Source of the DNA: Phoenicibacter congonensis
GTDB taxonomy: Bacteria; Actinomycetota; Coriobacteriia; Coriobacteriales; Eggerthellaceae
Assembly: GCF_900169485.1 (NCBI RefSeq)
Contig: NZ_LT821227.1
Coordinates: forward strand, 930,001 to 994,000
Direction of reading: 5' to 3'
Length of the DNA stretch: 64,000 nucleotides
Shown here one piece after another: positions 1-64,000 of this stretch. Position numbers and translations under genes: made by a program. Each line of letters starts with the position of its first letter. Positions within the stretch are counted from its first letter, which is position 1. The notes under the pieces were generated by a model. It worked only from the letters and a program-made list of their open reading frames with translations, searched no databases and had not been told where the DNA came from.

Positions 1-114
1 AGGACTTCCGCCAATTCGAAACCGGTGCTCATCGAGAGGTTCAACGATATGGTGGACGAGCTGATCGGGACCGACCCGTATTCCCGCGTGCTTCGGATCT
101 ACGGGGAGAAGTAG
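1..114 (+). CDS. C-terminal end of an unidentified protein (partial)
   Basis: Frame 1 is open from the window edge to a TAG at 112-114, giving 37 residues that end in DPYSRVLRIYGEK. Codon use is GC-rich like the genes that follow. The upstream part lies outside the window, so no family can be assigned. It reads in the same direction as the AbiE pair, about 110 bp before it. Confidence 0.5.
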   Translation, partial: RTSANSKPVLIERFNDMVDELIGTDPYSRVLRIYGEK

Positions 115-186
115 CGGCAATCGACGAGCAGGCTTCGGATCGCTGGCGGTCCAAGTCTGCTCGTTCTTTCGGCATGATACAAACAC

Positions 187-209
187 TTGCACTGAATCTA
201 TGCTAATAT
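187..209 (+). promoter_or_regulatory. Extended -10 promoter for the AbiE operon
   Basis: TGCTAATAT at 201-209 matches an extended -10 (TG-N-TAATAT). A TTGCAC at 187-192 is spaced too closely to be a normal -35. Transcription would start near 215-218, only about 10 nt before the AbiEi ATG at 226, where no Shine-Dalgarno is visible. The message may therefore be leaderless or nearly so, which is common in actinobacteria. Confidence 0.45.
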
Positions 210-225
210 ATCAGTGTGATTGTTT

Positions 226-825
226 ATGGCAAATAGAAGCGAACAGAGGATCGAGCGACTGCTCGACGAGAACAACGGCGTCCTCATCGTCTCTGAGGCG
301 ATAGGTTCGGGGATCCCGAGGAACGCGGTCTACGACTTCGCGAGGGAGCGGGGGCTGGAGAAGGCGTCCCCGGGCATCTTCGTGGATGCCGACATGTTCC
401 CCGACGAGCTTTATCTGCTCCAGGCGCGCTACCCCAAGGTCGTGTTCTCGCACGAGACGGCCCTCTACCTCCACGACATGGCGGAGCGCGAGCCAGTCCC
501 CATCGTCCTCACGGTGGAGTCGGGCTACCACTCGGGGTCCCTCAAGGACCAGGGCGTGAGGATCTTCTACGTGAAGCCGGAGTGGTACGGCCTCGGGATC
601 TCCGAGGCCGAGTCTCCGGGCGGCCATGTCGTGAGGGCATACGACAGGGAGCGCACCGTCTGCGACGTCGTGCGCAGGAAGGCGGCCATGGATCCCGCCG
701 CCTACGGCTACGCCCTCCGCAGGTACGCAGCGAGCAGGGAGAAGGACCTCGCCAGACTCGGGCGCTATGCCAGGGAGATGGGGGTCGAGAGGCAGGTGCA
801 GCAGGCGATGGAGGTGCTTCTGTGA
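226..825 (+). CDS. AbiEi-like type IV antitoxin / transcriptional repressor
   Basis: A 199-residue protein with an N-terminal winged-helix region (about residues 1-50, RSEQRIERLLDENNGVL) and a C-terminal AbiEi-type domain with VFSHETALYLHDM and YDRERTVCDVVRRKAAMD. In this family the antitoxin represses its own promoter and counteracts AbiEii without direct binding, which is the type IV toxin-antitoxin arrangement. The ATG at 226 is preferred over an upstream in-frame TTG at 220. Its stop overlaps the GTG start of the next gene (GTGA), so the two are translationally coupled. Family assignment is by recognition of the domain pattern and the partner gene. Confidence 0.85.
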   Translation: MANRSEQRIERLLDENNGVLIVSEAIGSGIPRNAVYDFARERGLEKASPGIFVDADMFPDELYLLQARYPKVVFSHETALYLHDMAEREPVPIVLTVESGYHSGSLKDQGVRIFYVKPEWYGLGISEAESPGGHVVRAYDRERTVCDVVRRKAAMDPAAYGYALRRYAASREKDLARLGRYAREMGVERQVQQAMEVLL

Positions 826-1679
826 TAAAGGGCGCGCGCAGGGTGAAGGACCTGATCCGCAACAAAGCGAAGGGAGACAGCAGCAGGTCCCAGGCGCTCT
901 TGCGCCACTACGCCATGGAGCGGTTCCTGGAAAGGCTCGCGAACTCCCCATACCGAGACAACTTCGTGCTCAAGGGCGGCATGCTGATGTCCTCGCTCGT
1001 GGGCGTGGACCAGCGCAGCACGATGGACATCGACGCGACCGTCAAGGGATTGACGCTCGATACGGGCAACGCCCTCAAGGTCGTGGAGGAGATCGCCTCC
1101 GTCGAGCTCGACGACGGCATGGAGTTCCAGGTCGGCGGCGCGGGAGAGATCATGGAGGACTCCGAGTACGGCGGCGTGAGGATTGCGCTCACGGCCCGCA
1201 TGGAGAAGACCCGCATTCCCCTGAAGATCGACATATCGACGGGGGACGCGATCACCCCGGCCGAGGTCATGCACAGATACCGCCTCATGTTCGAGGACCG
1301 CGACATCGGCATATGGGCGTACCCGGTGGAGACCGTGCTCGCGGAGAAGGTGGAGACCGCACTCGCAAGAGGAATCCTCAACACGAGGATGAGGGACTTC
1401 TACGACGTCTACATGCTCCGCGAGCTGGACGAGGGCCTGGAGCCGCCGAGCCTGAGGGCGGCGCTTGAGGCCACTATCGATAAGAGGGGCAGCAGCGTCA
1501 GTGCATCCAGCTACGCTCAAACACTGTCCGAGATAGAGGACAGCACGGCCATGGCGGAGAGATGGCGGTCCTACGGCCTGTCGAACCCATACGCTGCCTC
1601 AATCGCGTGGCCAGATGCCGTAGGGTCGCTTCGACTCCTGTGCGACGCGTGCTGGCAGGGTTCGCGAGAGTCCGATTAG
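822..1679 (+). CDS. AbiEii/AbiGii nucleotidyltransferase toxin
   Basis: A 285-residue protein starting at the GTG that overlaps the antitoxin stop by 4 nt. It carries the nucleotidyltransferase signature of the family: FVLKGGMLM (KGG at 51-53), STMDIDAT with the catalytic acidic pair D69/D71, LKIDIS with a third acidic residue near 137, AEKVETALARG with K176, and RDFYDVYML around 191-199. AbiEii toxins transfer nucleotides to a cellular target and cause growth arrest or abortive phage infection. All expected catalytic motifs are present, so the toxin looks intact. A longer reading upstream in this frame is an overlap with the antitoxin and is not favoured. Confidence 0.87.
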   Translation: MIKGARRVKDLIRNKAKGDSSRSQALLRHYAMERFLERLANSPYRDNFVLKGGMLMSSLVGVDQRSTMDIDATVKGLTLDTGNALKVVEEIASVELDDGMEFQVGGAGEIMEDSEYGGVRIALTARMEKTRIPLKIDISTGDAITPAEVMHRYRLMFEDRDIGIWAYPVETVLAEKVETALARGILNTRMRDFYDVYMLRELDEGLEPPSLRAALEATIDKRGSSVSASSYAQTLSEIEDSTAMAERWRSYGLSNPYAASIAWPDAVGSLRLLCDACWQGSRESD

Positions 1680-1811
1680 CCGATCGCGGATTCGGGGCCT
1701 ATATGGCAAATTTCGCTCGGAAACGGCGAGCATAACCGCCATGCGCCCAGGAAGAACCGCACCCGGATTACTCCAAAGAAGAACCCGTTTAAGACTTAGG
1801 ACGGTACAAAG

Positions 1812-2780
1812 ATGGTTATCCTCATAGGCGGAGCGAGCCATACGGGCAAGACCCTCCTGGCACAGAGGCTCATGGAGCGGTACCGCTATCCCGTGCTCTC
1901 GATCGACCTTCTGAAGATGGGACTCATCCGCAGCGGCCAGACCGAGCTTACGCCCGAGGACGACGACCTGCTCACCCCGTACCTGTGGGGAATCGTCCAA
2001 GAGATCGTGAAGACGGCCATCGAGAACGGGCAGAACCTCATCGTCGAGGGATGCTACATTCCGTTCGACTGGGAAGACGGCTTCGATCCCGGTTACCTCG
2101 AACAGATAGAGTACGTCTGCCTCATCATGTCGAAACAGTACCTGGAGAATCACGGTGACAATGTCGCGCGCTTCGAGAACGCGATCGAGCGGCGGGTCTC
2201 CGGCGAAGTAGACGTTAACGAGCTCATCGAAGAGAACGAGCGAAACCTCGCGTCGTGCCGACAGCGTGGGTTGCGGTACCATCTCATCGACGATAGCTAC
2301 GACGTTGGAGAACCGGAGGTCTGCTTCTTGCCCGGCAAAGACCTCGATGCAGCAGCCAAGCTGTTCAGCGACACAGTCCATGCGGTCAACTCCAGGGACT
2401 ACACCCCCGAGCAACTCGATGCCTGGGCACCCCGAGATGAACGGTGCTTGGCGCAAATTGCCGAAAAGCTTTCGGAACAGCAGACGGTCGGTCTCAAGGA
2501 GTGCGGCATCCTCCTTGGCTTCGGCAGTCTGGACGACGAGGGCGACATCGACATGCTCTTCGTGCGCAAGGATCGACAGGGGCAGGGCGTCGCGAAGGTC
2601 ATCCTCCGCGAGCTTGAGCGCTTGGCTCTGAAGAGCGGCAAGCAGGCCGTCTCCACCTTCGCCTCGGTGACCGCGCGGCCCTTCTTCGAGCGCATGGGCT
2701 ACGGGGTGAAGCGCGAGAACGTCGTCGATAGAGACGGCGTGTCGCTCGTCAACTACCTTATGAGCAAGCAGCTTCCATAG
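1812..2780 (+). CDS. P-loop kinase-like domain fused to a GNAT acetyltransferase
   Basis: The 322-residue protein has two halves. Residues 1 to about 175 resemble a small nucleotide or 2-phosphoglycerate-type kinase with a Walker A loop GGASHTGKT at 6-14 and a LIVEGCYIPF strand typical of such folds. From about 180 a GNAT domain begins, with the DTVHAVNSRDYTPEQLDAW entry motif of YafP-like acetyltransferases and the acetyl-CoA loop RKDRQGQGVAK (RQGQG at 255-259), then RPFFERMGYG. A weak AGGA lies about 10 nt before the ATG. The substrate is unknown. The gene stands alone between the AbiE pair and a gene-free region. The fusion could modify a small molecule such as an antibiotic by phosphorylation and acetylation, but that is inference. 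Confidence 0.75.
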   Translation: MVILIGGASHTGKTLLAQRLMERYRYPVLSIDLLKMGLIRSGQTELTPEDDDLLTPYLWGIVQEIVKTAIENGQNLIVEGCYIPFDWEDGFDPGYLEQIEYVCLIMSKQYLENHGDNVARFENAIERRVSGEVDVNELIEENERNLASCRQRGLRYHLIDDSYDVGEPEVCFLPGKDLDAAAKLFSDTVHAVNSRDYTPEQLDAWAPRDERCLAQIAEKLSEQQTVGLKECGILLGFGSLDDEGDIDMLFVRKDRQGQGVAKVILRELERLALKSGKQAVSTFASVTARPFFERMGYGVKRENVVDRDGVSLVNYLMSKQLP

Positions 2781-2789
2781 GGTAGAGAG

Positions 2790-3670
2790 TTGAACTCATC
2801 GCGAACTCACTTTGAACTCATGGTTTCACGTTTGCGCAGGTAGAGGATTTACACCCATACCCTAATTTTACTCCAGCGTTATTCCTGGGTGTAAAAATGC
2901 GTCCTATGCAATAGGCGGTTGAACTCAACTATAATATGTGCGGAGAGTTTTGGCTGGTCAGGCAGCGGGTTTTCTGGTTTTCCGATTTACTCCCTCACGC
3001 TAAGACCAGAGATCGCGAAACGACTGAGTTCAAAATGGTACTGGAAATGTTCGGCACTGGCTGGACATCCTGTAACGAGGTGATACGACATGATGCTGTT
3101 CGAACAACTATCCCCCACTCCCACCATCGAGTGGGAGTAAGCCGATAGGGCTTTGACCTGCACTTTTGAGTGCCGCACTGTGCCGCTGAGTTTCGTTTCG
3201 TACGAGAGTCACGGCAAAGCCGCCAGCGACATTGGTGAGTAAATACGGTAATCGAGCCTCCGTTCCCTCGTTGGAACGGAGGCTTTTTCTTTGCCTTTTT
3301 ACTCCCTTTTACCTGCGATTTCGCCATTTACTCCCCATATTTCAAGATTGCAAAGTACGGGGCGGTATTCGGGGGAATGGGAGTAAGGATTTATCCCAAG
3401 TGAGTAGGCGCTCGGTTTTTGTCCCCGAGGGCGAAACGGGGTTGTTTCGGGGCCCGTGAAACTCAAATCGAACTCAACGGGCATTTTTACGGTCTCCGTA
3501 CGGCGTTTCCCCAGGTGGTTAATGGGGAGTAAAGAATCTCGCCGTCTCAAGGAAAGCGGGAGTAATCAGGGGAAATGCCGCGGTGTACTGCCGTGTGCTG
3601 CCGTGTAAGCCACCGCGTCGTTTACTCCCCGGACATGCCGGAAATGACTTGGCACGCAATGGGGAGTAAA
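2790..3670. repeat. Gene-free region with ten TTTACTCCC-type and six GAACTCA-type sites
   Basis: No convincing gene lies between 2781 and 3757. Instead the decamer TTTACTCCCC (or its complement GGGGAGTAAA, last base variable) occurs at about 2867, 2986, 3133, 3298, 3327, 3379, 3524, 3558, 3621 and 3661, in both orientations. A second motif, TTGAACTCA or close variants, occurs at about 2790, 2803, 2812, 2919, 3025 (inverted) and 3470. An 8-bp hairpin ACTCCCAC/GTGGGAGT at 3117-3138 includes one decamer. Clustered short sites beside a repressor/excisionase/integrase module resemble integrase arm-type or excisionase sites of an element end. Iterons are an alternative. Confidence 0.7.
3255..3292 (+). 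terminator. Strong rho-independent terminator
   Basis: A perfect 12-bp stem, AGCCTCCGTTCC (3255-3266) with GGAACGGAGGCT (3273-3284), has a 6-nt loop and is followed by TTTTCTTT. No gene ends nearby on this strand: the kinase/GNAT gene stops 475 bp earlier. It may therefore end a non-coding transcript, perhaps from the TATAAT at 2930-2935. Confidence 0.8.
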
Positions 3671-3757
3671 AACTCAGCATACTCAGGTGCGAGCGGAGCT
3701 CACCGCCTTGCCTGGCGCCCTGATTCGGTTGCGCTGGTTGCGAAATGCGGGGAGCAG

Positions 3758-4171
3758 CTACAGCGAGGCTTTCCAGTCCTCGTACTCGGCGGCGTCGATC
3801 TCGCCGTTCTCGAGCTGCACGCGCTTCTCAGCCCACAGTTCAATCGCCATCGCGGCTTTGGGGGCGCGTGGAGCCTTGGGGTTCAGGGAGAGGCCCGAGC
3901 CGTCGGCTGCGGGAACGATGCCGAAGGAGTTCTCGAGCCGCACGAGCAGCGACATGAGGTCGCCCGCGGTCTCGACGCCGTAATCCTTGAGGGCGTTGAC
4001 GGAAACGCTTAGTGCTGCGGCTATGGATTTGAGCAGCTCGGGCTTCACGGCGCGGATGCCGCTCTCGTAGTGGCGCACGGCCCCCTCGGTCAGACCGACC
4101 GCCTCGGCGAGCTGAGCCTGCGTCATGCCGCGCGACTTGCGGTACCGCCTTATGTTTTCGCCTACGGACAT
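3758..4171 (-). CDS. XRE-family transcriptional repressor of the integrative element
   Basis: A 137-residue protein with a Cro/CI-type helix-turn-helix at residues about 5-60 (NIRRYRKSRGMTQAQLAEAV, then EGAVRHYESG) and a C-terminal part ending AAEYEDWKASL. The start at 4171 is chosen because AGGAGG lies just upstream; a longer frame to 4231 would run through the operator region. It is divergent from the excisionase and integrase genes and shares with them an intergenic region holding three palindromic operators. It probably represses both promoters and keeps the element integrated. This role is inferred from layout; the HTH itself is clear. Confidence 0.85.
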   Translation of the reverse strand: MSVGENIRRYRKSRGMTQAQLAEAVGLTEGAVRHYESGIRAVKPELLKSIAAALSVSVNALKDYGVETAGDLMSLLVRLENSFGIVPAADGSGLSLNPKAPRAPKAAMAIELWAEKRVQLENGEIDAAEYEDWKASL

Positions 4172-4202
4172 GCGCCCTCCTCCTGGAATTATGTACTCGC
4201 AC

Positions 4203-4292
4203 ATCTTATCAGCGTACGCAAATGTACGCAATTCTATTGACAGTACGGATTCGTACGTTTACTCTCAATCTGTAAACCGTACGTATCCGTAC
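4203..4292. promoter_or_regulatory. Divergent promoters with three GTACG-N4-CGTAC operators
   Basis: Three 14-bp palindromes occur at 4214-4227 (GTACGcaaaTGTAC), 4243-4256 (GTACGgattCGTAC) and 4279-4292 (GTACGtatcCGTAC). Rightward, TTGACA at 4237-4242 and TACTCT at 4260-4265 are 17 bp apart with operator 2 in the spacer. Leftward, TTGCGT (complement of 4226-4231) and TAAGAT (complement of 4203-4208) are also 17 bp apart with operator 1 in the spacer. Operator 3 lies downstream of the rightward promoter. This is a lysogeny-type switch, presumably bound by the XRE protein. Confidence 0.8.
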
Positions 4293-4311
4293 GCTATTGA
4301 TGGGAGGAGCC

Positions 4312-4515
4312 ATGGACGAGAAGGTGGCGAAGACGCCGAGGCCGCACATGCTGGACGCCGACGAGGTCGCGGAGCTGCTGAGGATCAAGAAAGGCAGCGC
4401 CTACGAGGTGATCAGGAAGATAAATGCCGAGCAGGAGGCGCGCGGGCGCGTGGTTATCCGCGGACGCGTTCGGAGCGACGTCTTCGACGCCCTGTACTTC
4501 CCGGAGGTGGACTGA
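4312..4515 (+). CDS. Excisionase-like HTH DNA-binding protein
   Basis: A 67-residue basic protein with a MerR/excisionase-type winged helix: LDADEVAELLRIKKGSAYEV and IRKINAEQEARGRVVIRGRV. The start at 4312 is chosen for GGGAGGAG 3 nt upstream; in-frame TTG and ATG codons slightly earlier have no such site. The stop is immediately before the integrase start, so the two are one operon. Proteins of this size directly before a tyrosine integrase usually direct excision. Regulation is probably by the XRE repressor through the operators just upstream. Confidence 0.8.
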   Translation: MDEKVAKTPRPHMLDADEVAELLRIKKGSAYEVIRKINAEQEARGRVVIRGRVRSDVFDALYFPEVD

Positions 4516-4516
4516 C

Positions 4517-5587
4517 ATGCCCGTGTACAAGGATGGCAACAACGGCACGTTCTACGTGCAGTGCTACTACCGCGACGCCCGCGGCTCGAAGCGCCACAAG
4601 ACGAAGCGCGGCTTCTCCTCCGAGGTGGAGGCCGCAGTGTGGGAGAGCCAGTTCAAGAGCCTTAACGGCGGGGCCATGGACATGACGTTCTCCGAGTTCG
4701 TCGAGGTGTACGCCTCAGAGGTGAAGCCGCGCATACGCGAGCACACGTGGATCACCAAGGAGTACATCATCAACGACAAGCTCGTGCCGTTCTTCGGGGA
4801 CATGCGCATGTGCGACGTGAGGCCGATCGACGTCATCAGGTGGCAAAACGAGCTCACCGAGCACCGGGACGCCGACGGGAAGCCCTGGGCGCCGACGTAC
4901 CTGCGCACGGTGAACAACCAGCTCAACGCCATCTTCAACCACGCCGAGCGCTACTACGGCCTTGTCGACAACCCGGTGCGCAGGGTCGACAAGATAGGCT
5001 CGAAGAAGGGCGGCGAGATGCAGTTCTGGACCAAGGACGAGTACCTGAGGTTCAGCGAGGCAGTCATGGACAAGCCGCTGTCGTTCCACGCCTTCGAGCT
5101 GCTGTACTGGACGGGCATACGCTGCGGCGAGCTCCTGGCGCTCACGCCGTCCGACTTCATGCTGGATAGCTCGCGGCTGCGCATCAACAAGTCGTACCAG
5201 AGCCTCCACGGCGTGGACACCGTGACCGACCCCAAGACGCCCAAGTCCGTGCGCACGATCGTCATGCCCGCCTTCCTTCGCGACGAGATGGCGGACTTCA
5301 TCGAGATGCGCGACGACGTCGCCCCCGACGAGCGCCTGTTCGCCGTGACCAAGCACTTCCTGGCCCACGAGATGGAGCGCGGGTGCAAGGCGTCGGGCGT
5401 GAAGCGCATCCGCATACACGACATACGCCACAGCCACGTGAGCCTGCTGATCGAGATGGGCTTCTCCGCGCTTGCCATCGCCGAGCGCATGGGCCACGAG
5501 GCGGTTGACATCACCTACCGATACGCGCACCTGTTCCCCACGAAGCAGGACGAGATGGCCGCCGCGCTCGACGGAGCGAAGGGGTAA
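4517..5587 (+). CDS. Tyrosine recombinase/integrase
   Basis: A 356-residue phage/ICE-type integrase with an N-terminal arm-binding AP2-like region (residues 1-50, YYRDARGSKRHKTKRGF), a SAM-like core-binding domain (about 55-160) and a complete catalytic domain. The active-site set is visible: R202 (TGIRCGEL), K240 (TDPKTPKS), H301 and R304 (HDIRHSH), H327 (GHEAVD) and the nucleophile Y336 (YRYAHL). The start at 4517 has GGAGG 9 nt upstream and follows the excisionase-like gene directly. It should integrate and excise the surrounding element. The attachment site was not identified. Confidence 0.93.
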   Translation: MPVYKDGNNGTFYVQCYYRDARGSKRHKTKRGFSSEVEAAVWESQFKSLNGGAMDMTFSEFVEVYASEVKPRIREHTWITKEYIINDKLVPFFGDMRMCDVRPIDVIRWQNELTEHRDADGKPWAPTYLRTVNNQLNAIFNHAERYYGLVDNPVRRVDKIGSKKGGEMQFWTKDEYLRFSEAVMDKPLSFHAFELLYWTGIRCGELLALTPSDFMLDSSRLRINKSYQSLHGVDTVTDPKTPKSVRTIVMPAFLRDEMADFIEMRDDVAPDERLFAVTKHFLAHEMERGCKASGVKRIRIHDIRHSHVSLLIEMGFSALAIAERMGHEAVDITYRYAHLFPTKQDEMAAALDGAKG

Positions 5588-5592
5588 GAAGG

Positions 5593-6018
5593 ATGCCGTG
5601 CGAGAACAGCGCCCGCAAGCGCAGCAAGACGATGGCGTTCCGCTGCACGCCCGAGGAGCACAAGCTCATATGCGAGATGGCCGCCTGGAGCGGCATGAAC
5701 AGGCAGGACTACATCGTCGCCAAGCTCACCGATACCCAGGTCGAGGTGAGGCCCTCTGTAAGCGTGCAGAAGGCGCTGAAGGACTCAATGGCGGAATTGG
5801 CCAAGGAGGTCCGGCTGGCGACCTCCTACGGCGAGCTGAGCGAGTCCCTGCAGCAGAGGATCGAACTCGTGATGAGGTTCTTCCTGGCGCTCGGAGAGGG
5901 GGTTGAGGCACCAGTGACGGAAGCGCCACCGCAAACCTCGCATTTGGAAGAGCCGACAACATCCGTCATGGATGCGGGCTCCGACAACGCAAGCATCTTC
6001 GAGATGGGGCGCATGTAA
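5593..6018 (+). CDS. Mobilisation-type ribbon-helix-helix protein (MobC-like)
   Basis: A 141-residue protein. Residues 10-50 (MAFRCTPEEHKLICEMAAW, then MNRQDYIVAKLTD) match the ribbon-helix-helix pattern of plasmid mobilisation and relaxosome accessory proteins. The C-terminal third is low in conservation and acidic. It starts 5 bp after the integrase stop with GAAGGA upstream, so it is co-transcribed. In other elements such proteins help a relaxase at oriT, but no relaxase gene is in this window. The element may be mobilised in trans or be partly eroded. It converges with the defence cluster, whose last gene ends 3 bp away. Confidence 0.65.
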   Translation: MPCENSARKRSKTMAFRCTPEEHKLICEMAAWSGMNRQDYIVAKLTDTQVEVRPSVSVQKALKDSMAELAKEVRLATSYGELSESLQQRIELVMRFFLALGEGVEAPVTEAPPQTSHLEEPTTSVMDAGSDNASIFEMGRM

Positions 6019-6021
6019 GGT

Positions 6022-7725
6022 TTAACGCCAGACCTCCAACGCCTTGTCCGCAAGCCATTCGGCGCGATCGGCGATATCGCCCTCGTCCCAAGACTCCTTC
6101 TCCAGGGCGCCGGCCATGGTCGCAAGGCCGGCGGCGCAGAGGGCAAGACCGTCCTTGTATCCCTTTCCCTGCTTCTTGGTGGGCCAATCGGCATCGCGGA
6201 TGGAGGCGTTGAGCGAATGCGTGATTATGGCGAGGTTGCCGAGCGTGAGGAGCTTCCTGTCCCTTCGCGTGGCAGCCTCATCGTCGAGGGCTCCCCATTT
6301 GTTGCGCCACTTCTTGGGCATCATGTGCTCGAGGGTGTACTGGTTGAACCCGAGCAGGGCCGTGCTGCTCATGCCCGGACGAATGGCGCTTTCCAGCAGA
6401 TAGAGGACGCCCTTGGACTGGAGGTTGTACAGACACGATTCCTCGAATGCCGTCCGAACCTCGGCGTCGCCGGGCATGTACGTCGTCGCCTCTTCGTTGG
6501 CTTCGAGAGCCTTCCTCAGGGCCTCCGCGTCCTTCACCTCGTTCAGGATCAGCGAGGTGAACAGCCTGTTGTAGTTCTTCGTGGTCGCCTGAACCAGCGT
6601 TCGGCGGACGATGTAGCTCTCAAGCAGGGCGAAGACCTCGGATTCCTCGCCCGAAGACTCCGCGTTCTTGCGAACGTAGAGCACGTACGGGATAAGCGTC
6701 GAGTTCTTGAGGCCGAATATCAGCACGTTCAGGCGCTCGACGCCGGGAGCGGAGGGGATGTCCGCGTCGCAGTAGCCTGGGTCAAACGTGGACTCGAACA
6801 CCTCGGCATACGCCTTCATGCTGCCGAGGATCTCGTCCTTGTCTCCGTTGCAGTACCTGCCGATGAAGTCCTTGTAGGACTGGAAGAGGTTGGACGTGCG
6901 CGAATAGAAGAGCTTGTCCTCGGTCGTGACGCCGCGCTTCTTGTCCTGAACCAGGATCTGGAGGAACGCGTCGAAGAACAGGTCGACGAGCGTGCGCTTG
7001 ATGCGCCCGGTAACGACCTCCTGCTCCCAATACTCCCTCTTCTCCGCCGTGGGTTCGAAGACGTCCTCCCAGCACTCCTTGAACGCCTGCTCGTTCTCGC
7101 GGTTGAAGAAGTAGTTCTTGAGGAGCTCCGCCGTCGTCAGGCGCACCCCGAGCGAGTTGATGGTGTCGAATATCTGCTGCTCGTCCTCGCCCTCGGTGAG
7201 GTCGATGCAGACGAACTGGACGTTCGACTTGATCGTGTTCCTGTCGACCTTCTCTGGGTCGATGTTCTTGAGGAAGTAGTTGTAGGCAAGGGCGATGGAC
7301 GAGGAGCCCTCGACAGGCTCGCAGCCCGTGGCGCTGACGACCTTCTCGAAATCCTGCCGGTCGTACTTGCCATGTCTCAAGGCGACTTCGCCGGTCTCCA
7401 GGACGAAATCTCGCTCGAACAGCCTATCGGCGTCGATTCTCGCGCAGAGTGCCTTGAAGAAGATGACCATGGTCGTGAGGCGCTGCTGGCCGTCGATGAC
7501 TGTGCGAACCTCGGACACCTCGGACCAAGTGTTGCCGGAGGAGGCTTGCTTCAGGATGATCGAGCCCAGGAAATAGGGCCGCTTCGAGGCCGTGACGAAC
7601 TCCATGTCGCCGAGGAAGCGCTCCCATTGCTCTTCTCCCCAGACGTACGCCCTTTGGTAGAAAGGTATTTCGAGCAGGCGCGATCCGTTGAACACGCCGC
7701 TTATCGTAGATTTTCCTGCATCCAT
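6022..7725 (-). CDS. DUF262/DUF1524 (GmrSD-like) nuclease
   Basis: A 567-residue protein. The N-terminal DUF262 domain carries IPFYQRAYVW (20-29) and the hallmark IDGQQRLTT (77-85), a ParB-like NTPase fold. The C-terminal DUF1524 HNH-type domain carries LEHMMPKKW near 465-473 and LGNLAIITHSLN near 495-506. In GmrSD and related type IV restriction enzymes this pair gives NTP-dependent cleavage of modified phage DNA. It is the last gene of the minus-strand cluster, 70 bp after the SNF2 gene. That larger gap means it could be an independent unit or belong to the operon. Confidence 0.85.
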   Translation of the reverse strand: MDAGKSTISGVFNGSRLLEIPFYQRAYVWGEEQWERFLGDMEFVTASKRPYFLGSIILKQASSGNTWSEVSEVRTVIDGQQRLTTMVIFFKALCARIDADRLFERDFVLETGEVALRHGKYDRQDFEKVVSATGCEPVEGSSSIALAYNYFLKNIDPEKVDRNTIKSNVQFVCIDLTEGEDEQQIFDTINSLGVRLTTAELLKNYFFNRENEQAFKECWEDVFEPTAEKREYWEQEVVTGRIKRTLVDLFFDAFLQILVQDKKRGVTTEDKLFYSRTSNLFQSYKDFIGRYCNGDKDEILGSMKAYAEVFESTFDPGYCDADIPSAPGVERLNVLIFGLKNSTLIPYVLYVRKNAESSGEESEVFALLESYIVRRTLVQATTKNYNRLFTSLILNEVKDAEALRKALEANEEATTYMPGDAEVRTAFEESCLYNLQSKGVLYLLESAIRPGMSSTALLGFNQYTLEHMMPKKWRNKWGALDDEAATRRDRKLLTLGNLAIITHSLNASIRDADWPTKKQGKGYKDGLALCAAGLATMAGALEKESWDEGDIADRAEWLADKALEVWR

Positions 7726-7795
7726 CCTTAAAGCCCTATCTTTCCTTCGCAGTTGTTACTTATGAGCCAATATCGTCAGTGCGCCGTTCGGCCTC

Positions 7796-9739
7796 TTAGT
7801 ATTCCAGGCTCTTGGCATCTTCTCCCAGCAGGCGCTCGAAGACGATACGCAGGTCCTCGTCATCGAGGTAGCCGCCCTCAAGGCAGCCGCGGTCGATGGC
7901 GTCGAGCATCGTCTGCTCCTTCTCCTTCAAGCGGTCGTAGATCACGGCGTCGAGGGATAGCTCCCTGCCGTCGCGCATGAACTTCTCGCGCATGAAGTAG
8001 TAGCGCGTCTTCTGGTCGTCGGGCAGGCCCAGACGGTGTATGCGGTCCTTTGACTGCAGCAGGTGCACCAAGTTGTAGCTGTACTCGAAATACACCGCGT
8101 CGTGGCAGACGCTGTGCAGAGAGACCGACTCGGCAAGCGTCTGCGGGTTGGTCACGAGCACCCTGAAGCGCCCCGCGCGGAAGTCGTCCAGAATCTCGCG
8201 TCTCTCTTCCTGTGGCGTGGCGCCGTAGATCGCCTCTGCCGGAATCCCCATGGCGGCGAGGTCGCGGCGGAGGTTGCTGATGCTGCGTACGAAGATGCAC
8301 CATACTATGACGGGGCGGCCTTCGGCGACGATGCGCTCCACGAGCCGCTCGCACGCCACGAGCTTCGAGCTCGGGCGGCTTCGCTCGATGGCCTCGTAGA
8401 ACGTCTGCTAGAAGTCGACGTAGTCGATATCCGAGTAGTCATCGCCGACCTGGTCGAGCACGTACTCGAGGTCGCCTGGGTCCACTGCAGAGCAGAGCAT
8501 CTCGGGGTCGCTCTCGAGCTGCAGGGTGCGTATGATCCTCGCGAGCGCGTTGGGGCAAGACGCGTACAGGACTCGCAGCAATGTGTCCTCATCGGGCGTC
8601 GCCTCGACCTCCACGATCTCGTCGGGCTCTGGGCGCGGCACGCCGAGCTCGTCCTTGTTCGTTCGGCAGAAGAAGGGCGCCAGGCTGTCGTTGAGGCTTG
8701 CCTGGAGGTCCGCATCGGGCGCGCGGAGCTCGCCCGGCTCGTAGCCGAAGAACGTGTCGTAGTCCTCGGGGTACAGGATGTGCAGCAGGTTGTAGATGTC
8801 CTGGTAGGTGTTCGGGATGGGCGTTCCCGTAAGGGCGATCACGAACTTCGCGCCGTCGGCCGCCTCGAGCGCGGCTTCCGCGCGCCTGCCGCCGATGGCC
8901 TTCACCCGGTGCACCTCGTCGAAGACGAGCAGGGTCTGGTCGGGGATGATGGCATGCAGCTCCCGCACGTAGCCCGAGAGCGACTCGTAGTTGAACGTGA
9001 ACAGGTTGCACGCGCCGCTGTCGAGCGACAGCGCGTTGCGCCTGCGCTCGGTCGACATCGCCGCTATGGCGGGGTCTCCCAGCGAGAAGCAGCTCAAAGG
9101 CAGCTTATCCCCGAAGGTGGCGACCCACTCCTTCTCCCACGACTCGAAGCCGTTCTTGGGGCAAACCACCACGATGCGGCGCGCGAGCCCCAAATGGCGA
9201 AGGTAGGCGAACACGCCGAGCACCGTCGCGGTCTTGCCGGCGCCGGGCACCGAGAAGTCGGCCGCGCGCCCAACCGTCGCCATGAAGAAGGCGTCGAGCA
9301 TCTGCCGGTCGCGCAGGGGACGCACCATCGACGCGTTCACCACGTCGCGGAACTCCCGGAAGCGCGGCCCCAGCTGGGTGTCGTCGGCGATGCCCTCGGC
9401 GGTCTGCGCCTTGATGGCCAACCCCACCTCGGAGCGCTCGCGGATGTAGGTCTCGCCGGCGTTCACGAAGGCGCCGAAGCTCGGGTCAACCGCGATCTCG
9501 ACGCCGTGGCCGTCGGCCTCCATGATCGCCTCGAGCATGTCTTGGCACTCGCGAAGGCCCATGCCGCCGTCGAGTAGGATGCGGTCGCGATCGGTGCCGT
9601 CGACGGCGCTCGCCGGGTAGTACAGCCAGGCGCGCCATGCGGCCGAGGCCATGAACGAGGCGATGTCTTGCCCCTCGATGCGCAGGTACATGCCGGGGCG
9701 CGCCTCGTCGTAGCAGACGACGGCCCTAGGCGCGCTCAT
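7796..9739 (-). pseudogene. SNF2-type helicase interrupted by an in-frame amber codon
   Basis: One reading frame of about 647 codons encodes a complete SNF2/superfamily 2 ATPase but contains a TAG at 8408-8410. Before it are Walker A (VPGAGKT, about 165), the DEVH box (VFDEVH) and LTGTP (about 303). After it, in the same frame, come the helicase C domain (PVIVWCIFVRSISNLRRDL) and motif VI (QSKDRIHRLGL). Codons flanking the TAG still read as conserved-type sequence (DYVDF, stop, QTFYEAIERS), so only one base separates it from an intact gene. The start is the ATG at 9739 that overlaps the ParB-like stop by 14 nt; GTG at 9748 is possible. It is either a recent nonsense mutation or an amber that is read through. 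Confidence 0.8.
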
Positions 9740-10937
9740 CGATCTCACCGATCAGCTCTTCCACCTTGTCGGCGACGGCAACGAGGTTGCGGCGCACCTT
9801 CTCGAGCTCGTCGGGTCCCAGCACGTCGAGCATCTCGGGAAGGATCTTCTCGAGCTCGGAGAGGCAGTCGGCGGATTTCTTGGCGGGCGTGTCCATGAGC
9901 TTGACGCGGCGCACGGTCTCCCTTGCGCGGTCGCCTGCGCGCTTGAAGCCGTCGACGAGGTTGCCGTCCGAGCGCAGCTCGCTCACCTTCTCGCGCGTGA
10001 GGGCGTCGGGACCCATCTTCTCGAGGAGCTCGGACATGGCCTGCAGCTCGGCGGCCTTGAAGTCGGCCTCCGCATCCGTGCCTGCCACGCTGCCGAAGTC
10101 TCTCACGTATCGGGTGATGTCGCCCTCGGGCTGCACCACCATGTTGGCGAACATGAGCCGTTTGACAAGCTGTTTGTCGCGCCTGTTGTCGTACTTCTTC
10201 AGCACGCGGCTGAACTCGCCCAAGGGGCCATCAACCTTGAGGGCGCGGGCGAGGTGGTACTGCTCGGGGGCCTGGCAGAATTCGAGGAACTCCTCCATGT
10301 ACTGGGCGCGGTCGACGAGTTTTTTCACCTCCGCCTCGGTCATGCCCGTCGCGTTGCCGTACTCCGCAGGGGTTATGAGGTGGTTCTTAACCACGTCGCG
10401 GTATACGCCGACGAGGCGGTCGACGGGATCGTACGCCACCTTCTCCTCTTCGCCGATTTGGATGGCGAGCTCGAGCAGTTTGATGCGCTTGGGGTCGCTG
10501 CCTGTGGCGTCGTCGAGGATGGCGGCCTCGAACCAGCCCGCCTCGTTGTTCGCCCGCGCGAGGCGGCGGACGCAGGTCAGGCGTCGGTTGCCGTCGATGA
10601 CGCGTCCGTCGTTGAGCACGATGCCCGGCCTAAGCTGGCCGCGAAGGGCGATGCTCTTCTCGGTCTTCCTGAGCGCGCCGGGGTTGCTCTCGACGATGAA
10701 GTCCTCGATGACGCCGTTGTACTCGTCGCGGCCAAGGGCGAGCAGATCCGCGCCCTGCGCGGAGTTGTACTCGCTTACCCAAGTGGCGATGCGGTCGTTC
10801 TGGTCGTTGTAGAACAGAAGGTCGCACTTGATGCGGTAGATGTCGAAGTCGCGCGTCACGTTGTCGATGGAGTGCTTCTCCTTGCGACCCGTCGGCAGGA
10901 CGTTGCCAGTCGCGATCCCTTCCTCAAGCAAGCTCAT
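9726..10937 (-). CDS. ParB-like (ParB/Srx fold) protein of the defence operon
   Basis: A 403-residue protein with a ParB/sulfiredoxin-type N-terminal domain. The region before 120 ends in GQLRPGIVLNDGRVIDGNRR, with the DGNRRL box at 115-120 and TCVRRLARANN after it. A helical middle (about 180-260, YGNATGMTEAEVKKLVDRA) resembles the KorB/HTH part of ParB proteins. The C-terminal 120 residues are mostly helical (LLEKMGPDALTREKVSELR). ParB-fold proteins can be CTPases, nucleases or DNA-sensing subunits. It overlaps both neighbours by 14 nt, so it is tightly coupled to the SNF2 helicase, which suggests a shared complex. Confidence 0.7.
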   Translation of the reverse strand: MSLLEEGIATGNVLPTGRKEKHSIDNVTRDFDIYRIKCDLLFYNDQNDRIATWVSEYNSAQGADLLALGRDEYNGVIEDFIVESNPGALRKTEKSIALRGQLRPGIVLNDGRVIDGNRRLTCVRRLARANNEAGWFEAAILDDATGSDPKRIKLLELAIQIGEEEKVAYDPVDRLVGVYRDVVKNHLITPAEYGNATGMTEAEVKKLVDRAQYMEEFLEFCQAPEQYHLARALKVDGPLGEFSRVLKKYDNRRDKQLVKRLMFANMVVQPEGDITRYVRDFGSVAGTDAEADFKAAELQAMSELLEKMGPDALTREKVSELRSDGNLVDGFKRAGDRARETVRRVKLMDTPAKKSADCLSELEKILPEMLDVLGPDELEKVRRNLVAVADKVEELIGEIDERA

Positions 10938-12237
10938 TTCGTGCCTCCTTCTTCCATGCCTCCATGGATGAGTAATATGCGTCCCCGATGTCGTCGTAGT
11001 AGACGTCGGAGTTGTAAATGGTCGTCGTCAGAAGCGGTGCCGGGCACGTGATGCCCAGATCGTTTGCGAGCAGTCTCGGCAGGTCATCGCGCTCGATTCC
11101 CTCATGGTGGGCGACGATCCACTCGATGAGGTCGGCTGCGGAAAGCCGCCCCTCGCCTCCGGCGACGAACACCTTGGTTCCGGCGAGCGTGCAGCTGCGC
11201 AGGAGCCCTCCCGCGTCGAGCAGTCCCTCGTAGAAGTCGTCGGGCATGTCCAGCCCGTACAGCGGATGCGGAGTGGCGCCGCCCGCGCGCAGGCTCGCCA
11301 CGGTGAAGGGCTCGCCTTCGGGCGCATCCACGCTCACCGCGGGCGCGTACGACTCGATGTCCGCCATGCGCGCGCCTAGCACGTCGTGCAGCCGCGAGAA
11401 CGAGATGTAGCTGTCGCCCTCGTAGAGAAGTAAGCGGTGGTCCGAAAGCGCTTGGCGCAGCACCTGGCGGAAGGCGGGGTGCTGCCACACGGCGTTCTCG
11501 AAGCCGGCGTCGCCCTTCGCGAAAGACGGATGCTCGGCCAGCAGCCGCGTGAAGTGGTCGTTCGGGGTGCTCCCTTCTCGGAAGAGCAAGCCGCGGTCCT
11601 CGTAGTAGCCCGCATCCTCGATGCCGCGGTCGAGCGCTTCGGGCGGATCGTCGGGAAACTCGAAGGCGAAGCGCCGACGCACGAGGCCTTCGTCGCAGAT
11701 GCGGCCGGCAAGCTCCCGGGCAAGGAAGCCCTCGAGGGTGGGTGCCTCGCGCTCGGTGTCGTGCGCTACGGGCACATCCGCACGGGAGGCCGGGGCGCCC
11801 GTCGGGCATTCAGCGACCTCGACGCCAAGCCACTCCGAGAAGCTCACGTCCGCGGGCTCGGCGAACAGGTCGAGCCATATCGCGGCGATGCCTGCGCTGA
11901 AGCCGTATTCGCGCTCGTAGGCTTTCGCGGCGACGTTTCTGGGCTCGTCCGCATGGCGCTCGGCGAAGGCGCGCACCTGACGGCGGCGGTCGACCTTGCC
12001 GAACCCGACAGAGAGGTGGTCGCCCAGGGTGACGCCCTCGTCTGCGTTCCAGAAGACCTGCTTCAGCTCATCGTAGAGAGCGATGGGCGTGGTGATCCCC
12101 GCGCGCCTCAGTTCGTTGCGCGAGGCGCGGAAGACCAGGCGGGCGCACAGCTCGGCGCCGTCCCGCCGCACGGCATCAGCTGCCGCGCGCGCCGCCTCCG
12201 CACGTCCGCCCTGCCGGCTGTCGACTACTTCCGCCAC
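10924..12237 (-). CDS. Unrecognised 437-residue protein of the defence operon
   Basis: I do not recognise this family. It starts at a GTG 3 bp after the helicase stop and overlaps the ParB-like start by 14 nt. The sequence is rich in Ala, Asp, Glu and Arg and appears all helical with short strands. Several stretches look like small winged-helix units, for example LRRAGITTPIALYDELKQVF (about 45-64), RDDLPRLLANDLGI near the end, and SYISFSRLHDVLGARM. No nuclease or ATPase motif is seen. It may be a DNA-binding or bridging subunit, but this is inferred from position only. Confidence 0.7.
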   Translation of the reverse strand: MAEVVDSRQGGRAEAARAAADAVRRDGAELCARLVFRASRNELRRAGITTPIALYDELKQVFWNADEGVTLGDHLSVGFGKVDRRRQVRAFAERHADEPRNVAAKAYEREYGFSAGIAAIWLDLFAEPADVSFSEWLGVEVAECPTGAPASRADVPVAHDTEREAPTLEGFLARELAGRICDEGLVRRRFAFEFPDDPPEALDRGIEDAGYYEDRGLLFREGSTPNDHFTRLLAEHPSFAKGDAGFENAVWQHPAFRQVLRQALSDHRLLLYEGDSYISFSRLHDVLGARMADIESYAPAVSVDAPEGEPFTVASLRAGGATPHPLYGLDMPDDFYEGLLDAGGLLRSCTLAGTKVFVAGGEGRLSAADLIEWIVAHHEGIERDDLPRLLANDLGITCPAPLLTTTIYNSDVYYDDIGDAYYSSMEAWKKEARNELA

Positions 12238-12240
12238 GCG

Positions 12241-15200
12241 CTACGCCTCGCCCAGCTTGGGCCCGAAAACGCGCTCCACAAACGTAGCGAGCTCACCTTC
12301 CTTGGCAAGTTCGGCGGAATCCGCCAGCTCGAAGTTCGAGTCGCACCCCTGGCCGACCTCGTTATGGAAGCCCAGGATGAAGTGCGTGGCAATCTCGTAA
12401 ATGATCTTGGTGGGCGCGATGCCGAACACCTGGCGCTCCAGGATGTGGTCCAGCCGCTCGCGGTCGTTCGGGAAGGCGGCCTTCATGCCCTCGCTTCGGT
12501 ATAGGCGCTTGATGATTTCGGTGATGTAGAGACCTGACTTCATGTACAGGTCGGCAAAAGTGTGGCTGGGATCGTCGAAACAGCCCGGGTTATCCTTCTC
12601 GAACAAGTCGACCATCTCTATCACGACGTTGCGTGGCGTGAAAATCTGGTTCGTCTTCTGGGGCGGCACGTAGTCGAAGATGTCCTCCGTCTGGGACTCG
12701 TCGAAGTAGTTGGCCAGGCGCTCGCGCAGTTTGATGAACTCGCTCACGGAGTCGTTGAACACGACCTCGTCGAAGAGGTGCCCGACGAAGCGCTTTACCT
12801 CGCCGGTTTCGCCATCGGTGTAATCGCCGCCGTCGCGCAAAAAGCGGAACTCGTCAACGGTGATGCTCGTGACGTCCCGGAAGACGTCGGCGGGGATCAC
12901 CGTGTCGAAGTTCGCGAGCGTCGTGCCCTGCTCGCCGTAGGCCATGAGGAACGACGGGATGGTACGCGAGAAGCCGCGCAGATGAGCGCGCACCTTGTCC
13001 TCGATGCCCTGCTTCTCGTCCTCTTTCTTCGCCGTCTCCACCTCGCGCACTACGGTCTCGCCGGCGCTTTGTACGAGCTCCTCGCGGGAGTCCTCGAGCT
13101 TCTGGGCGAGCGTCTGGAACGCCTCTGCTTTCTGCTCGTCATGGCGCTGGTTCACCTCGGCGCGCTCGGCTGCGCTGGTTGCCGCCTTGAGCTCGTCTTT
13201 GCGCGACTGCTCGATGCGGCGCGCCTGGATCTGGTAGTCGCCGACCTGGCGGTTGAGCTGGGTGTCGGCGTCTGTCTGGACCTTGCGCTCGATCTGCTGT
13301 TGCTGGCGCGGTTTGAGCTCGCTGCCATAGCTCTCCTTGGCGGCCTGAACCAGAGGCGCGGTCACGCTCTGTTTGAAGGCCTCCTTGAGGTTGTCGAGCA
13401 TCGCCCTGTCGTCGTCATCGGCTGCGTGTGCCTTCGCGATATCTTGGACCTGGCCCGAGAACTCAACGACGACATCGCCGTAGACCTTCGGCCCGAAGAT
13501 GTCCGCCGCCTTGCCTACGACCTGCTCGTCGGGAATCTCCACCTCGCCCTCGTCGTTGATGGAGAGATCGCGTGCCGTGCCCTTGTCGATCTCGACCTTG
13601 TTCTTCTCGGCGTTCTGTGCCTTGCCCTGCTCATAGGGGTCGAAACGCTGGATGATCTCCACGACCTCTGCCGGCGCGCGGAAGACGCTCGCGATGTTCT
13701 GGAACAGGAAGTTGCTCATGAAGCCGCGCTTGACCACTTCGCGGGCGTGAATGCGCCTCGGCACGCTGAGCACCTGCTCGGCATCGAGCTCGACCATCTG
13801 GCCATCGTCGTCCTCGCCATAGACGGGGAAGAAGTTCAGCAGCTGGCGGATATGGCGCTCGCGCGTCTCCACGTCGCCGCCGCCGCGCGCGGTCTCGCCG
13901 TACAGGTCGTTGGCGAACTGCTCGAAGATGGTGAGCGTGCGCGCCGGGTCGAAGTCGAAGACGTAGGCATTCTCCTTGCGCGCGTAGTTACCGCCGCCCA
14001 GGTCGAATAGGCACGGGTTCTGGCTGCGGAAGGCCGCCTGCATGTACAGTGCGGGGCTCGCCATGTTCGAGAGCATGAGCACGGCGGTCCACTCCGGCAC
14101 GGTCACGCCCGTGGTGAGCTGGCCGACCGAAAGGGTGATGGTTCTGTCGTGGTCCTTGATCGCGCGGCGCACCTTGTCGAGCGACTTCTCGTTCTCGTCG
14201 TCGGCGTCGATCTTGCCGTCGCCTGCGGCGAGAACAACCTCGTAGTCCCCGAAGACGGGGTGCGCCCGAAGCTTGTTGGCGAGGGCGCGGGCGGAGTCGA
14301 CGCGGTTGAGCATCCAGAACGTGTGGCGCAGCTCGTCGCGCAGCTCGGGCGTCGAGAACGGGAACTTCTCCTGCGTGGTTAGCGCGTCGAGGAACTTGTC
14401 CACGTCGGCGTCGTGCACGAAGCCGCCGTTCTGCTTAGTCGAGAAGAACTCGTTGAGGTCGAAGGCGAACTCGGTCTGCTCGCCGTCGATCTCCATGCCG
14501 CCGCGGGCCTCCTGCTCGACGATGTCGCTCATCTGGTAGGTGAGCAGGTTGAGCTTGGGAAGGTTGGCGTAGGGGTTCGGCTGCTCGGAGTCGGCCGGCC
14601 AGTCGCGCTTGGCCTGCTGCTCGTCGGCATAGGTCCAGTTGTAGATAGCGTCGTCGGCGAACTTCTCGTTGGCGATTGCCTTGAAGGGCGTGCCGGAGAG
14701 GTGCAGCGTGAAGCGCCGCTTGATGTGGTCGAACGCCACGTCGGTCTTGAAGGTATCCACGCCCTCGTGCGCCTCGTCGATGATGAGCACGTCCCAGGTG
14801 AGGTCGGCAACCTCGTCGAGCTTCTGGTACACGCCGCCGAAGCGGATGGAGCCCTTGAGGTCCTGAAGGCTCACGAACTCGATGAACCCCTTGGGGCCCT
14901 CCGGGTCGTTGCGGATGGCGCGCAGGTACTCCTCGCGACTGAGGCAGTAGGGCTTGCCGGCCAGGGCGTCCGCGCCGCTGATGAAGCGGTAGCCGCCCTC
15001 CACTCCGACGAACTTCACGTAGTCGTCGTACCAGGAGTTGGCGATGGCGGGGCGGTTGGTGACGATGAGAACCTTCTGCGCGCCGATGCTGCGGCACAGG
15101 TCGTATGCGGTGAGCGTCTTGCCGAAGCGAGGCTTTGCGTTCCACAGGAACTCGCCGCCGTGCGCGCCGCCCTCGTCCCAATGGGCGCGGGCGAAGGCGG

Positions 15201-15624
15201 CCGTCTGTTCCACTGCGCGCTGCTGCTCCTCGCGCAGGGTGTAGGAGGCGGCACCGGGTGCGTCCAGCACGCCGTCGGTATCGCGGAACCGGTAGAACTG
15301 CTGGTGCGATTCCTCTCCGCTGATCCTGAACCATTCCTTCTTGGATTCGCGCTCGACGCCCTGCTTCTCGAGGTATACGTGGAAGTCGGTGTCGCGGAAC
15401 GTGCCCGCGCGGTGCTCCCACGTGGCGTTGCCGCTCCACTCCAGATGCCACTGCACGTCGGCGGTGTGCGTCTGCTGCTTGATGCGCTCGCGCACGTCCT
15501 GCTCGGTGTAGCCGATCTTGGTCCAACCGTTATGGCGGGCGATCTCGGGCGTAGTGTAGGCATAGATCTGCGGAACCGCGAGAGCGGTGGTCTCGATGAT
15601 CTGGGAGATGTCGATGCTCGCCAT
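12241..15624 (-). CDS. GIY-YIG nuclease fused to a superfamily 2 restriction helicase
   Basis: A 1127-residue protein. Residues about 19-100 form a GIY-YIG domain of the T5orf172 type (QIYAYT, TKIGYTEQDVRERIKQQ, W69-E70). A DEAD-like helicase follows: FLWNAKPRFGKT (Walker A, about 159-170), LIIDEAHEG (281-288) and HLSGTPFKAI (308-317), with helicase C motifs near QLTTGVTVPEWTAVLML. The long C-terminal half has a charged coiled-coil-like stretch and a helical end. The start at 15624 is chosen because AAGGAG lies upstream and the methyltransferase stop is 2 bp before it. It is probably the cutting and translocating subunit that works with the methyltransferase. Confidence 0.85.
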   Translation of the reverse strand: MASIDISQIIETTALAVPQIYAYTTPEIARHNGWTKIGYTEQDVRERIKQQTHTADVQWHLEWSGNATWEHRAGTFRDTDFHVYLEKQGVERESKKEWFRISGEESHQQFYRFRDTDGVLDAPGAASYTLREEQQRAVEQTAAFARAHWDEGGAHGGEFLWNAKPRFGKTLTAYDLCRSIGAQKVLIVTNRPAIANSWYDDYVKFVGVEGGYRFISGADALAGKPYCLSREEYLRAIRNDPEGPKGFIEFVSLQDLKGSIRFGGVYQKLDEVADLTWDVLIIDEAHEGVDTFKTDVAFDHIKRRFTLHLSGTPFKAIANEKFADDAIYNWTYADEQQAKRDWPADSEQPNPYANLPKLNLLTYQMSDIVEQEARGGMEIDGEQTEFAFDLNEFFSTKQNGGFVHDADVDKFLDALTTQEKFPFSTPELRDELRHTFWMLNRVDSARALANKLRAHPVFGDYEVVLAAGDGKIDADDENEKSLDKVRRAIKDHDRTITLSVGQLTTGVTVPEWTAVLMLSNMASPALYMQAAFRSQNPCLFDLGGGNYARKENAYVFDFDPARTLTIFEQFANDLYGETARGGGDVETRERHIRQLLNFFPVYGEDDDGQMVELDAEQVLSVPRRIHAREVVKRGFMSNFLFQNIASVFRAPAEVVEIIQRFDPYEQGKAQNAEKNKVEIDKGTARDLSINDEGEVEIPDEQVVGKAADIFGPKVYGDVVVEFSGQVQDIAKAHAADDDDRAMLDNLKEAFKQSVTAPLVQAAKESYGSELKPRQQQQIERKVQTDADTQLNRQVGDYQIQARRIEQSRKDELKAATSAAERAEVNQRHDEQKAEAFQTLAQKLEDSREELVQSAGETVVREVETAKKEDEKQGIEDKVRAHLRGFSRTIPSFLMAYGEQGTTLANFDTVIPADVFRDVTSITVDEFRFLRDGGDYTDGETGEVKRFVGHLFDEVVFNDSVSEFIKLRERLANYFDESQTEDIFDYVPPQKTNQIFTPRNVVIEMVDLFEKDNPGCFDDPSHTFADLYMKSGLYITEIIKRLYRSEGMKAAFPNDRERLDHILERQVFGIAPTKIIYEIATHFILGFHNEVGQGCDSNFELADSAELAKEGELATFVERVFGPKLGEA

Positions 15625-15626
15625 GG

Positions 15627-17726
15627 CTAGTTCATCTCCTTCACATGGGATTCGATGAACTGAATCTCCTCGTCGTCGAGACCGTACTTCGCATAGAGCT
15701 GACGGTCGATGTCGGCCACAGACTGAGACCAATCGATGTCGGAGTCAGAAGTAAAGTCCTGAAGAGGGACGTATTTCCAAACCCCCCTATCGTTATCCTG
15801 GGTTATTTTTAGAATCCCCAACAATGTTCGCGCAAACTTGCTTTTAATATACTTCAAGCAGGCTTCGGCTTCTAATTCAGTATCGAAAGACCCAATTGCA
15901 ATGAACGACTGAGTATAGCCTATTAGAGGCGAGCCTATTAGAGGCGTCGACAAGACCTCGCCCAAAGCACCCGATCCATTTGCGCGCGGTACCAACACTT
16001 TCCAACGCGAAAGGCATTGATGATCAAAATCAACGTAACGAGAATCAATATACTTATAGGTTCTCTTGTTCTTCTGAATTCCTAGTACTTTGATTGAGTC
16101 GCTAGATTGGTGATTTTGGAACAATGACACTTTGTCGAAAATATTATTCCTGAACCGTCGATCTTTTCCGCCGCTTCCTATTATGTTTTTCATGTCAGGA
16201 TGGTCTGCATAAAGCGCCGATAGGTCAAATCGAATCTGGGTGTAAATAATACTTGCAAGACTATTCGCCTCTGCCTTGCAGCCGGCTTTCTTGTTCAAAG
16301 ATGTTAGTTCGGGAAACGCCGTAAATATCCCAATTGCCCCATAGCTACTTTCAGTATCGCGATAAGTAATAGCAACCCCCCCCTTAATATCAGTATTAGG
16401 AAAGACCTTGGAAGCATCCGCCTCGTAACTCATCACCTTGACATGGGGGTCATTGAGCATCTTTCTATTCCATGACTTAGGGGTTGAGCCAGCATCAAAT
16501 AGGAATCTAGCGGGAGTAATAAGCTCAACTTTATTGGAAACCTTGAACGCCGAGTCCATGAACTCATGGTAGATAGGCGGTGCATAGGTCTTGTTACCGG
16601 AATCTGACTCCGTCACCGAAAGCTGGTAGGGAGGATTACCGATTACTGCATAGAACTTCATTCCCATAGCTGCTGCCTTACCTTTCAATGTGGCGAACTC
16701 GAAGGGCTCGCCGTTCTGCCAGTCGTATATCACGCAGAGGGGAACTGTTTCCTTCGGTTCCTCTTCCTTAGTCTCTTCGGTTGCCTCGCCGCTGAACATA
16801 TCGTCGAACAGGTCGAACAGCGACGGCTGCATCGGCTCGGGCTCAGGTTCCTCGAACGTCCCCAGGGTCGACTCCACCTCTGCGCCCATCTTGTTGGTGG
16901 GCACGGCGTCGGTGAAGCCGTTCATCTGCCAGAAGTTCCAGGAGACGATCCTCGCCGCCTGCTCTAGCTCGTCCTGCTCAGGGGCCGACTCCCAGCGGTC
17001 GCGAAGATGCTCGGCGAACGTCTCGAGCACGTTGATGCGCGCGATGAGCAGGTTGTCGCCCTGGAACTCGAAGCCGTATGTCGCGCGCAGGGCGTCGAGC
17101 GCGCGGCGCACCCATTCCTTGCGAGTCTTGGTTTTCTCGGTGACAACGCGCAACTTGCGGTCTAGGAAGCCCACGCGCTCGCGCACGGGCAGCTCATCGC
17201 CAGTCACGGTGTCATAGCGCGAGCACACGAACGGCGCTTCGCCGCACGTGATCTCGAGCCGCGGCGCCTCCACGTAGGCATGCCAACCATGACCTTTTCT
17301 TTTGGGGAATTCTACCGCTTCCGTCGTGGCCGACCAGGCATTGCGGCCGTCTTCCGAGACGATCTCGGTGTTAAAGGCGTCTCTCCGCCCGAACCAGGCC
17401 TCATCGATGTCGTTGTTCATCTGGTTGCAGAGCCACGACGGGGTGAATACTTCCGCGCGGCTTTTCGTGCGTTGGGACCGCTTCTCCTGCTCCTTGGCAA
17501 TGCGTGGCTTGATTACGCCAGAGTTCATGCCCGTGATCTTCTCAACGGTAATTTCTTCGTCACCCATATAGCCTTCGCCCAGGGCCTCGTATTCGTTATC
17601 GGCCCATATGATGTTGTGTCCCGTTGTGCGGTCGCACAGCAATGTCTTGAGAATGGAAGTTGGGTATCGACGGTCAAAAGACTCTATGAAGCCTTCAAGC
17701 GAAATTTCATGCATCGGTTCGACCAC
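15627..17726 (-). CDS. Eco57I-like N6-adenine DNA methyltransferase
   Basis: A 699-residue protein. It has AEVFTPSWLCNQMN (91-104) as in type IIG/Eco57I enzymes, RLEITCGEAPF (156-166) in the SAM-binding region, and the catalytic NPPY box (VIGNPPYQLS, NPPY at 364-367) of N6-adenine methylation. Residues after about 370 should include the target recognition domain. The DNA for residues about 355-658 is clearly AT-rich compared with both sides, suggesting an exchanged specificity module. The GTG start at 17726 is 3 bp after the RHH stop; an ATG at 17714 is an alternative. Role: modification subunit, presumably protecting self DNA. Confidence 0.87.
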   Translation of the reverse strand: MVEPMHEISLEGFIESFDRRYPTSILKTLLCDRTTGHNIIWADNEYEALGEGYMGDEEITVEKITGMNSGVIKPRIAKEQEKRSQRTKSRAEVFTPSWLCNQMNNDIDEAWFGRRDAFNTEIVSEDGRNAWSATTEAVEFPKRKGHGWHAYVEAPRLEITCGEAPFVCSRYDTVTGDELPVRERVGFLDRKLRVVTEKTKTRKEWVRRALDALRATYGFEFQGDNLLIARINVLETFAEHLRDRWESAPEQDELEQAARIVSWNFWQMNGFTDAVPTNKMGAEVESTLGTFEEPEPEPMQPSLFDLFDDMFSGEATEETKEEEPKETVPLCVIYDWQNGEPFEFATLKGKAAAMGMKFYAVIGNPPYQLSVTESDSGNKTYAPPIYHEFMDSAFKVSNKVELITPARFLFDAGSTPKSWNRKMLNDPHVKVMSYEADASKVFPNTDIKGGVAITYRDTESSYGAIGIFTAFPELTSLNKKAGCKAEANSLASIIYTQIRFDLSALYADHPDMKNIIGSGGKDRRFRNNIFDKVSLFQNHQSSDSIKVLGIQKNKRTYKYIDSRYVDFDHQCLSRWKVLVPRANGSGALGEVLSTPLIGSPLIGYTQSFIAIGSFDTELEAEACLKYIKSKFARTLLGILKITQDNDRGVWKYVPLQDFTSDSDIDWSQSVADIDRQLYAKYGLDDEEIQFIESHVKEMN

Positions 17727-17729
17727 AGA

Positions 17730-17942
17730 CTAGTGCCCCTTCTTCGCGAGCTCTTCGATCATGCACGTGCGCACGAAGGCAGAGAAGCTCATGCCCCGCA
17801 GGGCCGCCTCCTCCTTCGCGGCGTCGCGCAGCGTATCGGGGATGCGCAGGGTCACGGATACCTGATTGCCGTTTACCAGGAAGCTCCTGGTCTCTGTCTC
17901 GTCGGGGTTGCCCTTGATGAACTTTTTGTAACTGTCTGGCAT
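17730..17942 (-). CDS. Small ribbon-helix-helix / CopG-like regulator
   Basis: A 70-residue protein whose C-terminal part (SVTLRIPDTLRDAAKEEAAL and SFSAFVRTCMIEELAKKG) has the RHH pattern of CopG/Arc-type DNA-binding proteins. The start at 17942 is chosen for a TTGGAG upstream; a longer frame to 17987 has no such site. It is the first gene of the tight minus-strand operon, 3 bp before the methyltransferase, where it probably autoregulates the cluster. It could also be the antitoxin-like member of an undetected pair, but no toxin gene is adjacent. Confidence 0.75.
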   Translation of the reverse strand: MPDSYKKFIKGNPDETETRSFLVNGNQVSVTLRIPDTLRDAAKEEAALRGMSFSAFVRTCMIEELAKKGH

Positions 17943-18672
17943 CTGCGCTCCAATCGCTCGAAATACAATGCAAATGCGATTAAACAATTATTCTATCGCA
18001 GCGGTTTTAACGGCATTTGGAACAAGAGTATAGTTATTATCAAATAACTGCTCGAGCCTCTGAATTAACGGTACTCAACACTGTCAAATCTTTTTTTCTT
18101 TTGCGGCATTGTGACGTCGCTTGCACTCCTTAACCATCTTCACTAACACCTGTACCATGGCGGCATTTGCATTTTCTCCAGACATTGTAATGTACACCGA
18201 ATTGTTCACTAACCACTGCATCATCGCAAACTCTGCATGGCTAGAGAGTTTTTAGGTTTTGGTGGCGTGCTCAGCAATCCACTTAATAGCTACTACTGAA
18301 AGTTAAAAGTTGCGCATTGAGATTTTTATCCATGAGGACATAAGGTTCCATCTATAGACTGTTCATCAAGCCGCACTGTGAGTTTTACCAAGAGCATCAA
18401 CATGTCCTCTGGTGTTTAATGCTTTACTCAAGCGGAAAAGATTGACGACAACGAGGCGATTGTGAAGCATCTTTGCTTTGTCTATGACGTTTTCAAACTG
18501 ATGATGCAATGAGCCGATTATTTTGTCATGATGAAGGCTTGGAATTCCGTTTTACTGGCTCGAGTGAATCATGCGTTCCTTCAATAAAGAATAAAGGTTG
18601 TTCCTGTATACTTAACCTTGCTGTTTTTGTGCTATTTAAAGCAGCATTTTCCTGCGCTTGGAGGTTGTCCCC
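17943..18672. other. AT-richer gene-free gap at the right edge of the defence cluster
   Basis: About 730 bp without a supported gene. GC drops sharply compared with the defence cluster. It must hold the leftward promoter of the operon (candidates around 17960-17995) and the rightward promoter of the giant surface protein. Short stretches around 18300-18520 look like decayed coding sequence, but no frame stays open and nothing recognisable can be assigned. It may be the right boundary of the island. Confidence 0.5.
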
Positions 18673-21600
18673 ATGAAGAAAAGAACTCGCATTTTTGATG
18701 TTGCTTTACGAATTCTCTTAAGTTTTGCGCTTGTAGTTTCATTTGCTCCAATTGTTCCCTCATCGTCGTTTGCTGATGAGGCAGGTGACGCTGTTAATGA
18801 GACTTCCGATGCGGACACGCTCCCTTCCACTTCTAGTTTTGATAATGCTGCAGGGGAAAACAACCCCAAATGCATCGCTATCTTTTCCACATCAGGCAAA
18901 ACGGCAGAAGGTAGTGCTTCGAGCGAAGGGAGCGATGGCACAGAAGGTGAGTCGGGAACAGCTCTTGAGCCTGCGAGTTGCGAAAGCCTTGATGCAGGTG
19001 ATTCTTCTGCAAGCGATTCAGCTGCAGCGTCCAGCGACCAAGCTAACAAATCGCCAGACAATTCGCCTTCGAATGATTACGTGCGTCAATACGGCAAGCT
19101 TATGGCAGACGGCAACATCTACGAATGCGACGAGTCGGGTGTGCTCAAGCGGTCAACGGAAGAAGCTGAAGCTATCGAGCCATATAATGTTGCTAATCTC
19201 ATTGTAGATTCTAAAGTTACTACTATTCGTTATCACCAATTTGCCAGTTGTCATAGCCTGAAATCGGTGCGATTCGAGGGCAAAACGCTTGACTCGATTG
19301 ACGATACCGCCTTCTATGACTGCCGTAATCTTGCTTCGGTTGACCTTTCGGGAATGAGCATCAGGTGTCTTGGAGAACTGGCGTTCGGTACCTGTGTTAG
19401 CCTAACCGGCCTTACCCTTAACGAACCCGTTACTATTCAGGCAATGGGGTACGGTTGTTTTTCGTACACCGGTCTTACCACCACCAGCTTAGACAAAATA
19501 AAGGGTCTCACCTCACTTCCCGATGACGTTTTTAAGCAGTGCTATGACCTTGTTGAAACGGGTCTGGACAAAAACACGACTATTCAGTCGATAGGGTCTG
19601 AGGCCTTTGCTTATTGCTATGACCTCACCGACACAGGGTTAGGCGCCAATACGTCGGTAACCACCATTAATGAATACGCTTTTGTTGGGTGCGATCATTT
19701 GACCGATACGGGCCTAGGGACGAATGAACGAATCTCCGCTATCGGAAATTATGCGTTCAAGGACTGCAAAAGCCTGCGCCTTACGGGTCTTGAAACGAAC
19801 ACGACCGTTTCAAGCATAGGTAAAAGCTGCTTTGAAAATACCGATATGAGCGGTGGTCTTGTTCTGCCGAAAGGGTCGTTAATAACCCAGATCCCACAGA
19901 GAGCGTTCTACAAAACAAAGCTCGATTTCGTGTACTTCCAATGCGACCATGCGGTGCTTGTCGATTCTCAGACGTTTCCTAATGGTTTTATAAAAGTTCT
20001 CGTTCCCGCACGTTCGCTTGATTTGTATCAAAATAGCGAAGTCAAACGTGATTGGGAAGCATGCAATTACGACTTGCCCTACGATGCTTCGAACTATCTG
20101 TCTATCAGCGTCGTAAGTGATCCAAACAGGCTTGTGTACCAAAAAGGGGACGCTGTTTCCCTTAGCGGCATGCAAGTGAACTTCAACTATGATGGTACGC
20201 AGCACACTTTCGACTACGCCGACCTCGCGAGCAATTATGCGTTCAGCCAATTCTTCTCTTTCAGCCCCGATAACGGGTCGACCTTCCGGGCTTCCGACAA
20301 CGGCACTCCTGTGCGCGTAACCTACAACGACGGCGACCATCTTCTTAGTGCCTATTCATCAGGTCTTTTGAAAGAAGAGGGGAGCACGGCGTTTTCCGTG
20401 TATGTGGAGAGTCCGACCGCCCAGCTGGGCGAAACGACGACGGGCGGCGGCCAGTTTGCTTTGGGCGACACGTGCACGGTGAGCGCCGAAACAACGCTCG
20501 ACGGCAGGCTCTTCGCTTATTGGGCTGATGAGAAGGGCAACGTTCTTTCCGAGAAGAAAACGTACGAGTTTTCCGTTAAGCGCTCCATCGTGCTCACTGC
20601 CGTGTTCGCCGACGAGATCGTGGTTTCCCCGAAGGCGCGGCTCAATCTCGCGAATGGGAGCGAAGTCGAAAACGTGACGTTCTCTATCGTTGCCGACAAC
20701 TGCAATTACGGAGAGACGTTCGTCACATATCCCGACAAGATGGTGACGATCACGTGCAACTACGATTCCTCGAAATGGTCAATCGATCATTGGGTCTATT
20801 CGGATGGCGCTTACTGGATTGCTGGGAGCGAGAACTCTTCGACCGTTTCGTATACCGTGGAGGGAAAGGGCGATCCCGTTGCCATCCTCAGGGAAAAGGA
20901 GCAGCCTGACCCCGACCCCGGCAAACCTATCGATCCGGTAGTTGCGGTGCATGTCGATTACTCGCAGACAATCGACTTAGGCGGGAGAGCGCTTATGGAG
21001 GGCGTTGAGGTTCCGAACGTTTCGGGCTCGAGGTTCCTCTTCGCTGGTCAATTCGTCGCGCTCGACGCCGAACGACTCGGCATGCTCGATGACGACATCG
21101 AGTTCGTGGGCTGGTATGACAAGGAAACAGGCGCGTGCTTGAGCGAGCGGCGCGTGTGCCTTTTCAAGCCGGAGACAAATATGAGCGTCGAGGCGCGCTT
21201 CGCCTTGAAGGATGTGGCCGTGCACATAAACTCAGCGAAATCGACCGATTCTTCGGAAGACTACGCTCATGTAACGCCTACCACCGGCAATTGCTATCGA
21301 AATGCAGGGGAGGTAGTTACACTTTCTGCAACCGCTGAAAACGCGCAGTTCCGAGGATGGTATGAAGGGGAAAGCGGCAATGAGAGCCTAATCAGCGATA
21401 ACCTATCTTGTGATTATGCGGTTTGTGACAACAATCAGGCACAGGTTGAGATAACCCCTTGGTACTGTGCGCAGCAGGCAAGCGTTGTGCTTGACGTTGA
21501 CGGAACCACCGAGGATGGAAGCCCACAGGGTTCTTTCATCACCACGGGCCTCTACGGCATCGGGTCGAGCGTCACCGTCGTCGCGATTCCCGCACCCTAT

Positions 21601-24600
21601 TATGTGCTCGACTACGTTACCGATGCAGCGGGTAACCGAGTGAATGTTTCAGAAAACGGCTCCTACACCTTCACGCTTGAAGGGGACACCCAGCTCACAG
21701 CGCATTTCCGTGAAACGTCTGATGGCGATGAGGCGTTTATCGCTTTGCAAGCCGCCCTCATTGCGGCACTTGGTGTGGCAATCGTTGCCTCAACGGCTGG
21801 CGGCTTTGGCGAGTTCGTCGACCCAATCGCGATTCCTGCCATCATCGAAGTCGGCGAAGCGGAAACTATCGAAGACCTCGTAGAGGTAGGGGGTAAGGCC
21901 CTCAAGGAGATAGAGGAGATTTTCGAGAAGCACAAGCATGACCGCGACCCTGATAAGCCCAAGGGCGACCACACCGCCGAAATCATAGCTACTGCGCAGC
22001 CAGAGGCTGGCGGCATTGTGAAAGGTGGCGGTGTTCATTTTGAAGGCACTATTGCTGAGTTTGATGCTATTGCCAACCCTGGATATCACTTTGTTTGTTG
22101 GAAAGAAGATGGCATCGAGCGCTCCACGCTGCCGCATATGCAGATGGCAATCACCGATGCTACGCCCGATGTGGTGAAGCTGACAGCCGAGTTCGAGAAG
22201 GACGTGACCATCACAACCTCTGTCGATGTTGAGGGCACGGCAGCCGATGACGTTACAGGCTGCAGTACTGCGCCCGACAGGCAGATTGTACGGCACGGTG
22301 AGCAGGCTACCGTTGTCGCCACCCCTGGGGAAGGGTATGAATTCGTTGGGTGGTTTGAAGGTGCGCTCGAGATTTCAAAAACTCCTACATATTCCTTCGT
22401 TGCCGAAACGGATAGACATTTGGTGGCCAAGTTCAATCGCACCTGTACGGTTAGCGTGAAGGTTGAACCCGCGAGCGCCTTGGCGGGCAAGTGCACTATT
22501 GTTGGCGAGGGGAAATGCGTTGTGGGCAAACCTGTGGTGCTTTCCGCAAGCTTGGATGAAAGCATGCGCGATGCCTACACCTTCAAGGGTTGGTATCGCG
22601 GCGAATCGGACGTGCTAATGGGCACCGATGAAGCGCATCTTGAGTTTGTTCCCGACGGCGACACCTTTGTTCGTGCGGTGTACGTAGCAAAGAAATATGA
22701 GGTCGGTGTTAAAATTGATGGCCTGCTCCCTGGCATCAACCCTCACGGTGAAGTTGAAATCGTGGGCTATCCCGGCATGGGGTCGGTCGAACTGCCCTAC
22801 GGCCGCCACGTCACAATAAAGGCAACGCCCAACGACAAGTACTGGTTTGCCTATTGGGAAGATACTTCTGGGAAGCGCTATCCCGACTCTGAGCTGCGCG
22901 TGAGTGTGACGAAAGATGAAACGTACACGGCTGTGTTCAAAAAGGGCCCCGACGTTATTATCACAGCTGATGCATACTGGGGCGGCAAGGTGATCTGTAA
23001 CGGCGACGAAGTGAAGCCTGATACTGATAAGTATGCTTTGGATGAGACGCTTCATCTTGCCGCCGAGCCAAATCCTGGTTTCCTTTTCTGGGGCTGGTAC
23101 AGAAACGGACTGCTCGTGAGCACGGAAAGTGAATGCACGCTTTCTGCTGAGGAATCACCCATTTCAGGAAAGTGTACGATTGTTGCCGCCTTTAAGCCTC
23201 TTGATGTGGTGTGTTTGCCTGTGGCAAGCCCGGCAGAGGGCGGCACGGTTACGGCAAGCCGACTCTTTGCCGATCGTGGTTCTGATGTGCGACTAAAGGC
23301 AACCGCTGCGCCTGGCTATGTGTTTGAGGGCTGGTATGTGGGTGATGAATTGGTGTCAGGAGACGCCGAGTTCACCTGCAAGGAAGGACGCAGCCATGTT
23401 CATGTTGCACGCTTCAAGCAGCAGGATTTTACCGTTGAAGCGAGTGCTGTTGTTGCCGATGAAACGGGCACCTTGGTTGAAGACGCGGCCGCTGGAAGGG
23501 TTGAAGGAGCTGGGGCTATTGGTGCGGGACGATCTGCTCGTCTTGTTGCCCACGCCAACGAAGGCTATGTGTTCAAGCGATGGGTAGACGAAACAGGCGC
23601 AACGGTAAGCACCGATGTGGAATATCGGTTCGTTCCCTGGGCGTACACAAAAATTCGTGCAGTTTTCGAGGCGAAGCAGTTTACGGTTGCTGTTAACGCG
23701 GCAGAGGGTTTTGGTACGGTTGAAGGTGCAGGCACCTATGCTGCAGGTCAACAAGCAACGGTTACAGCAACTCCGAGTGAAGGCGCTTCCTTTGTTGGAT
23801 GGTATTCCGAAGGCTTATGTGTAAGCACGGATACTGTTTATACCTTTACGGTTCGCGACGACGCTGCTCTGACTGCTGTATTTGGCTCAGCCCCGTACGT
23901 GGTGAGCGCCATTGCGTCCCCTGCAGATGCGGGCTACACGAGCGGTTTTGGTACCTTCAATAATGGCGACCGTACTACGCTTTCGGCAGTTGCCAAGCCT
24001 GGTTATACGTTCGATTGCTGGAAGGATTCGCAGGGCAATACGGTGAGCGAACTGCCTGAATGTACTGTTGATGTTTCGGAAAGTGCTGCTTACGTTGCCT
24101 TTTTTACGCCCGATTCCTATTTGGTGAGTTTGCACGCAAACCCTGATGCTTCAGGCGCGCTGCAGGGTGCGGGTACCTACAAATTCGGCGATACAGTTGA
24201 GCTGAACGCTCAGCCCACAATCGGCAAGCGCTTCGTGGGTTGGTATTTGGTGGAGCCCGAAGACGACGAAGCTGCAGCTGGCGGCGATTCGGGTGCTGGC
24301 AGCAATGGTGTTGGCATCGATTCGGGCACTGGTAGCTATGGCGCTGGTGGCAATGGTTTCAGTGGTAATGCGCCCGCTACGCTTTTCAGTAAGGACGCGC
24401 ATTGCTGGTTTACCATCGATGAGGATCTGATTCGCGATATTACCAACGGCGAACTCAGGCTTGAGGCGCGCTTTGCCGACCCTTATGAGGTGTCAGTTTC
24501 TGCTAAGGCTGTTGTTTCTGGCAAGGTGGGATCGCGTGGTTGCCGGGTGATTGGCACGGGCACATATTCTTCGGGTGATAGAGTTACGCTGCAAGCCGTT

Positions 24601-27600
24601 GCTGGCGATGGCTACCGTTTTATGGGGTGGAGCCTCGATGAAGCAGGCGACGTAATTGAAAGCAACGACGCCATCTTTGAATTCGAAGCTGGTGCCGACG
24701 TGTCATACTATGCTCAGTTCGTTCCAGAAGATCCGGTTGAAATTGCCGTAACGCAAAGCTCAATGTTCAGGGGCCTTGCCTTTATGGTTGGCACGTTTGG
24801 GGCAGCTACTTCGGTTGAAGTTGACAAAGGAGACCCTTTTGTGGCCATGGCTGTTCCGTACCCTGGCATGCACTTTTCGCATTGGGTGAACGATGCGGGA
24901 GCCATTGTGAGCTACAGCGCCATACATGTTGGCGTTGCGCGTGAGAACATGCGTCTTACCGCCGTTTTCTATGAGACTGGCTTCGATGCTCAGGTTGCCA
25001 CATATCCTGCAGGCGCGGGATTCAGCATGGTGGTTCCTGGAACAGGCACCTCCTATAAGTCGGCATCGGTGCTGGTCACTATTCCTTACCCTGGCTGGAA
25101 GTTCAAGTATTGGGCAGATGAAGCCGGTGTTCCAGTGGGATTTAGTCCTGTTATGGCGCGACCTGCCTATGCCAACAGGACATTCACGGCTTACTACGTA
25201 AAGGAACAAGTTGAGGTTGTTGCCGTTGATCCGCGCGAGGGCGGTTATGTTGAAGGTTCGGATGCCTATAGCGAAGGAGGTTATGCCCTGGTTCGCTCGG
25301 TTGATTCTGGCAACACCGTCACACTTTCCGCTGTTCCCTATGATGGATACGAATTCGTCGGATGGTATGACTATGCCGACAGGGATGCCGAAAACGCACA
25401 GCCTTTGAGCACCGATGTTCACTGGACGTTCTATCCCGAAGCCGACATGAAGGTGGTTCCTCGCTTTAAGGAAGTTCAGAAATACGCGGTTTCAGCCACT
25501 GCCGAAAACGGCACGGTTAACCCCGAATCAGCAAGCGTTATGCCTGGCGGGAGTCTTACCTTTACTGCATCGCCCAATGAAAACTGCTATCTTGACCACG
25601 TGAGCACCACACTCGTCACGATGAGTGAAGGTGCTGGCGCGGGTGCTTCGCAGGGAAACTTTGATATTTCTGACTACGAAGGTGGTGCCCATCAGTTTGA
25701 ATTGAGAAACGTCACTTCTTCGCAGGCGTTGACGTTTGCTTTCGCAGAAGCTGGAGCACCTGTGATTGATGCGCAGCCACAAGACATCTCCGTGCGCGAA
25801 GGGGAAAGTGCGACCTTGTCGATTGCGGCCGATGCGGCACAAAGTGTGTGTGATCACGAGGCGATATCGAGCGGTGCGGCAGCTAGCCACGGACTTACCT
25901 ATCAGTGGTACCGCGTTGGCGAAGACGGGCAGAGCACACCCGTTGAAGGTGCGCATCTAGCAACGCTTGAAGTGCAAGCTAGCGATGCGGGGGAGTATTA
26001 CTGTCGGGTTACTCAGTCATATCTTGGCACCGAAACAACAACCGATTCAAATCACGCAACTGTTTCACGTGTTGAGCCTGAAGCGCTTGTGTTCAACACT
26101 ACCTCACTGTCCAAAGCAACTGCGCATGTTGAATACGATGCTTCTATCAACCCTGCAACGGGTGGGACGAGCCCCTACACCTATTCGCTTGCTCAAGGTT
26201 CCACACTTCCTGCAGGAGTCACTTTTACAGCGAATGAAAATGGGTTGAGCCTTTCAGGAACGCCAGATTCCACGGGAGTTTTTGCCTTTGATATTGATTG
26301 TGTCGACCATTCGGGGCAATCTGCAACGGCTCACTTTACGCTGGTGGTAATGCCGAAGATACTCGATCTGGCATTTTTGGGCAGTCTATTCATCTATAAC
26401 GGCCAACCGCAAGGCCCATCGCTTTCGGGCGTTCCCGAGAATCTTTATGATGCCATTGTCTATACGTATATAGGAATAGGGGAAACCCATTACTCAAGCA
26501 GCCAGCCGCCTACTGATGCGGGCAGCTACCGCGTTGTGACGACGTTGAACAGCGGTGGATACAGAGGTGCTGCAACCATCAAGTACACCATTGCGAAGAA
26601 GCCTGTGCACCTTGAGCTTACCGCCGAAGATGCAACCTACGACGGCAGTTCTCATGGGGCAACCGTTAACGCTCAGGATGTTGCGCCTGGAGATTACGAG
26701 ATAACCTATCGCGGTGCGAATGGCACTGAATATGGCCCGACCAGCAAAGCTCCAACTGATGCTGGAAGCTATGTAGCAGAAGCAAACCTAGTGAACCCGA
26801 ATATGGTGGGTTCTCAGACGGCTACCTACACCATTTCTCCTGCTGAGCAGGTGATCGAAGGAAAGACCGACTATGAGGCTGTTTATGGCAATGCGGGCAT
26901 TGTGTTTGAGAACACGGCCAAGACGCCTGTCAGCTATGAGGTTATTCCAAATGAGGATGGCTCACCGAGCCCCATTTCGATTCAGGGTAGCTATGCAAGC
27001 ATCGTTTCTGCAGGTAAGGTGCGTGTGGTGGCGCATGCGGCAGCGAACAGGAATTACGCAGCGGCAAAAGATGTCGAGCTGACTGTTGACGTTTCTCCTG
27101 CTCCATTGCTCGTTATTGTTGACGATGCCGAACGTTTCGAAGGGGAGGAAAACCCGGCGTTTACGTCGAACCTGATTAGCCCCGCTTCGACGACGGGTGT
27201 TGCTGTGAGTTATTCGTGTTTGGCAGACGCTACATCACCTGCGGGAGAATATGAGATTGGCGCTAGCACATCCAATTCGAATTTTGCGGTAACGGTTGAG
27301 CCAGGAACTCTCACAGTGAAGGCCAAGGACCCTGTGGACCCTGTTGACCCTGATAACCCTGATGGACCGAATAATCCTGGAAAACCAGATAATCCTGATG
27401 ACTCCACAAATCCAAGCGACTCCAACTTTTCTGGCGAGTCTGGTGGCCCGGGGGCTTCAAACGGTGGCCAGAATGTAAGTTCCGATTTGTTGAAGAATGA
27501 AAAATCTTGCAGCACATTAGGCAAATCATCTGGGCAGGAAGGCTTGGGTGAGTTGAGTGAGAATGGCGATTTGTCTTTGTTTGATTCGAGCGAAAAGGAC

Positions 27601-27735
27601 GAAACTAAAAATGCACAAGAACGAAGTTCACTGCCTGATGACAAGAAGAGTCAGTTCCTGATTGCTGTTTTGCTGGCCCTTGGTTGTGGTGCTCTGATTG
27701 CTTTTTTGGTTGTAATTCGTCGCCGTCGAAGCTAG
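18673..27735 (+). CDS. Giant BspA-LRR / InlB-repeat / Ig / MBG surface protein
   Basis: A 3020-residue secreted protein. The start at 18673 has GGAGG 8 nt upstream. It begins with a signal peptide (KKRTRIFDVALRILLSFAL, cleavage near SSSFADEA). About 145-445 are BspA-type leucine-rich repeats (for example NLASVDLSGMSIRCLGELAF). About 580-2340 hold more than fifteen InlB-like or divergent InlB repeats marked by GY-F-GWY and TAVF motifs. A hydrophobic segment lies near 1020-1045. Then come an Ig-like domain (about 2360-2465, LTYQWYR and AGEYYCRV), a putative-Ig/cadherin-like domain and MBG domains (about 2560-2870). A Pro/Asp-rich stalk leads to a TM segment and RRRRS. SLPDDK takes the place of a canonical LPXTG. 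Likely an adhesin. Confidence 0.9.
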   Translation: MKKRTRIFDVALRILLSFALVVSFAPIVPSSSFADEAGDAVNETSDADTLPSTSSFDNAAGENNPKCIAIFSTSGKTAEGSASSEGSDGTEGESGTALEPASCESLDAGDSSASDSAAASSDQANKSPDNSPSNDYVRQYGKLMADGNIYECDESGVLKRSTEEAEAIEPYNVANLIVDSKVTTIRYHQFASCHSLKSVRFEGKTLDSIDDTAFYDCRNLASVDLSGMSIRCLGELAFGTCVSLTGLTLNEPVTIQAMGYGCFSYTGLTTTSLDKIKGLTSLPDDVFKQCYDLVETGLDKNTTIQSIGSEAFAYCYDLTDTGLGANTSVTTINEYAFVGCDHLTDTGLGTNERISAIGNYAFKDCKSLRLTGLETNTTVSSIGKSCFENTDMSGGLVLPKGSLITQIPQRAFYKTKLDFVYFQCDHAVLVDSQTFPNGFIKVLVPARSLDLYQNSEVKRDWEACNYDLPYDASNYLSISVVSDPNRLVYQKGDAVSLSGMQVNFNYDGTQHTFDYADLASNYAFSQFFSFSPDNGSTFRASDNGTPVRVTYNDGDHLLSAYSSGLLKEEGSTAFSVYVESPTAQLGETTTGGGQFALGDTCTVSAETTLDGRLFAYWADEKGNVLSEKKTYEFSVKRSIVLTAVFADEIVVSPKARLNLANGSEVENVTFSIVADNCNYGETFVTYPDKMVTITCNYDSSKWSIDHWVYSDGAYWIAGSENSSTVSYTVEGKGDPVAILREKEQPDPDPGKPIDPVVAVHVDYSQTIDLGGRALMEGVEVPNVSGSRFLFAGQFVALDAERLGMLDDDIEFVGWYDKETGACLSERRVCLFKPETNMSVEARFALKDVAVHINSAKSTDSSEDYAHVTPTTGNCYRNAGEVVTLSATAENAQFRGWYEGESGNESLISDNLSCDYAVCDNNQAQVEITPWYCAQQASVVLDVDGTTEDGSPQGSFITTGLYGIGSSVTVVAIPAPYYVLDYVTDAAGNRVNVSENGSYTFTLEGDTQLTAHFRETSDGDEAFIALQAALIAALGVAIVASTAGGFGEFVDPIAIPAIIEVGEAETIEDLVEVGGKALKEIEEIFEKHKHDRDPDKPKGDHTAEIIATAQPEAGGIVKGGGVHFEGTIAEFDAIANPGYHFVCWKEDGIERSTLPHMQMAITDATPDVVKLTAEFEKDVTITTSVDVEGTAADDVTGCSTAPDRQIVRHGEQATVVATPGEGYEFVGWFEGALEISKTPTYSFVAETDRHLVAKFNRTCTVSVKVEPASALAGKCTIVGEGKCVVGKPVVLSASLDESMRDAYTFKGWYRGESDVLMGTDEAHLEFVPDGDTFVRAVYVAKKYEVGVKIDGLLPGINPHGEVEIVGYPGMGSVELPYGRHVTIKATPNDKYWFAYWEDTSGKRYPDSELRVSVTKDETYTAVFKKGPDVIITADAYWGGKVICNGDEVKPDTDKYALDETLHLAAEPNPGFLFWGWYRNGLLVSTESECTLSAEESPISGKCTIVAAFKPLDVVCLPVASPAEGGTVTASRLFADRGSDVRLKATAAPGYVFEGWYVGDELVSGDAEFTCKEGRSHVHVARFKQQDFTVEASAVVADETGTLVEDAAAGRVEGAGAIGAGRSARLVAHANEGYVFKRWVDETGATVSTDVEYRFVPWAYTKIRAVFEAKQFTVAVNAAEGFGTVEGAGTYAAGQQATVTATPSEGASFVGWYSEGLCVSTDTVYTFTVRDDAALTAVFGSAPYVVSAIASPADAGYTSGFGTFNNGDRTTLSAVAKPGYTFDCWKDSQGNTVSELPECTVDVSESAAYVAFFTPDSYLVSLHANPDASGALQGAGTYKFGDTVELNAQPTIGKRFVGWYLVEPEDDEAAAGGDSGAGSNGVGIDSGTGSYGAGGNGFSGNAPATLFSKDAHCWFTIDEDLIRDITNGELRLEARFADPYEVSVSAKAVVSGKVGSRGCRVIGTGTYSSGDRVTLQAVAGDGYRFMGWSLDEAGDVIESNDAIFEFEAGADVSYYAQFVPEDPVEIAVTQSSMFRGLAFMVGTFGAATSVEVDKGDPFVAMAVPYPGMHFSHWVNDAGAIVSYSAIHVGVARENMRLTAVFYETGFDAQVATYPAGAGFSMVVPGTGTSYKSASVLVTIPYPGWKFKYWADEAGVPVGFSPVMARPAYANRTFTAYYVKEQVEVVAVDPREGGYVEGSDAYSEGGYALVRSVDSGNTVTLSAVPYDGYEFVGWYDYADRDAENAQPLSTDVHWTFYPEADMKVVPRFKEVQKYAVSATAENGTVNPESASVMPGGSLTFTASPNENCYLDHVSTTLVTMSEGAGAGASQGNFDISDYEGGAHQFELRNVTSSQALTFAFAEAGAPVIDAQPQDISVREGESATLSIAADAAQSVCDHEAISSGAAASHGLTYQWYRVGEDGQSTPVEGAHLATLEVQASDAGEYYCRVTQSYLGTETTTDSNHATVSRVEPEALVFNTTSLSKATAHVEYDASINPATGGTSPYTYSLAQGSTLPAGVTFTANENGLSLSGTPDSTGVFAFDIDCVDHSGQSATAHFTLVVMPKILDLAFLGSLFIYNGQPQGPSLSGVPENLYDAIVYTYIGIGETHYSSSQPPTDAGSYRVVTTLNSGGYRGAATIKYTIAKKPVHLELTAEDATYDGSSHGATVNAQDVAPGDYEITYRGANGTEYGPTSKAPTDAGSYVAEANLVNPNMVGSQTATYTISPAEQVIEGKTDYEAVYGNAGIVFENTAKTPVSYEVIPNEDGSPSPISIQGSYASIVSAGKVRVVAHAAANRNYAAAKDVELTVDVSPAPLLVIVDDAERFEGEENPAFTSNLISPASTTGVAVSYSCLADATSPAGEYEIGASTSNSNFAVTVEPGTLTVKAKDPVDPVDPDNPDGPNNPGKPDNPDDSTNPSDSNFSGESGGPGASNGGQNVSSDLLKNEKSCSTLGKSSGQEGLGELSENGDLSLFDSSEKDETKNAQERSSLPDDKKSQFLIAVLLALGCGALIAFLVVIRRRRS

Positions 27736-27751
27736 GAGTGAATTTGAGGTG

Positions 27752-27793
27752 CGCAAGGGGAGGGTTGGATTGTTGGACGAACCTCCCCTTGCG
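27752..27793 (+). terminator. Long stem-loop after the giant surface gene
   Basis: CGCAAGGGGAGG at 27752-27763 pairs with CCTCCCCTTGCG at 27782-27793, a perfect 12-bp stem with an 18-nt loop, 17 bp after the stop codon. No U-tract follows. It probably ends or stabilises the 9-kb message, but it is not a classical terminator. Confidence 0.5.
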
Positions 27794-28089
27794 GGTGGCG
27801 GTCTGCTGGCACTTAAACAAGGAAAGAAGGTTGTCGGGCTTTGTCGATTTCTTCAAATTAACCATGGTAACTTGTTTAAAAGGTCGTGCGGGTGATTGTT
27901 GACTTGTAAGGTAATCTCATGTCGCTTCTTGGTATCGAAATGGACGCGCTTGTCACTCGTTCGCTTGTTGCGTTGCACGGCGAAGACGAATTGTATTTGA
28001 TTTAAAGATTTAAACCTAAACCATCGATTTATCTGCTATTATGGAGTCGATTTATTTCGTTTGAGTGTTGGTGAACCGGTGGTGATAGT

Positions 28090-28212
28090 GTGGCTGAATT
28101 GAAAAAGGGAGAGTCTGATGTTTTGAAGTACAGTGAAGCTATCTATATCGCCAGTAGCGTATTACGCCTTGATTTGGACCATGTTAACAGTAGGGTACCG
28201 TCAAAACAGTGA
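28090..28212 (+). CDS. Small ORF directly before a terminator (doubtful)
   Basis: A GTG-started 40-codon frame (AELKKGESDVLKYSEAIYI and onward, ending RVPSKQ) stops inside the loop of a good terminator at 28192-28227. It resembles the tail of a larger helical protein and has no convincing ribosome-binding site. It could be a gene remnant or a short real peptide. The rest of 27800-28480 contains only another short frame (27919-28005, MSLLGIEMDALVTRSLVA) and the promoter region of the next gene. Confidence 0.25.
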   Translation: MAELKKGESDVLKYSEAIYIASSVLRLDLDHVNSRVPSKQ

Positions 28213-28227
28213 GGGTACCCTTTTTTC
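28192..28227 (+). terminator. Rho-independent terminator
   Basis: AGGGTACC (28192-28199) pairs with GGTACCCT (28214-28221) and is followed by TTTTTCTTTT. It separates the decayed region after the giant surface gene from the promoter of the next surface protein. Confidence 0.75.
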
Positions 28228-28481
28228 TTTTAGGATGTGAATCGGGTAAGTGAATCGGGTTGCGTTGAGCGAAGAAGCTGTGTGCCATTTGTGAAATGAG
28301 CGATATGGCTTGGCTTCTGCTGTCGATGTATTTCGATATTGGTGTTTCTTCAACGCGGTGCGGCTGCTTGTAAATATTTTTTGTTTAGTAAACCATTTCT
28401 CGACAATAGCTATAACGACGGGAATGAACGTACAAAGCAATTATTGGAAACAAAGAAAACAGAAAGAAAGATGCGGAAGAA

Positions 28482-31400
28482 ATGAAGATAAGTACTAAAA
28501 ACAAATTCATTTCGGTCCTGATGGGTGTTGCGATGTGTCCTATGATGTTTCCAACCGTAGCATTCGCGGCTGATGACGATGCAGCACCGGGGGTTTTGTC
28601 ATCCCCGACTGAATTGATTCAGCCTTCTGAGTCGGAAGGCGCCGATAGGGGTGCAAGCTCAGGCGATACGCTTGCCACGCAGTCTGAATCGACGGGTGAA
28701 GCGGTCAATGCGACGACCGGCAAAGCAGCTAATGAAGTAGCAGCCCTTGCAGCCGAAACTGGCGGGGAAGGCACTACGGCATCAGTTGCGGAAGTGAATG
28801 GTAAGAGCTATTCCAGCCTGCAGGAGGCCATCAATGCAGCCCAGGACGGCGAGACGGTCACGCTGCTGACGGATGCGACCGAAGATGCAACCATTGCTGC
28901 TGGTAAGAACATCACGCTTGACCTTGGCAACAAAAAGCTGACGAACACGAACACCGGCAAGGCGACGCTGACCATCGCGAAGGGTGCCACGGCTACCTTG
29001 AAGAACGGCAGCATCGTGGGCGGCACGAGCTTCTACACCATTCAGAACAATGGCACGGCAACGTTTGAAGATGTGACCGCTACGGCGGGCAACACCGACT
29101 CCTCCATGATCGACAACTGGGGCACGCTGACCATTGAAAGCGGTTCGTATTCGGGTGGTCTGAACGTTGTGAAGAGCGAGGAAGACTCAACTCTTAACAT
29201 TAGCGGCGGCAGGTTTGAGCTGAGCTATGCAACGAATGGTTATACGGGCGTTGTTTTCGCCTACGGCAACACGACGATCACTGGCGGCGAGTTTATCCAG
29301 AGTCTGACCACCACAGGACGGTGGAACCACCCGCAGGTTGTCGCGACTGGTGTTGTGGATGGCCATACCGCTATCACGCGGGTTACCGGCGGCCACTTCG
29401 TCAACAAGCTGTCTAGGGAGAACATTTTCCGCGGCATCGGCAAGGGCACTTCTGACAACTTCGAGGTTTCTGGCGGTACGTTTAATAAGAGCATTTCCGA
29501 AGGCTACTGCGCCGATGGCTTTATTCCTACCAAGAAAGCGGATGGCACCTATGGCGTCAAGGAAGTCCACTATGTTGCCCAAGTCGGCAGCAAGAAGTAT
29601 GAGACGCTGGCCGATGCGATCCGTCTGGCTGCAAAGGGCAAGACCATCCAGCTGCTGACTGACGCCACAGAAAATATTACCATTGCTTCGACGAAGCAAA
29701 TCACGCTCGACCTGAACGGCCACACTCTCAATGGTGGCACGGGCAGCGCGAAAGCGGCCATCCTGAACAAGGGCAACGTGACCATCACTGACACGAGTGC
29801 CGGCAAGACCGGCACCATCAAGCGCGATGACCAGGGCATCGAGGGCGAGACCAGCTATTACGTCATTGACAACAATGGCACGATGGTCATCGACCAGGCG
29901 AATGTCGTGAACAACTCCGGCATCAAGGGCTCTTCTCTGATCCGCAATGGCGGTGTGGATAATGTATCGTCGCTCACCATCAACGGCGGCACGTTCGAGC
30001 AGCAGAACTTCATTGCGGTCAAGAACGACGGCAATGGTGAGCTCACCATCAACGGCGGCACGCTGACCAGCAATCAGGCTGTTGTTCAGAACTGGAACAA
30101 GGCTCAGATTCTGGGCGGCAACCTGACGGGCGGTTATCTCTGGACGGATTCTTATACCGAAGCGGGAACCGTTGGCGAGACCGTCATTGGCGGCGACGCC
30201 CAATTCACCGGCACGATTTACATGGACGTCACGAGTTCCAATCCCTCGACCTTGAAGATCGAAGGTGGCAAGCTAAATGTCACTTCGTGGAAGGTTACTC
30301 CTGCTGCCGCTCAGGTGAACTCCTCCATCGCGGTTTCCGGTGGCACCTTTACAGCCGCCGTTCCCGAGAACTACTGCGCTGCAGGCTATGCTCCTACTGC
30401 TAACGCTGACGGCACGTACGGCGTGGTTGTCGGCGTGGCGCAGATCGGCACGAAGGCATACGCCACTCTCGCCGACGCTGTCGCGGCGGCCAAAGATGGC
30501 GACACCATCACGTTGTTGTCTGATTGCAACGGCGACGGCATTGTTGTCAAGGGCGACACCTTCCCCAACGGCTTGACCATCGACTTCGCGGGTCATTCCT
30601 ACACGGTGGGTGGCAAGCTTGTTGGTAGCTCGGGAACCGCGTCGAACGGCTTCCAGCTGCTCAAGGGCAACACGATTGTGATGCGCAACGGCTCCATCTA
30701 TGGTGACGCAAGCGTTGCGGGCGATGACACGACTCAGTGGTCGGGCGCGCCGGCAATCATGATTCAGAACTACAGCAACCTGACGCTTGACGGCATGACC
30801 GTAAAGGGCGGCAAGGAAACGTGCTACACGTTGTCGAACAACAATGGCGATACGGTCATCAAGGATTCGACCATCATTGCTGGTCAGAATACGAAAGTTG
30901 GCGGTCCGTTTGCGTTTGATGTGTGTCGCTACGCCTCGTATCCTTCCGTGAGCGTTACGGTTGAAGGCAATAGCGTCATCGACGGTTGTGTTGACGTGAG
31001 CGGCACTATTGGCGAAGGCCAGAACCGTCAGCTCACCATCACGGGCGGCACCTTTAGAAAGCCCATCTCGGTAAGCACACAACCCGCGAACATTTCCATT
31101 AGCGGCGGCTCTTTCGCCAATGAGGTCCCTGCAGATCACTGCGCTGCCGGCTATGCGCCTGTTGCCAACGTTGACGGTACGTACGGTGTCAAGCAGGCGG
31201 TTACCGTTACTTTCGATTCCAACGAGGGTACAGCAGTTGACTCTCAGCTTGTTACCGTCGGTGACAAAGTGGTAAAGCCAACAGATCCTACCAAGGAAGG
31301 CTATACCTTCTCCGGATGGTTCACTGACAAGGACTGCACCAATGCCTATGACTTCGATGCTGATGTAGACGGCACGCAGCCTGAGTTTACTCTGTATGCC

Positions 31401-31655
31401 GGCTGGAAGGCGGCCCCCGCTACCGTTGAGCCTGGTGCTGGCGACAACGGCAACAACGGCGATAGCTCCTCCGCCAATGAGAACGTAAACGTCAACACCG
31501 TTAACAACAACGGCGACAAGGCGTCAAGCGAAGCGAAGATGGCTACCGTGAAGACGGGCGACAACCTCGCTCTTGTCGGTGGTGCAATTGCTGTAATTGC
31601 CGTTGCGGCTGCTGGTGTTGCGGTATTTGCGCTGTATCGCAAGAAGATGAACTAG
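28482..31655 (+). CDS. Beta-helix-type repeat surface protein with InlB repeat
   Basis: A 1057-residue protein with a signal peptide (FISVLMGVAMCPMMFPTVAF, then AAD) and three related units of about 270-290 residues. Each opens like AEVNGKSYSSLQEAINAAQ or VAQIGTKAYATLADAVAAAK, continues with TLLTDATE and ITLDL strands of right-handed beta-helix (pectate-lyase-like) type, and closes with a CAAGYAPTANADGTYGV motif near 340, 630 and 887. One InlB B-repeat follows (about 905-975, GYTFSGWFTDKDC). A low-complexity Asn/Gly linker precedes VKTGDNLALVGGAIAV, a TM segment and RKKMN. VKTGD looks like a worn LPXTG sorting signal. Probable wall- or membrane-anchored adhesin. Confidence 0.88.
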   Translation: MKISTKNKFISVLMGVAMCPMMFPTVAFAADDDAAPGVLSSPTELIQPSESEGADRGASSGDTLATQSESTGEAVNATTGKAANEVAALAAETGGEGTTASVAEVNGKSYSSLQEAINAAQDGETVTLLTDATEDATIAAGKNITLDLGNKKLTNTNTGKATLTIAKGATATLKNGSIVGGTSFYTIQNNGTATFEDVTATAGNTDSSMIDNWGTLTIESGSYSGGLNVVKSEEDSTLNISGGRFELSYATNGYTGVVFAYGNTTITGGEFIQSLTTTGRWNHPQVVATGVVDGHTAITRVTGGHFVNKLSRENIFRGIGKGTSDNFEVSGGTFNKSISEGYCADGFIPTKKADGTYGVKEVHYVAQVGSKKYETLADAIRLAAKGKTIQLLTDATENITIASTKQITLDLNGHTLNGGTGSAKAAILNKGNVTITDTSAGKTGTIKRDDQGIEGETSYYVIDNNGTMVIDQANVVNNSGIKGSSLIRNGGVDNVSSLTINGGTFEQQNFIAVKNDGNGELTINGGTLTSNQAVVQNWNKAQILGGNLTGGYLWTDSYTEAGTVGETVIGGDAQFTGTIYMDVTSSNPSTLKIEGGKLNVTSWKVTPAAAQVNSSIAVSGGTFTAAVPENYCAAGYAPTANADGTYGVVVGVAQIGTKAYATLADAVAAAKDGDTITLLSDCNGDGIVVKGDTFPNGLTIDFAGHSYTVGGKLVGSSGTASNGFQLLKGNTIVMRNGSIYGDASVAGDDTTQWSGAPAIMIQNYSNLTLDGMTVKGGKETCYTLSNNNGDTVIKDSTIIAGQNTKVGGPFAFDVCRYASYPSVSVTVEGNSVIDGCVDVSGTIGEGQNRQLTITGGTFRKPISVSTQPANISISGGSFANEVPADHCAAGYAPVANVDGTYGVKQAVTVTFDSNEGTAVDSQLVTVGDKVVKPTDPTKEGYTFSGWFTDKDCTNAYDFDADVDGTQPEFTLYAGWKAAPATVEPGAGDNGNNGDSSSANENVNVNTVNNNGDKASSEAKMATVKTGDNLALVGGAIAVIAVAAAGVAVFALYRKKMN

Positions 31656-31721
31656 CGTATCACGCTTGTTGCGCTCCGTTTGCTGTAGGGTAATACAGTA
31701 ATAAGGTTGCTTGATGATAAT

Positions 31722-31760
31722 GGCCGAGTCTGGAAACAGTCCAGGCTCGGCCTTTCGTTT
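31722..31760 (+). terminator. Rho-independent terminator after the surface protein
   Basis: GGCCGAGTCTGG (31722-31733) pairs with CCAGGCTCGGCC (31741-31752) with one internal mismatch and is followed by TTTCGTTTT. It lies about 70 bp after the stop codon of the beta-helix protein. Confidence 0.8.
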
Positions 31761-31835
31761 TCGAATTTATTTCCAAGTGATTTCAGCTTCAAAACGCGTG
31801 CAAAATGCTGCTTGCTAGCAGCGCGAAGCATTCAA

Positions 31836-32126
31836 TCACCTTGGCATGATAATACGAATCGGCGACCGATGGGCGGGGTAGGTGATGTCTAGTCCTCGAA
31901 GCGCCGAGGGCAAGCCAGGCACGCCGTCCGACGTGGTGAGCTGTCCGATTACACGGCGTAGTTTCTTGTCATCACAGTGGAAGGCATCCACATAGCGGCG
32001 TATTACTTCAGGGGCTATGGTGATCGACGCCGATGACAGTCGTTTGCCGGGCTCGAACGAGCTTATGTAGGGACCGCCATTCCAGTCGTCCCCGGGAATG
32101 GGTTCCTCTCGAGCTTCATTGTTGGA
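31836..32126 (-). pseudogene. Fragment of an AraC-family regulator (paralogue of the 32502-33566 gene)
   Basis: The minus frame encodes about 97 residues (DDWNGGPYISSFEPGKRLSS and SDGVPGLPSALRGLDITYP). These align with the middle of the intact AraC regulator nearby (FDWSGGLYHTSLGANKRLSS and SDGVPGLPTALRGLNITHP). The N-terminal sensing part and the C-terminal AraC HTH are both missing. Base composition is more GC-rich than the intact paralogue, so it is an older or foreign copy rather than a local duplicate. Its 5' end abuts a surface-protein remnant on the other strand, at about 32095-32125. Confidence 0.75.
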
Positions 32127-32348
32127 CCTCACAAACTCACAATTGCTTACGCTGATGGTGAATGTAGTGCAGGCAACGACAACGTTAAAACTAATTCAAA
32201 TTCAAGCAACAATGGAAACGTTGATTTGGTCATTCCATCAACTGGCGATGGAAGCGCTATTTTCTTAACGTTATTCTCTATGCTGGCACTTGCAACACTT
32301 CTCGCATCGATCGTTGCTGCTAAAAAATGCAACATTACCAAGAAATAA
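32103..32348 (+). pseudogene. C-terminal remnant of an IPSTGD-anchored surface protein
   Basis: A plus-strand frame runs through FIVGPHKLTIAYADGECSAG and an Asn/Ser linker to IPSTGDGSAIFLTLFSMLAL, a hydrophobic segment and a KKCNITKK tail, ending at TAA 32346-32348. This is a complete sorting signal (LPXTG-like motif, TM helix, basic tail) with no start codon or N-terminal domain. The body of the gene was lost by the rearrangement that also cut the AraC fragment. Downstream, 32403-32450 is a 15-codon frame with a good AAAGG site that looks like the truncated start of another gene. Confidence 0.75.
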
Positions 32349-32501
32349 CATAAACAAGTTGAAATACGTCATTCACTGACACCTTCAATCGAAAGGATAA
32401 ACATGAGACGAGCAGCAATTACTTTATTTAAACAAATAAAGAAAGTCTAAAGAAATGAACCTATCCTTTCTTTTTTCTGCAAGGATTAAGCAGTACTAAT
32501 T

Positions 32502-33566
32502 TTACATTCCACCCTTCTTGCGATAAACACTTGGCGTCGTGCCATAGGTTCTTTTAAAGGCATCGGAAAATGCGCCTTGGTTTTTATACCCCGATTTTTT
32601 TGCGACTTCACTAATTTGGTGTCTTCTTTCTAGTAAGAGAGTTTTTGCATGTACAAGCCTTTCTGCTCTCACAAAATCTTGTGGAGTTGTGCCTTTCACA
32701 TTGCGAAATGCCTTAATGAGTTTTCCCTCGCTCACGTGTGCGATTTCGCTTAAGTTTTTGGTGGTGAGATTTTCTGCAATGTTATTTTTAATGTAGTCGC
32801 ATAGACAATTAACACAATGATGGTCGTTAGTCTGAGTTGTATCTCTTGTGTTGTTCTCCTGTCTTTCGCTGCTCATTAAAAGCGCTAGGCATTCCAAAAC
32901 CTTTGCTCTATAGTAGACTTCTGCAACCGAGGCGATTGGGTGGGTAATGTTTAATCCTCGAAGTGCCGTGGGAAGCCCGGGCACCCCATCGGATTTAGTT
33001 AGATTTTCAATCTTCTTTTTTATGATTTCTTTGTCACAACCCAAAAGTTTGCCCCAGCGTGTAGTTGCGTCAGGTGTAATTGTGATGGATGATGATGAAA
33101 GCCTTTTATTCGCACCGAGCGATGTGTGATAAAGACCTCCGCTCCAATCAAATCCCATGAGTTTGCAGTTTGATTTAGCGCATTCCGCTGAACAGAATTG
33201 TGGCATTTCTTTCTCAAAAAGACCAAATGTAAGATAGGCCACGGTGTCAATTTGTTCTTCCATGTCTTGAAAAAACTCCATATCCATAGAAACAACTATC
33301 GTATCGTCATCTAAAAGATAAAACCAATAAAATCCTTTGCCATATTTCGGATTAAGAAACCATGTTTCGCCAACGTCTCTGACATATTCTTTACGGCCAA
33401 TTCCTTGTTCTAGCGCAAAATCTGAGCGAATTGCACGCATCTTTGTTAGCTGGGTTACAAACATTTCATAAAGAGGGGAGTTGTGTTTTTTGTTACACGT
33501 GCGTTTCTCTTTTTTGGAGGTATTTGCAATCTTTTCGGTAGGATTAGTCATTTCTTGAATCTGCAC
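32502..33566 (-). CDS. AraC-family transcriptional regulator
   Basis: A 354-residue protein with an N-terminal ligand-sensing region (about 1-240) and a C-terminal double helix-turn-helix of AraC type (about 250-350: NLTTKNLSEIAHVSEGKL and KKSGYKNQGAFSDAFKRTYG). The GTG at 33566 is used; an in-frame ATG at 33551 is an alternative. It is divergent from the ECF/ABC transporter operon, separated by 80 bp that include a GTTAGC-CAAT-GCTAAC palindrome. It probably controls that operon in response to the transported ligand or a metal/siderophore signal. The association of AraC regulators with YbtPQ-type ABC transporters is common. Confidence 0.88.
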   Translation of the reverse strand: MQIQEMTNPTEKIANTSKKEKRTCNKKHNSPLYEMFVTQLTKMRAIRSDFALEQGIGRKEYVRDVGETWFLNPKYGKGFYWFYLLDDDTIVVSMDMEFFQDMEEQIDTVAYLTFGLFEKEMPQFCSAECAKSNCKLMGFDWSGGLYHTSLGANKRLSSSSITITPDATTRWGKLLGCDKEIIKKKIENLTKSDGVPGLPTALRGLNITHPIASVAEVYYRAKVLECLALLMSSERQENNTRDTTQTNDHHCVNCLCDYIKNNIAENLTTKNLSEIAHVSEGKLIKAFRNVKGTTPQDFVRAERLVHAKTLLLERRHQISEVAKKSGYKNQGAFSDAFKRTYGTTPSVYRKKGGM

Positions 33567-33604
33567 TTCTTTTTTTGTTATTACATTTATTCTAGTTTAA
33601 TGCA

Positions 33605-33620
33605 GTTAGCCAATGCTAAC
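33605..33620. promoter_or_regulatory. Palindromic operator between araC-like and ecfT genes
   Basis: GTTAGC-CAAT-GCTAAC is a perfect inverted repeat in the 80-bp divergent intergenic region. It contains TTAG-N6-CTAA, also seen twice upstream of the surface protein at 42130. It is likely bound by the adjacent AraC protein or by a global metal regulator. Confidence 0.55.
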
Positions 33621-33646
33621 AAAAATTAGAGAAAGATTAACACTAA

Positions 33647-34420
33647 ATGAATGTTTTTGCAGGTACACAACAACAACCAAGAGTTATTGCAAGCACACAA
33701 TCTGTTCCTTGCGAAAGTACATTACAACGACGTCTTGACACACGTGTTTCTCTTGCTATCTTGATAGGCATCAACATTCTCATGGTCATTTCACAAAGCA
33801 TTTTTACTGAAATTAGCGTGCTAGGTTTAACAGTTGCGATAATGATTTGTAGTGGTATATTTCGCGCAACTATTTATTGGTTAGTTTTCTATTTAATCTT
33901 TGCGGTTCTGACACAACTCCTTTTAATGACTAACAACACGCTACTTTCGTCCTTTGCTGCTTCGTTTTTAATGTATCGTCATGTGTTGCCTGCTTTCATG
34001 TTTGCCTTTAACATGCTTTCTACAACTCGTTTGGGCGAACTGGCATGTGCGCTTCAATCACTCAAAGTTCCTCCAAATTATGCTGTTGCGATTTGTGTCG
34101 CGTTTCGTTTTTTACCCACTTTAGGTCGAGAGTTTTCTGCAGTAAACGATGCTATGAAAACTCGTGGTTTGGCTTTTAGCCTAAAGTCAGTCGTTTGCCA
34201 TCCTGCAAAAACTGCAGAGCATTTTCTTGTTCCCGTGATTGCTCGGCTTGGCACAATTGCCGATGAACTCGGAAACGCTGTCGTTGCTCGTGGATTAGGT
34301 TCAGGTGTCAAAAGGACTTCCTACTATCAGTTAAAACTTCGAGCTTTCGACGTTGCTTGTTTACTCTTCATGGCGTCTCTTCTCGTTATTTCATTTTTTA
34401 TGAAGGTAGGGTTGTTGTAA
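33647..34420 (+). CDS. ECF transporter transmembrane component (EcfT/CbiQ-like)
   Basis: A 257-residue membrane protein with about five hydrophobic helices and the coupling-helix motif ending ARGLGSGVKRTSYY (about 222-235), with MKTRGLAF as the first Ala/Thr-Arg-Gly motif. EcfT links the S component to the paired ATPases in energy-coupling factor vitamin or metal transporters. Its stop overlaps the ATG of the ATPase gene by one base (TAATG). The operon order T-A-S followed by two ABC exporter-type genes is compact. Confidence 0.88.
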   Translation: MNVFAGTQQQPRVIASTQSVPCESTLQRRLDTRVSLAILIGINILMVISQSIFTEISVLGLTVAIMICSGIFRATIYWLVFYLIFAVLTQLLLMTNNTLLSSFAASFLMYRHVLPAFMFAFNMLSTTRLGELACALQSLKVPPNYAVAICVAFRFLPTLGREFSAVNDAMKTRGLAFSLKSVVCHPAKTAEHFLVPVIARLGTIADELGNAVVARGLGSGVKRTSYYQLKLRAFDVACLLFMASLLVISFFMKVGLL

Positions 34421-36228
34421 TGAGTCTTGTTCATAAAAAAGAGAGCACCAAACCCATTGCAATTGAGCTTAGTGAGTGTTCATTTTGCTATAAGAATGCT
34501 GGTTGTGCATCGATCAAAAATGTTTCCTTAAAGGTTCCGCAAGGTCAATGCATTGTCATAACAGGACAATCTGGCTGCGGTAAGACGACGCTTACACGAA
34601 TGGTAAATGGTTTGATTCCTTTGATGTATGAAGGCATCACGGAAGGATCGACTTGCATTTTAGGAAAACCAATTTTGCAATGGTCAATTGACGAGTTGTC
34701 TTCTCATGTTGGTTCTGTGTTTCAAAATCCTCGAAGCCAACTTGTAAATCTGGATGTCACATCGGAAATCGCATTTGGCTGTGAAAATATTGGTCTTAAA
34801 CAAGAAATAATTCTTGAAAGAGTGACTAAGTCGGCATCTGCACTCAACATTTCTAATTTGCTTGAAAAGGGGACCGAGTCCCTTTCAGGCGGAGAGAAAC
34901 AATCTGTTATCCTTGCCTCGGTTTATGCGGTCTGTCCAGAAATATTTGTGCTTGATGAGCCAACAGCTTCATTAGATGTTAGTTCGATGAGGAAGCTTGC
35001 AAAAACTGTTTCTCAGCTAAAAAGCATGGGCAAAACAATTTTAATTTCAGAACATCGCCTGTGGTGGCTCGAAGGCATAGCTGATCGCTATGTTGTTTTG
35101 GAAAATGGGGAAGTTAAAGTTGATTACTCTGCAGAAGATTTTTTGTCACTTCCAATAAATAATCGCGTTGAATGGGGTTTGCGTGCGGCCACTCTTGAAG
35201 AAATTGAATCTTTCAAAACTCGAAGTTTACAGGATGCTTCACCAGGAAACGATTTTTCTGAATGTAGAGAAGGATTGTTTGAATGTAAGTTTGATGTTAT
35301 AGACCCAGGCGAGAGAGAATCAAAAAAAAGCAATCTAGACAATAACTCTCTGGACAAAAACGTAAAATCCAAAAGCATTTTTAACTATGGTTGTCATGCT
35401 CAGAATCGTCAAAATGAATGTAAACAAGGCGAGAGCTCGTTAGAAAACAGCTCAGTCAAGCCCAAGCTTGATGAAACATTTTCAAATAGAGAGCAAGGCG
35501 AGTATTATCCAAAAGAAGACACACCAATCGTTCAGGCAAAAGGTTTAGTAGCTGGATATCGCAAGCAACCACGCGTTTTGAATAACCTCGATTTCTTTTT
35601 GTCTAACGGACGTGTAGTGGGAATCATTGGGCGCAACGGTGCAGGAAAAACCACTCTCATGCGTTGTCTGGCTGGGCTTCATAAAGAAAAAGAAGGAAAT
35701 GTTAAATTAAACAATGTTCCTGTTCGCGTATCAAAGCGTGCTGGTCGCGTCTTTTTGGTAATGCAAGAACCGGGCTATCAACTTTTTAGTAATTCAGTCG
35801 ATGGTGAACTGGCCGATGCCTGCAGTGCAAACCACAAGCAAAAACCGAAAAACAACGACTCTGCTATAGAAGAAATCAAGAGAGCCTTGGATTTAGATAG
35901 GTTTTCCGAAAAACATCCGTTGTCTTTATCAGGCGGTGAAAGACAGCGTTTGTCAATCGCTGCAGGTTTGTTGAGTCAGGCTGATGCAATGATTCTTGAT
36001 GAGCCAACTAGTGGTCTTGATTATCGGAACATGCAACGAATTATGACTTGCATTGAGCGCCTGAAAAAACAGGGTGTTGGTGTTTGCATAGTTTCTCACG
36101 ACTATGAATTCCTATGCTCAACATGCGACCTAATTGCACTGCTTGAGGATGGTCGCATCGCTGATTCTTTTCCGCTTAATGAAGACACTCTTCCAAAACT
36201 TAAGCGCAACTTTGGATTTTTAAATTAG
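34420..36228 (+). CDS. ECF transporter double ATPase (two ABC domains in one chain)
   Basis: A 602-residue protein with two nucleotide-binding domains. Domain 1 has GQSGCGKTT near 49, LSGGEKQS near 155 and DEPTASLD near 180. Domain 2 has GRNGAGKTT near 403, LSGGERQR near 503 and DEPTSGLD near 527. They are joined by an unusually long Ser/Asn/Lys-rich linker of about 90 residues (roughly 295-385). All motifs are intact, so both sites should hydrolyse ATP. The start at 34420 overlaps the EcfT stop and replaces the longer frame from 34357. It energises the T and S components. Confidence 0.9.
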   Translation: MSLVHKKESTKPIAIELSECSFCYKNAGCASIKNVSLKVPQGQCIVITGQSGCGKTTLTRMVNGLIPLMYEGITEGSTCILGKPILQWSIDELSSHVGSVFQNPRSQLVNLDVTSEIAFGCENIGLKQEIILERVTKSASALNISNLLEKGTESLSGGEKQSVILASVYAVCPEIFVLDEPTASLDVSSMRKLAKTVSQLKSMGKTILISEHRLWWLEGIADRYVVLENGEVKVDYSAEDFLSLPINNRVEWGLRAATLEEIESFKTRSLQDASPGNDFSECREGLFECKFDVIDPGERESKKSNLDNNSLDKNVKSKSIFNYGCHAQNRQNECKQGESSLENSSVKPKLDETFSNREQGEYYPKEDTPIVQAKGLVAGYRKQPRVLNNLDFFLSNGRVVGIIGRNGAGKTTLMRCLAGLHKEKEGNVKLNNVPVRVSKRAGRVFLVMQEPGYQLFSNSVDGELADACSANHKQKPKNNDSAIEEIKRALDLDRFSEKHPLSLSGGERQRLSIAAGLLSQADAMILDEPTSGLDYRNMQRIMTCIERLKKQGVGVCIVSHDYEFLCSTCDLIALLEDGRIADSFPLNEDTLPKLKRNFGFLN

Positions 36229-36254
36229 CCAATTTAACTAAAGAAAGGATTGTA

Positions 36255-36875
36255 ATGAAAAAAATGACTATTAGTGAGGCCTCGCAAGACAGAAGCCGTC
36301 TTAATCCAAAAGATTTTGTTTTTATAGCCGTGTTTGGCGTTCTTTTGTTTTTAGTTTTTATGATATTTTCCGTAGTTTTAAGCTTGAATGCTAGCACTAG
36401 CTGGTTTACTCATTCAGTTGGCGCGTTGTTTGCAGGAACAGTATTTATGTATCTTGCCTATCGTGTTCCCAAACGTGGTGCGCTTTCAATCATGGGAATA
36501 ATTGTTGGCGCAGCAGGTCTATTGATGGGCATGTTCTGGTCAGGTCCTGCGGGAATCGTCGTCGGAGGTGTTGTTGCTGACCTCATCGCAGGCGCTCCTG
36601 AAAATCGCACAAAAACCAGGCTCATACTTGCATTTGCAGCATTTACTTTTTGTTTTTGGTTTGGGCACATCTCGCTCATTCTAATCATGGGGAATGCCTA
36701 TGCCGACATGTGTGTTGCATCTGGAACCACGCATGAATATGGCATGACTCTCGTTAATTCCATTTTGGGACCAATGGGAATCGTCACAGGTGTTGTCACC
36801 ATAGCCTGCGCATTGCTTGGAGGTTTTATTGGCACTAAAGTCTTTTCGAAACATTTCGCAAAGCTTGGTGTGTAG
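36255..36875 (+). CDS. ECF transporter S component, MptD/Trep_Strep family
   Basis: A 206-residue protein with about five membrane segments and the pattern of the MptD (Trep_Strep) family: LNPKDFVFIAVFGVLLFLV, YRVPKRGALSIMGIIVGA, GGVVADLIAG and GTKVFSKHFAKLGV. S components bind the substrate. This family's substrates are poorly defined, though it is often found beside YbtPQ-like ABC genes. AAAGGA lies 7 nt before the ATG. Confidence 0.85.
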   Translation: MKKMTISEASQDRSRLNPKDFVFIAVFGVLLFLVFMIFSVVLSLNASTSWFTHSVGALFAGTVFMYLAYRVPKRGALSIMGIIVGAAGLLMGMFWSGPAGIVVGGVVADLIAGAPENRTKTRLILAFAAFTFCFWFGHISLILIMGNAYADMCVASGTTHEYGMTLVNSILGPMGIVTGVVTIACALLGGFIGTKVFSKHFAKLGV

Positions 36876-36913
36876 ATATAAGACAGTTCAATTAATTTGT
36901 TCAAGGAAGAAAA

Positions 36914-38800
36914 ATGAAAGAAATAATTTCTAACGAAACTCACTCTATTAGTGAGGATGCGCGGGAAACTCAAAAAACGAACAAAAAGGTTGCAAAGATT
37001 AATTCGACAAAGAAAAAGAATGCAATTGTTGAACTTTTAGGATATGCAGGAAAGCGCAAAGCGTTTGCATACATTGGATGTGTTCTGTCTGCATTTAATG
37101 CAGTTCTCACCATGATGCCTTTTGTTTGCATTTGGTTTGTTGTGCGAGACTTGATTTCTGTGTATCCCAATTGGGAGCAAGCTCAATCGGCCACTGACTG
37201 GGCAGTATTGGCTGTAGTCTTTTCGCTACTTGGCATTTTGGTCTACTTCTTTGCACTAATGAGCACGCACCTTGCCGCGTTTCGAATAGCAACCAACATG
37301 CGAAAGAAAATGGTTCACCACGTTTCAAAAATCCCAATGGGCTATTTTTGTTCTCACTCATCAGGTGAAATGCGTCGTACGATTGATGGATGTGCTGGTG
37401 AAACAGAAGATATGATTGCACACAAACTGCCTGATTTTGTTGGCTCACTTGCAACTCCATTCATTTTTATTAACGTTGCTTTTTTGTTTGATTGGGTAAT
37501 GGGGCTTCTATGTCTAATTCCTCTTTTTGTTTCGTTTGCAGCAATGTGGTGGATGATGGGTCGTGAGAATGATTCGGGTGGCCGTCATTTTATGGAGCTT
37601 TATCAAGCAGCTCTTCTTCGCATGAGCAATGCAGCTACTGAATATGTGCGAGGAATCCCTGTTGTGAAAGTTTTTCAGCAGACTATTCATTCGTTTAGAG
37701 CATTTCACGAAGCGATTATTGATTATCGAGACATGGCAACACGCTACACTGAATTTTGCAAAAAACCGCAAGTTATTCAGCTTGTTGCAATTAACTCAAC
37801 GTTTGCTGTTTTAGTGCCAGCAGGAATTGTTCTAGCTAATGTAACAACTGATTTCGCAACTTTTTTCGTGAACTTTTTGTTCTATGTATTATTTTCTGGA
37901 ATCACTACAACAATGATGTCTAAAGTTATGTATTCAGCAGAAGCAATTATGATTGCTGAAGATGCTCTCAGCAGAATGAATTCGATTATGGAAGTTGAGC
38001 AGTTTGCTGAAGTTGATGCATCAGAGGCACTTTATCCTAAAGATTCAAGCATCGAATTTAAAAACGTTGTTTTTTCATATCCTGGAGCCAATCAACCTGC
38101 ACTAAATAATGTGTCATTTGGTGTTCCTGCTGGCACTACAGCTGCGCTTGTTGGTCCTTCTGGTGGAGGAAAAACAACAATTGCATCACTGATTCCTCGT
38201 TTTTGGGACGTTGGCAGTGGAAATGTTCTTGTTGGAGGGGTGGATGTTCGCCACATTTCTAGTGCTGATCTCATGAACACCGTTGCTTTCGTTTTTCAAA
38301 ATGATCATCTCTTCAAGCAAAGCATAGCTGAAAACGTCCGAGCTGGAAGACCTGATGCTTCTGATGAGGAAGTTATAGAGGCGCTGCGCGCAGCGCAATG
38401 TGAAGATATAGTCGCAAAATTGCCAGATGGCATTAACACGGTCGTCGGCACAAAGGGAGTTTATTTGTCAGGTGGTGAGTGTCAGCGAATCGCTCTTGCA
38501 CGTGCAATTTTGAAGGATTCTCCAATTGTTGTGCTTGATGAAGCAACTGCTTTTGCTGATCCCGAGAATGAAGCACTGATCCAAAAGGCTTTGAGTACTT
38601 TGTGCAAAAACAAGACGGTTCTCATGATTGCACATCGACTTTCTTCAGTTGAAAAGGTTGAAACCACTTTCGTGATTGATGGGGGTCAAATCGCAGAAAA
38701 AGGTTCTCATCATGAATTAATAAATATGGGTGGTCTCTATGCTCGCATGTGGAACGACTATCAAAAAAGCGCTTCATGGAAGATTGAGGGGAGGGAATAG
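36914..38800 (+). CDS. Half-ABC transporter, permease-ATPase fusion (YbtP/IrtA-like)
   Basis: A 628-residue protein with a charged N-terminus, six TM segments (about 40-340) and an ABC domain: GPSGGGKTT near 415, LSGGECQRIALARA near 518 and VLDEATAFADPENE near 538. The AFADPENE D-loop is typical of the YbtPQ/IrtAB group, exporter-fold proteins that import metal-siderophore complexes. The signature has Cys where Arg or Lys is usual (GGECQR). It is followed by its partner after 2 bp and likely forms a heterodimer. Function inferred from family: uptake of an iron or other metal chelate. Confidence 0.87.
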   Translation: MKEIISNETHSISEDARETQKTNKKVAKINSTKKKNAIVELLGYAGKRKAFAYIGCVLSAFNAVLTMMPFVCIWFVVRDLISVYPNWEQAQSATDWAVLAVVFSLLGILVYFFALMSTHLAAFRIATNMRKKMVHHVSKIPMGYFCSHSSGEMRRTIDGCAGETEDMIAHKLPDFVGSLATPFIFINVAFLFDWVMGLLCLIPLFVSFAAMWWMMGRENDSGGRHFMELYQAALLRMSNAATEYVRGIPVVKVFQQTIHSFRAFHEAIIDYRDMATRYTEFCKKPQVIQLVAINSTFAVLVPAGIVLANVTTDFATFFVNFLFYVLFSGITTTMMSKVMYSAEAIMIAEDALSRMNSIMEVEQFAEVDASEALYPKDSSIEFKNVVFSYPGANQPALNNVSFGVPAGTTAALVGPSGGGKTTIASLIPRFWDVGSGNVLVGGVDVRHISSADLMNTVAFVFQNDHLFKQSIAENVRAGRPDASDEEVIEALRAAQCEDIVAKLPDGINTVVGTKGVYLSGGECQRIALARAILKDSPIVVLDEATAFADPENEALIQKALSTLCKNKTVLMIAHRLSSVEKVETTFVIDGGQIAEKGSHHELINMGGLYARMWNDYQKSASWKIEGRE

Positions 38801-38802
38801 TC

Positions 38803-40548
38803 ATGTTGAAAAAGATTCAAAACACATTTGCATTAACAGACCAAGGTGTAAAGGATTTCTTTAGAGGAGCAGGCTTTTGTGCACTCGCGAACATCATGCT
38901 GATGTTGCCAATAGTAGTACTTTATTTAATTACGCAAGACTTTGTTGCTCATTTAAGTAACACAGAAATAAGTTTGCCAAAGCTGTTTCCCTATGCAATT
39001 GGCATTATTGTAGCTTTGATTGTGATTTTCGTCACGCAAATGTGGCAATATAATGCGACCTACACCGTTGTCTATCAAGAGAGTGCGCGCAAACGCATCA
39101 GCATTGCAGAGCGCTTGCGAAAACTACCGCTTTCATTTTTCGGGAATCGCGATTTGGCTGATTTAACGAGTGTGATTATGAAGGATTGTTCAGATCATGA
39201 ACGGGTTTTTTCGCACATTATGCCTCAGATGTTTGGCATGGGAGCATCAACAATTGTGTTTGCAATAATGATGCTTTCATATGATTGGCGTCTTGGCGTC
39301 GCTGCACTTTGGCCAATCCCTGTTGCTTTAATTGCTCTTCTCATGACATCTCGAATTCAGAAAAAACGTTCAGTGAGAAAGAACGCTGCAAGTTTAGCAA
39401 TTAACGAGGGCATTCAGGAGTTCATTGAGTGCCATCGCGAAATCAGGTCGCTAAACAAAATTTCAGCATTTGAAAACAATTTGAATAACTGCATTGATAA
39501 ATTTGAGAAGGAGAAAATTGGCGCTGAGTTGGCGCTCGGTATTACTGTTAGTTCTGCGCAAGGTTTTATGCGTTTAGGAATTGCCTCAGTTATTGTCACA
39601 GGCACGCTTCTTTTGGTTGCAGGACAAACAGACTTTCTCACTTTTTTCGTCTTTCTTCTTGCGGTAACAAGAGTTTATGATCCAATTAATGTGATACTAG
39701 TAGCAATTGCACTTCTCATAGACTTAACACACAGTCTAGATCGTATGCGCGCGATTGAAAACGCTCCCGCTCAGAAAGGCGCGACTGAATTTAATCCAAG
39801 TGGTCATGACCTAGTATTTGAAAACGTTAGTTTTTCCTACAATGACAATGAAAGCGTTTTGAATAATGTTTCGTTTATTGCAAAAGAAGGGCAAGTCACA
39901 GCTTTAGTTGGGGCATCTGGTTCTGGTAAAAGCACCGCAGCCAAACTTGCTTCGCGCTTCTGGGATGTCACTTCTGGATCTGTTTCGGTCGGTGGCATCA
40001 ATGTTTCTTCTGTTGATCCAGAAACTCTTCTTCAAGCATTTTCTGAGGTTTTTCAAGACGTTGTTCTGTTTGACAACACTGTTTTGGAGAACATTCGTTT
40101 GGGCAAAAAGGATGCAACTGATTCTGAAGTGTTTGAAGCTGCAAAAGCTGCTAACTGCGATGAGTTTGTCAAACGTTTGCCTGAAGGTTACAACACGATA
40201 ATTGGCGAAAATGGAAGCAGACTTTCTGGAGGTGAACGACAGCGAATCTCAATCGCTCGCGCACTTTTGAAAAACGCACCAATAGTTCTTTTAGATGAAG
40301 CAACTGCATCACTTGACGTCGAGAATGAAACACAGGTTCAGGGCGCATTATCAGTTCTTTTAAAAGACAAAACGGTTCTTGTTATAGCGCATCGTTTGCG
40401 CACGGTTGACAATGCTGACAAGATTGTTGTATTGGATAAAGGACGCGTTGTTGAGATTGGAAGCCCAGCAGAGCTTCGCGAAAAACCTAACGGAAAATAT
40501 CGTCATATGCTTGAGTTGCAAGGTGCATGTGCAAACTGGAATTTATAG
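38803..40548 (+). CDS. Half-ABC transporter, permease-ATPase fusion (YbtQ/IrtB-like)
   Basis: A 581-residue partner of the previous gene with six TM segments (about 20-300) and a complete ABC domain: GASGSGKST near 370, LSGGERQRISIARALL near 474 and VLLDEATASLDVENE near 495. Both ATP sites should be functional. It ends the ECF/ABC operon; no clear terminator is visible before the small minus-strand frame at 40720. Confidence 0.87.
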   Translation: MLKKIQNTFALTDQGVKDFFRGAGFCALANIMLMLPIVVLYLITQDFVAHLSNTEISLPKLFPYAIGIIVALIVIFVTQMWQYNATYTVVYQESARKRISIAERLRKLPLSFFGNRDLADLTSVIMKDCSDHERVFSHIMPQMFGMGASTIVFAIMMLSYDWRLGVAALWPIPVALIALLMTSRIQKKRSVRKNAASLAINEGIQEFIECHREIRSLNKISAFENNLNNCIDKFEKEKIGAELALGITVSSAQGFMRLGIASVIVTGTLLLVAGQTDFLTFFVFLLAVTRVYDPINVILVAIALLIDLTHSLDRMRAIENAPAQKGATEFNPSGHDLVFENVSFSYNDNESVLNNVSFIAKEGQVTALVGASGSGKSTAAKLASRFWDVTSGSVSVGGINVSSVDPETLLQAFSEVFQDVVLFDNTVLENIRLGKKDATDSEVFEAAKAANCDEFVKRLPEGYNTIIGENGSRLSGGERQRISIARALLKNAPIVLLDEATASLDVENETQVQGALSVLLKDKTVLVIAHRLRTVDNADKIVVLDKGRVVEIGSPAELREKPNGKYRHMLELQGACANWNL

Positions 40549-40719
40549 AAGACTTATGTTGCAATTTGTCAATGCTAACTTGAGTATACAGAAGGCTTGA
40601 CTTGCGTCGTGTTTTTGAAACATTAAGTTATTAAAATGCTTTGAATCATTTGTCTTTCGTTTGCTTTGAGGCTTGTAGAAAAAAGACAACAATCAAACTG
40701 AAGTTTGCCGTTATTGTGA

Positions 40720-41031
40720 TTACATGTGTTGTCCTGTTTTGTCCCAACTGATAAATGCCCAGCGAACAATACGAGGCGTTTTTAAAATGTATGGCTTTTC
40801 GGCTGGCAAATCTCCCATTTTTGGGTTGTCAATCAGCTGGCTGGAAAGCCAATTCTTAAGATCATTTTTAGCTTGAAGCATGCGCTTGTGTGAAATCATG
40901 TTTCCAAACTTCTCAAGCATGTCATCATATTTTAGATAGGCTTCTTCAAAATCTTTAAAACTGTCACGTCTAACACTTGATATGTAGTTTAGTTCTGGTC
41001 GAATGCCTTCGCTAATTTGAAGCAGTTTCAA
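40720..41031 (-). CDS. Hypothetical protein, possibly a gene remnant
   Basis: A 103-residue frame (ISEGIRPELNYISSVRRDSF and SWDKTGQHM) with a TTG as the only start. The reading frame stays open for about 80 more bases upstream without an ATG or ribosome-binding site, so the true N-terminus may have been lost. Highly charged and probably helical. No family recognised. It lies alone between the ABC operon and the terminator of the lipoprotein gene. Confidence 0.4.
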   Translation of the reverse strand: MKLLQISEGIRPELNYISSVRRDSFKDFEEAYLKYDDMLEKFGNMISHKRMLQAKNDLKNWLSSQLIDNPKMGDLPAEKPYILKTPRIVRWAFISWDKTGQHM

Positions 41032-41171
41032 ACCTTTAAGCCCAATTAATGGTTGAAAGCAGGGGAGTGAAATCGCTGTTGTTGTTTGACATTTGGCGCT
41101 TTTTATTGTGTCTTAATTAGTTTGTCATGACACATTTAATATAACCTACTTGCATTAATTCTGAGGTTTAG

Positions 41172-41205
41172 TGAAAAAGAGAGCTGTTTTTATTTGCTCT
41201 TTTTC
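41172..41205 (-). terminator. Terminator of the lipoprotein gene
   Basis: On the minus strand AAAAAGAGC pairs with GCTCTCTTTTT around an 11-nt loop and runs into a U-rich tail. It lies just downstream of the stop at 41213. Confidence 0.65.
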
Positions 41206-41212
41206 AGAGCTT

Positions 41213-41680
41213 TTACAGATCAGAATTTTGCTGATTGTCAGGTTCTGTGTCTACTCCGAGTTCAGCTTTTGTTCTCTCGTTTTTATCGATAATTTCTACA
41301 GAATCAATGCTTGAAACATCTCCGCCACTCACTCTAAACTCTGTAAGTCGAATGTCCATTGTTTCTGCGATGCTGCTTGGCTTTTTTAATTTCACAACGA
41401 GAGTGCTTCCTTCTTGCCAGATTTTTTCTATTTCTTTGCCAGGCACTGAGCCGCCAGATAGTTGCACTTGAATCCATCCATCTTGTGGCTTCCATCCGTT
41501 TCCGTGAATAGCGACAATTGCTCCGCCAGCAACTTGCATGGATAGCACATCCAGTTCGTCGTCTTGCGCCCACATCCATTCTGAATCAGATTTTTCGGAA
41601 GCTTTGCATCCAAACGCTAAAGAAGCAATCGAAGCACTTGTGAGCATTAAAAAAGTTCTTCTGGAAAGGAGTTGTGTCAT
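41213..41680 (-). CDS. Secreted lipoprotein of unknown function
   Basis: A 155-residue protein starting at 41680, with AAGGAG 7-8 nt upstream. The N-terminus, SRRTFLMLTSASIASLAFGC, combines a twin-arginine-like SRRTFL with a lipobox (LAFGC). The mature part is acidic with many beta-strand-like stretches (AGGAIVAIHGNGWKPQDGWI) and an Asp/Asn/Gln-rich end. No catalytic motif seen. It is divergent from the surface-protein gene at 42130 across a 450-bp gap and may be anchored to the outer membrane leaflet. Confidence 0.75.
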   Translation of the reverse strand: MTQLLSRRTFLMLTSASIASLAFGCKASEKSDSEWMWAQDDELDVLSMQVAGGAIVAIHGNGWKPQDGWIQVQLSGGSVPGKEIEKIWQEGSTLVVKLKKPSSIAETMDIRLTEFRVSGGDVSSIDSVEIIDKNERTKAELGVDTEPDNQQNSDL

Positions 41681-42065
41681 AATGAGCTCCTTTGACGTTA
41701 GTGACGAGCATAAGTTCGATATCATTATTTTCCCACAGAAATGCCCAGAAGTTCACTTCTTAAGTCTTTCTAGTCCCTTACATTTTTTAGCCTAGCTTGG
41801 CAAGGTGCTTCTATCCAAATAATTAAATATTAAAGAAACGATTTTTAAAGTTCCTTTGTTGGATAGTGTGTCTTTTGGCTATAGGAATGTGTCTCACGAT
41901 AAGCATCTTGTGAGAGATTTCTCTGTTTTCTCGTGCGCCCAATGTCATCTTTAATTGATGCTTATGCCTCTATTTATCATCTGTGAGTACTTCACGGCAA
42001 TTTTACGAGCGTGTTGTTTAGGTTGAAGTTTTTTCACAGTCAAAGAATTAAATGAACAAATTAAG

Positions 42066-42099
42066 TTAGAATATGCTAAAAGTAATTAGACTAAGCTAA
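42066..42099. promoter_or_regulatory. Two TTAG-N6-CTAA sites before a surface-protein gene
   Basis: TTAGAATATGCTAA (42066-42079) and TTAGACTAAGCTAA (42086-42099) start 20 bp apart, two helical turns, about 30-60 bp before the ATG at 42130. The same TTAG-N6-CTAA pattern is in the operator upstream of the ECF operon, so the genes may share a regulator. The rest of 41681-42060 shows nothing recognisable. Confidence 0.5.
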
Positions 42100-42129
42100 C
42101 TGAATATTCATTCGAAAGGAGTTATTTTT

Positions 42130-44583
42130 ATGTCAATTTCGCCGAAAAGAGTCAAACGAAAACTCGCAAGAGTAGCTCTTGTGGTGGCGCTAATAGGTCT
42201 TGGAAACATAGTTTACACAGCCTTTCCATGCTTGGGACCAGTCACTGCATATGCTGACACAAATTCCTCTAGCGAACTTGTTGTTGACGATAATTATCCA
42301 TCACTCGATGGTTGGATTGCTAATAAACTTGGTACTGCCTCAATAATAAAAATCACCACTTCGTCATGTGGGGTTTCTGATTCAGGAACAAAGGCAACCA
42401 CAATTCCAGCTCAAGTAAAAAAGTTGACTGGATGGCAACAGTATTTTTGGGAAAGTGAGGGCAAACCATATAACCGACAGCTTGGATATGCTGGTGGTAA
42501 TGAGATGCTAACTTTTGAGGTTGGGTCATCAACTGAAGTCAATAGCCTCTCGTTGAAACTTCAAAACGATAAGTTGGTAGTTCCGGCTGGTGCAAACATC
42601 ACTTTTAAAAACTGCACTTTTACAAGTCGCATTAAAATTGATAAAGGTGGAAGAGCAACTTTTGAGAATTGCGTATTCGCGACTGGCACGATTCTGAACA
42701 ACGGTCAAGCTAATTATTCTGGTTCAACTCAAGAGCCTAAAAATGAAGGAAAGGCAGAATCTGCTTTTGAAGACTTAAAGCTAACGTCTAGCGAAACAAG
42801 TTTTGATAATGCAATGAAAGGCTATGCCTACAAACAAGATGTGCCATTAGTGATTTCTGGCACTAATTCTGATACAGCAGAAATTACTGCTCAGTTAGAC
42901 CAAGTTGAGAGCGGACTTTTCGCTTCAATTAATGAGAACACTCTAACCATTTCAGGCACGCCTAAAAAAGCTGGTTTGGTTAAAGTGACTGTGACTGCAA
43001 CAGCATCTGACGAGGCAGGCACTGGCACTCAAACTTCTTCTGTTGATGTGATTTTGAATGTTAGCCAGCGTTACACCTTCTCGCTCGAAGGCACGCTTGA
43101 TGCTGTCCGCAGTGGACAGGGCGATTATGCCGACTCCACAAACAGCAAATTAAAGGTTGTAGTCACTTCAGAAGATGGAACACAGCAGGGCTTTTATGAT
43201 TTTTCAACGTCAGATTCTGGAAAAGACGTTGATCTAAAGCCATTTATTTCACCAGACGGCTCTGGTCTTTCAGCATATGTATTTAATAGTGCTGCTGGTT
43301 CTGAATTATCTCTGAGTGGAACAGCAGGTGAAGCTGGAACCTATGATGTTGGAGCAATTGTTAATTTTAAAGGTCAAACTTTAAAAACAAACACAGTTCA
43401 ACTTCGAATCTACAGCGGCAATGAAACGTTGAAATCGCAGCTTTCGACGCTTAATGGAAACATTAGTGAGTGGGATATGGAGCCATATGAGATTGATCGC
43501 AGCGACAATGCGGTAATCCCAAAAACACTTCGCCACATTTTTGGCTCACATCAAAGTGGGCTTTATGGACAAATTGGAAATGCAACTGATGAGTTTGCGT
43601 CAGACACTCTCACAGTTCCAGCAGGCACCGATGTTACTCTTGAAAATATAAAGGTGAACAGTTCTGTCAAAATTACCGTTGAAAAAGGGGGTAAGCTAAC
43701 GCTCACTGATTCTGCGGTTTATGGTCCAGTAGAAGTTAATGGTGGCACTCTGACCATGAATAATAGCGCATCAAACATGAGTACAATTACGCTAAACAAT
43801 GGCTCTACTCTAAAAGATTCTGAAATCGTTTCACATGCGCAATTTTTAACAGATGGGAGAAAGCCCACTCAACCAGCGCCTGCACATGTTGTTTCGGTAA
43901 ATGGGAAAGTCAACTTTGAGGGAAATAACAGCATCAAGGCAGATCAAAGCCAAATTGGTCTTGAGGTTAAAGGAATCGCTCACATTCTCGAAGGTTCAAA
44001 ACTCTCCATCACTGGAGGCAATGAAGGAACAGCCCCTGGTAATGCGGAAAGTGCAATCAATCTCATAAATGGAACTATTGATGGGAAAGGAACTTTGCAA
44101 GCTATTGGCGGAACATATGAAGTGGGCGGTAGCGGTACACCTGCAAAAGCAGTTAAAGGCAAGGGCAAACTGTCAACCGCAAAACTCATTCTTGCTGGCG
44201 GAGACGCTAACTCAATTTTTAACACTAAAATCAATGGAGCAAATGCAGGAACAAAAGATGTTACTGTGACCACACCTGCCAACGGTCGCACTATCAAGGG
44301 AGGTAAGGGCGTAAATGGTGGTGCCGATGGGCTGGGAGAGGAATCTCTGACGATCGCTGACAATGATTTAGAACAAAAACCATCTGTCGAGTCTGACGCT
44401 ACTCAAGGAAATACAACATCATCGATGGCTAGCACTAAAGAATCAACAGCTACAAAAGCAACACCAATAATTCCTCAAACAGGAGATGGCACTGTGCAAC
44501 TTGTTGCTGCAGCAGCCATTATTGGTTTTGTTTCTCTTCTTGCTGCGGTAGCTTTTGCTTTGAGAAGACATTTAAAGATTTAG
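42130..44583 (+). CDS. IPQTGD-anchored repeat surface protein
   Basis: An 817-residue protein with a signal peptide (about 1-43, ALVVALIGLGNIVYTAF, then AYAD) and many short beta-strand repeats of parallel beta-helix type (NITFKNCTFTSRIKIDKGGR and GGKLTLTDSAVYGPVEVNGG). A putative-Ig-like middle (about 220-310) contains ISGTPKKAGLVKVTVTA. It ends with a clear sorting signal: IPQTGDGTVQLVAAAAII, a TM helix and LRRHLKI. AAAGGAG lies 9 nt before the ATG. Sortase attachment to the wall is likely. No sortase gene is in the window. Confidence 0.87.
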   Translation: MSISPKRVKRKLARVALVVALIGLGNIVYTAFPCLGPVTAYADTNSSSELVVDDNYPSLDGWIANKLGTASIIKITTSSCGVSDSGTKATTIPAQVKKLTGWQQYFWESEGKPYNRQLGYAGGNEMLTFEVGSSTEVNSLSLKLQNDKLVVPAGANITFKNCTFTSRIKIDKGGRATFENCVFATGTILNNGQANYSGSTQEPKNEGKAESAFEDLKLTSSETSFDNAMKGYAYKQDVPLVISGTNSDTAEITAQLDQVESGLFASINENTLTISGTPKKAGLVKVTVTATASDEAGTGTQTSSVDVILNVSQRYTFSLEGTLDAVRSGQGDYADSTNSKLKVVVTSEDGTQQGFYDFSTSDSGKDVDLKPFISPDGSGLSAYVFNSAAGSELSLSGTAGEAGTYDVGAIVNFKGQTLKTNTVQLRIYSGNETLKSQLSTLNGNISEWDMEPYEIDRSDNAVIPKTLRHIFGSHQSGLYGQIGNATDEFASDTLTVPAGTDVTLENIKVNSSVKITVEKGGKLTLTDSAVYGPVEVNGGTLTMNNSASNMSTITLNNGSTLKDSEIVSHAQFLTDGRKPTQPAPAHVVSVNGKVNFEGNNSIKADQSQIGLEVKGIAHILEGSKLSITGGNEGTAPGNAESAINLINGTIDGKGTLQAIGGTYEVGGSGTPAKAVKGKGKLSTAKLILAGGDANSIFNTKINGANAGTKDVTVTTPANGRTIKGGKGVNGGADGLGEESLTIADNDLEQKPSVESDATQGNTTSSMASTKESTATKATPIIPQTGDGTVQLVAAAAIIGFVSLLAAVAFALRRHLKI

Positions 44584-44630
44584 TTTTTAAAATATGTGAG
44601 TGCTATTAAAGCTCTTGTAAAGTGTGCTTT

Positions 44631-44663
44631 AAAAAAGAGGTTTGGGATTAACCCCAAACCTCT
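44631..44663 (-). terminator. Terminator overlapping the metE-like stop codon
   Basis: AGAGGTTTGGG and its complement form an 11-bp stem (44636-44646 with 44653-44663). On the minus strand it is followed by TTTTTT. The TAA stop of the methyltransferase gene lies in the loop, so termination occurs immediately at the end of the coding region. It may also slow plus-strand transcription from the surface-protein gene. Confidence 0.75.
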
Positions 44664-45766
44664 TCTGCTATCTCTTTAACAAGTGCAAGTTTTGCCCACT
44701 GTTCATCTTCGGTCAGCTTGTTTCCAATTTCGCATGATGCAAAGCCACATTGAGGACTCAGGCAAAGTCGGTCTAGTGGAATATATTTTTCTGCTTCATG
44801 AATTCTTGAGATGACAGTTTCTTTGTCTTCAAGTTCAGGACTTTTCGTTGTAATAAGACCAAGCACAACTTGCTTGTTATCGCTAACCTTAGCAAGTGGT
44901 GCAAACCCGCCAGAGCGCTCGTCGTCGAATTCAAGGTAGTAGGCATTAACGTTTTCTTCACGAAAAAGAATATCGGCGACGGAATCATATGCTCCACTGT
45001 TTGCATATGTAGAATGGAAGTTTCCACGACAAACGTGTGTGTTTACAACCATGTCATCGGGCACTCCAGCTATTACTTTGTTGTTTATGTTTTTATGTGC
45101 TTTTTGAACGTCAATTAGACCAACTTGTGTAGTTCCATAGAGTTCATGACCTTTTTGGTCAGCCATCATACCCCATGTGCAATCGTCAAACTGTACATTG
45201 CGACAACCCGCGTCATACAATTGATGCAATACCTTGATGTATGCATCAGCAATGTCGTTTTCGAGATCTTCTTCCGTTGAGTAAAATTCTTGTGTTGCAG
45301 GTCTTGAGAATGGCATCCAAAACTGAGCTAAAGTTTGCGCTGGCGAAGGAATTGTCTGTTTTGCAACAGTGTTTTCATCTTCAAATTTCTTTACAAATCG
45401 AAAGTGGTCGATGAAAGGGTGCTCGCCGTTAAGCTCAATTTTGCCAGTTAGGAACGTGTCGTCTATCATCGCAGCTTCGCCATGGAATGGTAGGCCAGTT
45501 TTCGTCTTTATGTGATCGACTCCATCAAATCCCCACATAAAGTCAAGATGCCATGTGGCACGACGGAATTCTCCATCGGTAATAATGTGATAGCCGCAGG
45601 ATTTTATTTTTGAAATTAGTTCAGTGATGCATTTATCTTCTGTGTTCTTTAATTCATTGGCATCAATTTTTCCCTCTTCGAAATTAGCTCGTGCTTCTTT
45701 TAATTCAGCTGGACGCAGAAAGCTGCCAACAAAGTCATATTTAAATGGTGCATGCAGGTTATTCAT
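44648..45766 (-). CDS. Cobalamin-independent methionine synthase-like methyltransferase (YxjG/MetE C-domain family)
   Basis: A 372-residue protein matching the stand-alone catalytic barrel of MetE as in YxjG/YxjH. It has VGSFLRP (13-19), ITDGEFRR (about 61-68) and VQFDDCTWG. The zinc ligands of the family are visible: H and C in NTHVCRGNFHS, E in YYLEFDDERSG and C in LSPQCGFAS. The reaction is methyl transfer to a thiol such as homocysteine; the exact methyl donor of YxjG-type enzymes is uncertain. No SAM riboswitch or T-box was seen upstream. It is monocistronic. Confidence 0.88.
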   Translation of the reverse strand: MNNLHAPFKYDFVGSFLRPAELKEARANFEEGKIDANELKNTEDKCITELISKIKSCGYHIITDGEFRRATWHLDFMWGFDGVDHIKTKTGLPFHGEAAMIDDTFLTGKIELNGEHPFIDHFRFVKKFEDENTVAKQTIPSPAQTLAQFWMPFSRPATQEFYSTEEDLENDIADAYIKVLHQLYDAGCRNVQFDDCTWGMMADQKGHELYGTTQVGLIDVQKAHKNINNKVIAGVPDDMVVNTHVCRGNFHSTYANSGAYDSVADILFREENVNAYYLEFDDERSGGFAPLAKVSDNKQVVLGLITTKSPELEDKETVISRIHEAEKYIPLDRLCLSPQCGFASCEIGNKLTEDEQWAKLALVKEIAEEVWG

Positions 45767-45874
45767 TATTGCTCCTGTTATTTTGAATTGTTTAACTAGC
45801 GCACTTCACTCTAGCACAATGTGACAACAAGGAATTTAATGACCCCTCATTTTGCATTGTCATTTTTGCGATGA

Positions 45875-45891
45875 GGCTAAATCTATTAGCC
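45875..45891. promoter_or_regulatory. GGCTAA-N5-TTAGCC palindrome upstream of the metE-like gene
   Basis: A perfect inverted repeat with 6-bp arms and a 5-bp spacer, about 110 bp before the methyltransferase start. It could be an operator. The arms resemble the TTAG/CTAA half-sites at 33605 and 42066 but in the opposite arrangement. Confidence 0.35.
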
Positions 45892-45991
45892 TGGTTATCA
45901 TGACTTTTGTTGAGTTGGTTAGTTAGTGCAATTAAAAGCTAATCTTTTTTAATTGATTCGTTGAATGGTGGGGTAATTTAGTCAGCCTTTC

Positions 45992-46180
45992 CTATTTCTC
46001 TTTAGTTTCTCTTGGTGCAATTAACAAGTCTAGGAGACAAAATCCGAGCAATATACCAGGCATTGCTCCACCCATAAAATCCGCTAAATCTCCATCAACA
46101 AAAAAACCTATATAGCAAATAACTGCAAAAATCACTCCGATAACACCTTTGATAAATAGTGCTTTAATTAAGTTGCCCAT
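45992..46180 (-). CDS. Small membrane protein
   Basis: A 62-residue protein with two hydrophobic helices (VIGVIFAVICYIGFFV and GAMPGILLGFCLLDLLIA) and a basic tail. AAAGGA lies 6 nt before the ATG. No family recognised. It stands alone between the methyltransferase and rubrerythrin genes. Possibly stress-related, but nothing in the sequence proves a role. Confidence 0.65.
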   Translation of the reverse strand: MGNLIKALFIKGVIGVIFAVICYIGFFVDGDLADFMGGAMPGILLGFCLLDLLIAPRETKEK

Positions 46181-46460
46181 GCCAATCCTTTCATCTGGTT
46201 TAACTGAAAAAGACTATTCACTGGGGTTATTCCCTAATTATGAAAGAGATTAGCTTTTGGTTGTTACGGACGCGTGGATGAGGGTGCAAAAAAGACGCAA
46301 AGAAATGCCCTTTTACTTTTAATGTTTAGTTAAACAAATCACTAACTATTTTATCAACAGGTTTTCATTAACGAATGTCTGGAATTAAAAACCACCTTGA
46401 TTCGATATAAAAACACTCGGCGATTTAATGATTCAGGTAGCAAAGGTTTGAAATTAAAAA

Positions 46461-46502
46461 AGCCACTCTCGTTTCGCTTTTTAACAATTTACAAGAGTGG
46501 CT
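46461..46502 (-). terminator. Terminator downstream of rubrerythrin
   Basis: AGCCACTCT (46461-46469) pairs with AGAGTGGCT (46494-46502). On the minus strand it is followed directly by TTTTTTAATTT. It lies about 140 bp after the rubrerythrin stop, leaving room for a short transcript segment in between. Confidence 0.65.
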
Positions 46503-46526
46503 AGTTGAATTTTTTTTAAAAATTTC

Positions 46527-46586
46527 CTATTTTCTACAAGTGCCATGGCCTCAACAGCCACAACGTTGACCAAAGACTTGTGTCAT
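46527..46586 (-). CDS. Possible 19-residue Cys-rich micro-ORF with an in-frame UGA (doubtful)
   Basis: Between rubrerythrin and its terminator the minus strand reads MTQVFGQRCGC, then TGA (46551-46553), then GHGTCRK and TAG. With UGA as Cys or Sec this gives a CGC-x-GH-x2-C metal-binding-like motif. There is no clear SECIS hairpin and only a weak ribosome-binding site. It could equally be chance. Confidence 0.2.
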
Positions 46587-46640
46587 TGCCAATAAATGAC
46601 TTCTTATTTGGCGCGATGGGCACGAGCCAGAGTCTGAAAA

Positions 46641-47177
46641 CTAGAAGTTTTCAGCAGAAATCTCGAAGTAGGATTGTGGGTGATTGCAAACAGGGCACAC
46701 ATCTGGAGCTTTTGTTCCAATGATAATGTGACCGCAGTTGCGGCATTCCCAAATTTTAACTTCTGATTTCTCAAAAACCTCTTTAGCTTCAACGTTGTGA
46801 AGGAGTTTGCGATAGCGTTCCTCGTGATGTTTTTCAATTTGTCCAACTTGACGGAATTTTTCTGCTAATTCTGAAAAACCTTCATCTTCAGCAGTCTTTG
46901 CAAATTCTTCATACATGTCGGTCCACTCATAGTTTTCGCCATCGGCGGCAGCTGTTAGATTTTCGGTTGTTGAGCCAATTCCTTCTAATTCGCGAAACCA
47001 CATTTTTGCATGGTATTGTTCGTTAGCTGAGGTTTTGCGGAAAATTTCAGCGATCTGCTCAAAACCTTCCTTTTTCGCAACGCTTGCAAAATAGTTGTAT
47101 TTGTTTGTTGCTTGTGATTCACCTGCAAAAGCTGCTTGCAGGTTTTTTTCTGTTTGTGTTCCCGCATACTTAGACAT
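46641..47177 (-). CDS. Rubrerythrin
   Basis: A 178-residue protein. The N-terminal ferritin-like di-iron domain includes [20 protein letters not shown] and [15 protein letters not shown], plus the second pair [20 protein letters not shown] and [14 protein letters not shown]. The C-terminal rubredoxin-like knuckle has CRNCG and CPVC. Rubrerythrin reduces hydrogen peroxide in anaerobes using electrons passed through the rubredoxin iron. The start at 47177 is chosen for AAGGAG upstream; the longer frame to 47258 has no such site. Monocistronic. Confidence 0.93.
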
Positions 47178-47434
47178 AACATACTCCTTTAACTCTTTCA
47201 GTGAGACCCAACTTCTCACACCTTTTATTCTATCCAGCTCACTTTCTTTTGTTAACAACTTGGATGAAAAATTAACATTTCTCTTTTCGTATACGGTTTT
47301 TTTAATTTAAAAAATACCTGCATATCCCTCTTTTTTAAATTTCAGAGTCTCATGCTGTCTGGAGCTGTCACTCAGTGTCACAAGTCGTCACGCGACCCTT
47401 GTTTGGACCGCACTTTTTTTAATTCGCAAGAATA

Positions 47435-47583
47435 AGAAAACCGACGCTAAGCAACAATCAAAAAGCCAACTATAAAAATAAGTCAAAAAGTTGACGTAAA
47501 TAACAATCTAAATATTGGCTTTAAATAACAGTCAACCAACTGACGTTAAACAATAAGCAAAGAGCTGGCTTTTAATAACAATC
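47435..47583. repeat. Six diverged 25-bp tandem repeats
   Basis: Units start at 47435, 47460, 47485 (24 bp), 47509, 47534 and 47559. Each ends in a variant of AATAACAATC or AATAAGTC and carries a variable GACG/GGCT centre, often alternating TTGACG and TTGGCT. The block is AT-rich and non-coding and directly precedes a second, larger tandem repeat. Confidence 0.7.
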
Positions 47584-47613
47584 AATAATTTTGTTATCAT
47601 TCACCCCCCCCAA

Positions 47614-48046
47614 ATGTGCTGAATCGCTTTTGGAATGTTAGTGACTGCAGCGTTCCGCATGTGGAGAAGCGCTTTTTTCCTATTCTGACGGCCGAGAGCC
47701 ATTTGCCAAAGCGTCTCCCACATGTGCTGAAACGCTTTAGAAGTGCTGGTGACTGCAGCGATTCGCATATGCTGCTGCGTTTTTATCTTTTTTGTCGGCC
47801 GAGAGCCATTTGCCATAGTATATCTCCCGCATGTGCTGAATCTCTTTTGGAATGTTAGTGACTGCAGCGTTCCGCTTGTGGAGTAGTGCTTTTTTCCTAT
47901 TCTGACGGCCGAGAGCCATTTGCCAAAGCGTCTCCCGCATGTGTTGAATCGCTTTTGGAATGTTAGTGACTGCAGCGTTCCGCTTGTGGAGTAGTGTTTT
48001 TTGCCTATTCTGACGGCCGATAGCCATTTGCCAAAGCGTCTCCCGT
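47614..48046. repeat. Four tandem repeats of 108-109 bp
   Basis: Units begin with ATGTGCTGAATC or a variant at 47614, 47722, 47831 and 47939. They share AATGTTAGTGACTGCAGCGT, GACGGCCGAGAGCCATTTGCC and GTCTCCCGC blocks. Unit 2 is the most diverged; units 3 and 4 are nearly identical. Because 108 is a multiple of three, a 168-codon minus frame runs through it, but unit 3 shifts the frame and no start signal is present. I treat it as non-coding satellite-like DNA, more GC-rich than its surroundings. Confidence 0.8.
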
Positions 48047-48669
48047 GCGCGGTGAGGTGCTCTTTTGGACTCTTAATCCCTTGCTTTGTTTGGAATAGAT
48101 TCCTCATTGTTTATTTAAGTCCTTAAACGCTAATCTAAAAAGGTGCAAATACGCGAATGTCTATTACCAATTAATTTAAAAGTGGGTGGCAAATCTTCTA
48201 AAGATAAAAAAACTATTCTGTTTTTTAGTCATCAAGACAATAAAAGAGCATTCTGCTTTTAATTGGTTTTTGATTAGTCTGTTTATTTAAGCGTCAAAAT
48301 GCCAGCAACATTTTTGTGTACAAAATATCGTTCTGTACTTTTTTAAGCTATTTGATGATCGAATATATTAGTGAACGTTCGTTTTGTCATTATTTATAAC
48401 TGAACGAACATTCTTTTATTAAACATGTTTTTAGGTATATTGTTAATCAATCTAAACTTGATAACATTCAAATGCTATTTTTTGCTACAAATTTTATGTT
48501 GACTGAATAATTAAATAAGTGCTCAAAAATTCAAATTTTGCCCAGTGTATCGATAGTGTTAAAAAATATTTTTTCGAATAATTATTTTGAATTTGGTGTA
48601 TAACAGTTACGGTTAAAGTTACCAAAGTAACATTTATTAAATTTTAGGGATTGAAGGGGATGAACTTAA
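48047..48669. other. AT-rich gap with a TetR-type inverted repeat (48373-48413)
   Basis: About 620 bp with no gene. It contains GAACGTTCGTT (48373-48383) and its imperfect inverse AACGAACATTC (48403-48413), each resembling a TetR-family half or full operator (AACGnnCGTT core in the first). A second symmetrical patch, GTTACGGTTAAAGTTACC followed by AAAGTAAC, lies around 48608-48632 next to the start of the permease operon. These are probably the control region of that operon. Confidence 0.5.
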
Positions 48670-48960
48670 ATGGAGAATAAAGTAACAAAAAAAGAGATTT
48701 CAAAAACCTATCACAGAGATTGCACATTGCTTGCTCTTTTTGCAGCTTTCATGTGGGCAATTGTAACCATGGTTATGTTTCAGGCAGAAAGCCTAACAAG
48801 CGCGCCTGGTGCTGAAACAATTATTTTCGCAATTTCGCTTACTACTGGCATTGGCCTAACGCTTGGCCTTTTTGCTGTTTATCGTCATCTTCACAACAAC
48901 GAAGACCCAATTTATCGCGAAGACATTGCAAATCTTAAACTCATCAAAGAAGCTGAATAG
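48670..48960 (+). CDS. Small two-helix membrane protein of the permease operon
   Basis: A 96-residue protein with two TM helices (CTLLALFAAFMWAIVTMVMF and IIFAISLTTGIGLTLGLFAV) and a cytoplasmic charged end. AGGGGATG lies upstream of the ATG. It is the first gene of a four-gene operon that ends in an APC-type permease. No family recognised; it is likely an accessory subunit or co-regulated membrane protein. Confidence 0.7.
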   Translation: MENKVTKKEISKTYHRDCTLLALFAAFMWAIVTMVMFQAESLTSAPGAETIIFAISLTTGIGLTLGLFAVYRHLHNNEDPIYREDIANLKLIKEAE

Positions 48961-48973
48961 TTGGGTTTTAGTG

Positions 48974-49324
48974 ATGTCAGAAAAATCGAACAGCACTAAA
49001 AACTCTGCAGGCACTGCCGCAGGCACAAAGGAATCATCTATGCGTGAGCGTGTGCTTCTCGTTGTTGACATATTTTTTGTGTTGATTTTGTGCTTCGTTG
49101 TTCTTCTCATAACAATGTTTTGCCAAAATCTTTTGACAAGCGACACCGAAGTGCTTGCCTATGTACTTGATCCTAAAACACTCATTCCTGTGATTCTTGC
49201 AATTGCTGCGTTTGTTGCGTTTCTAGTGAAAATGAGCACAAAAGATTTGAAAGAAATTGTTGAGATTGAGTATGCTGATGCAGCTGATGAAGGGGATAGT
49301 GATGAGCGTGTGGTCAATAATTAA
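48974..49324 (+). CDS. Small two-helix membrane protein of the permease operon
   Basis: A 116-residue protein starting at ATG 48974, 13 bp after the previous stop. Two TM helices: LVVDIFFVLILCFVVLLITM and LIPVILAIAAFVAFLV. The tail is acidic (EIEYADAADEGDSDERV). A longer frame from 48863 overlaps the previous gene and is rejected. The next small gene starts inside its 3' end, so translation is probably coupled. Confidence 0.7.
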   Translation: MSEKSNSTKNSAGTAAGTKESSMRERVLLVVDIFFVLILCFVVLLITMFCQNLLTSDTEVLAYVLDPKTLIPVILAIAAFVAFLVKMSTKDLKEIVEIEYADAADEGDSDERVVNN

Positions 49325-49415
49325 TATTGTTGCCTGGGTTCTGTGTGGACTCTTCCTTTTCTTAATTCTTGGTGACATGATTAAAACTGAATTCGGGGAC
49401 AGAAAGAAAAAATAG
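49302..49415 (+). CDS. 37-residue single-helix transporter accessory peptide
   Basis: ATG at 49302, with AAGGGGA 7 nt upstream, opens a 37-residue frame: SVWSIINIVAWVLCGLFLFL, then ILGDMIKTEFGDRKKK. It has one TM helix and a basic end. It overlaps the previous gene by 23 nt and ends 6 bp before the permease. Size, topology and position match the small subunits often encoded just before amino-acid transporters (MetS-type). The role is inferred. Confidence 0.7.
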   Translation: MSVWSIINIVAWVLCGLFLFLILGDMIKTEFGDRKKK

Positions 49416-49421
49416 ACGGAA

Positions 49422-51008
49422 ATGGAAGAGTTGAAGAAGAAAGATGGCGCCGCTGGAGTAGCGGTAGGCACCAACGCGCGAGTTGCCACTGATAATCTTG
49501 GTGCTAAATTGGACGCTGCTAACGCTGATTCTAAAAACGCAGTAAATAGTCAAGGCACAGATAATGGCAGCGACGAGAAGAAAAAACCTGCAACAACTAA
49601 GATTCTTGGTCCTATTCACATATGGGCGCTTGGTGTTGGAATCGTTCTCGTTGGCGAATTCATGGGCTGGAATTTTACCGTTGCTAAAGGCGGTTCACTG
49701 GGTTCGGTAATCGCACTTTGGACAGTTGCCATGATGTATGTGACGATTGTTATGATGAACACTGAAATGGGTTCAGTGATGCCAGAGGCTGGCGGTCAAT
49801 ATACAATGGCGAAATATCTTTTAGGTCCGCTAGCTGCTTTTATAGTGGGACTCATGCTCGTTCTTGAATATTCGATGCTTGAGGCTGCTGATGTTTTGGT
49901 TGTAGGTCAGATAATTGAGTCGGTTAACCCTGCTTTGCATTCTTTGCCATTTATTATCCTTGCCTTGCTTGCCCTAACCTATCTCAACTATCGTGGCGCC
50001 TATGCAACGCTTACGCTGAATTTTATAATCACAGCAGTTGCTTTTTGTACGATTATGATATTGCTCATTTCGACAAATTTTTGGGATCCTCAAGCAACAC
50101 TTCTCGATTTAAAACATCTGACTGACGGTCTTCCATATGGCTACATTGGAATCATTGCAGCAATGCAGTTCGCCGTTTGGTTCTTCCTTGGAATTGAGGG
50201 AGGCGCTCTTGCTGCTAACGAATGCCGTTCGGCTAGTCGTTCGCTTCCTTTAGGAACGATGATTGGCCTGGCTGTGCTTTTGATTGGAGCTTCGCTCACA
50301 TGGTTCTTGTGTTCTGGCCTTGTCCCAGTCGATGAACTTGGAGTTTCGGCATTTCCTCTTTATGATGCTGCCCTTGCTACTGGAAAACTCTATGTAATTG
50401 TTGCTCTGTTTGTCGGGACAATCATGGCCTGCATGGCATCTGCTAATGGTTGCATTAATGATGCGAGCACCGCATGGAGCGCGATGTCTAAAGACGGTCT
50501 CATACCTTCAGTTTTTGCGAAAAAACATCCTAAATATAAATCGCCTTACCGAGCAATCGTGTTTTTACTCCCAATTTCAATGGCATTTGCATTCACAGGT
50601 TTGCTCGACCAAGTTGTAACATTCTCTATTTTTTCAGCATTAATGGTCTATGTTATTACCGTTGTAATGTTTTTCCGCTTTAGAAAAATGTATCCACTCG
50701 GGAAAATTAAACGCGGATATGTTGCACCTTTGTTCCCATTGCCAGCTATTATTGCAGCTGTTCTAATTGGAATGACTTTGCTTGGTGTTTACCTCGGCTA
50801 TTGGGTCAACATTCTTGGCGGCGTTGCTTTCTATTTCCTTGCTTCTGTGTGGTTTTTGGTGCGCAGAAACAAATTTGTTGACAAAAAGACATTCCTTTTG
50901 CCTGGCAGAAAACAATGGCCAAAGCCAATTTTGGGAAAGCAAGAGTCTGAAGCAGCTGCTGCTGCCGTTTCAGCAAAAACTGCAGAGCCTGCAACAAGCG
51001 AGTCGTAG
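49422..51008 (+). CDS. APC-superfamily permease (amino acid or ethanolamine type)
   Basis: A 528-residue protein with a 60-residue hydrophilic N-terminus and about 12 TM helices. APC signatures include GEFMGWNFTVAKGG (first helix break), NTEMGSVMPEAGGQYTMAKY and GIEGGALAANECRSASRSLP, the last like the ethanolamine permease group. The C-terminal tail is Ala-rich. It is the last gene of the operon. Its transcription probably ends at the hairpin 51293-51330, after the first repeat copies. The substrate cannot be read from the sequence; ethanolamine or an amino acid is most likely. Confidence 0.85.
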   Translation: MEELKKKDGAAGVAVGTNARVATDNLGAKLDAANADSKNAVNSQGTDNGSDEKKKPATTKILGPIHIWALGVGIVLVGEFMGWNFTVAKGGSLGSVIALWTVAMMYVTIVMMNTEMGSVMPEAGGQYTMAKYLLGPLAAFIVGLMLVLEYSMLEAADVLVVGQIIESVNPALHSLPFIILALLALTYLNYRGAYATLTLNFIITAVAFCTIMILLISTNFWDPQATLLDLKHLTDGLPYGYIGIIAAMQFAVWFFLGIEGGALAANECRSASRSLPLGTMIGLAVLLIGASLTWFLCSGLVPVDELGVSAFPLYDAALATGKLYVIVALFVGTIMACMASANGCINDASTAWSAMSKDGLIPSVFAKKHPKYKSPYRAIVFLLPISMAFAFTGLLDQVVTFSIFSALMVYVITVVMFFRFRKMYPLGKIKRGYVAPLFPLPAIIAAVLIGMTLLGVYLGYWVNILGGVAFYFLASVWFLVRRNKFVDKKTFLLPGRKQWPKPILGKQESEAAAAAVSAKTAEPATSES

Positions 51009-51065
51009 CTAATTATCGTTGGAGCTTCAACTCGACCTTTGTCGCACTGGTGGCACTGGTGGGAC

Positions 51066-51891
51066 TGGTGCCAGTCATGGAATTGCAACGGTCGACAATG
51101 GTGCCAGTCATGAATACCTTCGACATTGGTGTCAGACATGAATTTAGACTGTTAACAATGGTGCCAGAGATGAATTAAGGCTAAGCTGTTGATTGTGCAA
51201 CACGACATTGATATTATGCCCCTCCGCGACTAACTTTTAGATTAGTCCCTCTCTTTTGCGCGACTGCAACTAAGCGGTCGCCCCTTTAACATAAAAATCC
51301 CGTGACTGAGATACGGCCACGGGATTTTTTAGCACTGGTGACAGACATGAATTACATTCCGTCGACATTGGTGCCAGACGTAAATTACATTCCGCCATCA
51401 TTGGTGTCAGACATGAATTACAACGGTCTACTAAGGTGCCAGACATAAATTACATTCCGTTGACACTGGTGACAGACATGAAATGTAAGCACTGGTGCCA
51501 GACATAATTTGAGACTATTGGCACTGGTGACAGACATGAATGCTTTGAGACTATTGGCAATGGTGACAGACGTAAATTGCATTTAGCATCTGAGCCAGTC
51601 ATCACGCAATGGTGCCAGACATAAATTACATTCCGTTGACACTGGTGACAGACATGAAATGTAAGCAATGGTGCCAGACATAATTTGAGACTATTGACAC
51701 TGGTGACAGACATGAATGCTTTGAGACTATTGGCAATGGTGCCAGACGTAAATTGCATTTAGCATCTGAGCCAGTCATCACGCAATGGTGCCAGACGTAA
51801 ATTACATTCCGTCGACATTGGTGACAGACATTAAATGTAAGCACTGGTGACAGACATGAATTCGCAGTAAAAGCATCGCCGTTCCAGACAT
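51066..51891 (+). repeat. TGGTGNCAG repeat array I with a 176-bp higher-order period
   Basis: Twenty cores matching TGGTGNCAGWCRTRAA start at about 51066, 51099, 51127, 51159, 51336, 51369, 51402, 51434, 51467, 51493, 51524, 51561, 51610, 51643, 51669, 51701, 51737, 51786, 51819 and 51845, all on the plus strand. A degenerate copy is near 51881. Common spacings are 31-33 and 26 bp. The segment beginning TAAATTACATTCC recurs at 51446, 51622 and 51798, an exact 176-bp period. No gene is present. Confidence 0.9.
51293..51330 (+). terminator. Terminator inside repeat array I
   Basis: AAAAATCCCGTG (51293-51304) and CACGGGATTTTTT (51318-51330) form a stem with a 13-nt loop and tails that work in both directions. 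It probably ends the permease transcript. Confidence 0.75.
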
Positions 51892-51910
51892 GAGGTTCTC
51901 TCACGTCATT

Positions 51911-52510
51911 TTAATTTTTCTGATTGTTGATCTCTTGCTGTTGTTTATACTTTTCGCGCATCATCTCTGTGGTTTCTGCTATGAATTCAATTTCTTTCAT
52001 AAAGTGTTCAGAATCTTCAAAAAGGGTGTAATATAGGCACGCGTTTGCATATGTGAAAAATAGAGGCTGAACTACCTCGTGAGGAAGCCCAATCTTCGAC
52101 TCGACCGATTTTGTGTAATTGTCATAACGCTCGTCAGTTCGTTTAAATAACTTAAGGCATGAATCGTGGTACTTAGGCGATATATATACGTTCATTACAA
52201 ATCGATATTTTTTACTATTTCGTTTTAGCTTTGAATAGTCTACATTTAACAGTTCTTCCTTTAGATTTTCAAAATTGTTAGGAAGGATCTTTAAGAAATC
52301 GTCGTCAATTAATTGTGCGCAGTAGTTTGTTGTTTCGATGATCAAATCGTCTACGCTATCAAAATAGGTGTATATATTCCCAGCTGAAATTCCAGCGGCT
52401 TTAGCAAGTTTACGCACACTCGTTTCCGCCAGGCCTTTTTCACTTAAACAGTCAAAGCATTTTTTCATTATTTCGATTTTTCGCTCACGATGCTGCTCCT
52501 CGGTGCGCAT
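51911..52510 (-). CDS. TetR/AcrR-family transcriptional regulator
   Basis: A 199-residue protein with a typical TetR helix-turn-helix at residues 10-55 (KKCFDCLSEKGLAETSVRKL and ISAGNIYTYFDSVDDLI) and an all-helical ligand domain. It lies between repeat array I and a truncated MATE transporter gene, which reads in the same direction downstream of nothing else. It may once have controlled that transporter, or it may act on the TetR-like inverted repeat at 48373 before the permease operon. Confidence 0.9.
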   Translation of the reverse strand: MRTEEQHRERKIEIMKKCFDCLSEKGLAETSVRKLAKAAGISAGNIYTYFDSVDDLIIETTNYCAQLIDDDFLKILPNNFENLKEELLNVDYSKLKRNSKKYRFVMNVYISPKYHDSCLKLFKRTDERYDNYTKSVESKIGLPHEVVQPLFFTYANACLYYTLFEDSEHFMKEIEFIAETTEMMREKYKQQQEINNQKN

Positions 52511-52611
52511 ATTGTTTTATTCCCTTTACTCGAATTTTCATTTAAAACGCCATCAATAGGATACTCAGAAACGTAACTTCATCGAACCTAAATCGCAAAT
52601 ATTATAAACAG

Positions 52612-53431
52612 TTATAAGTTAGAAGAACCTTTATTTAATGCTTTAAGCAATAACGCTAACATAGTTGAAATAATTCTTGCAAATACAGTGCTCCACCAGA
52701 TTGTGATCTGTCCTCCAAACAGCGGTGGCAAAACTAGCATTAATCCAAGCATGAGGACAGGTTCAATAAATGTCAAAACATAGGACAATGCTGCTTTTTC
52801 TGTTGCATAAAATCCAGCAGTGGAAATTCTTGTAATTGCTAAAAAATGAAACCGAAACTAGAAAAATTGGGATGATTTTAGCAATCTCAGAATTTACTGT
52901 ATCTGAAGAACTTAACAATGTTCCTACATGCCATCTGCCAAAATACATGATGGCGCATCCGATAAAAGCAAGATTAACAGGAAAAATGTATGCCATACGT
53001 TTTACTTCTGCTAACTCATTTGCTTTTCGTTCACCATAATATTTGCTCATAAGTGGCTGACTACCATCAACTACGCCTTGCAAAACCAAATAGATAATGC
53101 AGATGATATAAGAGATGCCTGCATAGGTAGCAATCGCTTCTTCTCCGTCATAGAATGCAGAAAATCGATTGATGATTACCAGTGAAATATTAGGAGTCAG
53201 AGCGAGTCCAAAAGGAGCAAGTCCAACTCTGAAAATTGATTTGCAAAGATTCCGAAATTCACCTGAATTTATGCAAATACACAATTTCTTCTTTGACACA
53301 GAATACAAAAGAGCAATGAGAAAGGTGACTCCCTGACCAATAATCGAGGCAAGAGCTGCCCTGCCCATTCTTTGATCAAAAACCCATACCAGCAAATAAT
53401 CAAGAATGATATTTGCAACAAAACCGCCTAT
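52612..53431 (-). pseudogene. MATE-family transporter, truncated and frameshifted
   Basis: From the 53431 end the frame reads NIILDYLLVWVFDQRMGRAA and continues through ISYIICIIYLVLQGVVDGSQ and MSKYYGERKANE, typical of MATE multidrug exporters. Near 52840 the frame shifts by one. In the other frame the protein continues ITRISTAGFYATEKAALSYV and PPLFGGQITIWWSTVFARII to a TAA at 52612. Only about 270 of the usual 450 residues remain; the N-terminal half is gone. The break at about 53431 is exactly where repeat array II begins, so expansion or recombination of the array probably removed it. Confidence 0.85.
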
Positions 53432-53437
53432 TTACAC

Positions 53438-54045
53438 TGGTGCCAGTCATGAATTTCTTTGCGAATAAACTTCTGTGCTCGAGTTGTATTTACACTGGTG
53501 CCAGACATGAATGTGTGTCATCAGCATTAGTGCCAGACATGATTTTCTTTAAGTTTGCACTGGTGCCAGACATGAATTTCTTTACGAATAAACTCCTGTG
53601 CTCGAGTTGTATTTACACTGGTGCCAGTCATGAATTTCTTTACGTATGTTCTTCCGTGTTTGAATTAAGTTTGCACTGGTGCCAGACATGAATTTCTTTG
53701 CGTATGGATTTCAGTGTTATAGCTGTATTCACACTAATTACAGACATTGATGTCATCCATCAGTATTAGTGCCAGACATTAGTTTTATTGCGTATGAATT
53801 TCCTTCTTAGATCTGTATTCACACTGGTGCCAGTCATGAATGTGTGTCATCAGCACTGGTGCCAGTCATGAAATTCTTTGCGCATGGACTTCCGTGTTTG
53901 ATTAAGTTTGCACTGGTGCCAGACATGAATTTCTTTACGAATAAACTCCTGTGTTCTCCTATATTTACATTGGTGCCAGACATGAATTTCTTTGCGCATG
54001 GACTTCCGTGTTTGAATTAAGTTTGCACTGGTGTCAGACGTAAAC
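53438..54045 (+). repeat. TGGTGNCAG repeat array II with 58/32-bp quantised spacing
   Basis: Thirteen cores start at 53438, 53496, 53528, 53561, 53619, 53677, 53735 (degenerate), 53767, 53825, 53857, 53913, 53971 and 54029. Spacings are 58, 32, 33, 58, 58, 58, 32, 58, 32, 56, 58 and 58 bp. Sequence between cores is also related (AATTTCTTTGCG and CTTCCGTGTTTGAATTAAGT recur). All copies read on the plus strand. Small frames through it on either strand only reflect the repeat. Confidence 0.9.
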
Positions 54046-54163
54046 TTCATAGATACAACAAGTCCCTTTAATAGGACGTTTCGTTATTGAGATTGTGTTC
54101 AAATATTATTTGAATAGTAAAATTTAGAAATTGATATCTGTCGTATTGAGCGTGAGCATTTTT

Positions 54164-55165
54164 ATGAATGGTGTTTTCGGAAATACTTTCGATTTTAATC
54201 GGAATGGAAACATTGACCCTTTTGAGCGCGCTGCAGAATATTCGCTTGTAAATCACATTCTGGATGGAAATGACAAGTTTACCAGGCTGAGTGATAAGCA
54301 TGAGCATTCTTACAATTCCAGTTTTGAAGGAGAATCCAACACAACCACTGATTTTCCTAGCTCGTCTAGTGACATTGACGAGGACGATACTTGGCTCAAT
54401 GATTCTGACGATGATGATTTCTGTTTAGATGATTCTGACAATGATAACTGGTTAGATGATTTGGACGATGACGATTGGCCCATTGATACTGATGAGGATG
54501 GTTCTTTAGCTGGGAATTACGACTTCAGCGAGGCTACTGACTTTATCTTTAACAAAAAAGAATGCGAGAGTGCGGACAATACTTCAGCTGAGAAGCGCAG
54601 CTCGCAAGAAGATGATTTTGGGTATACAGAACCCGATTTTTTAAAAAAATCATGTGCGAGTGACGTATCTTCTGACAGTAAAGTCGCGAATGTCTGCGAC
54701 GAATCAACTTCAAATGAGTTCGATTCCTTTTGCCTAGATTATGTTAGTTCTGGTATTTCACCGGGTTATTCAAGCTCTTCAAATATTGACAATCAGCCTC
54801 CTTCCGATTCTAGTGATTTAGACATTGATGCTTATAACATCGAGAAATATCCCCTTGGATCGAAACTGGGATATTTTAAAGAACCGATAGAAAAAGGCTC
54901 AATTGTGCATCCAGACGTAAAGGTTAACTTACTGACGTCTTTGATGTATGGGGTAAAAAAGATTCCGTATGAGGCTCATAAAAAAATGCAAAAAGCAGGT
55001 GCTCTTTGTTTTAAGGATCGGATTAAGCTTTGGGAAGAACGCAGAGATTATCTTCTAGAACATCACTTTGATTTTGATAGGCTATCAAAAATGAGTAAAA
55101 AGGATGCACTTGATATGATTAAACAAGCTGGCTTAAACCCCTATGACTATTGGGATATGTTCTAG
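54164..55165 (+). CDS. EF-hand-like, Asp/Ser-rich acidic protein
   Basis: A 333-residue protein (344 if a TTG at 54131 is used). Near the start FDFNRNGNIDPFERAAEY contains an EF-hand-type calcium loop (D-x-N-x-N-G-x-I-D-x-x-E). Residues about 60-120 are extremely acidic (for example DSDDDDFCLDDSDNDNWLDD), followed by a Ser-rich middle. The C-terminal 90 residues look folded and helical (YEAHKKMQKAGALCFKDRI and KKDALDMIKQAGLNPYDYWD). No signal peptide or TM is clear. Function unknown; calcium binding is inferred. It is bracketed by repeat arrays II and III. Confidence 0.7.
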   Translation: MNGVFGNTFDFNRNGNIDPFERAAEYSLVNHILDGNDKFTRLSDKHEHSYNSSFEGESNTTTDFPSSSSDIDEDDTWLNDSDDDDFCLDDSDNDNWLDDLDDDDWPIDTDEDGSLAGNYDFSEATDFIFNKKECESADNTSAEKRSSQEDDFGYTEPDFLKKSCASDVSSDSKVANVCDESTSNEFDSFCLDYVSSGISPGYSSSSNIDNQPPSDSSDLDIDAYNIEKYPLGSKLGYFKEPIEKGSIVHPDVKVNLLTSLMYGVKKIPYEAHKKMQKAGALCFKDRIKLWEERRDYLLEHHFDFDRLSKMSKKDALDMIKQAGLNPYDYWDMF

Positions 55166-55211
55166 ATAGCTAAGTGATTAATCAAAGATTACACATTAAG
55201 ACAATTTTTAC

Positions 55212-55850
55212 TGGTGCCAGTCATAAAAGAGGGCAGAGTTTTGTACTCTTAGGTTGTTAAGACAATTTTAATTGGTGTCAGTCATGAATCATTGGTGCCA
55301 GACGTGTCTCGCTGGCGCTAATCATAAATTAAACAAATTTATATAAGTCTTTTCTTGCTTTATTTGTTTTTTATAAAATGTGTCGTTCATTAAACAATGG
55401 TGCCAGTCATAAAAGAGGGTAGAGTTTTGTACTCTTAGGTTGTTAGGACAATTTTCGTTGGTGCCAGTCATGAAACATTGTTGTCAGACGTTTCTCGCTG
55501 GCGCTATGCAAAAATTAAGCAAATTTACATAAGTCTTTTCTAGCTTTTTTTGTTTTTTATAAGATGTGTCGGTCATTGAACAATGGTGCCAGTCATAAAA
55601 GAGGGTAGAGTTTTGTACTCTTAGCTTATTTCTTGTAGCTGTAAACAAACCTTAGCCGCATCTTTGTTCTGCATAGTTTTAATTAGTACACATAACGGAT
55701 TTGTTCTTTTTAAGTAAAAATTTTTAACTATACTTTCTTGTTCAATCTGACGCATCAAAAACTTTAACGAACCAGAGTAAATGCCATTTCTTTATGGTGA
55801 CAGTCATGAATTACAGTCATGAATCGTTGGTGCCAGACATAATATTTAAA
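55212..55850 (+). repeat. TGGTGNCAG repeat array III with a 186-bp period
   Basis: The block opening TGGTGCCAGTCATAAAAGAG recurs at 55212, 55398 and 55584, exactly 186 bp apart. Inside each full unit a doublet of cores 20 bp apart is seen (55273/55293, and the equivalent near 55460/55480). Each block also carries AGAGTTTTGTACTCT, a short hairpin. Further cores lie near 55797 and 55829, just before the FmdE gene. Confidence 0.85.
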
Positions 55851-55930
55851 GATACCGACAACGACCGATGTATTACATCGTCGTGTTACGATTGTTCAAT
55901 AAGTATTATTTAGAGTTGAGAGGTGCCAAA

Positions 55931-56477
55931 ATGTTGTCAAGAGAATTGTGGAATCAGGCTGCCAAGTTCCACGGTCATCAATGTCCAGGACTAGCAATCG
56001 GTTTTAAAGCGGTTGAGGGTGCAGTTTCCGAGCTTGGGTTAGACATCGATGACCTTTTAGCAACTGACGAAGAATTAGTTTGTGTTACAGAAAATGATGC
56101 TTGCGGCGTTGATGCTGTCCAGGCACTTTTAGGTTGTACAGTTGGTAAAGGCAATTTAGTTTTCAGAATTCGCGGCAAGATGGCGTTCTCGTTTTTTTGC
56201 AGAGAAACAGGTCAAAGTGTTCGTCTGTGCTTGAAGTCTTCGATTGGAAATGGGCTCTCCCGTGAAGAACATCAAGAGTACATTATCTCTCATTCTTACG
56301 ACGACTTGTTTGAAGTTTCTAAGCCAAAATATCCTCTTCCTGAAAAGGCACGCAGGTTTCCTTCTCAGAACTGTTCTATCTGTGAGGAGTCCACTGCGGA
56401 GTGTTTTTTTGCGAATTCAAAGTGGCAATTTGGTTTGCACTGACTGCTACGATGCCTACGATCGTGAAGGTTTTTAA
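55931..56477 (+). CDS. FmdE-family protein with a homopolymer frameshift before its zinc-ribbon end
   Basis: From ATG 55931 (GAGAGGTG upstream) the frame encodes an FmdE/TraR-like domain: NQAAKFHGHQCPGLAIGFKA with the conserved H-G-H-x-C-P-G, and CVTENDACGVDAVQALLGC. It stops at 56443. The frame switches after a run of seven T at 56404-56410. With six T the protein would continue LRIQSGNLVCTDCYDAYDRE to a stop at 56477, completing a CSIC...CTDC zinc ribbon. So the gene is one base from intact: a real frameshift, a phase-variable run, slippage or a sequencing error. FmdE proteins are linked to molybdenum and one-carbon enzymes, but their exact role here is unknown. Confidence 0.82.
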
Positions 56478-56516
56478 ATTCACATTTGCTGCAATTCACT
56501 GCGCTGTGATTTTAAT

Positions 56517-57000
56517 TAGTGTCAGACGTTTTTCGCTATAGCCAAAACAAGTCTCAATGGTTCGACGGTGGTGTCAGTCGTGCATCATTGGTGTCAGACA
56601 TAATTTTTGTTCTTTTGGGATATTCTCCTAAGGCTTTCGTCTTATTCAGAACTCAGCTGTAAATGGTGACAGTCTTGAATCACTGGTGCCAGACTTGATT
56701 TGAAATCTGCAAAACGCTGCAAGTAAGTAGTTTAATTTGCCTAACAGATTCTTATGAAATTAGTTAAGGTTTTAAAAATTGTGATTGAACCAAAAGCTTT
56801 TCCCTTCGCTTAGAACATCAACTCAGTACATGAGTGCAAGGGATAATGAAGCAATTTTACATTAGTGCCAGACATGCATCATTGGTGTCAGACATAAACT
56901 TTTGACATAAACTTTTTACCTGTGAAAATATGACCTAGATTTTTCTTTGTTATGGACATCCCGAGTGGAGTCAGACATGAGGCATTGGTGCCAGTCATAA
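56517..57000 (+). repeat. TGGTGNCAG repeat cluster IV (doublets 20 bp apart)
   Basis: Cores lie near 56517, 56568/56588, 56663/56683, 56862/56882 and 56983. Three are pairs whose starts are exactly 20 bp apart, joined by TGAATCAYTGG-like sequence. No gene is present between the FmdE gene and the membrane-protein pair. Confidence 0.85.
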
Positions 57001-57009
57001 GTGACTAAC

Positions 57010-57108
57010 TTGACAAAAGTGCAAAACGTAACTCTTCGTTCACACAAAAAATCAATTTAGTAACACGAAGTTGTGATATTGTTACGAATAGTAAATTTGT
57101 AACACGAA
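57010..57108 (+). promoter_or_regulatory. Promoter/operator region of the membrane-protein pair
   Basis: TTGACA at 57010-57015 is a candidate -35. GTAACACGAA occurs twice (57060-57069 and 57099-57108), and between the copies TTACGAATAGTAA (57082-57094) is an inverted repeat. GTAACTCTTCG near 57028 is a related half-site. This looks like a multi-site operator for a dedicated repressor or activator that is not encoded next to it. Confidence 0.5.
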
Positions 57109-57122
57109 TTAAGGAGAAGAAT

Positions 57123-57533
57123 ATGGCTTGCTTTATCGTTGGTGGGGCTGAGGCTGTTGTTGTTACTGCTGTTCGTTCGGCAGTTAAAAAATCCGAAGAA
57201 AGAAGGGGGATAGTTGATGAGTCGGGAAAGCAGATTTCAGATCCAGCTGAACACGGAATTTGCTGGACCAGGAAAATTTCTTGGCTTATGAACATGCTCT
57301 GGGGCGGTGTAATCCTGCTTTGCGTTGAACATATGTGGCACGGTGAGGTCGTTCCGTTTACTCCTTTTTTAACGGCTATGTCTGATCCCGCTGAAATTCC
57401 CGTAATGCTTCACGAAATGGCGACTGTTGGAGTAGCTATGTGCGTGATGGTCACTGTTGTTTGGTTTGTTGCGACAGTTGTCGCCGACATGGCAGTAAAG
57501 CGTTCTATCCATTTCGCGGAAAAGGAGGTCTAG
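57123..57533 (+). CDS. Membrane protein of unknown function, first of a pair
   Basis: A 136-residue protein with GVILLCVEHMW and AMCVMVTVVWFVATVVADMA as TM segments and a cytoplasmic linker with many charged residues (AVKKSEERRGIVDES). AAGGAG lies 5 nt before the ATG. Its stop directly abuts the ATG of the next gene (TAGATG), so the two probably form a complex. No family recognised. Confidence 0.75.
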   Translation: MACFIVGGAEAVVVTAVRSAVKKSEERRGIVDESGKQISDPAEHGICWTRKISWLMNMLWGGVILLCVEHMWHGEVVPFTPFLTAMSDPAEIPVMLHEMATVGVAMCVMVTVVWFVATVVADMAVKRSIHFAEKEV

Positions 57534-57839
57534 ATGACACTTTTTATTACTTTATGTGCAGCCTCGATTGCAACATTAGTTTGGTATTGCACTGCTCCTA
57601 GTTCGGGACTAAAAACAGGCGTATTGGCTCTTATGTATTGGGGCGCGGCACTCATGTGGACGGTCGATGGAATAGCTAACCTTATCGAAGGTGAGGCTTT
57701 TGTTGAGATAGCCGACACAGCGGTTATGCTTGAAGATGCAATGCTTGGATTTTTTGTAGTCGTTTCTGGGTTAGTTGCTTGGACAATATATCTATGCATT
57801 AAAGATCCAAAGAAGGTTTTTCGGAAAGCACTTTCATAG
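57534..57839 (+). CDS. Membrane protein of unknown function, second of a pair
   Basis: A 101-residue protein with three hydrophobic segments: LFITLCAASIATLVWYC, VLALMYWGAALMWTVDGIAN and GFFVVVSGLVAWTIYLCI. It has a strong ribosome-binding site (AAAAGGAGG) inside the end of the previous gene. Translationally coupled to that gene; function unknown. Repeat cores resume about 35 bp after its stop. Confidence 0.75.
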   Translation: MTLFITLCAASIATLVWYCTAPSSGLKTGVLALMYWGAALMWTVDGIANLIEGEAFVEIADTAVMLEDAMLGFFVVVSGLVAWTIYLCIKDPKKVFRKALS

Positions 57840-57872
57840 GTTTCCTACAGAATTACGGCACAAGTTTTACAT

Positions 57873-58760
57873 AGGTGCCAGACATCAGTCCCTGGTGCCA
57901 GTCATGTTTTACAGTTGCAGGTCAGTCACAGGTGCCAGTCATGTCGCACTAGTGCCAGACATGAATTTAGTGTCAAAGAAAAATCAACTGCAATTAGCAA
58001 AAGAGTCAGTCGAACCACATTTGTGCCAGACATGATTTTTAAATTGTTTAATTTACTTATTTCATGGCGTTGACATTATTGGTCAGCGCCTTTTAAGTTA
58101 TTGCGAAAAGCGTTGTGGCTAGCTTATAGCGTTGGTGTCAGACATGACGCATTGCATCATGGGTTACCAGCTCCAGCTGAATATACTGTTCAAATATCAA
58201 ATTGATTCAATTCGAAAGGTGCCAGCCGTTAGCCACTGGTGCCAGACATATATTTGGTTCAAACGAATCAGGCTGATCTAAAGTCGCAAAAGTGACAAAC
58301 GTGTTATATTGTTGACAGACATGAATTCAAGATTGCATGTGCCAGTGCTGCCATTGATGACAGTCTTCAAGCGCTGGTGCCAGACATGAATTCGGGATTA
58401 GATAAAAGTCTTTAGTCTTGGTGCCAGGCATGTCTCATTGGTGTCAGTCATGTCGTACCGTTGATCTTGCACTGGTGGCAGGCGTAACACATCGTTCGCA
58501 GATGTAATGATTAGTAACTACAGTTGACTTGATTCGTTCAATTATTTTGTGATGTATCGGTAATTTACTGTTGGATTTATCGGGAAATTACCTGTATAAA
58601 GGTGTTTTTATTAATTGTTCATTTGTCGCAAAAATTCGTTTTTAATAATTATCTGGATTTTTTTGACTCAATTTTCACAGCTCTGCCTATATATTTCACT
58701 GGTGACAGACATGAATGCAGAAATCGTCGGTTGAGCCAGCAATGGTGACAGACATCAATT
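57873..58760 (+). repeat. TGGTGNCAG repeat cluster V, upstream of the RAYT gene
   Basis: About 17 cores, many degenerate, lie between 57873 and 58760. Doublets 20 bp apart start at 57873/57893, 57930/57950, 58355/58375 and 58419/58439. Two cores near 58700 and 58742 lie about 200 bp before the transposase start. No gene is supported between 57840 and 58946. Confidence 0.85.
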
Positions 58761-58946
58761 TCTACTGAAATTTTCTTAGAGATTACCCAGCATAGACTTA
58801 TTTTTTACAAAATCATCATCTTGACGTTCACTTATTCAACACTTAAATCATCAGTTTTGGATAACCATTTCTTTCTTATTTTTCTTCACTTTTATGACTA
58901 GGCTTATTTATCAACAATTAAGACTTCGCGAGAAAGAGGAGACAAG

Positions 58947-59717
58947 ATGTCAAGACCGCCAAGATGCAACTCTCCGATTGGGGTTCTAAATATCGGGCAA
59001 AAAGGGCACAATGATCAGGTGATTTTTTATTCTGATGAGGACCGTGGGTATTACATTGAATGCCTGCAAAATGCATGCGATAAGTTTGGGATAGTGTTGC
59101 TCGCCTACGTGCTGATGTCGAACCACATTCATGCGCTGTTTTATGGGGACATTAAAAAGTGCGACAAGGTTTTTAGGTCCATTGGGTCGCGGTACGTTAA
59201 GTGGTTTAATCGAAAATATGGCCGGTCGGGCACCCTGTGGAATTCGCGTTTTTATTCGAAACCTGTGCAGGATGAGCTGCAATTTTTGCAAACCGCCGCA
59301 TACATTTTCAACAACCCCGTCAAGGCGGGAATGGTCAAACGCGCAGAAAATTACAAGTGGTCTTCATTCAAGGATTTAGACTCTGAAGAATTCGATGCTA
59401 AAGCTAAGGAAATCCTAGACACTACGCTTTCGATTTCGTATCTCAAGCAGTACACACATGACGTTGCCGAGAGTCAAATGAGCCCCGATGACGGGAAAGA
59501 ATTTGAAGTGATTCCAAGCAGCACACCATCTGATATGTTGGTGATTGATGCGGTGAAAAGAATTGTGAAAGAGAAAAATCTTGGCAGAATATCTGCTCTG
59601 TCCAGTTCACTTTTAAGAAAACTTGTGAAGTCGCTTCTAAAACTTGGATCTAATATAAATCAAATTTTTCGGGTCACGGGTCTGACTAGGCATCAAGTTA
59701 GTATTCTTGCTACGTAA
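58947..59717 (+). CDS. REP-associated tyrosine transposase (RAYT, HUH/Y1 family)
   Basis: A 256-residue Y1 transposase. The HUH motif is HIH at 60-62 (AYVLMSNHIHALF). The likely catalytic tyrosine is Y119 in TAAYIFNNPVKAGMV. FRSIGSRYVKWFNRKYGRSG and LWNSRFYSKPV complete the family pattern. The C-terminal 80 residues contain an HTH-like end (NINQIFRVTGLTRHQVSIL). RAYTs act on short interspersed palindromic repeats rather than on their own gene ends. GAGGAG lies 7 nt before the ATG. It is intact and single-copy in this window, and repeat clusters lie on both sides. Confidence 0.9.
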   Translation: MSRPPRCNSPIGVLNIGQKGHNDQVIFYSDEDRGYYIECLQNACDKFGIVLLAYVLMSNHIHALFYGDIKKCDKVFRSIGSRYVKWFNRKYGRSGTLWNSRFYSKPVQDELQFLQTAAYIFNNPVKAGMVKRAENYKWSSFKDLDSEEFDAKAKEILDTTLSISYLKQYTHDVAESQMSPDDGKEFEVIPSSTPSDMLVIDAVKRIVKEKNLGRISALSSSLLRKLVKSLLKLGSNINQIFRVTGLTRHQVSILAT

Positions 59718-60046
59718 GGACGTCTTTATAACTTTAGCATTTTTTAAACTAAAAGTTCTGAGCAGGGTATTTCGTTTTGTCATATAAGTTTTTGTGCTGC
59801 TGCGTTGCGAGAACACGACCTCTGATACTTACAGTTGACCTAACTCTGTACTAGACGAAAGTTCACTCTAATTGAAGCGTTGTCATTAATTTCACTTGAA
59901 CTTTTTGGCTAGTTCATGGCTTGTTTTGTTTTGTGGCATTTTCCACCCCTTAAATAATCCTTGCGAGTTCGCTTATTTTGTATTTACTGGCGTTTTTCTC
60001 GTGATTTCTGCTTATTCTTTTCGTAATTTGCTATCTCCCTCGCAAA

Positions 60047-60385
60047 AGTGCCAGTCATGAAACACAAGTGTCAGTCGTGTCTCGCTGGTTTGGTTACGCT
60101 GCAAGTGCCAGTCATGAAACAGTTATTGTGAACTTAACGCCAGTGATGAATCTATGCTCATGCTTCATTAGTGCCAGTCATGTATTTTTACGCTAGAAAA
60201 ACACATGCAGCAATCGTAACAAATACAAATCATTAGTGCCAGTCATGAATTCCCAGCACTGGTGACAGACGCAAAGCATTAGTGCCAGTCATGGATTTCA
60301 AAGCATTAGTGCCAGTCATGAATTTCAACGCTAGTAACAGGCATGCAGCACTGACAGACGTGATGCAATGGTGCCAGACATAAAC
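60047..60385 (+). repeat. TGGTGNCAG repeat cluster VI
   Basis: About 12 cores, many with TAGTG or AAGTG in place of TGGTG, run from 60047 to 60385 in the plus orientation. Several spacings are 20 or 26-27 bp. The gap 59718-60046 before it shows no gene and no recognisable element. Confidence 0.8.
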
Positions 60386-60392
60386 TGAATGT

Positions 60393-60506
60393 TGTTATAT
60401 GTGACAGTGCTTGCACGAATCAATTCTAGATAGGTGGTCTCATTTGGTGGGTATGAGTTTGGTTTAATTGAAATGAGTTGAATGCGGAAGTCTGCCACAT
60501 ATAACA
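60393..60506. repeat. 114-bp element with 15-bp terminal inverted repeats
   Basis: TGTTATATGTGACAG (60393-60407) and CTGCCACATATAACA (60492-60506) are inverted with a single mismatch. The ends contain GTGACAG/GTGGCAG, close to the core of the surrounding repeat. It could be a MITE-like element or a large RNA hairpin. Immediately after it, ACACCGCCATT occurs twice about 45 bp apart. Confidence 0.6.
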
Positions 60507-60573
60507 CCGCCATTATAGAATTCGAATAGGAACCGAGTATATAAGGGAACACCGCCATTCTTGCAAAAGTGAC

Positions 60574-60593
60574 TTTGGCGGAAATCCGCCAAA
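60574..60593. repeat. Perfect 20-bp palindrome
   Basis: TTTGGCGGAAATCCGCCAAA is fully self-complementary apart from its two central bases. It sits in the gap between the inverted-repeat element and the LuxR-type gene. It could be an operator or a hairpin. Nothing else is recognised in 60594-60875. Confidence 0.5.
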
Positions 60594-60875
60594 TAACAAA
60601 TACCAGCTAGAAGCAATTTTCCTTCTAATGTTCAAGAATACGGCTTAATACAGTAGTTGAGTCTGATAGACAAAAAATTAAGCTTAATGCTATCTAAAAT
60701 TTAGTCGTTTCGTTTAAGAAGCATCCTTTTGATCAGGATGTGTTTACAAATATTTTCCGACTTAATCAATGGTCAGCATGGCTATTGAGCCAACCATCTC
60801 TTTTACTCCTAGTTAATATGCTATTCGTCTTAAAAGGTGATTTGATATTAATTCTTGTGCAGTAACAATCACTTT

Positions 60876-62330
60876 TCACTGTCGCATGTTGTAAAGATTA
60901 GCAAGTCCAATTCGAGATTTAATGTTTGTTTTCTCGTATATTGAAGTTATGTGGCGCTCAAGCGTCCTTCTTGAAATAAACAAATTTTCAGCTATCGTTT
61001 GAATGCTATCTTCTGTGCTCACAAGTTGCAATAATACTTCCGCTTCGCGATCGGTCAGGGAGTATTTCGCGGTAATTACTTTGAGTTTCTTTTCTTCTGA
61101 TTTATCTTCGTCAATCTTTTTCTTGATTTCTCGCAATAACGCTATTTTTCTCGTTGTGCAAACAGCTGTAATAACGCTCACGGCAATAAATAAAAGCAAC
61201 ATGAGAATTAACGAAGCAAGGTAGTTATCCGAGGAAAGAATCCACAGAATTGGGTTTGCAATGATGGCAGCTGTTATGTTGTTTAGAGCGCGCCCCATGC
61301 CTGCCCAAAGTTCCGGCATTTTCATGTATTGAGAGAGATCCATGAATGTCGTGGTGAAGAACACCGCAAAAAATCCTGTTGAGAGATAGAACACGATCAA
61401 GCTCGCTAAGATCGGACCCGAAAGTTTCATTAACAAGATGCAAATTGTTGAAAAAACCATTACGCAGTACATTACTATCCCCATGTACTTGCGTTTTTTG
61501 AGGTCAAAAATGAAGCCAGCCCCGAGCCCGCTCAAAGCAAGCAATATTCTTGGCCATTGCCCAACATCCACAACTCCAGTGGCATGTTTTAGAGTGACAG
61601 CATTGTCAAGAGAGCTAAAGATGCAGGTCATCAAAGATATGAGCAGGACGGTCATTGCTATGAGCACGTTTTTTGTCTTTTCAAAACTTGCGTTTATGGA
61701 GATTGTTTGTTCAAGATGTGTTGAATAAGTTGCATTATTGGAACGGAGCTTTTTATCCGCTTTGATGAGAATGTAAACTAGTAGCACCAAAAATGCGCAA
61801 TAGACGAATGCTTCGGCGATTTCTTCATGCGCCAAATTATTGTTAGCAAATTGAAGAAGAATGCCAATGGCATAGGATATGCCAGTTATTCTTGCGAGAT
61901 ATTTGTTTGAGTTGAGCATTCGAGCAGAAATGTAGAAAACTGCGCTACCAAGAAATCCCAACAACAAGAAAAGTGCAAATCCAATGACAGATGTCATGGT
62001 GTAATCAAGATTTGCGCACAGGAAAGCAATGTATGCAATAGAAACAGCCCCAACTGCGGTATAGACGGCGGAAATGGTTTTTCCATTTCTAAACCTTTTT
62101 AATAATGGGAAAAGTAGGAATCCAATGGCACTAATCCCCAGCGTATAGTTTTGCGCCAGAACAACTTCGTTTCCTAGTGCGAGTCTTGATAGCACGTCAA
62201 CACATAAATATTCGGTTCCCAAAAAAAGGAATGTGAAAATTCCCATTAGGGCAATTGAATATACATATGGCGCAGAATTTTCGTTTAGCAACTTTTTGTT
62301 CATTGATATTTCTGGTTTATTAGTTTTCAA
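60876..62330 (-). CDS. 12-TM membrane protein with C-terminal LuxR HTH
   Basis: A 484-residue protein with about 12 hydrophobic helices in the first 400 residues (MFS-like layout) followed by a LuxR/GerE DNA-binding domain: YSLTDREAEVLLQLVSTEDS, QTIAENLFISRRTLERHI and YEKTNIKSRIGLANLY. This fusion is characteristic of Eggerthellaceae, where many paralogues sit beside substrate-specific enzymes. The start is uncertain: TTG at 62330 has a better upstream GAAG, while ATG at 62303 is the first ATG. It is divergent from the Tat/lipoprotein hydrolase gene and probably regulates it. Confidence 0.87.
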   Translation of the reverse strand: MKTNKPEISMNKKLLNENSAPYVYSIALMGIFTFLFLGTEYLCVDVLSRLALGNEVVLAQNYTLGISAIGFLLFPLLKRFRNGKTISAVYTAVGAVSIAYIAFLCANLDYTMTSVIGFALFLLLGFLGSAVFYISARMLNSNKYLARITGISYAIGILLQFANNNLAHEEIAEAFVYCAFLVLLVYILIKADKKLRSNNATYSTHLEQTISINASFEKTKNVLIAMTVLLISLMTCIFSSLDNAVTLKHATGVVDVGQWPRILLALSGLGAGFIFDLKKRKYMGIVMYCVMVFSTICILLMKLSGPILASLIVFYLSTGFFAVFFTTTFMDLSQYMKMPELWAGMGRALNNITAAIIANPILWILSSDNYLASLILMLLLFIAVSVITAVCTTRKIALLREIKKKIDEDKSEEKKLKVITAKYSLTDREAEVLLQLVSTEDSIQTIAENLFISRRTLERHITSIYEKTNIKSRIGLANLYNMRQ

Positions 62331-62440
62331 TCAGGAAATCTTCAGTTTTCCTTATAGCCACTTTCTATTTATAACGCAGTTAGTAACTCAACTGAAAGAA
62401 TCGTTCGTCATTGGATTTTGGCAATTGGCGGTTGCGACAC

Positions 62441-62630
62441 TGGTGCCAGTCATGAATGTGAAGCTTTTACAACGGTGCCAGACATGAATGTATGTTATCA
62501 GCACTGGTGCCAGTCATGAATGTCGAATTCAATTGCTCTTTCATTGGTGTTTTTACACTGGTGTCAGACATGAATTTTACACAGATGACAGACATGAATG
62601 TGTGTCATCGGCACTGGTGCCAGACATGAT
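62441..62630 (+). repeat. TGGTGNCAG repeat cluster VII between divergent genes
   Basis: Cores start near 62441, 62473, 62505, 62559, 62583 (degenerate) and 62615, with spacings 32, 32, 54, 24 and 32 bp. They fill the divergent control region between the LuxR-type regulator and the MBL hydrolase, leaving the last 220 bp before the hydrolase free. One more copy lies near 63971, after the hydrolase terminator. Confidence 0.85.
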
Positions 62631-62853
62631 TTGTGATTCCGGACTTATTTGAGCAAACATACGTTCAGAAAACGAGAATTAATTAGACACAATTATTATT
62701 CATGAAGGAGTACAATTGCAGTTAGATTCTGTGTGACTATTCTGTAGAGCAATTAACTGCCCAATTTATCATGATTATATCAAGAGATTTTTGCGCTTTT
62801 TTTGCGCTGTGAATTGTCATGCAAATAGTGTCGTTTTTAAGGAAAGGATTTAA

Positions 62854-63888
62854 ATGGACACACCAAAAATATCTAGGAGAGGGTTTTTAGGTGGAAGTGC
62901 TGCTGCAGTTGCTTCATTGGCATTGGCTGCTTGCTCTTCGAATTCGGGAGAAGAGAAGAAAGAGGGGGAGGAAAAACCATTTACGCCTCAGACTGACTTC
63001 AGCGAGACTACTGGGGATAAATTAAAGATTACGACTCTCTCAGAGAACACTAACACGGGCCATGAGTCGCTTTCTGCTGAGTTCGGTTTCTGCGCATTAA
63101 TCGAACTCGGAGATTCTAAAGTTCTCTTTGATACTGCTAAAAAAGGCGATTTCATCGAGCATGCTCAGGAGTTGCATGCTGATATCGCCAACACAAAGAT
63201 GATTGTATTAAGCCATGCGCACTACGATCACTGTGGTGGTTTGATGAAATACCTGAATATGTTCGATGGCAAGGGCAGGACTCTCTATCTGAAAGATTGC
63301 TTCTTTGATGGTGCAGCAGAGAAGTATTATGACGATATCGCAGGGCAGAAGCTTGATTTTACTGATGGCACGCCTGGCTATTTTAACATCGGTATCAAGT
63401 TCGATCAAAAAGATGTAGAGGCTACTGGTGCTAAGGTTGAATATATGACAGGTGATTCAATGGAGCTTGCACCTGGAATTACGCTTTATGGCAACTTTGT
63501 TCGCAATCCTCTAGATCCAAAAATGCTAATTAAGAATGACAAGGGTGAATATATTATCGATAATTTCGATGAAGAAGTTGCTATTTCAGTTGAGACTAGC
63601 AAAGGAATCATCGTAGTTTCCGGTTGTTCGCACACTGGTATTGAAAACATCGTCAAAGCAATTAAGGACCGCACCGGGAAAGATGTTTATGCTGTAATTG
63701 GTGGGTTCCATTTGCTGGACGCTACTGAGAAGCAAATTCAGAATAGTATTGACACATTTAGCGGTCTTGGTGTTTCGCATATGGGAGTTTCGCATTGTAT
63801 CGGTGAGAAAGCGAAGAAAATGTTCTGTGAACAACTTCCAGATATCGCATTTGTGAACACAACAGGCAGTGTTTTTGAGATGAAATAA
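62854..63888 (+). CDS. Tat-exported MBL-fold hydrolase lipoprotein
   Basis: A 344-residue protein. The N-terminus combines a twin-arginine motif (SRRGFLGG, R8-R9) and a lipobox (LALAAC, Cys27). The mature domain is a metallo-beta-lactamase fold with the metal motif LSHAHYDHCGG near 120-130, SGCSHTGIENIV near 253 and GGFHLL near 279, as in the dihydropterin-methyl-RFA-P synthase-like subgroup. It likely hydrolyses an ester or related bond outside the membrane. AAAGGA lies 7 nt before the ATG. Probably controlled by the divergent LuxR-type protein. Confidence 0.87.
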   Translation: MDTPKISRRGFLGGSAAAVASLALAACSSNSGEEKKEGEEKPFTPQTDFSETTGDKLKITTLSENTNTGHESLSAEFGFCALIELGDSKVLFDTAKKGDFIEHAQELHADIANTKMIVLSHAHYDHCGGLMKYLNMFDGKGRTLYLKDCFFDGAAEKYYDDIAGQKLDFTDGTPGYFNIGIKFDQKDVEATGAKVEYMTGDSMELAPGITLYGNFVRNPLDPKMLIKNDKGEYIIDNFDEEVAISVETSKGIIVVSGCSHTGIENIVKAIKDRTGKDVYAVIGGFHLLDATEKQIQNSIDTFSGLGVSHMGVSHCIGEKAKKMFCEQLPDIAFVNTTGSVFEMK

Positions 63889-63921
63889 ACTCCCGTTCTC
63901 GTTTTTAAGTTTATATTTTTT

Positions 63922-63958
63922 TAAACTCGCCTCGCTCCTTTGCGGGGCGGGTTTTTTT
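63922..63958 (+). terminator. Rho-independent terminator of the MBL hydrolase gene
   Basis: AACTCGCCTCGC pairs (with G-U pairs) with GCGGGGCGGGTT around a TCCTTT loop and is followed by TTTTT. It lies about 35 bp after the stop. Confidence 0.8.
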
Positions 63959-64000
63959 ATGTTCGTACAACTGTGCCAGACATGAACAAATGGCTTTTTT

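Follow-up and report, generated by a model that had tools for sequence, protein, structure and literature searches.

The simplest account of our analysis is that a RAYT family of class 2.1 (TIRYT-like) has radiated in the 1.45-Mb genome of a gut Phoenicibacter (Eggerthellaceae), the genus being that of the nearest named relative of the RAYTs, Phoenicibacter congonensis. A radiation that uses its own oriented direct repeats and a competence-type promoter explains the whole best, and we consider it probable. The window analyzed here is a stretch of 64,000 nucleotides corresponding to positions 930001 to 994000 of the genome (1.448 Mb, one contig). It holds an intact RAYT gene among arrays of the repeats. 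Across the genome, repeat tails match RAYT lineages, the repeats are strand biased and bound copied modules, and the RAYT promoter is common to competence genes in two species.

The RAYT gene and its paralogues

The gene, encoding a Y1/HUH single-strand DNA transposase, occupies positions 58947 to 59717 (+ strand) and is intact, as the original prediction had stated. The product of 256 aa matched Pfam Y1_Tnp (4.6e-10) and scored 70.7 bits against NCBIfam REP_Tyr_transpos, slightly below the curated cut-off (80). Across 48 aligned relatives, the HUH motif (H60-I-H62) and the catalytic Y119, N123, and P124 (YxxxNP) were invariant, and Q239, R242, and G245 of the C-terminal tail were conserved and near-invariant, the tail pattern being common to relatives with the C terminus GxSIRQIxRLTG. 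The AlphaFold2 model was confident (pLDDT 90), with five helices predicted at residues 196 to 255 in a helix-turn-helix (HTH)-like tail; a Pfam search with the protein returned no HTH match. The PDB structure closest to the model was 4er8, E. coli TnpA-REP in complex with a REP hairpin, followed by the IS608 and ISDra2 transposases (2vjv and 2xma).

The protein has the features of the Y1/HUH superfamily, namely, HUH, one tyrosine in Y-x-x-x-NP, and the Y1_Tnp fold, together with the HTH-type extension behind the Y1 core that marks class 2.1 and TIRYTs. This tail puts it in RAYT class 2.1 as defined by Quentin et al. (PMC6006769), who treat that class as equivalent to the TIRYTs that De Nocera et al. 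described (PMC3733652).

The gene had been taken for a single-copy domesticated transposase, a view overturned by a protein search of the genome, which found five intact RAYT paralogues, several of them mobile copies, plus one copy cut by the contig end. Three near-identical and two sister copies were copied as modules. Broken copies, three or so, lie at 595, 1379, and 350 kb. Between recent copies, dN/dS was 0.06 to 0.22 and the differences were mostly synonymous; the RAYT proteins have therefore been kept functional.

Oriented direct repeats and the copied modules

The core TGGTGNCAG occurred 59 times in the window compared to 1.6 copies expected and a maximum of 5 across 100 shuffles. All 59 copies were on the + strand, and 58 lay between 51.0 and 62.7 kb. 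The repeat consensus combines CA-N-TGGTGNCAG with a tail that depends on the field, giving a direct, largely non-palindromic unit of 20 bp. The repeats are mostly intergenic and form head-to-tail arrays on the + strand at 51068 to 51859 (20 core copies in a mosaic of 20- to 36-bp units), 53440 to 54043 (12 copies), 55214 to 55842 (8 copies, with a 186-bp tandem), 56519 to 57000 (8 copies, with 20-bp tandem doublets), and 62443 to 62629 (5 copies). The position of the RAYT gene between repeat clusters had been correctly described, the gene being flanked on its 5' side by 14 core copies (57875 to 58757) and on its 3' side by 10 (60048 to 60413). A further array begins at 63973 and runs past the window end at 64000 to genome position 994173. 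Viewed unit by unit, the arrays contain exact head-to-tail 20-mers interspersed with larger units, 26 to 136 bp long.

Other open reading frames were noted in this region. A 344-aa frame that is rich in Asp and Ser over a long stretch and has no match in Pfam (54131 to 55165) and a MatE-family frame of just 210 aa, probably a truncated transporter gene (52763 to 53395), each lie between two arrays. A small frame at 47601 to 48107 consists of four tandem copies of a 108-bp unit, 82% alike, that has no relation to the RAYT repeats.

The repeats had been thought to be palindromic REPs forming a new RAYT/REP pair, with the core palindrome in its commonest form and closely spaced REP-like doublets. 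The link of RAYT and repeat is supported, but the REP nature is not, the repeats being direct and oriented and the doublets mostly exact head-to-tail tandems of the 20-bp unit. A reading of the repeats as degenerate REPs, palindromic but with an atypical foot and mobilized as hairpins, would suit an enzyme of the RAYT family and the presence of CTGG-TG-CCAG. The full palindrome CTGGTGCCAG was perfect in only 68 of 276 sites and is missing in three quarters of them, however, and the folding energy of the sites nearly equaled that of shuffled ones (−2.5 versus −2.1 kcal/mol), on which grounds the palindromic reading was rejected. The site consensus also lacks a GTAG/GGAG-type foot, as had already been suspected, and the orientation does not alternate. 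Each repeat type has more than one RAYT copy instead of a single immobile full-length gene. A classical REP/RAYT pair is thus extremely improbable.

Tailed repeats lay in three fields, at 578 to 613 kb, at 981 to 1015 kb (the window and its continuation), and at 1348 to 1448 kb plus the contig start. A spacing of 20 bp was the most frequent in the third field and ranked among the top two in the window field. The tails read CCATAA at 578 to 613 kb, WCATGAAT (in short, WCATGA) in the window, GGCAAA at 997 to 1015 kb, and ACATAA or ACTT at 1348 to 1413 kb. Within 20 kb of an intact, cut, or broken RAYT, an area making up 17% of the genome, lay 93% of the 411 tailed repeats. When sorted by nearest RAYT, 54 of 97 WCATG tails belonged to the window gene, 23 of 29 GGCA/GCTT tails to the 1013-kb gene, and 63 of 80 CCATR/GCATR tails to the 595-kb pseudogene; each enzyme therefore has its own repeat type nearby, a trait of REP-associated RAYTs.

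The co-occurrence of repeat and RAYT proposed as a check was borne out. Among 199 genomes from the class, the pattern TGGTGNCAGNCATRA had 150 copies in the window's genome and 0 or 1 in each other, so that the repeat was absent from the 198 others apart from these chance matches. In the second Phoenicibacter species, the sole other member of the genus and represented by one metagenome-assembled genome (MAG) 84% complete, GTGTCAGAGATAA repeats surround one RAYT (52% identity) and GGGGACGGAGGTGAA repeats the other (47% identity); these repeats are mostly sense relative to their own RAYT gene and of the same kind with different tails. From these counts and tails it follows that the repeat accompanies the RAYT subfamily and the tail accompanies the RAYT lineage.

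Further repeat loci were observed in the class. In the second species, a third repeat family, GTGACGGAGATAA, forms arrays on contigs C11, C24, C335, and others of G001, near which the incomplete MAG showed no RAYT. A 496-aa frame there (locus L258, G001:C333:3613-5100) contains RAYT-type repeats inside the reading frame, and the orthologous region of the window's genome (G000:C1:611820-612923) aligns as two separate pieces with an array between them. Ten sense direct repeats lie upstream of or around the gene at the Coriobacteriia RAYT loci L134 (GTGCCAGTTGGTGCAAAGG) and L037 (GGGTGACAGCAGGACGGGG), which suggests further RAYT-repeat pairs.

The origin is marked by dnaA at 259.9 kb and a skew minimum at the same place (260 kb); the skew peaks at 1016 kb. 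Leading-strand sense was found for 306 of 316 repeats in the second and third fields, compared to 207 of 456 copies of the bare core elsewhere; the first field, around the 595-kb pseudogene, was of mixed orientation (30 of 56). Since arrays copy locally, these counts are not independent of one another. A repeat in leading-strand sense is on the lagging-strand template, which is the single strand that IS200/IS605 elements prefer.

The window gene is part of a module (57875 to 60383, + strand) copied to two other places in the genome, on the other strand, at 1421.8 to 1424.2 kb (91% identity) and from 1446.6 kb to the contig end (95%) plus the contig start. Homology between the copies begins at the left terminal repeat GTGCCAGACATCA (57875 to 57887), and the right terminal repeat is GTGCCAGACATAA (60371 to 60383), at whose 3' end the three-copy homology stops; the copies are alike up to TGGTGCCAGACATAA and then diverge. 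A second, independent pair at 1350.2 to 1352.2 and 1398.5 to 1400.5 kb (95% identity) starts at TGGTGCCAGACTTC and ends within a GGGTCAGAC repeat. Both RAYT-bearing modules, about 2 to 2.5 kb in size, were thus copied to distant loci, and their ends are repeats without clear hairpins. At the orthologous sites upstream of gmk and of comEA in the second species, neither module nor repeats were found. The contig is broken inside the third copy (G000:C1:1446629-1447956 and 1-361) with about 350 bp missing, so the assembly is not fully closed there.

A different origin of the arrays was weighed, in which replication slippage and homologous recombination in gene-poor DNA produced them and the RAYTs are there by chance or were carried along. 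For the majority of repeated units above 40 bp, the other copies are no more than 700 bp away, and where module copies differ by indels, these span exactly repeat to repeat, as expected of slippage. Slippage does not explain the same core with a different tail around each RAYT lineage in two species, and this origin is also at odds with whole-module copies bounded by repeats hundreds of kb apart and with the lack of the repeat in every other genome of the class examined. We regard a passive RAYT as unlikely, although slippage or homologous recombination between repeats could be behind local array growth, many repeated units being local. The RAYT is very probably the engine of the repeats, as had been proposed, because the repeats lie near RAYTs, the tail changes with the lineage, and the copied modules end at repeats.

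A promoter shared with competence operons

A BLAST match of the DNA immediately 5' of the RAYT gene to a distant locus revealed a block of about 107 bp (TTCACTnnTTCAACA ... TTTCTTTCTTATTTTTCTTCACTTTTnnnACTAGGCTT; 58809 to 58915, + strand) common to all the RAYT genes and pseudogenes of the fields and to competence operons. A matrix with five RAYT promoters as its sole input was run over the whole genome, with four Markov-simulated genomes, one strand each, serving as the null (best score, −0.8), and the target genes were identified through translation and Pfam. The top scores outside RAYT genes were those of yraN-comM-dprA (82.8), comEA-comEC (73.5), and a SpaA-like surface protein (50.3), followed by a degenerate Y1 gene (9.0), rpsF-ssb (7.5), recA (5.7), cpaB-tad (5.3), and an MFS gene (5.1). 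The surface protein (G000:C1:517650-520799) is secreted, of 1049 aa, and has a C-terminal MPDTG-type anchor. In the window's genome, the ssb, recA, and tad scores are barely above the null and near those of the few non-competence matches; they gain weight from the second species.

There the promoter motif has a different version and the same regulon. With up to two mismatches, TTTTTNCTTCACTGTTCAAA was found in 2 Mb only at RAYT 1, comEA, rpsF-ssb (twice), and cpaB-tad (control, 0). Exact matches of AAAACTTCACWATTCTT were at RAYT 2 and comEA; at two mismatches, it was found at cpaB-tad, rpsF-ssb, yraN-comM, recA, comEA again, and one site inside rpoB, which is a chance match. Since both motifs were drawn from RAYT and comEA promoters, only the remaining matches are independent evidence, and their targets are genes of DNA uptake and single-strand handling. 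A promoter element common with com genes is therefore present in both genomes. Tad genes are required for transformation in the actinobacterium Micrococcus luteus (PMC4322843).

The regulon common to both species suggests that the RAYTs are probably expressed together with natural competence. In 24 other genomes of the Coriobacteriia, the sequences upstream of RAYT and comEA showed no such similarity; the link therefore looks genus-specific, and a general one across the class found no support in them. In the open-licence papers searched, no description of a RAYT-competence link was found, and the only transposase-like precedent in a competence regulon was that of the pneumococcal ComX-regulated Rpn-family pseudogenes (PMC6560143). 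These resemble the window RAYT in being a transposase- or nuclease-like gene under a competence promoter and differ in protein family, in being pseudogenes in that strain, and in having no repeat system.

The shared promoter might instead be a relic of RAYT insertion or duplication beside com genes, with no regulon behind it, given that a RAYT module copy lies 2.7 kb from comEA. Yet neither repeats nor a RAYT are near yraN-comM-dprA, and in the second species an identical set of genes carries that species' own form of the motif, at RAYTs as well as at com genes. The promoter blocks are also still recognizable between RAYTs that have reached saturation at synonymous sites, and such a relic appears quite improbable. 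The repeats could also be bound by a host regulator or a nucleoid protein instead of serving as RAYT substrates, as a conserved 20-bp unit in mostly intergenic arrays, one of them immediately upstream of the comEA promoter, would allow. Com promoters without an array (yraN, and comEA of the second species), the lineage-specific tails beside each RAYT, and the modules ending at repeats speak against this reading, which we hold to be very unlikely.

Comparison with known systems and proposed mechanism

A close likeness is to TIRYTs or RAYT class 2.1 (PMC3733652 and PMC6006769; Bertels RAYT group 1), which share with the window system the Y1/HUH core with C-terminal HTH tail and flanking non-REP repeats with a G-rich core; some of their TIR families are moderately repeated as well. 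TIRYT motifs are terminal inverted repeats, whereas the Phoenicibacter repeats, with the core GGTGNCAG, are direct, present in hundreds of copies, and in tandem arrays, their tails follow the RAYT lineage, and the RAYTs are tied to a competence promoter; the GGGGWSAS terminal inverted repeat is not found here. At 78 loci of distant relatives, GGGGWSAS was enriched in sense upstream and antisense downstream of the gene, forming an inverted repeat, which makes the window system a TIRYT relative whose repeats have turned direct, tandem, and numerous. The candidate rule that all class 2.1 RAYTs have direct GTGNCAG repeats was discarded, GTGNCAG not being enriched among the same 78 relatives, and a de novo k-mer search around distant RAYT loci returned mostly noise. 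Quentin et al. (PMC6006769) detected no REP-like repeats accompanying class 2.1.

TnpA-REP with its REPtrons and the REPINs of E. coli and Pseudomonas have in common with the window system a single-strand HUH enzyme of the same fold, short genomic repeats, a repeat type for each enzyme, and repeats around the gene. Unlike the window repeats, REPs are palindromic, with a GTAG-type foot and alternating orientation, and their RAYT genes are single-copy in REPtrons immobile as units, whereas the window RAYT is multi-copy and module-borne. IS200/IS605 elements (IS608 and ISDra2) share the Y1 transposase fold and the lagging-strand-template orientation and, by analogy, may share a cleavage motif at the right end. 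In contrast to them, the window system has no recognized subterminal hairpins and no tnpB, a 20-bp repeat occurring in arrays forms its end motif, and its protein has an additional C-terminal domain. The pattern of module ends is what an IS200/IS605-like enzyme would leave if its cleavage motif were the repeat itself.

We infer the following route for binding, cleavage, insertion, and competence induction. Each RAYT would recognize, as a single strand, its own repeat, with the core CA-N-TGGTGNCAG and the tail of its lineage (WCATGA in the window, ACATAA/ACTT, CCATAA, and GGCAAA). As in IS200/IS605, the enzyme would cleave on the 3' side of the repeat, and the excised segment, itself ending in a repeat, would be inserted beside another repeat. 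Each such insertion would add one more repeat, so that arrays would grow head to tail in one orientation, and segments bearing the RAYT gene could move likewise. Going by a promoter of the type of comEA-comEC, yraN-comM-dprA, ssb, recA, and the Tad pilus, the RAYT would be made when the cell imports and processes single-stranded DNA, with SSB, RecA, and DprA present.

This timing might serve the element, with its moves coinciding with DNA exchange, or the host, with incoming strands being captured into arrays. In the form of competence-coupled capture, RAYTs would cleave imported single strands at repeats and insert the resulting pieces into chromosomal arrays, a possibility that we put forward tentatively and consider rather unlikely. 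If it is true, the array fields would be landing zones for foreign DNA and the system an integron-like device built on an HUH transposase.

RAYTs are widespread and kept by selection. To our knowledge, class 2.1, which makes up a large share of RAYTs, had no known REP-like repeat partner before. In the radiation described here, class 2.1 RAYTs have clear repeat partners, lineage-specific tails, and mobile modules, and the promoter common to comEA-comEC, dprA, ssb, recA, and the Tad pilus points to a concrete and testable timing, the import of single-stranded DNA. If true, a family of transposases would be linked with natural transformation, and the build-up of strand-oriented arrays would have an explanation.
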